From the IMG/VR virus record IMGVR_UViG_3300032360_000050, positions 1-24,118 of that record: DNA of 24,118 nt; one strand, 5' to 3'. The notes below the pieces were generated by a model. It did no database searches. It was not told where the DNA came from and was given only the letters and a program-made list of their open reading frames with translations. A program made the position numbers and the translations under genes. Source of the stretch: a virus. Shown here one piece after another: positions 1 to 24,118 of this stretch. Every line of letters begins with the position of its first letter. Positions within the stretch are counted from its first letter, which is position 1.

Positions 1-240
1 TCTCAATATGCAGGTGCTGGCGTACCAGGTAGTGATACAGGTAACGGTGGTAATGGATCAAACGGTTGTGCATTAACAGGTGCAGACGTTGTTCCAACAG
101 GCTCAAGTATTAATTCAAGTTATACAATGACATTAGGTAGTGAGAATATGAGTAATGCAACTGATAATGTTGTATTAGTTAGAATTGCACTAGCAACTGG
201 CAAACAAATTACAAGTCTATCAATAGGAGAAGCTAGTTAA
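1..240 (+). CDS. Partial structural-like protein, C-terminal 79 residues
   Basis: Frame 1 is open from the window edge to a TAA at 238-240, giving 79 residues. The visible part is rich in Gly, Asn, Ser and Thr and has no charged catalytic-looking motif, as in C-terminal parts of phage fibre or collar proteins. The stop overlaps the next ATG (TAATG at 238-242), so the two genes are translationally coupled. The start and most of the protein lie outside the window. The structural role is inferred from composition and from the run of fibre genes that follows. Confidence 0.6.
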   Translation, partial: SQYAGAGVPGSDTGNGGNGSNGCALTGADVVPTGSSINSSYTMTLGSENMSNATDNVVLVRIALATGKQITSLSIGEAS

Positions 241-1814
241 TGGCAATCTCGGATAATCAAAAATTAGATTATTTATTTAAGAAGGTCGGGTTCGGCGCTT
301 CTAAAACAGATACTGTTTTTAATAAATTAGCGGCCAACGAAAGCATACCAAGTCCACTTTTATTACGTGGTGATAAAGTTTGGGCAGAAGCAGGTAGTAT
401 TCCAGCAGTAAAACCTGGAACAACAAGTGGTGTAGTAACTTTACAATCAGCAGTAGAAGCAACAGCAGATATTACTGCATCAACTAATAGAACTTGGAAA
501 ACAGGAATTACAGATTGGGTTCCAACAGAATTTGGTAGTACTTACTTAGTAAATGTTTATGTTCACACTGCCGGTGATGCGGCAGGTGCTGAAAGTTTAA
601 GCAACAAAGTATTTACTACTGGTAGTGGTAACGACGATGAATGGTTCTTTGATTACCAAAGTGGTGTATTAAACTTTATTGGTGATAACTTACCTAATGG
701 TGTAAACTTTACTGGTAAAAGCGTTTATATTACAGGTGCTACATATACTGGACTATTTGGAGTAGGTTCAAGTAGTGATATAAGCAACTTACAATCACAA
801 ATAGATGACATACTATCAAATACAGATCCAGCAACACTAGATTCATTAACAGAAATTGTAACTGCATTTCAAACAGCAGATGGAACGTTTGCTACATCAA
901 CTGAGCTAGCCAACATAAACACCGCTATAAGAAGCGATTTAGCACTTACAGTTGAAGAAATAAACGATCCAGTCACTAACGTAAGTGTAGCAAATGTAAC
1001 AGGACTAAAATTTGATGTAGATGGTGGTTTTGCACTAACAGACAATAGTGATGGTACAGTTACAATTACACTTGAGTCAACATTTAAAACGTGGCATGTC
1101 TATGATACTGCAACAGATACAATATCAACTGATATTGTTGCATCAGGTGTTGATGAAATTGATATACGTGCTGGTAATAACATTACAATTACTCCAGTTA
1201 CTACTCCAGGTTCACAAGGGATAACAATTGCTAGTGATATTAGTGATTTATTAGACCTTAGTATTAGTGATGGTACAGTTGGACAAGTATTACAAACAGA
1301 TGGTAATGGTAACTTCTCGTTTACAAATAATAGTATTACATCTAACTCTATTCCTACTTCTCAAGCATTTACAGGAGATGGATCAACAGTTGATTACACA
1401 TTAACAGACTCACCAGCAGATGAAGAATCTATAGACGTTTATGTAAATGATGTTTTGCAACGTCCTAGCATATACTCATTAGTCGGAACAACATTAACCT
1501 TTAATGAAACTCCTGCTAATGCTGATGAGATTTATGTTAAGTATAGATATCCAAATGCAACAAATGTAAGTTTAGTAAATAACTCTGTAGAAAACCAACA
1601 CTTAAATTTGATATATACTAGTAACCAGTATACAGGAACTACAGCAACACAATATACTATTCAAACTGGTCATACAGTTCATAGTGTATTAGTTATAGTT
1701 AATGGATTAATTCTTAATCCAACCGAGTATAGTGTTAATGGCGCAACGTTAACAATAAGTAGTTTTACACCAATAGTTAGCGACGTTATTGACTTTAGAT
1801 ATCTTCCAATTTAG
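240..1814 (+). CDS. Virion structural / tail-fibre-like protein, 524 aa
   Basis: The start at 240 overlaps the previous stop and has an AGGAG Shine-Dalgarno at 225-229. The N-terminus (about residues 1-55, beginning MAISDNQKLDYLFKKVGFG) resembles a conserved start I associate with marine T4-like phage structural proteins. Residues about 195-225 (DPATLDSLTEIVTAF) are a variant of the LDTLNELAAAL module found in three later fibre genes. The C-terminal third holds two related beta-rich modules, about 374-440 and 468-524, each with a TGxxxTxYT start followed by a VYVNDVLQRPSIY or VIVNGLILNPTEY type segment. Such modules are common in phage fibre and baseplate-appendage proteins. No enzymatic motif is visible. 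The exact position in the virion cannot be told. Confidence 0.75.
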   Translation: MAISDNQKLDYLFKKVGFGASKTDTVFNKLAANESIPSPLLLRGDKVWAEAGSIPAVKPGTTSGVVTLQSAVEATADITASTNRTWKTGITDWVPTEFGSTYLVNVYVHTAGDAAGAESLSNKVFTTGSGNDDEWFFDYQSGVLNFIGDNLPNGVNFTGKSVYITGATYTGLFGVGSSSDISNLQSQIDDILSNTDPATLDSLTEIVTAFQTADGTFATSTELANINTAIRSDLALTVEEINDPVTNVSVANVTGLKFDVDGGFALTDNSDGTVTITLESTFKTWHVYDTATDTISTDIVASGVDEIDIRAGNNITITPVTTPGSQGITIASDISDLLDLSISDGTVGQVLQTDGNGNFSFTNNSITSNSIPTSQAFTGDGSTVDYTLTDSPADEESIDVYVNDVLQRPSIYSLVGTTLTFNETPANADEIYVKYRYPNATNVSLVNNSVENQHLNLIYTSNQYTGTTATQYTIQTGHTVHSVLVIVNGLILNPTEYSVNGATLTISSFTPIVSDVIDFRYLPI

Positions 1815-1827
1815 AAGATATTTTTTT
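1798..1827 (+). terminator. Rho-independent terminator at the end of the 524-aa gene
   Basis: A perfect 8-bp stem (ATATCTTC 1799-1806 with GAAGATAT 1814-1821) around a 7-nt loop is followed by a T run at 1821-1827. The stem overlaps the stop codon TAG at 1812-1814. This would end transcription of the upstream structural operon and isolate the 871-aa fibre gene. Confidence 0.8.
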
Positions 1828-1868
1828 AAAATCCTAGTTATCAAATAAGTTAATTCCACTCAAATATA

Positions 1869-1877
1869 GGTAAATAC
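1869..1877 (+). promoter_or_regulatory. T4-late-like promoter box, degenerate (GGTAAATAC)
   Basis: GGTAAATAC matches most of the GATAAATAC form found before 6061 and 19961 and resembles the T4 late box TATAAATA. It lies between the terminator ending at 1827 and the fibre ATG at 2037. If used, it gives an unusually long leader of about 150 nt. The second base departs from the motif, so this is a candidate only. Confidence 0.4.
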
Positions 1878-1905
1878 ATTGCATAGGTTCTTATGGCCCT
1901 GTGTA

Positions 1906-2024
1906 GTAAGTATGTTTATAAGAAAAGAATTTTAATCATACTTGCGTAGTGTTAAATGTGGGGTTCATATACCACACTTAACATCTTCCTTATATCTATT
2001 ATAAGGAATCAAATATATTTGATT
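1906..2024 (+). promoter_or_regulatory. Structured leader: series of inverted repeats before the 871-aa fibre gene
   Basis: The 222-nt gap before the ATG at 2037 has no gene but four inverted repeats. They are GTAAGTATG 1906-1914 with CATACTTGC 1937-1945 (one wobble), a 13-bp stem 1949-1961 with 1972-1984 (one mismatch, one terminal wobble), a perfect 9-bp hairpin TTCCTTATA 1986-1994 with 2000-2008, and a perfect 18-bp palindrome 2007-2024. The last two share two bases, and the palindrome ends next to the GGAG Shine-Dalgarno at 2025-2028. This arrangement would suit translational control, but the function is inferred. Confidence 0.5.
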
Positions 2025-2036
2025 GGAGAAATCTAT

Positions 2037-4652
2037 ATGGCTTTTAGACAAATTAAAACTCCTGCTCTTGCAGATCAGGCAGTTATCACAGCCAAGCTAG
2101 ACGTTACAGCAGTTTCAGGCCACTCAGCTGTTACATCACTTATTGGAGCAGACGAACTAATGGTTCATGATTCAGCGAACGGTGCTTTGAAAAAAATCAC
2201 CTCAGCTAATCTAATTGGTTCTTATGATTCTGATGATTTAGGTGAAGGTTCAACTAACCAATACTTTACAGACGCACGTGTGCGTACTTCAGTAGATAGT
2301 TACTTATCAGGCGGAACAGGTGTTGCGGTTGCAAGTGGTGCTATTTCAATTGGTCAGGCTGTTGCTACTACATCAAACGTTACGTTTAACAACGTAGCAG
2401 TTGACGGTACATTAACAACAGACGACATCACGGCAGCTACAGTAACAGCTTCTGGTAACATGATTGTTGGTGGTAACTTAACAGTTCAAGGTACAACTAC
2501 ATCAGTTAACTCAACAACAGTTGAAATTTCTGATAACATTCTAGTACTAAACAAAGACGCAACAAGTGGTATAATAGACGCAGGTATCACAGTTGAACGT
2601 GGATCAGATGGCGACAAGTCGTTTATCTGGGACGAAACAAATGACCGTTGGTCAACAGGTGGCGAATCACTTGCGGCGGCATTAATTGGTACAGTAGTTG
2701 GTAATGTAACTGGAACAGTTTCTAGTATTGCTAACCACGACACTGATGATTTATCAGAAGGCTCAGCAAACCTATATTGGACACAAGCACGTTTCAATAC
2801 AGCAATTGCAGCGGCTGACACTGATTCATTATCAGAAGGTTCAACAAACCTTTATTACACAGACGCTCGTGCAAATTCAGCATTTGATACACGTCTGGCA
2901 ACAAAGACATCAGACAACCTAACTGAAGGTTCGACTAACTTATACTTTACAACAGCTCGTGCAAACGCAGTTATTGCTGGAGCATCAGTTGGTGATCTTT
3001 CAGACGTTGATATTTCAAGTATTGCAGACGGTAACACAATCGTTTGGGATAATGGTAACTCAACATTTACAACAGCTGATCACTTTGATATGACAGACTT
3101 TAATGCGGCAATTGCGGCATTAGACACAAATGATATTGCTGAAGGTACAAACTTGTACTTTACAACAGCAAGAGCACGTAGCTCAATAAGTGCAGGCGGT
3201 TCGTTGGCATATAATTCAACAACTGGTGTTATGTCTTATACAGAGCGTACAAACTCAGCAATTGAGACGTTAGCACGTGGTGCCCTTTCGGCAACAGGTG
3301 ATTTAACTTATAACTCAGCTACTGGTGCGTTTGGTGTAGTAACATTTAAAAATGCAGATTGGGATACCCGTCTTGCAACAAAAACTACTGACAACCTTGC
3401 AGAAGGTTCAAGTAACCTATATTACACAGATGCACGTGTTGCATCGTACTTAGGTACAAACTCATATGCTACAGAAACATATGTAGATGCTGCTGTTACA
3501 GCAGTTATCGACGCGGCTCCAGCGGCTCTAGATACATTGAACGAACTAGCTGCATCATTAAATGATGACGCTAACTTCGCAGGTACAATGACAACAAATC
3601 TAGCAACGAAACTAGCTTTAGCTGGTGGAACAATGGCTGGAAACATTGCTATGGGTAGTAACTTAATCACAGGTCTTGCAGCTCCGATAGCAGGCGGTGA
3701 TGCGGCTAACAAAACTTATGTTGATGGTCAAGTTTCAACAATTAACAGCACAATCTCAGGCTTAGATACTGACGACGTTGCAGAAGGTTCAAACTTATAT
3801 TGGACATCAGCACGTGGTATAGTAGTAGCAGATGCACGTATTGCTTTAGCAAACGTTGGAGATCTTGCAGACGTTAACACTACAGGTGCAGCGGCTGATA
3901 AGTTCTTAAAATATAATGGTAGTGCTTGGGTAGTTGGCGACGCGGCAGCAGCAATATTAGAATTGTCTGACGTATCTGATACTACATTTACAGCAAAAGC
4001 TGATTATGTTTTACAAGTTAATGCCGGTGCAACTGGTATGTCTCTTGTAGATCCAGCAGTAGTTGTATGGGGAAGTCAGAATCGTATAGTAATAAACGGT
4101 TCAGGCGTAGCAACTTACTCACTAGGCTTCACAGGCTCACAAAGCCATGCTCATGTGTTTGTAGGTGGTGTTATTCAAGACCCAGCAACTCACTATACTA
4201 TTACTGGTTCATCAATTACATTTACGGCAAACATTCCAGCAGGAACGCAAGCGGTTGTAATTAACCCAGCAGTAGCTTCAGTACCAGTATTACAGTCCGG
4301 TTCTGTAACATCAACTCAAATCGCAGGTACAGACGTTAAAGCGTATGTACAAGGATCTGACGTTGCTGTAACAGGCGCAACTACAATTGATACTTTTGCA
4401 GGCGGAACATACCGTTCAGCAAAATATATCATGCAAGTTGACGACGGTGCAGGTAATTACGAATCAAGAGAAGCATTAGTTGTACACGATGGTACGACTG
4501 CATACATCACAGAATTTGCAATGGTTTATACCGGATCAGATTTAATTGGTGATGCAAGTGTTACTATGTCGGGCAGCGATGTTCTATTACAGTATACACC
4601 AACAACAGGATCAGCAACAGTGAAAGTTATTGCAACTTACATTGATGTGTAA
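2037..4652 (+). CDS. Large repetitive tail fibre protein, 871 aa
   Basis: I chose ATG 2037 because GGAG lies 8 nt upstream and the protein then begins MAFRQIKTPAL, like the neighbouring fibre genes. The in-frame ATG at 1956 would put 27 unrelated residues in front and lies inside the hairpin leader. Residues about 161-205 contain EISDNILVLNKD...DAGITVERGS, a module seen in marine T4-like fibres. Seven copies of a D-x-D-D-L-x-E-G-S-T-N-L-Y-x-T-x-A-R motif run from residue 64 to about 595. One LDTLNELAASLNDDANF module and a C-terminal beta module (VFVGGVIQDPATHY) follow. There is no S74 chaperone, unlike the next fibre gene. It is probably a trimeric fibre; its receptor is unknown. Confidence 0.8.
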   Translation: MAFRQIKTPALADQAVITAKLDVTAVSGHSAVTSLIGADELMVHDSANGALKKITSANLIGSYDSDDLGEGSTNQYFTDARVRTSVDSYLSGGTGVAVASGAISIGQAVATTSNVTFNNVAVDGTLTTDDITAATVTASGNMIVGGNLTVQGTTTSVNSTTVEISDNILVLNKDATSGIIDAGITVERGSDGDKSFIWDETNDRWSTGGESLAAALIGTVVGNVTGTVSSIANHDTDDLSEGSANLYWTQARFNTAIAAADTDSLSEGSTNLYYTDARANSAFDTRLATKTSDNLTEGSTNLYFTTARANAVIAGASVGDLSDVDISSIADGNTIVWDNGNSTFTTADHFDMTDFNAAIAALDTNDIAEGTNLYFTTARARSSISAGGSLAYNSTTGVMSYTERTNSAIETLARGALSATGDLTYNSATGAFGVVTFKNADWDTRLATKTTDNLAEGSSNLYYTDARVASYLGTNSYATETYVDAAVTAVIDAAPAALDTLNELAASLNDDANFAGTMTTNLATKLALAGGTMAGNIAMGSNLITGLAAPIAGGDAANKTYVDGQVSTINSTISGLDTDDVAEGSNLYWTSARGIVVADARIALANVGDLADVNTTGAAADKFLKYNGSAWVVGDAAAAILELSDVSDTTFTAKADYVLQVNAGATGMSLVDPAVVVWGSQNRIVINGSGVATYSLGFTGSQSHAHVFVGGVIQDPATHYTITGSSITFTANIPAGTQAVVINPAVASVPVLQSGSVTSTQIAGTDVKAYVQGSDVAVTGATTIDTFAGGTYRSAKYIMQVDDGAGNYESREALVVHDGTTAYITEFAMVYTGSDLIGDASVTMSGSDVLLQYTPTTGSATVKVIATYIDV
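2226..3830 (+). repeat. Seven degenerate copies of a fibre motif (EGSTNLYxTxAR) within the 871-aa gene
   Basis: Copies begin near 2226, 2736, 2814, 2907, 3120, 3385 and 3760. Examples are DDLGEGSTNQYFTDAR, DNLTEGSTNLYFTTAR and DDVAEGSNLYWTSAR. Spacing varies, so this is a dispersed protein-level repeat and not a DNA tandem array. Two further copies lie in the fibre gene at 8409 (near 8569 and 8863). The invariant core is E-G-x-N-L-Y-x-T-x-A-R. Confidence 0.8.
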
Positions 4653-4677
4653 TCTAAATTAAGAAGGAGTCAATAAA

Positions 4678-5958
4678 ATGGCACAAAGAAAATTTATAAT
4701 TGACGGTGGTTTTAAAACTGACGATGCTTCTGAGCTATTAGCCAACTTAACAATGGGTGGCACAATCGACATGGCAGATAACAAATTGCTTAATGTTGCG
4801 ACACCTACAGCAGCTGGTGACGGAGCTTCAATGAGCTACGTCGACGCTCAAGTAGCAGCCCTAGTCAATGGTGCGCCAGGCGCATTAGACACGTTGAACG
4901 AACTCGCGGCAGCTATGGCTGACGATGCGGCGTTCAGTGCAACGGTTACAAACAGTCTTGCTTTAAAGTCGGACATTACATATGTTGATGCTCAAATTAC
5001 AGCAACAGAAGGATATGCGGATACAGCAGACGTAGCTAGTGCATTAACTATTAATACAGCATGGGCAGCGGCCGATACTGCTATTAATACAGCATGGGCA
5101 GCGGCAGACGTTGTAGTAACAAATGCATTGCACGCTTATGCTGATACAGCAGAAGCAGATGCAATTTCTACAGCGGCAGCAGACGCAACTTCTAAAGCAA
5201 ATGCAGCCCAAGCGGCAGCAGAAGCAACAGCAGTAGCGGCAGACGCAGTTGTTAGTACAGCTTATATAGCGGCAGACGCAGTTGTAACTACTGCATTGCA
5301 CACTTATGCAGATACAGCAGAAGCAGACGCTATTTCTACAGCGGCAGCAGACGCAACTTCTAAAGCAAATGCAGCCCAAGCGGCAGCAGAAGCAACAGCA
5401 AGTGCAGATGCATCAGCTAAAGTAGCGGCACTAGTAGATTCAGCTCCAGGTACACTGGATACGTTGAACGAACTAGCGGCAGCACTAGGCGATGACGCAA
5501 ACTATGCAGCATCAGTAACATCAGCTATTTCAGCGGCACAAACTGCAGCTCAAAACTATGCAGATGCAAATGATGCGAACGACAATACAACTTACACAGC
5601 CGGCAACGGTATGACGTTAAGTGGTACTGAGTTCTTAATGAGTGGTTCATATACTGGTAGCTTTACAGCAACTGGTGATATTACTGCTTATTCCGATGAG
5701 AGCTTGAAAACTAATATTCAAGTAATTGACGGTGCATTAGGTAGAGTTGAAGCAATCCGTGGTGTAACTTTTGATCGTATTGAAGACGGTTCAACCTCAA
5801 CAGGTGTTGTGGCACATGAACTTGAAGCAGTACTTCCAGAAGCGGTTCATACAGACGTTAACGGACTTAAGAGTGTTGCTTATGGTAACATTACAGGTCT
5901 ATTAATTGAAGCTGTTAAAGAACTTTCAGCACAAGTAGCAGAACTTAAAGCTAAGTAA
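4678..5958 (+). CDS. Tail fibre with C-terminal S74 intramolecular chaperone, 426 aa
   Basis: The start has AAGGAG about 9 nt upstream and the gene follows the previous fibre by 25 nt with no terminator, so the two are probably cotranscribed. Residues about 55-90 and 245-280 carry LDTLNELAAAM/L modules, and residues 142-185 and 198-241 are a long Ala-rich repeat (YADTAEADAISTAAADATSK). The C-terminus is an endosialidase-type (Peptidase S74) chaperone: AYSDESLKTNI places Ser339 with Lys344 five residues on, the spacing known for the Ser-Lys pair that cleaves just before the Ser. The remaining 88 residues (TGVVAHELEAVLPEAV...VAYGNITGLLIEAVKEL) are typical of the domain. The mature fibre would be residues 1-338, folded as a trimer before release of the chaperone. 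Confidence 0.88.
   Translation: MAQRKFIIDGGFKTDDASELLANLTMGGTIDMADNKLLNVATPTAAGDGASMSYVDAQVAALVNGAPGALDTLNELAAAMADDAAFSATVTNSLALKSDITYVDAQITATEGYADTADVASALTINTAWAAADTAINTAWAAADVVVTNALHAYADTAEADAISTAAADATSKANAAQAAAEATAVAADAVVSTAYIAADAVVTTALHTYADTAEADAISTAAADATSKANAAQAAAEATASADASAKVAALVDSAPGTLDTLNELAAALGDDANYAASVTSAISAAQTAAQNYADANDANDNTTYTAGNGMTLSGTEFLMSGSYTGSFTATGDITAYSDESLKTNIQVIDGALGRVEAIRGVTFDRIEDGSTSTGVVAHELEAVLPEAVHTDVNGLKSVAYGNITGLLIEAVKELSAQVAELKAK
5101..5400 (+). repeat. 132-bp direct repeat pair within the Ala-rich fibre region
   Basis: Positions 5101-5232 and 5269-5400 are near-identical over most of their length, with a period of 168 bp (56 codons). They encode YADTAEADAISTAAADATSKANAA-type sequence twice. 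The second halves are almost base-for-base identical, which suggests recent duplication or gene conversion. A shorter, more diverged third copy is in the fibre gene at 8409 (about 8707-8778). Confidence 0.85.
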
Positions 5959-5980
5959 TTATTTAATTACAAAACAATCA

Positions 5981-6007
5981 AGCAGGGTAGAAATGCCCTG
6001 CTTTTTT
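5981..6007 (+). terminator. Rho-independent terminator after the first S74 fibre gene
   Basis: A GC-rich 7-bp perfect stem AGCAGGG (5981-5987) with CCCTGCT (5996-6002) encloses an 8-nt loop and is followed by six T (6002-6007). It begins 22 nt after the stop at 5958 and separates the two-gene fibre operon from the next promoter. Confidence 0.92.
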
Positions 6008-6026
6008 ATGACTTATAGTTCAATTA

Positions 6027-6035
6027 GATAAATAC
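6027..6035 (+). promoter_or_regulatory. T4-late-like promoter box GATAAATAC
   Basis: GATAAATAC lies 25 nt before the ATG at 6061 and 19 nt after a strong terminator, where a new promoter is needed. The same box recurs at 19932 and, on the minus strand, at 15519. It resembles the T4 late promoter TATAAATA read by the gp55 sigma factor. Confidence 0.65.
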
Positions 6036-6060
6036 TAATATAATTAAAGGAATTTATCAT

Positions 6061-8328
6061 ATGGCTTTTAGAGGAATACAATCAACTAACATAATAAGTA
6101 CAGAGGTTGGGTTTACTGACCCACTTCTTATACTGAACAAAGACGGATCATCTGCGGTTGATGTTGGATTTTTAGGTAAAATAGGAGCTACATCATATGC
6201 AGGTCTTGTTAAAGATAGCAGTACAGATGAGTTTCTTTTAATAAATTCAATTAGTTTGGGATCAACCTCAGTTAATAGTGTTGATGCCACAGATTTAAGT
6301 TTAGTAAAAGGTGATCTTACAGCAGGTGCAATTACAGCAACTTCTTTTACTGGAGATGGTTCTGCCTTAACAGGTACTCCTGATACAAATACAACATATA
6401 CAAGTTCAGATTTTACACATGATGATTTAACTGGCTTTGTTGCTAACGAACATATTGATTGGACATCAGCATCAGCAGGTACTATACATGCTAGTAATTA
6501 CACAGATACAGATACTACATATTCAGTAGGCGATGGTGGCTTAACTCAAAATAACTTTACGACTACATTAAAGAATAAATTAGATACTATTGAGTATTCA
6601 GCAGACGCAACTGATACAGCAAATGTAACTTCGGCTGGTGCATTAATGACAACTGGCGGAACTATGTCAAGCAATCTTAATATGGGTGTTAATGAAATTA
6701 TTCTTGCTGATAATGGTCAAATACAACTTGGTGATTCTCAAGATATGTTAATTTACCACGATGCCTCTCATAGTTGTATTCAAGATAATGGAACAGGAAA
6801 TCTAACATTAAAATCTAATGGTGCTGGTATAAACTTTCAAAAAGGTGATAGTGAAACAATGTGTTCAATGGCTACTGATGGCCCAGTAACTCTTTATTAT
6901 AATAATGAAGGTAAACTAGCCACAACTGCTACTGGTGTAACTGTAACAGGAACTGTAGGTGCAACAGCATTTACTGGAGATGGTTCTGCTTTAACTGGTA
7001 TAAGTGCTGTTGATTGGACACAAGCATCAGCAGGAACTATTCATGCCAGTAATTACACAGATACAAACACAACATACACAGCAGGCACAGGATTAACATT
7101 AACTGGTACAACGTTCTCAATGACAGACCCAATAGTATCCTCAGTTGATGACGCAGACGTTGATAGTGCAGGTGGTGGTAATCAAACTATTGTCGTTACA
7201 GGATCAAATTTTACTGCTGGTGGCGTTATATCGTTTGTTGGTTCATCTGCTAGTTTTGATGCGGCAACAACAACATATAATAGTGCTACACAAGTTACAG
7301 CAGTCTCACCAAAATCATCTTTCTTAAATGCACAAGAACCTTATGCAGTTAAATTTACTAGTATTTCTGGCCGAACTGGACAATCGTCAGGAGTAATTTA
7401 TGTTGATAATGCTCCAACTTGGAGTACTACAGCAGGAAATGTTGCTGATGTAATTGAATCTGCCGCTATAACTAATGTTCAACTAACAGCAACAGACCCA
7501 GAAGGTGATGCAGTTACTTATTCAGAAACTACTTCAAATTTATCTGGAGCAGGATTATCTTTATCATCTGCTGGTGTAATTTCTGGCACAACAGGTGCAG
7601 TAGGTTCACATACTACTACTTCATTTGATGTACGAGCAACTGCGGGTTCTAAAACTACAGACAGAACATTTAATGTTATAACAAGAAATCTGACTACAAG
7701 TGCTTTATTATGGGATGCAACCTCTGTTGGCAATCTGGATTTCTCTGAGAGTACTAATGGTCCTGGTTTGGTGGATCAGGCTGGTAATGCAATATCAGTG
7801 ACTACTGCTGTTACTATTAGCAATGTAGATGGTGCTTCAGGTACTTTAGCAAATATGAATTTAAAAGCCGATTCAACAAGAATGTCAACGCATTATAATA
7901 ATGTTAATCTGAAAAACTTTGGTAATACTTTTTGGAGTACATCAATTCATGGCCACACCGTAACTAATAATAGTGGTTGGTGGGGTATTTATACAGGATC
8001 TATGGAACCCAAAATATGGACGACCTATGATGCAGGTGCAAATCCAACTTTTAAATTCAGAAGATTAACAGGAGAATGGACTTGGAGAAGCGGTAGTATG
8101 GTCTTTACAATATATGGAACTAATAATATTTCTGCGGTTAATGATGGTGCTACTTTTAGCAATACGAATTTAACTCAACTTTTTACTGTAACAAACCATA
8201 CAGCACAAACTTTTGACACAGGATATTGGACCGGAGATTTTTATAGGTACTATGTGTTTCACTTAACAGGTACTAGTGGTTATGACTGGGGATTAGATGC
8301 GTGTAAATGGTATGGAGATTACTATTAA
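6061..8328 (+). CDS. Tail fibre with IPT/Ig-like domains, 755 aa
   Basis: The start has AAGGA about 9 nt upstream, and the protein begins MAFRGIQ like other fibres here. Residues 1-345 hold common marine phage fibre modules: FTGDGSALTG twice, WTSASAGTIHASNYTDT twice, and a GDSQDMLIYHDASHSCIQDNGTGNL segment. After a TYTAGTGLTL joint at about 338-347 the protein departs from the S74 fibres. Residues 361-448 look like an IPT/TIG-type domain (VVTGSNFTAGGVISFVG). Residues 449-543 look like an Ig/cadherin-like domain (APTWST, TATDPEGDAVTYS). Residues 544-755 are an aromatic-rich C-terminal domain that I do not recognise. No S74 chaperone is present. The C-terminal domain is the likely receptor-binding part, by position only. 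Confidence 0.8.
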   Translation: MAFRGIQSTNIISTEVGFTDPLLILNKDGSSAVDVGFLGKIGATSYAGLVKDSSTDEFLLINSISLGSTSVNSVDATDLSLVKGDLTAGAITATSFTGDGSALTGTPDTNTTYTSSDFTHDDLTGFVANEHIDWTSASAGTIHASNYTDTDTTYSVGDGGLTQNNFTTTLKNKLDTIEYSADATDTANVTSAGALMTTGGTMSSNLNMGVNEIILADNGQIQLGDSQDMLIYHDASHSCIQDNGTGNLTLKSNGAGINFQKGDSETMCSMATDGPVTLYYNNEGKLATTATGVTVTGTVGATAFTGDGSALTGISAVDWTQASAGTIHASNYTDTNTTYTAGTGLTLTGTTFSMTDPIVSSVDDADVDSAGGGNQTIVVTGSNFTAGGVISFVGSSASFDAATTTYNSATQVTAVSPKSSFLNAQEPYAVKFTSISGRTGQSSGVIYVDNAPTWSTTAGNVADVIESAAITNVQLTATDPEGDAVTYSETTSNLSGAGLSLSSAGVISGTTGAVGSHTTTSFDVRATAGSKTTDRTFNVITRNLTTSALLWDATSVGNLDFSESTNGPGLVDQAGNAISVTTAVTISNVDGASGTLANMNLKADSTRMSTHYNNVNLKNFGNTFWSTSIHGHTVTNNSGWWGIYTGSMEPKIWTTYDAGANPTFKFRRLTGEWTWRSGSMVFTIYGTNNISAVNDGATFSNTNLTQLFTVTNHTAQTFDTGYWTGDFYRYYVFHLTGTSGYDWGLDACKWYGDYY

Positions 8329-8376
8329 TACAGAAACCGAGTTAGTATCTACAAAAACTAGATAACTACTAATAAT

Positions 8377-8385
8377 CATAAATAC
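8377..8385 (+). promoter_or_regulatory. T4-late-like promoter box CATAAATAC
   Basis: CATAAATAC lies 23 nt before the ATG at 8409, the same placement as the box at 6027. Downstream is a GGAG Shine-Dalgarno. The box matches GATAAATAC in eight of nine bases. Confidence 0.6.
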
Positions 8386-8408
8386 ATTAAATAGATTGGA
8401 GAAGAGCT

Positions 8409-10079
8409 ATGGCGTTTTTATTGGGTAACCAAATAGTATTAGATGATACTGAATCCGGACATTTAAGCAAATTACAAATAAACGGCACCGACGTATTAAC
8501 ACTCAACGGTAGTACAATTACATTAAAGAATGTAGATATTGCTGATTCAATAGAAGGTTCAATAAATTCAGATAATGTTGCTGAAGGTTCAACTAATAGA
8601 TTCTTTACAGCGGCTCGTGAAACAGTTCTTACAACAGCAGATAGTACAGCAACAACAGACCGTGCGTTAATCCGTACAGAGTTTGCAACAGCTGATACAG
8701 GAATAACAACTGCATTACAAAGTTATGCTGATACAGCTGAAGCTGATGCAATTTCTACAGCGGCAGCAACAGCAGCCTCATTAGATACTACGCAAACAGC
8801 GGCAAATAAACTTGTTTGGGAAGCATACGCAGATAGTGTAGTAACATCAGGAACAGGATCATTAGATACAGATGATATAACAGAAGCCGGCAATTTATAT
8901 TACACAGACGCAAGAGCAGATGCTAGAGCACAAGCAAAGATTGATGCATTAGTTGATGCGGCTCCAGGAACATTAGACACATTAAATGAATTAGCCGCGG
9001 CATTAGGTGATGATGCTAACTTTAGCACAACAGTAACTAATTTAATTGGTGCAGAAACAACAAGAGCAACAGCGGCAGAAGCAAGTAAGATTGGCAATGT
9101 AGTAGAAGATACTACACCACAATTAGGTGGAAACTTAGATGTAAATGGCAATAGTATTGTTTCAACTGGACCAAATGATATTGAAATATTAACAGGTACA
9201 GGCGCAGATCAACTATCTCTAGGAATTGGGTCAATATCAGGTACAGGATACACAGGACAAGGAATGGGAATTGCATCATCTACTAATGCAGGTTCAGATA
9301 TTTTATTATTAGGCGATCTTGATTTTACAGGTAGTGGATATGTAGGTGAATTTATAGGAACAGTAGCACTAGATGGAGCAACTAGTAATGTAGGTTATTT
9401 TGGATTAACATCAGCAACATTTAATGGAGCTTCTGTAGCATTTAATACAATGTTTGCACCATCTATACCTTGCGAAATAGCAGGTATGACTGGAACAGCA
9501 AATGAAGTTGGATTAGTAATAGGTTCATCAACTGAAGCAAGAATTCATCAAATTGATAGTTCTGGTAATACAATATTCAAATTACCAGCAGCAGATGGCA
9601 CAGCAAATCAAGTAATAGAAACTGATGGCGCCGGAGATTTATCATGGGTAACGCACACTGACACTAATACAAACACAACATATACAGCAGGCAATGGATT
9701 AAACTTAAATACTACAGAATTTGAAATGAGTGGCTCATACACTGGTGACTTTACAGCAACAGGTGATGTTACAGCATACTCAGATGAGAGATTAAAAAGA
9801 AACATAGAAACAATTAATAAACCTATAGACATAGTTAATGCTTTAAGAGGTGTTAAGTTTGAAAAGGATGGAAGACATAGCACAGGTGTTATAGCACAAG
9901 AAGTAGAAAAAGTTCTTCCAGAAGTAGTACACACAGATGCTGAAGGAATGAAGTCAGTAGCATATGGAAATGTAGTAGGTGTACTAATTGAAGCAATTAA
10001 AGAACAACAAAAACAAATAGATTGGCTGACGGCGTTCTGGCAAAGTGACGCAGAACGAGATTCATTCAACAAAGATTAA
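8409..10079 (+). CDS. Tail fibre with C-terminal S74 intramolecular chaperone, 556 aa
   Basis: The start has TTGGAG upstream. Residues about 50-75 and 150-180 carry EGSTN(R/L)(F/Y)xTxAR copies, about 95-125 the YADTAEADAISTAAA repeat, and about 178-205 ALVDAAPGTLDTLNELAAALGDDANF. Residues 425-457 (YTAGNGLNLNTTEFEMSGSYTG...) match the segment before the chaperone in the gene at 4678, with the same 33-residue distance to the cleavage Ser. The S74 domain begins at Ser458, with Lys463 as the partner (AYSDERLKRNI), and runs 99 residues through TGVIAQEVEKVLPEVV and VAYGNVVGVLIEAIKEQ. Both predicted catalytic residues are intact. The middle part (about 230-420) differs from the other fibres and may carry the specificity. 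Confidence 0.88.
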   Translation: MAFLLGNQIVLDDTESGHLSKLQINGTDVLTLNGSTITLKNVDIADSIEGSINSDNVAEGSTNRFFTAARETVLTTADSTATTDRALIRTEFATADTGITTALQSYADTAEADAISTAAATAASLDTTQTAANKLVWEAYADSVVTSGTGSLDTDDITEAGNLYYTDARADARAQAKIDALVDAAPGTLDTLNELAAALGDDANFSTTVTNLIGAETTRATAAEASKIGNVVEDTTPQLGGNLDVNGNSIVSTGPNDIEILTGTGADQLSLGIGSISGTGYTGQGMGIASSTNAGSDILLLGDLDFTGSGYVGEFIGTVALDGATSNVGYFGLTSATFNGASVAFNTMFAPSIPCEIAGMTGTANEVGLVIGSSTEARIHQIDSSGNTIFKLPAADGTANQVIETDGAGDLSWVTHTDTNTNTTYTAGNGLNLNTTEFEMSGSYTGDFTATGDVTAYSDERLKRNIETINKPIDIVNALRGVKFEKDGRHSTGVIAQEVEKVLPEVVHTDAEGMKSVAYGNVVGVLIEAIKEQQKQIDWLTAFWQSDAERDSFNKD

Positions 10080-10113
10080 GTATAATATACTAACACTATG
10101 CCAGAGGCATTTA

Positions 10114-10158
10114 GATAAATATAATAGCAAACATATGTTTGTGATTAACGTTAATTAC
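10114..10158 (+). promoter_or_regulatory. T4-late-like box followed by two tandem palindromes
   Basis: GATAAATAT at 10114-10122 matches the late-like box. It is followed by a perfect 14-bp palindrome CAAACATATGTTTG (10128-10141) and then a perfect 12-bp palindrome ATTAACGTTAAT (10144-10155), extendable to 10141-10158 with one wobble. The Shine-Dalgarno AAGGAG and the ATG at 10181 follow. This box-palindrome-SD order resembles the leader before 2037. Confidence 0.5.
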
Positions 10159-10180
10159 ACGCAAGAAGGAGTCAAATAAT

Positions 10181-10366
10181 ATGGCATTACCAGCAACAGG
10201 CGCAACGATGACAATGGGTACAGTACGTAACTATTTTAGTCTTAGTGGAGCAGTTTCACTAAGTCAATTAGGTAACTACATCTCACCATCGGTGACAACA
10301 AATATTAAACTATCGGCAACTTTCGGTGGATGGCAAAACCCTAACCCGACTGGATCGCACGGTTAA
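10181..10366 (+). CDS. Small structural-like protein, 61 aa
   Basis: A strong AAGGAG Shine-Dalgarno and its own late-like box support this short gene. The sequence MALPATGATMTMGTVRNYF then LSGAVSLSQLGNYI resembles the opening of small phage fibre-tip proteins that begin with an ALPxTG or ALPxSG motif and an SLSQL-type segment; this is recognition from memory. It is Gly/Ser/Thr rich with no Cys and ends in GGWQNPNPTGSHG. It sits at the end of the fibre cluster and is followed by a long hairpin. A small appendage or tip protein is the best guess. Confidence 0.6.
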   Translation: MALPATGATMTMGTVRNYFSLSGAVSLSQLGNYISPSVTTNIKLSATFGGWQNPNPTGSHG

Positions 10367-10377
10367 TATATAACATC

Positions 10378-10414
10378 TTAACAATGACGCTGCCAATCGC
10401 AGCGTTGTTGTTAA
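10378..10414 (+). terminator. Long hairpin after the 61-aa gene, possible terminator
   Basis: A 15-bp stem (10378-10392 with 10400-10414) with two G-T wobbles encloses a 7-nt loop, CCAATCG. It lies 12 nt after the stop at 10366. The inner part is GC-rich (ACGCTG/CAGCGT), but a long T run is missing, so it may end transcription weakly or stabilise the 3' end of the message. Confidence 0.5.
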
Positions 10415-10463
10415 ACATTAAAATAAAGTTACATAAGAAGTAAACTCAACACAGGAGAAAACA

Positions 10464-10886
10464 ATGAGTATTAGAACACGTTTTGAAATTGAAACGTTTG
10501 TACTTGGTGCACATCCCACACCAGCTAGGAAGGCACAAGTACTAACCCAAGAGCTTATGCAGGCTCGAGAAACACAACACCCAGACTTACAAATCTTAGA
10601 AGAAATTTATAAAGACTTTAGTGCAGAACACGATGTTGACGCACTAACAAAAGACATTGAATCTACAGAAGAAGAATATTGGGTAAACCGACTAGCAAAA
10701 CTAGCGGCTATTGATATTTTAACACTTGGTAAAGTACAACCAGAACACATGAGTTATATGGTATCTTTGGAAGATGAAGCATTTGCCGCATGTGTTAAAT
10801 CGGCTACTTCAATAGCTAAACAACTTAATTACGAAGTTCAACAAATAGAAGCAGAACTACAATCAGAGTTAGCATCTGAAAAGTAA
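10464..10886 (+). CDS. Unknown helical protein, 140 aa
   Basis: ACAGGAG lies about 8 nt before the ATG. The protein begins MSIRTRFEIETFVLGAHPTPARK and is acidic and largely helical in appearance, with a Glu-rich C-terminus (QQIEAELQSELASEK) that could form a short coiled coil. No enzyme motif is seen and I do not recognise the family. It lies 3 nt before a glycosyltransferase-like gene and after the fibre block, so a chaperone or assembly role is conceivable, but nothing in the sequence proves it. Confidence 0.7.
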   Translation: MSIRTRFEIETFVLGAHPTPARKAQVLTQELMQARETQHPDLQILEEIYKDFSAEHDVDALTKDIESTEEEYWVNRLAKLAAIDILTLGKVQPEHMSYMVSLEDEAFAACVKSATSIAKQLNYEVQQIEAELQSELASEK

Positions 10887-10889
10887 TTA

Positions 10890-11540
10890 ATGGTTAGTAC
10901 AACAAACTATCATTATAAAAAGAACAATTCCGCAAATGTAGCAATATGTGTTCCTGTGCAGAATCAAGTTACAGCGGTTTTCGCGTACAGTTTAGCCATG
11001 CTTCAAAAAAAGTGTGGTGAAACTGGACTTGCTACTTCCTTACATTTTAATATGGGTAGTGAAGTAGCAATGCAAAGACAACAACTTGTAGATCAAGCAT
11101 TAGAAACAGATTGTAGTCATATAATGTGGATTGACGCAGATATGCAATTTCCAGTAGATACGCTAAATATATTATTAGCAGCCGATAAAGATATTATAGC
11201 AGGAAATTATTCAACAAGAGTTCCGCCACATAGACCGGTTGCATTTAAAAGTAAAAATGATTTAGATAGTAGAGTTTTTACAGGAAAAGGAAATGAAAAA
11301 GTTTGGGCAGTAGGAAGTGGAATGATGTTAGTTAGAAGAGAAGTATACGAAAATATTTCTAGACCTCATTACAAGATTGAGTATAATCAAGACTATACTA
11401 GTTTAGTAGGAGAAGATGTTTACTTTTGTAATCTAGCACACGAAAATGGACACGAAGTACATATTAGTCACGATTTAAGTGACAGAATAGCACATATAGG
11501 AACACGTGCATATACAGTTAAGGGCGATTGTAATGATTAA
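10890..11540 (+). CDS. GT-A type glycosyltransferase-like protein, 216 aa
   Basis: The fold is suggested by an N-terminal beta strand (VAICVPVQNQVTAVFAYSL, about 17-35) and a DxD motif at Asp82-Ala-Asp84 in HIMWIDADMQFP, which in family GT2-like enzymes binds the metal and nucleotide sugar. Later IIAGNYSTR and GEDVYFC (Glu175-Asp176) fit the acceptor and catalytic region. The start lies 3 nt after the previous stop and lacks a clear Shine-Dalgarno, so translation may depend on coupling. It overlaps the next gene by 8 nt. The donor and acceptor are unknown; phage DNA, capsid or host surface glycans are all possible. Confidence 0.72.
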   Translation: MVSTTNYHYKKNNSANVAICVPVQNQVTAVFAYSLAMLQKKCGETGLATSLHFNMGSEVAMQRQQLVDQALETDCSHIMWIDADMQFPVDTLNILLAADKDIIAGNYSTRVPPHRPVAFKSKNDLDSRVFTGKGNEKVWAVGSGMMLVRREVYENISRPHYKIEYNQDYTSLVGEDVYFCNLAHENGHEVHISHDLSDRIAHIGTRAYTVKGDCND

Positions 11541-12624
11541 TTTACACAACATACAAAGAGAATACCAAGGACAAAATGTTGTAACACCTTGGGATAGGTT
11601 AAAAAGGTTTATGTTTAATTCATATCCAGTTATTAAAACACCTATAAAAATAACAGATGAAGATACGTTGTTAGAAGCAGCGGCAGTGTATAAAGATAAA
11701 GCAGATATGATTTGGGTAGTATTTGATGATATTGAGGTAAATCCAAAGTTTCCATGGCAATATAGACCAGGTGACAATATAGCTAAAACTGTAATTCATA
11801 CGTTTCCTAGAGTAGTTAAAAGAACAAACAGACCAGTTAGTTGGGGAGATATTCAATTAGTTCCTACTAATGGTGTATCACATGGAACAGTACAAAACAA
11901 ACTTGTATCAAGTTATCATGTAGCAGAATTTGATGTATTCATGATTAGTTTCCATGAAGCAGAAGCAGATGAAAATTTCCAAAAACTAAGAAATAGATTT
12001 AAAGATGCTCAACACGTAAAAAATGTTGAAGGTATTGGCAATGCACATAAACGTGCAGGTGAATTAGCAAAAACAGAAATGGTTTATATAGTTGATGCAG
12101 ACGCAGATATAACAGGACACTTTAGTTTTGATTTTATTCCACCAATGAGTAGTAGAAAAAATACAACATATGTATGGAGTGCTAGAAACCCAATTAATGA
12201 TTTAGAATATGGGTATGGTGGTGTTAAGTTGTTTCCAAAAGAGCAATTACTTAACATGGGGCATGAATTACCAGATTATACAACAGGTGTATCTTTTTAT
12301 CAACCAGTTGCTAATATATCAAATATCACAAGATTTAATAAAGACCCATACAGAACATGGCGTAGTGCATTCCGTGAATGTGTAAAGTTAGCAAGTTCTG
12401 TAAACCCTAATCAAAAACAAGAAGAAACAGATGCAAGACTAGAAGCATGGTGTACAATTGATAATGGTGGACGTTTTGGACGTTACTGTATTAAAGGTGC
12501 ATTAGAAGGTAAAGCATACGGAATTGAACATAAAGACAATACAGATGAATTAAATAAAATTAATGACTTTGAATGGTTACGTGAGCAGTTTGTTGCTAGT
12601 ATGAAAAAGAGAATAACTGAATAA
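11533..12624 (+). CDS. Putative glycosyltransferase-like protein, 363 aa
   Basis: ATG 11533 overlaps the previous stop and has AAGGG upstream. The in-frame ATG at 11506 would add nine residues deeper inside the previous gene. A segment VEGIGNAHKRAGELAKTEMV leads into VYIVDADADI, with a D188-A-D190-A-D192 motif like the metal-binding DxD of GT-A enzymes. Later YVWSARNPINDLEYGYGGVK and LFPKEQLLNM could be the acceptor side, and FGRYCIKGALEG lies near the C-terminus. The N-terminal 130 residues are unassigned. It is paired with another DxD protein, so the two may act in one pathway. The glycosyltransferase role is inferred from motifs. Confidence 0.6.
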   Translation: MINLHNIQREYQGQNVVTPWDRLKRFMFNSYPVIKTPIKITDEDTLLEAAAVYKDKADMIWVVFDDIEVNPKFPWQYRPGDNIAKTVIHTFPRVVKRTNRPVSWGDIQLVPTNGVSHGTVQNKLVSSYHVAEFDVFMISFHEAEADENFQKLRNRFKDAQHVKNVEGIGNAHKRAGELAKTEMVYIVDADADITGHFSFDFIPPMSSRKNTTYVWSARNPINDLEYGYGGVKLFPKEQLLNMGHELPDYTTGVSFYQPVANISNITRFNKDPYRTWRSAFRECVKLASSVNPNQKQEETDARLEAWCTIDNGGRFGRYCIKGALEGKAYGIEHKDNTDELNKINDFEWLREQFVASMKKRITE

Positions 12625-12625
12625 G

Positions 12626-13060
12626 TTATAGTCTTTGTTTTGCTTGTTGTTCGTAAACAGTTTTAAGTTTCTTAATAAACTGTTTTGAATTGAATTGTAT
12701 TTTTGCACCAGGGTGTAACGGTCTAGGCCAATTACCTATTTTAACCCAAGAATATCCATCACTTTCATTGTTTAATACAGGAATAAATTCATCTTGAACT
12801 GTAACAACAAAACTATGATATATAAATCGTTTATTAGGACTTGTGAACTTGTTTATGGGTATAACTTTTTTAATATCGGGTACTAATCCTACTTCTTCTT
12901 CTATTTCTCTATATAATGTCTCTATAGGTCGTTCATTTTCTTCACTCTTCCCACCAAAAAATCCCCACGTTCTAGGATGATTAACAGCACCACTTCTTTG
13001 CTGTAGCATTACTCTGCCAGTGTCTACGCTTAAAAAAATACAACCGCTTGCTATTATCAT
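12626..13060 (-). CDS. Nudix hydrolase, 144 aa
   Basis: A complete Nudix box is present: Gly37-x5-Glu43-x7-Arg51-Glu52-Ile-x-Glu55-Glu56-x-Gly58-Leu59 (from GKSEENE to REIEEEVGL). Nudix enzymes hydrolyse nucleoside diphosphates linked to another moiety (for example dNTPs, ADP-ribose or capped RNA); the substrate here is unknown. I chose ATG at 13060 because MIIASGCIFLSVDTGRVMLQQRS is a normal Nudix start. An in-frame TTG at 13087 would add nine residues overlapping gp15. It is the last gene of the gp14-gp15 operon. Its stop is one base from the stop of the convergent plus-strand gene. Confidence 0.88.
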   Translation of the reverse strand: MIIASGCIFLSVDTGRVMLQQRSGAVNHPRTWGFFGGKSEENERPIETLYREIEEEVGLVPDIKKVIPINKFTSPNKRFIYHSFVVTVQDEFIPVLNNESDGYSWVKIGNWPRPLHPGAKIQFNSKQFIKKLKTVYEQQAKQRL

Positions 13061-13068
13061 ATTAAAAA

Positions 13069-14427
13069 TTAGAGATATATTCGCCAAAAACCTGCGTTAT
13101 ATATTCCTTCATAACTATTCACCCATTCTTTGCCATTCCATTCAAGTTGGTCACTGCTTGAAACATTTGTTACGTAATGTGATTCAGAAATTGTAGATGA
13201 ATCAAAACTAACTATCCATGCAGAACCGTTATATTCTATAATATCATATTTTTTAGCAACTACGTTTGTCCATACTGCATTTATAGGAGTATTATTTAAA
13301 ATAATATAACGTTGGCCTGTAACAGCACTTGGCACACTTCCATCACCTGGGTAATTTTTAGTAGGATCCACATTAGCATCTATTGCTGTTAGTGTATTTG
13401 TGGGTAAAGTACTAGTATCTATATCAACAGTAAGAAGACTAGGATCACTAGGATGAGCGTCTAACCTACCAACTATGTCATTATCATTATCATTAATATC
13501 AGTGCTTTTTCTAAGTCTTAATTGACTTATTCCATTTCTTAATACACCAAATGGTAGTAACACTTTGTCCCATTCTAGTGTTAAACCATCGTCATCTAAT
13601 GGTGATCCATTTTTATTTAAAATTTGTAAATTTCCATTCTCATAATTAACTTTTTTGTTTTCATATGTCACAATAGTATATTTTAATGTTTCTGTGTTAA
13701 ATGGTTCTTTATCTTTAAAGTTATCTAAGTCTTGGTCATCTAAGTTATATAATTCACTAATAATAGTATGAATGAGCTTTTGTTGTTTTAATTTTGCTGG
13801 AGGGCTGATGTATATAGGAATATTAAATGTTAAAGTTGCAACGTCAATGATATCATCAACACTTGAACCTACACTTCTAGTACTCCATGATGTATTAGTT
13901 AATTCTACCATACTTAAAGAAGTCCAATCAACTGGGCTGTCATTGGTTCTAATATCTAATGTTGGATTAAACAACACTAGTATTTGTTCCATTAGTTGTA
14001 ATTTTTGATCTGTGTTTGATGTCCAAATGTCACAGTTCATTACTAACATATAAGGAACGGGTGCGTGTCGTTCAACTGTATATTGGTTGCCTAATTCCTC
14101 AGTATATTTTCCAGTAACTTCATCATATTTCTTTTCATTTACTTGAACCTTATCAACATGATCTTGATATGTACGTCTTTCAGCAAACATATCTAATGAT
14201 GTTACATAACAACTAATAAATGGAACAGTATTAACAATGTTCTCACTGTTTTCTCTTGTTATGTGTGCCGCCATACGATTAATGTCACCATAACGTACAG
14301 GTACTTGTTGATATATAGGAAGATCATTATCGTTCTTACCCATTTGTACACTGAATCCACTAAACAGTCTTATAAACTGTTGTATGTATCTTCTAATTTG
14401 TTTATCGTAAAAGTATTGTTGTGCCAT
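13069..14427 (-). CDS. 15: Tail sheath stabilizer / tail completion protein, gp15-like, 452 aa
   Basis: The N-terminal part MAQQYFYDKQIRRYIQQFIRLF, then VQMGKND...QQVPVRYGD, resembles T4 gp15, which starts with a similar FYxxxxRRY segment. Further matches to the family are the IWTSNTDQKLQLMEQILVLFNPTLDI region, which parallels T4 IFTRYEDDMFQIVEQILPYF, and LTFNIPIYISPPAK. In T4, gp15 caps the tail and joins it to the neck. The protein is much longer than T4 gp15 (272 residues as I recall). The added C-terminal part (about 230-452) includes YIILNNTPINAVW and IIEYNGSAWIVSF, of decoration-domain character. It follows gp14 by 2 nt on the same strand. Confidence 0.8.
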   Translation of the reverse strand: MAQQYFYDKQIRRYIQQFIRLFSGFSVQMGKNDNDLPIYQQVPVRYGDINRMAAHITRENSENIVNTVPFISCYVTSLDMFAERRTYQDHVDKVQVNEKKYDEVTGKYTEELGNQYTVERHAPVPYMLVMNCDIWTSNTDQKLQLMEQILVLFNPTLDIRTNDSPVDWTSLSMVELTNTSWSTRSVGSSVDDIIDVATLTFNIPIYISPPAKLKQQKLIHTIISELYNLDDQDLDNFKDKEPFNTETLKYTIVTYENKKVNYENGNLQILNKNGSPLDDDGLTLEWDKVLLPFGVLRNGISQLRLRKSTDINDNDNDIVGRLDAHPSDPSLLTVDIDTSTLPTNTLTAIDANVDPTKNYPGDGSVPSAVTGQRYIILNNTPINAVWTNVVAKKYDIIEYNGSAWIVSFDSSTISESHYVTNVSSSDQLEWNGKEWVNSYEGIYNAGFWRIYL

Positions 14428-14429
14428 TA

Positions 14430-15494
14430 TTAAAAATCACTCTTTGGTTTAATAACTTTAGATAGTGCCTGTTTTTCTGGCACCTCATTATTATCAACGA
14501 TTGTAGTAGCATCATTGTTAATAAATTGACTAGCGTTATATGTTCTATCACTCCAAGTTCGATCAGAGATATTATCGTATAATCTGTGCCACTTGCTACC
14601 TCGTCTAACAAAAAGCCTATTAGGAGTAAAATCATTTCTTACAAAATATTCACCTTCATTTGGTTGAGAAGGAAACTGATCACCTTGTGCTAAAACTTCT
14701 CCGTGTTCATATGTTGTACTTGTATCAGGTTGCCCAAATAGATGCTCAACTAATGGTAACCCAAGAGGGTCTGCTTGTTCTGCACTTTTTACAATTGCAT
14801 TACTAATATTAAGTTCAGTTTTATATGAACTAAGGTCATTTTTAAGGCTGTTTGGATCATCAGCAGTACCAAGTATATCTTGATATTCTTGTGTATCTGT
14901 TAATGGTGCTACTTTAACACGCCAAATATGTGGATACCACGTTTGCGAAAATCCTTCACTACCCCTTGCCGCATCTTGTACTACATAAAATTTATTAATA
15001 GCATCTCTTTCAGCAGTAAGCAATAGCTCGTCACGCAAATGAGGTAATTCTATTACATCACCGGGCATAAGTCTTCGTCCTAAACGTTCTACCATATCGT
15101 TAATATGAAAACTAATAAACAATGTATCGTTTGTTAAAAACAAACCAAATTGTGTTAAATCAAAGTCATTATCACTTACATTGTATACACCACGTAAATC
15201 AAAAATATCTGGATCGTATTTACGATCTCTATTTTCCATAAACAATAGATCTTGTATATTCGTTTCGTCTATTAAACCTTCTGGGTTAATTTCTTCACCA
15301 GTTATATTATCTATTTCTAAACCACTACCGTAGTTAGGTTCACTAGGGTCATCTGAATTTTTTTGTGGATTTGGGCCTAAGTACTTATGTACATGTATAC
15401 CGGTTCCTCCTATGTCAAATTGTTCACGGATAGCTCTATCCATGAACGTATAGTCGTTACCTTTAAACGGTTTATATAAACTTAATCTTGGCAT
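14430..15494 (-). CDS. 14: Neck protein, gp14-like, 354 aa
   Basis: The start MPRLSLYKPFKGNDYTFMDRAIREQFDIGGTGIHVHKYLGP and the central segments DETNIQDLLFMENRDRKYDPDIFDLRG, FGLFLTNDTLFISFHINDM and GFSQTWYPHIWRVKV resemble gp14 of marine T4-like phages. In T4, gp14 is part of the neck that joins head and tail. It is about 100 residues longer than T4 gp14; the extra C-terminal part contains GEYFVRNDFTPNRLFVRRGSKWHRLYD. GAGGG lies upstream of the ATG, and a late-like box lies 25 nt upstream on this strand. It heads the gp14-gp15-Nudix operon. Confidence 0.82.
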   Translation of the reverse strand: MPRLSLYKPFKGNDYTFMDRAIREQFDIGGTGIHVHKYLGPNPQKNSDDPSEPNYGSGLEIDNITGEEINPEGLIDETNIQDLLFMENRDRKYDPDIFDLRGVYNVSDNDFDLTQFGLFLTNDTLFISFHINDMVERLGRRLMPGDVIELPHLRDELLLTAERDAINKFYVVQDAARGSEGFSQTWYPHIWRVKVAPLTDTQEYQDILGTADDPNSLKNDLSSYKTELNISNAIVKSAEQADPLGLPLVEHLFGQPDTSTTYEHGEVLAQGDQFPSQPNEGEYFVRNDFTPNRLFVRRGSKWHRLYDNISDRTWSDRTYNASQFINNDATTIVDNNEVPEKQALSKVIKPKSDF

Positions 15495-15518
15495 TTGTCA
15501 GTTTCCCTCGGTTATATT

Positions 15519-15527
15519 GTATTTATC
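15519..15527 (-). promoter_or_regulatory. T4-late-like promoter box GATAAATAC (minus strand)
   Basis: Read on the minus strand, GATAAATAC lies about 25 nt before the gp14 ATG at 15494. The motif, strand and distance match the boxes at 6027 and 19932, so the neck operon is probably expressed late. Confidence 0.65.
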
Positions 15528-15637
15528 CTTCTATAGTGTTATATATTCTGTTATAGGCTAAATAGTTATGTATGCTGTTAACTTTAGTTTAGTAATAGTA
15601 GAGAAGTTGACACTGCATTTTATAAGGAGACAACATT

Positions 15638-16612
15638 ATGTTTGATTTTTTCAAATCTAAAAAATGGGCCGTTTGGGCCTATCTTGGCTCAACAGTAATT
15701 TTAACTTCTCTTTGGCTTTCAGTTCAAATAGATGTTCAAATTAACCATTGGTTTGGTGGTTTCTACGATATGATTCAAAAAGCGTTAGGAACTCCAAATG
15801 CCATCACAGCAGGTGAATATTGGGGTAGTTTAGCCAGTTTTGGTAAATTAGCGGCGTTGTGGATTGTCTTAGGACTAGCTACATCATTTCTAACAGCTCA
15901 CTTTTTATTCCGTTGGAGAGCTAGTATGGTCGAATGGTATCATAGTGTATACGATAAAGCACGTACCATTGAAGGTGCGGCTCAGCGGGTACAAGAAGAT
16001 ACTATTAAATTCAGTAGAATTATGGAAAGCCTGGGCACTGCTTTGATTGAGAGTGTTATGGTATTGGTAGAATTTTTCCCATTATTAGTGGGATTATCTA
16101 TTGGTATTCCTATTCTATGGTTCGGCGATTGGGAGTATGGATTAATAGCTGGCGCTCTTATATGGGCAGTTGGTGGTACTATACTAATGATTGTATTGGC
16201 TTGGTTACTAAGGCTTGTAGGCATTGAATATGACCTACAGAAGAAGGAAGCAGCATATAGGAAAATCCTAGTTGTTGCTGAAGACGATGGAAGCATAAGA
16301 CCAAAGTCATTAGAAGAGCTATTTGACGGTGTAAGAAACATTCACTATAAGAGTTATTTGAGATATTTGTATTTTAACATAGGACGACTTGCATACTTGC
16401 AGGCTAATGTGTTAGCAGGATACATCTTCTTAGCACCAGCAATTATTGCAGGTGTTATGACACTTGGTGTAATGCAACAGATTTTACGTGCATTTGGACG
16501 TGTTGAAGGTTCACTTCAATATTTGTTTAAAGCATGGCCAACTATTATTGAATTGGCTAGTGTTTACAAACGTTTACGTGAATTTGAAGCTAAGATAAAA
16601 GAGATGGAATAA
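15638..16612 (+). CDS. SbmA/BacA-family peptide transporter homologue, 324 aa
   Basis: The protein matches the SbmA/BacA inner-membrane transporter family over nearly its full length. Key segments are GFYDMIQKAL (41-50), FRWRASMVEWY (91-101), IEGAAQRVQEDT (111-122), KKEAAYRKILVVAEDD (202-217), LRYLYFNIGR (241-250) and MTLGVMQQILRAFGRVEGSL with YKRLREFE (274-317). SbmA and BacA import peptides such as microcins, proline-rich peptides and bleomycin without a nucleotide-binding domain. Hydrophobic segments lie at about 11-30, 68-91, 134-160, 166-192 and 248-275. E. coli SbmA is about 400 residues; this protein lacks roughly the first 80, so it keeps only the core. AAGGAG precedes the ATG. The phage role is unknown. 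Confidence 0.88.
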   Translation: MFDFFKSKKWAVWAYLGSTVILTSLWLSVQIDVQINHWFGGFYDMIQKALGTPNAITAGEYWGSLASFGKLAALWIVLGLATSFLTAHFLFRWRASMVEWYHSVYDKARTIEGAAQRVQEDTIKFSRIMESLGTALIESVMVLVEFFPLLVGLSIGIPILWFGDWEYGLIAGALIWAVGGTILMIVLAWLLRLVGIEYDLQKKEAAYRKILVVAEDDGSIRPKSLEELFDGVRNIHYKSYLRYLYFNIGRLAYLQANVLAGYIFLAPAIIAGVMTLGVMQQILRAFGRVEGSLQYLFKAWPTIIELASVYKRLREFEAKIKEME

Positions 16613-16617
16613 CCAAA

Positions 16618-16649
16618 AATACCTGATAATTTGACGATTATTGGGTATT
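16618..16649 (+). terminator. Hairpin directly after the SbmA-like gene
   Basis: A 13-bp stem with two wobbles (16618-16630 with 16637-16649) encloses the loop TTGACG. It starts 5 nt after the stop. It lacks a T run but is followed 20 nt later by a clear terminator, so it may stabilise or pause the message. Confidence 0.45.
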
Positions 16650-16668
16650 ATTTTCAAAAAAAAATAAG

Positions 16669-16704
16669 AATCCTTGTAAGTCTATGATTTATAAGGATTT
16701 TTTT
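16669..16704 (+). terminator. Rho-independent terminator after the SbmA-like gene
   Basis: An 11-bp stem AATCCTTGTAA (16669-16679) with TTATAAGGATT (16689-16699) has one wobble, a 9-nt loop and a T run at 16698-16704. It separates the transporter from the sigma70 promoter at 16718. Confidence 0.85.
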
Positions 16705-16717
16705 GTGGCAGAAAAAC

Positions 16718-16746
16718 TTGACAAGTAAGACATCTTACTGTATACT
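16718..16746 (+). promoter_or_regulatory. Strong sigma70 promoter with a palindromic operator-like spacer
   Basis: TTGACA at 16718-16723, a 17-nt spacer and TATACT at 16741-16746 make a near-consensus sigma70 promoter, unlike the late-like boxes elsewhere. Sixteen of the 17 spacer bases (16724-16739) form a perfect inverted repeat, AGTAAGA-CA-TCTTACT. A dimeric repressor bound there would block RNA polymerase. The first gene starts at 16782 with an AAGGAG site. The operator function is inferred. Confidence 0.8.
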
Positions 16747-16781
16747 ATAGTTATAGTTAATTAAAAATAAGGAGTTAAAAT

Positions 16782-17054
16782 ATGTTTAAAAAAGAAAAAT
16801 TTAGTTATTTTGGTGGGTATTTAACATATAACCTAGAAAATGGTGAACGTGACATTTTTATTGCACGTTTTAAACATGGTGGACCTTTTACTAAGGCCAA
16901 GTTCCTTAAAGAACTTCTTAATAGTCATACTGTAGAAAGTTATACAGCGGCTATGGAAAAAGGTGAAACACCATTAACAATTCTTAAAGACACTAACCCA
17001 AGTTGGTATACAACTGTTATAGAAACTTGGAAATCAAAACAAGGAGCATTATAA
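16782..17054 (+). CDS. Unknown small protein, 90 aa
   Basis: It follows the sigma70 promoter at 16718 and has AAGGAG 7 nt upstream. The protein is basic and aromatic-rich (MFKKEKFSYFGGYLTYNLENGERDIFIARFKHGG), with a predicted beta-rich first half and helical second half (AKFLKELLNSHTVESYTAAME). Its stop overlaps the next ATG by one base (TAATG). No family is recognised. The promoter type suggests early expression, so a host-takeover role is possible but unproven. Confidence 0.7.
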   Translation: MFKKEKFSYFGGYLTYNLENGERDIFIARFKHGGPFTKAKFLKELLNSHTVESYTAAMEKGETPLTILKDTNPSWYTTVIETWKSKQGAL

Positions 17055-17419
17055 TGAGAAGTAACGAATTAAATAAAACATATAAAATTTACCAAATACA
17101 ACTCTCAGATGCAGATGTTGATATGATTAATGATAAAGGACATAACAGTGTTCCTCATCATAAAGCAAAATTGGATATGAATTTTGCTGATAACATTGGT
17201 GCATTAGCAAGTGATGCTTTTAATAAAGGTTACTATACTCATGTTGCTAATATTACTGCTGATGGACTTGAAGATGTGTTTCATGTTGGAAACATGGGTC
17301 CAGAAGAAAACATTGAAAGGTTAACTAAAATGCATAGCCTTAGTGTTGCTGATGTTGTAGAAGCCCCAGATGGAATTAAACACGTTGTTGCCAGCTCTGG
17401 TTTTGCAAAGGTTGACTAA
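17054..17419 (+). CDS. Conserved-looking small protein with YodL-like C-terminal motif, 121 aa
   Basis: ATG 17054 overlaps the previous stop and has AAGGAG at 17041-17046; an earlier in-frame ATG at 17003 lies inside the previous gene and was not used. The N-terminal half (YKIYQIQLSDADVDMIND, then THVANITADGLEDVFHVGN) looks like a beta-alpha domain I have met in marine phage genomes. The C-terminus MHSLSVADVVEAPDGIKHVVASSGFAKV resembles the RxHSLSVxDVV...GF signature of YodL-type small domains found in phages and plasmids. The function is unknown. A candidate terminator follows at 17428. Confidence 0.75.
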   Translation: MRSNELNKTYKIYQIQLSDADVDMINDKGHNSVPHHKAKLDMNFADNIGALASDAFNKGYYTHVANITADGLEDVFHVGNMGPEENIERLTKMHSLSVADVVEAPDGIKHVVASSGFAKVD

Positions 17420-17427
17420 ACTCCATT

Positions 17428-17478
17428 TTCGTTGTAAACTTGTTTTTAATTGAATATATTCGTAAAACAACGAATTTT
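17428..17478 (+). terminator. Candidate terminator after the small two-gene operon
   Basis: TTCGTTGT at 17428-17435 pairs perfectly with ACAACGAA at 17467-17474, followed by a T-rich run. The loop is long (31 nt), and an alternative 7-bp stem (17440-17446 with 17464-17470) competes with it. The position just after the stop at 17419 fits a terminator of moderate strength. Confidence 0.45.
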
Positions 17479-17519
17479 TCTTCTTATTGATAACTACAAA
17501 ATATAACACGGAGAAAATA

Positions 17520-18815
17520 ATGGCCTTACTTAAAGGTATCAAAAGAAAAAAAGCTAGACGCACTTCATTGCGAATTCGTGCAGATCAATTAAAAGATCCG
17601 AGTTGGGAAGGTGCTAGTGAATGGACTGGCGAAAAAATGCATCATGCTATATCAGGTGCTACAGAATATTATTATAAAAATTATAAGTCTACAATTTTAA
17701 TTGATTATGCATATGATTGGATGCTTGAGAATGGGTATGATAAACATGATGTAAAATGTGCTAAAGCGGCACAAGGCAGTGGCTCGTTTGGTACAGTGGT
17801 AGGATATTATTGCAGAATGCTTACTATGGGATGTCCAGATGTACATGAAGGGCATAATAGATATTGGGAGAGTCTTGCTGGTACAATGGGAACTCCAAAA
17901 CCTCATACAGAATTTATTAATAAAAATATTAAAGACGCAATTGCCAATGGTAAAGTTCGTGTAGAAGAATCAGAACGACGTATAAAAGAATTAGCAAAAA
18001 ATAAGCAGAACAATCGTAAGCCTACTATTCAAGAATTACTACATCGTGCCGCATATGTAATGACTGATGAAGTTGAATGTTGGCTTGAAGATTGGATTGA
18101 TGGTGGATATGATGTTAAAACTGTTAAAGGTTTTAATCCAGTTAATATGTTCAGGGCGGCAGGCGTAAAACAAGCACATTCACGTATTATACGGAATTTA
18201 TATCAACCTAATGTAGATGAAATGACTGAACTTAATACAAAGGTATCAAAAAATGATAAAGATGATTGGCGTTTACAGTTGGAAGAAGGATATAGTCATA
18301 TGTCTTCTGCTCAACATAAAGCATGTCTTGAAGTATATAGAAAGATAGTAGATGCATGTGATATACTTGCGGCAGAAAGTAAAGCAAATCGTAAGCCACG
18401 TAAAGTGCGAATTAGGAGCCCAGAAGCCCTTGTTAAGAAGCTCAAATTTAAGCAAACAGACACCTATTATGGGTTGGCTAGCATCTTGCCTGCCGAGATA
18501 ATTTTCGCCCGCATACTGGTGGTTATTAACACTAAAAACCGCAAGATCGGACTGTATTATGCTCGTAATGTAGACCCAATGGGATTAAAACGTGAAGGTA
18601 GTGGACTTAGTGTAAAAGGCACTACAATAAAAGGGTTTGATCCTGAAAAGAGTTTGCAACGAACAATACGTAAACCAGATGAATTTTTACCTCAAATCAA
18701 AAAAGCCACTCGAGCTAAAACAGAAAAGTTGTTTCAATCACTAAAAACAACTGAAACTAAATTAAATGGCCGTGTCAACGGAGAGACTATTCTATTAGCC
18801 ACGTTTAATAAATAA
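17520..18815 (+). CDS. Unknown protein, 431 aa
   Basis: ATG 17520 has GGAG about 6 nt upstream and gives MALLKGIKRKKARRTSLRIRADQ, a strongly basic start; the in-frame ATG at 17487 has no such site. The protein is mixed alpha/beta, contains WTGEKMHHAISGATEYYYKNYKS and a Cys-containing segment (VKCAKAAQGSGSFGTVVGYYCRMLTMGC), and has a basic C-terminal third (KPRKVRIRSPEALVKKLKFK). It is a large single gene between the small early-type genes and the neck genes. I do not recognise the family. Positions about 18410-18600 are GC-richer than the rest of the gene. A DNA-binding or virion role would fit the charge but is speculative. Confidence 0.75.
   Translation: MALLKGIKRKKARRTSLRIRADQLKDPSWEGASEWTGEKMHHAISGATEYYYKNYKSTILIDYAYDWMLENGYDKHDVKCAKAAQGSGSFGTVVGYYCRMLTMGCPDVHEGHNRYWESLAGTMGTPKPHTEFINKNIKDAIANGKVRVEESERRIKELAKNKQNNRKPTIQELLHRAAYVMTDEVECWLEDWIDGGYDVKTVKGFNPVNMFRAAGVKQAHSRIIRNLYQPNVDEMTELNTKVSKNDKDDWRLQLEEGYSHMSSAQHKACLEVYRKIVDACDILAAESKANRKPRKVRIRSPEALVKKLKFKQTDTYYGLASILPAEIIFARILVVINTKNRKIGLYYARNVDPMGLKREGSGLSVKGTTIKGFDPEKSLQRTIRKPDEFLPQIKKATRAKTEKLFQSLKTTETKLNGRVNGETILLATFNK
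18807..18815 (+). promoter_or_regulatory. Late-like box AATAAATAA at the end of the 431-aa gene
   Basis: AATAAATAA overlaps the stop codon at 18813-18815 and is followed by a leader (GTAGTAGGAGAACTAAAATA) almost the same as that before 19961. It departs from GATAAATAC at three or fewer positions, so it is a weaker candidate. Confidence 0.35.
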
Positions 18816-18839
18816 GTACGTAGTAGGAGAACTAAAATA

Positions 18840-19919
18840 ATGGCGTTAACCATTGACGAACTGGCTATTTTATTAGAACGAAATAAACATAAATTTGTAT
18901 TTTATAGTTATTATGGAGGAATGGGTGGCGACTTCATTCTAAATTATATAGCAGATAACTCCCCTAATATTATTCCACAAAAACATTCTCAATTAATGAA
19001 AGATGAGCAGTGGCCAAATATTATCAATTTGAGTTTACAAAACAGATACTACTTTGTTGATACTATTTTTTGTCATTATTTTTTAATTTCAGCACAAAAA
19101 TCAAAAGAATCAAACGAATATACTAGTGCCTCAACCTTTAAAGAATTAGTAGAAAGAATATTTATAGGTTTAAAATCTGACAGCTATGTATATACAGAAC
19201 ATGATTTTAACACATTACTTGAACTAGACAAACATGAAGATATGCGTTATCTAGTTAAACTTCATAATCTCTATGATGAACTAAAACTATTTAAAGGTGC
19301 GAAAATTATACGCACCAATCCAGTAGAATGGCAAACACATTGTGATATGCTAGGCTTTATGAAAAATCAAACATTGCATGTATACACAAAAGATGATAAG
19401 AAAAAAAGAATAAAATCAATATTAACTCAAGCAAAACTGAACGACCCATTGATTTTTGTAACAAATTTACGAACCCCATCATCTAATATTCCACACTCAT
19501 CTATAGAAACTATCTACAATTATCTCTCTAATATCATTGAAAATGATGATATTCCCTTATATGATAATACAATTTGGATAGCATTACAACCAAATAACTA
19601 TAACTTAGATATATCAGTTACTTCTGCTGAAGAAATAAATAATGTAGAAACACTTCATAAATTATATTTTTCTAAATTCATAAATGGAGATGTAGATATC
19701 TCATATATTGAAGATCCTGTAACTGTTGACTATGATATAACTGAATACGACTTTAATGAAATAGCAAATGGAGAATGGATAACACGTGAATTTGGGTTAG
19801 ATGCTGAAGAATTTAGAAATGTATTTGACAACTGGTTTAACAAAAATATAGAATTATTGAATAAATTTGGATTAACTAATCACTACATTCCTAAGGAATC
19901 ATATATTCCTAGAAATTAA
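18840..19919 (+). CDS. Putative sulfotransferase-like protein, 359 aa
   Basis: AGGAG lies about 10 nt upstream of the ATG. Residues about 18-36 (KFVFYSYYGGMGGDFILNY) form a strand followed by a Gly-rich loop, as in the PAPS-binding 5' phosphosulfate loop of sulfotransferases. The C-terminus, EFRNVFDNWFNKNIELLNKFG, resembles the end of some sulfotransferase-type proteins. The middle (about 60-320) has no motif I can assign. If correct, it would transfer sulfate to a sugar or other acceptor, but the loop is not a strict match. It shares its leader sequence with gp13, the next gene, and ends 41 nt before it. Confidence 0.45.
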   Translation: MALTIDELAILLERNKHKFVFYSYYGGMGGDFILNYIADNSPNIIPQKHSQLMKDEQWPNIINLSLQNRYYFVDTIFCHYFLISAQKSKESNEYTSASTFKELVERIFIGLKSDSYVYTEHDFNTLLELDKHEDMRYLVKLHNLYDELKLFKGAKIIRTNPVEWQTHCDMLGFMKNQTLHVYTKDDKKKRIKSILTQAKLNDPLIFVTNLRTPSSNIPHSSIETIYNYLSNIIENDDIPLYDNTIWIALQPNNYNLDISVTSAEEINNVETLHKLYFSKFINGDVDISYIEDPVTVDYDITEYDFNEIANGEWITREFGLDAEEFRNVFDNWFNKNIELLNKFGLTNHYIPKESYIPRN

Positions 19920-19931
19920 AGTAGAAACTAT

Positions 19932-19940
19932 GATAAATAC
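19932..19940 (+). promoter_or_regulatory. T4-late-like promoter box GATAAATAC before gp13
   Basis: GATAAATAC lies 20 nt before the gp13 ATG at 19961 and is identical to the boxes at 6027 and 15519 (minus). The leader after it is nearly the same as that before 18840. Confidence 0.6.
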
Positions 19941-19960
19941 ATAGTAGGAGAATTAAAATA

Positions 19961-20698
19961 ATGGCCGCAGTAAATAAACTTCAAAAAGAAATAGAACTTC
20001 GTTTAGGCGGAGGAATGATCGATGTAGAACTCGATCCAGAGCATTACGAACTTGCCGCTGATAAAGCACTTCAAAAATATCGTCAAAGAGCTGAAAATGC
20101 AGTTGAGGAAAGTTTTATTATTTTAGAAATAATAAAAGATCAAAGCGAATATACATTACCTTCAGAAGTAATGGAAGTACGAGATATTTACAGACGTACA
20201 ACAGGTGTAAGCAGTGGAACAGGAAACGACATAGAACCATTCCAAGCCGCATATCTTAATACATACCTTTTAGGTAGTACTAGGGCTGGTGGACTTTCGT
20301 CATTTGATTTCTTACAGCAAAACAGAGAAACAATGGGTAAACTATTTGGTGCTGAACTTTTATTTACTTGGCGCCCACAAGATAAAAAATTAATCCTACA
20401 AAGAAAAATTAAAGCAAATGACAATGCAGTATTGTATTGCTATAACTATAGACCAACTGAGAGTCTATTAGAAGATACATACGCAGGTCCTTGGATAAAA
20501 GACTATGCATTTGCACATGCTAAATTAATATTAGCAGAAGCACGTGGTAAGTTTACACAGATTGCAGGACCACAAGGTGGTACTACAATGAACGCAGACC
20601 AACTACGTCAAGACGCTATGGCAGAAATTGATAAACTAGAACTTGAATTAACATTATACAATGATGGTAGCACAGGACTTAGTTTTGTTATAGGCTAA
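19961..20698 (+). CDS. 13: Neck / head completion protein, gp13-like, 245 aa
   Basis: The protein begins MAAVNKLQKEIELRLGGGMIDVELDPEHYELAADKALQKYRQR and continues with SEYTLPSEVMEVRDIYRR, TWRPQDKKLILQRKI and YNYRPTESLLEDTYAGPWIKDYAFAHAKLILAEARGKF. This pattern matches gp13 of marine T4-like phages, which with gp14 forms the neck that seals the head and receives the tail. It is shorter than T4 gp13 (about 309 residues). Here gp13 is about 4.5 kb from gp14 and on the opposite strand, whereas in T4 genes 13, 14 and 15 are neighbours. The start has AGGAG and a late-like box. Confidence 0.78.
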   Translation: MAAVNKLQKEIELRLGGGMIDVELDPEHYELAADKALQKYRQRAENAVEESFIILEIIKDQSEYTLPSEVMEVRDIYRRTTGVSSGTGNDIEPFQAAYLNTYLLGSTRAGGLSSFDFLQQNRETMGKLFGAELLFTWRPQDKKLILQRKIKANDNAVLYCYNYRPTESLLEDTYAGPWIKDYAFAHAKLILAEARGKFTQIAGPQGGTTMNADQLRQDAMAEIDKLELELTLYNDGSTGLSFVIG

Positions 20699-20701
20699 TT
20701 A

Positions 20702-20854
20702 ATGCATAAAAAATGTACACCGTCTGAAGAACCTAAAACTTATAATCTTAAGTTTAACGAAATCAAAAAAGAAGTTATTAAAAAACCAAAAAAAGAAGTT
20801 ACTTGGAAACAATTATTACAACATTTTAATAATCTAAGTAAAAGAAGAACATGA
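20702..20854 (+). CDS. Small basic protein, 50 aa
   Basis: An ATG at 20702, 3 nt after the gp13 stop, opens 50 codons to a TGA at 20852-20854 that overlaps the next start as ATGA. The protein is very Lys-rich (MHKKCTPSEEPKTYNLKF, then a KKEVIKKPKKEVTWKQLL segment) and ends SKRRT. There is no clear Shine-Dalgarno, so coupled translation from gp13 is likely. The tight packing on both sides supports a real gene. The function is unknown. Confidence 0.6.
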   Translation: MHKKCTPSEEPKTYNLKFNEIKKEVIKKPKKEVTWKQLLQHFNNLSKRRT

Positions 20855-21549
20855 AACGAGTAGGTATATTAGGATCAAGTTTTTCAGTAGGATCACATCA
20901 TAATTCAAAGACAAAACAGAATGATTTAGCACTCCCATTTGAAACTTGGCTTTACAAACATACAACAGATATAGAATTTTATAATTCAGCATGTTCTGGA
21001 AAGGGTACTGAGCTATACCTAAACAAAATCGTTTACTTGAAAAAGAAATATAATGTTGATACTATTTTGATGGAACTTGTTAACAACCGTTCTATGTTCA
21101 ATGTAAAGACACAAGAATATGACTTAGATGATATCACAGATAATCTATACGAGAATAGTGCATCTATATGGAACTACATAAGAGCTATAACACAAGATAT
21201 CGACTATAAAAAGTTCGCAACAAAACGTGAGTTTAACACTTGGAAGTCAGTACAAGAGAATATAGCATATAACTTCAATGCTTTTGAGTTTTGGGGAGTA
21301 TTAGATTGTAAACAAGCTATCGAATTATGTGAGTTATTAGATATAAAAGTTGTTACATGGCAAAAGAGTTTTGATTTTAGAGAACATATACCACAAACAG
21401 TTAGATTTTTAGAATTTGCGAATGCACATGAATACTATGTAGACAAATATGATGAGAAGTCAATACTATGTGATCATATACATTTCAACGATACAATAAA
21501 TGAAGAAATGATTAAAGATTTTATTGTACCTACTTTAATTAGCACTTGA
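20851..21549 (+). CDS. SGNH/GDSL-type hydrolase-like protein, 232 aa
   Basis: All blocks of the SGNH hydrolase pattern can be placed: GSS at 8-10 with Ser9 or Ser10 as nucleophile, Gly50 in NSACSGKGTE, Asn78 in ELVNNRS, and Asp208-x-x-His211 in CDHIHFND as the C-terminal dyad. Such enzymes are esterases, lipases or sugar deacetylases. The substrate is unknown; deacetylation of a host surface glycan is one possibility. It starts with ATGA overlap with the previous small gene. Its stop codon lies inside the -35 box of the next promoter. Low identity to classic GDSL proteins keeps the call tentative. Confidence 0.6.
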   Translation: MKRVGILGSSFSVGSHHNSKTKQNDLALPFETWLYKHTTDIEFYNSACSGKGTELYLNKIVYLKKKYNVDTILMELVNNRSMFNVKTQEYDLDDITDNLYENSASIWNYIRAITQDIDYKKFATKREFNTWKSVQENIAYNFNAFEFWGVLDCKQAIELCELLDIKVVTWQKSFDFREHIPQTVRFLEFANAHEYYVDKYDEKSILCDHIHFNDTINEEMIKDFIVPTLIST

Positions 21550-21574
21550 CATACATGTTTATTCTATGTATAAT
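21546..21574 (+). promoter_or_regulatory. Perfect consensus sigma70 promoter before the dNMP kinase
   Basis: TTGACA at 21546-21551, a 17-nt spacer and TATAAT at 21569-21574 match the full E. coli sigma70 consensus. The expected transcription start, about 7 nt after the -10 box, falls on the ATG at 21581. The -35 box overlaps the stop codon of the previous gene. Confidence 0.88.
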
Positions 21575-21580
21575 ACGTAC

Positions 21581-22219
21581 ATGAAACAAATAATTGGTAT
21601 ATGTGGACTCATAGGGCACGGAAAAGATACTGCGGCTGGCTTTTTAATTGAAGAAGGATTTGAGAGAGTTAGTTTTGCAGGTGTGTTAAAAGATGCATGT
21701 TCTAATATATTTGGTTGGGATAGAATACTACTTGAAGGTAATACGCCAGAAGGTAGAGTATGGAGAGAAACAGTTGATGAATGGTGGGCTACTCGTTTAA
21801 ATATTCCAAATTTTACTCCACGTCTTGCATTACAACAAGTCGGCACAGATGCATTAAGAACACACTTTCATCCTGATATATGGGTAGCCGCATGCGAACG
21901 TCAAATTGTAAGTACAGAAAAAAATGTTGTTATAAGTGACTGTAGGTTTTTTAATGAACTTCAAGCTATTAAAAATCTAGGCGGAAAAACAGCAGTTGTA
22001 TGGAGATATGATAAACCAGAATGGTGGAGCAACGCATCTATTCTTAATCAAGCAAATGTTTCAAAGAAGCCAATGCATATTGTAGATGGAATGAAATCTA
22101 GGCATCCAGACGTACACAAAAGCGAATGGAGTTGGGCAGGATGGGACTTTGATATTGAACTCTTAAACACTTCTACTCTAGAAGAACTCAGAAAACATAC
22201 CCTAGACAAAATAGTATAA
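21581..22219 (+). CDS. 1: Deoxynucleoside monophosphate kinase, gp1-like, 212 aa
   Basis: The start MKQIIGICGLIGHGKDTAAGFL carries a Walker A loop ending in Gly14-Lys15-Asp16-Thr17, the GKDT form seen in T4 gp1. Other family-like segments are VSFAGVLKDACSNIFGWDR (substrate side), LALQQVGTDALRTHFHPDIWV, which parallels T4 LMQALGTDLIVNNFDRMYWV, and VVISDCRFFNELQAIKNLGG. The enzyme phosphorylates dNMPs to dNDPs for phage DNA synthesis. ATG 21581 was chosen over 21566, which lies within the promoter spacer. No Shine-Dalgarno is visible, and the predicted message may be leaderless. The protein is a little shorter than T4 gp1. Confidence 0.85.
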   Translation: MKQIIGICGLIGHGKDTAAGFLIEEGFERVSFAGVLKDACSNIFGWDRILLEGNTPEGRVWRETVDEWWATRLNIPNFTPRLALQQVGTDALRTHFHPDIWVAACERQIVSTEKNVVISDCRFFNELQAIKNLGGKTAVVWRYDKPEWWSNASILNQANVSKKPMHIVDGMKSRHPDVHKSEWSWAGWDFDIELLNTSTLEELRKHTLDKIV

Positions 22220-22222
22220 ATA
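22215..22222 (+). promoter_or_regulatory. T4 late promoter box TATAAATA
   Basis: TATAAATA is an exact match to the T4 late promoter and overlaps the stop codon of the dNMP kinase gene (22217-22219). The next ATG is at 22246, giving a short leader with an AGGAG site. Confidence 0.65.
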
Positions 22223-22245
22223 TATATAATCAATAGGAGTTAGAT

Positions 22246-23679
22246 ATGTTTAATATGGAATGGTATCGTACCAAACACAAATCAAAAGAATTAACATTAG
22301 GATGGTTATATAATAATGGAATTCAAAACGACTTCGCTAAAGGGTATACAAAAAATGTAACTGATTATCTTTCAGTTGAATGGTCATTTTATTTTAAAAA
22401 ACAATTTGCTAGTGACACTATAGAAGATTTATGCAAACAAGCATATGATGATGGATTTTCTAAAATACTTGTCTTCAAACAAGGACTTCAAACAAAATGG
22501 AAATTTGAATATGAATTTCCAAAATTTTACGAAGCTAATACAGATATTAAATTTGTCGGGCACGTATTAGATAACGTTGATAGTTACTATCGCATTCACC
22601 CTCAAACATTTATGCTTGACCTTAATTGGTGGGCTGATGCTGGATTTCCTGAATGGGGCGAACAAAAATGGCATGATCCATTTGAAGCAATAGAACCTAT
22701 TCGTAGTAAAGAAAACCACCACGATGAATATACACCTCATTGGATAGCTCCAAGTGAAAATTTAAAGAATTACAAGCATAAATTAGAAGGTTGGAACTTA
22801 GTAAAAACATTAATGGAAGATGGGCAAAAGGTTATTTCTTGGCCTAAGGAAATAAGACATCAAAAACATTATTCATATCCAGAAGTTGAATATGACGGTC
22901 CTAGGAATTTAGCAGAAGCACTTGAAATTACACAGACAGATGGTTTTTTTATTGCTAATACTGAAGATCTAGTTAATTTAGATGAGCTTATTGAATACAG
23001 AAAAAATAATACTCTTCCTGCATGGGATGGAACCTTTAACAGCATATGGACACCTGCCGCTGGACTTAGTCCGCTTATATGGGCATTTAAACTAAACTTG
23101 CAAGAAGATAGTAAAATTGTTGTGTATGATGTAAGTAAGTTTGCTCTTAATGTTACAAAGAGAATAATAAATGAATGGAATGGTACTGAGTATTCTAAGT
23201 TTGCCAATCGGCTAATGGATGATATAGCACCCAAGCAGAACAAAGAAGACATATTTAAAGGAACAGACAAATTAAAATTTGCTGATGAAATTGTAGAAGA
23301 GTTAAACAAGGATGGATTTAAACAATGGATCAAAGATGTACTTCCTACAATAAATGTAGTATATAAATTTGTAAATCTTCTAGATCCACAACAGTATAAA
23401 GACTTTACAGTAGATATAGTTAAAAAGGAAGTAGGGTATATGCATTTAAGCAACATATTTCATTATTTTCCTACATCATTTTATTATAGCCTTCAGCAAA
23501 GGTATGAATTACATAATGAATTAATAAAAAAAATTAAAGATGCTTCACATAATAATAATTTATTAGTGTTATCGAACCGTGGTTTTAATTTTAATAGAAG
23601 TTGGATAGATGAATGGCCAACATCTAGTTTTAAGGAGTTAGAAGAACCAATAGGGAAATTGTTAAAATGGAACAAGTAA
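22246..23679 (+). CDS. Large two-part protein with methyltransferase-like C-terminal half, 477 aa
   Basis: AGGAG lies about 7 nt before ATG 22246. The N-terminal half has an alpha/beta part (FSKILVFKQGLQTKWKFEYEF, then DIKFVGHVLDNVDSYYRIHPQTFMLDLNWW) that could be a Rossmann or glycosyltransferase-like domain. About residue 215 a linker-like GPRNLAEALEI begins. The C-terminal half has TPAAGLSPLIWAFKL (about 269-283) followed by KIVVYDVSKFALNVTKRII, which resembles the Gly-rich loop and acidic strand end of SAM-dependent methyltransferases, and later SNIFHYFPTSFYY. The roles of both halves are inferred from pattern. It overlaps the next gene by 13 nt. Confidence 0.55.
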   Translation: MFNMEWYRTKHKSKELTLGWLYNNGIQNDFAKGYTKNVTDYLSVEWSFYFKKQFASDTIEDLCKQAYDDGFSKILVFKQGLQTKWKFEYEFPKFYEANTDIKFVGHVLDNVDSYYRIHPQTFMLDLNWWADAGFPEWGEQKWHDPFEAIEPIRSKENHHDEYTPHWIAPSENLKNYKHKLEGWNLVKTLMEDGQKVISWPKEIRHQKHYSYPEVEYDGPRNLAEALEITQTDGFFIANTEDLVNLDELIEYRKNNTLPAWDGTFNSIWTPAAGLSPLIWAFKLNLQEDSKIVVYDVSKFALNVTKRIINEWNGTEYSKFANRLMDDIAPKQNKEDIFKGTDKLKFADEIVEELNKDGFKQWIKDVLPTINVVYKFVNLLDPQQYKDFTVDIVKKEVGYMHLSNIFHYFPTSFYYSLQQRYELHNELIKKIKDASHNNNLLVLSNRGFNFNRSWIDEWPTSSFKELEEPIGKLLKWNK

Positions 23680-24118
23680 ATTTACAGAACTTAAATAAAG
23701 TAAAACAATTTATTAGGAAATGTAAAGAAAAAGAACACTATCAAGATTTAAAACTCCCTGATGAGAAGTTTAAAAGATGGAAAGAAGATAATAGTATAAT
23801 ACCAAAATATGCATGGTGGATTATTCACGAAAGTAATTGTCCAAGTTTAGTTCTAAATATTCCAGTACCTTATAAAGAAATGGCAGCAGAAGCAGAGCAA
23901 TTTATAGGAAGGTATATTAAACACAGAGGCAGTTGGAATCCGGGCTGGAGTAGTATTGCAGTTCATGGACAAAGTGCAGACAGAACACAACCTGCAGACT
24001 ATTATATAGAAGAAGGAATTGATACTGAAGAAAATAGTGCTCCATATGATTGGACAAGTATAGCAAAAGATTGTCCAGTTACAGTAGATTGGTTAAAAAA
24101 TACATTTCCAATTAAACG
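23667..24118 (+). CDS. Partial protein, probable Asp/Asn hydroxylase-like (2OG oxygenase) N-terminus
   Basis: ATG 23667 overlaps the end of the previous gene and the frame stays open to the window edge (150 residues visible). The stretch SSIAVHGQSADRTQPADYY, then APYDWTSIAKDCPVTVDWLKNTFPIK, resembles the region before the iron-binding HxD motif in aspartyl/asparaginyl beta-hydroxylase-like proteins of marine phages. The catalytic HxD and distal His would lie beyond the window, so the activity cannot be confirmed. Trp is frequent. The start has no strong Shine-Dalgarno and may be coupled. Confidence 0.45.
   Translation, partial: MEQVNLQNLNKVKQFIRKCKEKEHYQDLKLPDEKFKRWKEDNSIIPKYAWWIIHESNCPSLVLNIPVPYKEMAAEAEQFIGRYIKHRGSWNPGWSSIAVHGQSADRTQPADYYIEEGIDTEENSAPYDWTSIAKDCPVTVDWLKNTFPIK

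Follow-up and report, generated by a model that had tools for sequence, protein, structure and literature searches.

A palindrome-bearing, early-type promoter class with a probable repressor operator in an uncultured lineage of T4-like phages

Known promoter and operator systems and the window promoter

Palindromic sites in the spacer of a strong promoter are known from tetO and from the Arc operator at P22 Pant, where binding excludes RNA polymerase, and dispersed phage sites that control scattered genes are known from the phage P1 C1 operators and the SPbeta repeats. MerR-type promoters hold a palindrome in a lengthened spacer of 19-20 nt, while the MetJ operator consists of at least two tandem 8-bp met boxes with the sequence AGACGTCT. 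T4-like early promoters are used by the unmodified host polymerase within the first minutes of infection. For T4-like phages, the part of the literature source dealing with early promoters of the RB49, RB43 and Aeh1 type describes host sigma70-type elements with a GTTGAC-like -35 and an A-rich, UP-like block at -40 to -44, which occur in many copies per genome and often upstream of novel ORFs; in the T4 MotA middle promoter, a GCTT Mot box at -30 to -27 replaces the -35 hexamer (PMC1524935). Mycobacteriophage stoperators, in the corresponding part of their source, are dispersed asymmetric sites that are also active inside transcription units (PMC9283540).

Here we describe a promoter in a stretch of 24,118 nt (the window), a 24-kb fragment of a viral contig with T4-like tail genes. 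An initial annotation had reported TTGACA-17-TATACT enclosing a perfect 7-2-7 palindrome, and we confirmed this arrangement at 16718-16746, in the following context:

15638-16612, + strand: SbmA/BacA-like membrane protein of 324 aa (Pfam E 1.6e-128), the upstream neighbour, outside the unit
16618-16702, + strand: two stable hairpins separating the promoter from the SbmA-like gene (z of the pair -6.2)
16666-16702, + strand: the second hairpin, followed by a T run and intrinsic-terminator-like (z -4.7)
16718-16723, + strand: -35 hexamer TTGACA, unchanged in the close relatives L002-L008
16724-16739, + strand: palindrome AGTAAGACATCTTACT (7-2-7; AGTAAGA-CA-TCTTACT), the proposed operator
16726-16737, + strand: conserved palindrome core TAAGACATCTTA, kept as YAAGANNTCTTR in the promoter-embedded copies described below
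16741-16746, + strand: -10 hexamer TATACT
16747-16760, + strand: initial transcribed region ATAGTTATAGTTAA, placed by consensus comparison within the class consensus ATAAGTATA..TAA
16770-16774, + strand: Shine-Dalgarno-like AGGAG
16782-17054, + strand: first gene of the unit, 90 aa, matching phrog_22119 in PHROGs
17054-17419, + strand: second gene of the unit, 121 aa, overlapping the stop of the first (TAATG)

Between positions 12,000 and 22,000, five sites match 11 or more of the 12 consensus bases, among them this promoter, which matches 11 and has a spacer of 17 nt (16724-16740). As two strong hairpins lie ahead of the promoter and a T run follows the second, the unit looks insulated from the gene before it; a hairpin after the second gene was no better than shuffled sequence. 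The preceding SbmA/BacA-like transporter gene is an unusual phage cargo, with 203 relatives in viral contigs. Elsewhere in the window, a perfect 12/12 sigma70 promoter (TTGACA-17-TATAAT, 21546-21574) lies at the start of a dNMP-kinase-like gene and lacks the YAAGANNTCTTR palindrome; the ATG listed for that gene at 21566 would fall within this promoter. The palindrome itself occurs once in the window, which holds five perfect 7-2-7 palindromes against a mean of 3.25 and a maximum of 9 in shuffled sequence. Hence, the window alone proves little, and the palindrome gains its significance from relatives.

The class to which the window promoter belongs has the consensus AAAAGG TTGACA-N17-TATAMT and a median distance of 61 nt from the -35 to the ATG, the window copy carrying AC in place of the class GG before the -35. 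In its -35 and -10 elements, ~17-nt spacing, G before the -35, A-rich upstream block and short ORF leader, the class consensus resembles the T4-like early promoters, and it differs from them by a 12-bp inverted repeat in the spacer, a feature absent from the description of the T4 type in the part of the source concerned (PMC1524935). A MotA middle promoter does not fit, given the full TTGACA and the absence of GCTT from the spacer, nor does a MerR-type promoter, given the 17-nt spacer and the lack of a MerR_1 match in the contigs searched. Some palindrome cores read AGACGTCT, as in the met box; a MetJ operator was rejected on finding a single box, no tandem 8-bp repeats and a centre that takes nine forms. 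The location of the palindrome between the -35 and -10 of a strong promoter recalls tetO and the Arc operator, but these are single loci with a known repressor, whereas here the site is common to many promoters and the regulator is only a candidate. Like P1 C1 operators, SPbeta repeats and stoperators, it is one short site repeated genome-wide, with the same sequence at many promoters per genome; unlike stoperators as portrayed in the relevant part of their source, the sites are symmetric and, with few exceptions, located in promoters, and a lysogeny module was not observed (PMC9283540).

Distribution and conservation of the element

The scan for further copies proposed in the initial annotation returned many in viral contigs. 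Whole-contig searches yielded 103 promoter-embedded copies of YAAGANNTCTTR in 21 contigs, compared to 0 for the reversed pattern used as a control, with up to 13 copies per contig (3 in G001, 13 in G004, 6 in G005, and 7 each in G016, G017, G019 and G020) and 0-1 copies in each of the relatives G002, G008, G009 and G010. The exact 19-mer TTGACAAGTAAGACATCTT was present in 100 stretches of viral contigs, and its copies in the fetched loci stand upstream of many different, unrelated genes and have in common the longer consensus AAAGG TTGACAAGTAAGACATCTTRCYG TATAMT ATAAGTATA; the first proposal, of a promoter driving two small genes, understates the reach of the element. The fetched loci contained 155 distinct YAAGANNTCTTR sites, 140 of them within a promoter, versus 3-41 for control palindromes, in a set biased by the retrieval of many loci through the motif itself. 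In cultured phages, a 60-nt consensus query gave partial matches only and no matching site, and a nucleotide search with the full region gave no match; a literature search with the core sequence found no description of the motif, the papers listed being unrelated.

The link between palindrome and promoter flank was also seen among the ORF-proximal promoters of eight long contigs, which were selected by flank alone and are free of motif-retrieval bias: the palindrome was present in 50/84 promoters with GG before the -35 and in 5/147 others (Fisher p 3e-22), and in 0/47 in two motif-poor relatives. A terminator-like hairpin lay upstream of 21/55 palindromic and 9/176 non-palindromic promoters (p 8e-9), so that palindromic promoters, to judge from these hairpins, often look like those of moron-like cassettes placed behind a terminator.

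The 16-bp palindrome of the initial annotation is present in the window, but the conserved unit is only the 12-bp YAAGANNTCTTR, the outer two base pairs being variable (ACCAAGA...TCTTAT occurs). Across the 103 sites, for which the arms AAGA and TCTT were imposed by the search pattern, nine different dinucleotides occur at the centre, and transitions are tolerated at both outer positions (T/C on the left, A/G on the right). The palindrome centre follows the -35 by 7 nt at 9 sites, 8 nt at 68, 10 nt at 9 and 13 nt at 17; distances of 9, 11 and 12 nt do not occur. Every site at 7 or 10 ends in G and every site at 13 in A, and the right arm probably shares bases with the extended -10 TG or with the -10 TA; such base sharing explains positions 10 and 13, but not the whole quantisation. 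At one locus (L249:3826-3896, in G005), two palindromes 48 bp apart, one at an unusual 4-nt offset, precede a 92-aa ORF that has no homologue in the other contigs.

Between orthologous genes, the palindrome persists but its place and centre differ: its distance from the -35 is 8 nt before the AAA+ ATPase gene in G001, G004 and G018 and 13 nt in G005, and before the gene for a 463-aa protein it is 13 nt (G019) or 10 nt (G020). Some orthologous promoters lack it, namely those of a 234-aa gene in G005 and of UvdE in G017. Relatives of the first gene of the window unit with 93-100% identity keep the palindrome, whereas homologues in other phages, 40-57% identical, mostly have a sigma70-type promoter without it. 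Conservation of the palindrome along with the promoter, on which the initial annotation had made its proposal depend, is therefore seen at orthologous promoters within the lineage but mostly not outside it. With the many further copies, the operator-in-promoter reading thus withstands, within the lineage, the checks set by the initial annotation. As distant homologues mostly lack the palindrome, the operator would be an added, lineage-specific layer, and since the genomes concerned also have promoters without a palindrome, as do distant phages at the same gene, the palindrome seems dispensable for promoter function. The class also has a conserved block, ATAAGTATA..TAA, just 3' of the -10, and the element may be more than a simple operator. 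The sequences show that the promoters form a class, repeated and conserved, with a fixed set of palindrome positions and frequent insulation.

Target genes and the proposed operator

Genes under palindromic promoters include, among those with named domains, an AAA ATPase, a UvdE endonuclease, a cell-wall hydrolase and a subtilase-family protein, and further a YodL-like protein and many small uncharacterised proteins. Genes of this sort would be termed moron or early host-takeover genes. The 121-aa second gene of the window unit has a weak YodL-like match, below the Pfam cut-off, and in G004 and G005 the orthologous gene is preceded by a palindromic-class promoter of its own. The subtilase-family protein, of 927-936 aa, combines a subtilase domain (E 6e-40) with a C-terminal region resembling an outer-membrane barrel, and has a palindromic promoter in both contigs that encode it (-35 at 94751 in G019 and at 94461 in G020). 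The 205-kb contig G004 (L268-L278) also encodes ClpS, IF-3, NifU, Hsp20, two Clp-protease-family proteins, a redoxin and other host-like genes.

We consider it probable, at roughly 70%, that this is a promoter class of one uncultured, mostly marine T4-like myovirus lineage in which the palindrome serves as a repressor operator that switches accessory genes; an on/off regulator of these scattered genes very probably docks on the palindrome. We infer dimer binding, repression and timing as follows. A strong host-sigma70 promoter of the T4-like early type would carry the 12-bp operator between or overlapping its core elements, a putative dimeric DNA-binding protein on the palindrome would block RNA polymerase, and scattered, often terminator-insulated accessory genes would be jointly switched off, either during some stage of infection or on the genome of a superinfecting phage. 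Repression is favoured because the -35, the -10 and their spacing are near optimal, so that no activator is needed, and because a protein on the spacer would collide with the polymerase. As a counterpoint, a freely placed repressor site does not require the quantised positions observed.

The operator might instead be read by a host transcription factor, the phages having copied a host site so that their accessory genes track host physiology, a reading that we regard as possible, if rather doubtful. The RHH_1, HTH_3, MerR_1 and HTH_17 models gave no match in the long contigs searched while positive controls worked, and the limitation of the palindrome to one lineage could mean one host group. 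However, a 20-mer version gave one match in 84,980 bacterial and archaeal species genomes, about chance level, for a pattern combining the -35 with the palindrome, whose exact junction need not occur in a host site; moreover, a phage regulator explains at least equally well why one motif is used by diverged phages that differ in gene content.

Candidate regulator and remaining readings

The leading phage-encoded candidate for binding the palindrome, proposed tentatively and from correlation, is an 86-aa HTH_39 (PF14090) protein that scored 30.7 bits against a curated cut-off of 21.3. Its structural model shows a helix-strand-helix-helix-strand-strand order and a winged-helix fold (mean pLDDT 74.5), with weak matches to winged-helix regulators (best E 0.04). 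The protein is encoded in 10/26 contigs and was not found in the motif-poor G002, G008, G009 and G010; both the window locus and the HTH_39 locus are present on the single 123-kb contig of G001, which is closely related to the window. G016 and G017 lack HTH_39 and also the uvsY-like locus, indicating that these contigs are probably incomplete. In most palindrome-bearing loci, the HTH_39 gene is flanked by two palindromic promoters, at about -870 and +350, while the promoter of the gene itself, AAAGG-type in most cases, has no palindrome. Among the small proteins of G004 and G017 compared with Pfam and PHROGs, the best 25 families listed included no other obvious transcription factor, the cold-shock domain excepted.

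Loci with S or L at position 51 of HTH_39, in the recognition helix, had palindromes in 57/58 cases, and those with T lacked them in 14/14, but we rejected this variant as a predictor because phylogeny accounts for most of the pattern (3 changes on the tree). More distant HTH_39 homologues occur without palindromes, again following the tree, and one locus (L392) has an identical recognition helix and no palindromes. Given L392 and this phylogenetic clustering, the link between HTH_39 and the palindrome is weak. It would be a speculative step, and one we hold to be somewhat unlikely, to conclude that YAAGANNTCTTR is the recognition site of a phage-encoded HTH_39 dimer through which apparently virulent marine T4-like phages silence moron-like cassettes, a dozen or more in each genome. 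If true, the HTH_39 regulon would cover nucleases, secreted hydrolases and host-takeover proteins, and such a genome-wide repressor regulon would be a control layer undescribed for T4-like phages.

We think it unlikely that, instead of a repressor, the palindrome binds an activator or extends the sequence recognised by a phage-modified RNA polymerase. The discrete positions of 7, 8, 10 and 13 nt look like a fixed architecture, as does the conserved block downstream of the -10, but near-consensus elements with a 17-nt spacer make an activator superfluous, and promoters without the palindrome exist alongside. Activators of the MerR type need a stretched spacer, and the corresponding domain was not found in the contigs searched. 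Furthermore, between orthologues the palindrome is displaced by 5 bp, or roughly half a turn of the helix, a shift that an activator dependent on helical phase would not accommodate. Chance, or recent duplication of one promoter cassette with a functionless palindrome, is highly improbable and already contradicted by conservation: about three perfect 7-2-7 palindromes are expected per window of this size and much of the surrounding promoter is common to several copies, but the arms are retained at diverged orthologues while the centre, position and flanking spacer vary, and neither the fixed position set nor the excess over the control fits such an origin.

With the palindrome as a repressor operator, one odd promoter in a metagenomic fragment would become a defined regulon in uncultured marine phages, in which the motif would predict co-regulated accessory genes and could serve as pull-down bait for a new regulator. 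Overall, with such a regulon the early, middle and late scheme of T4-like phages would gain a layer of repression.
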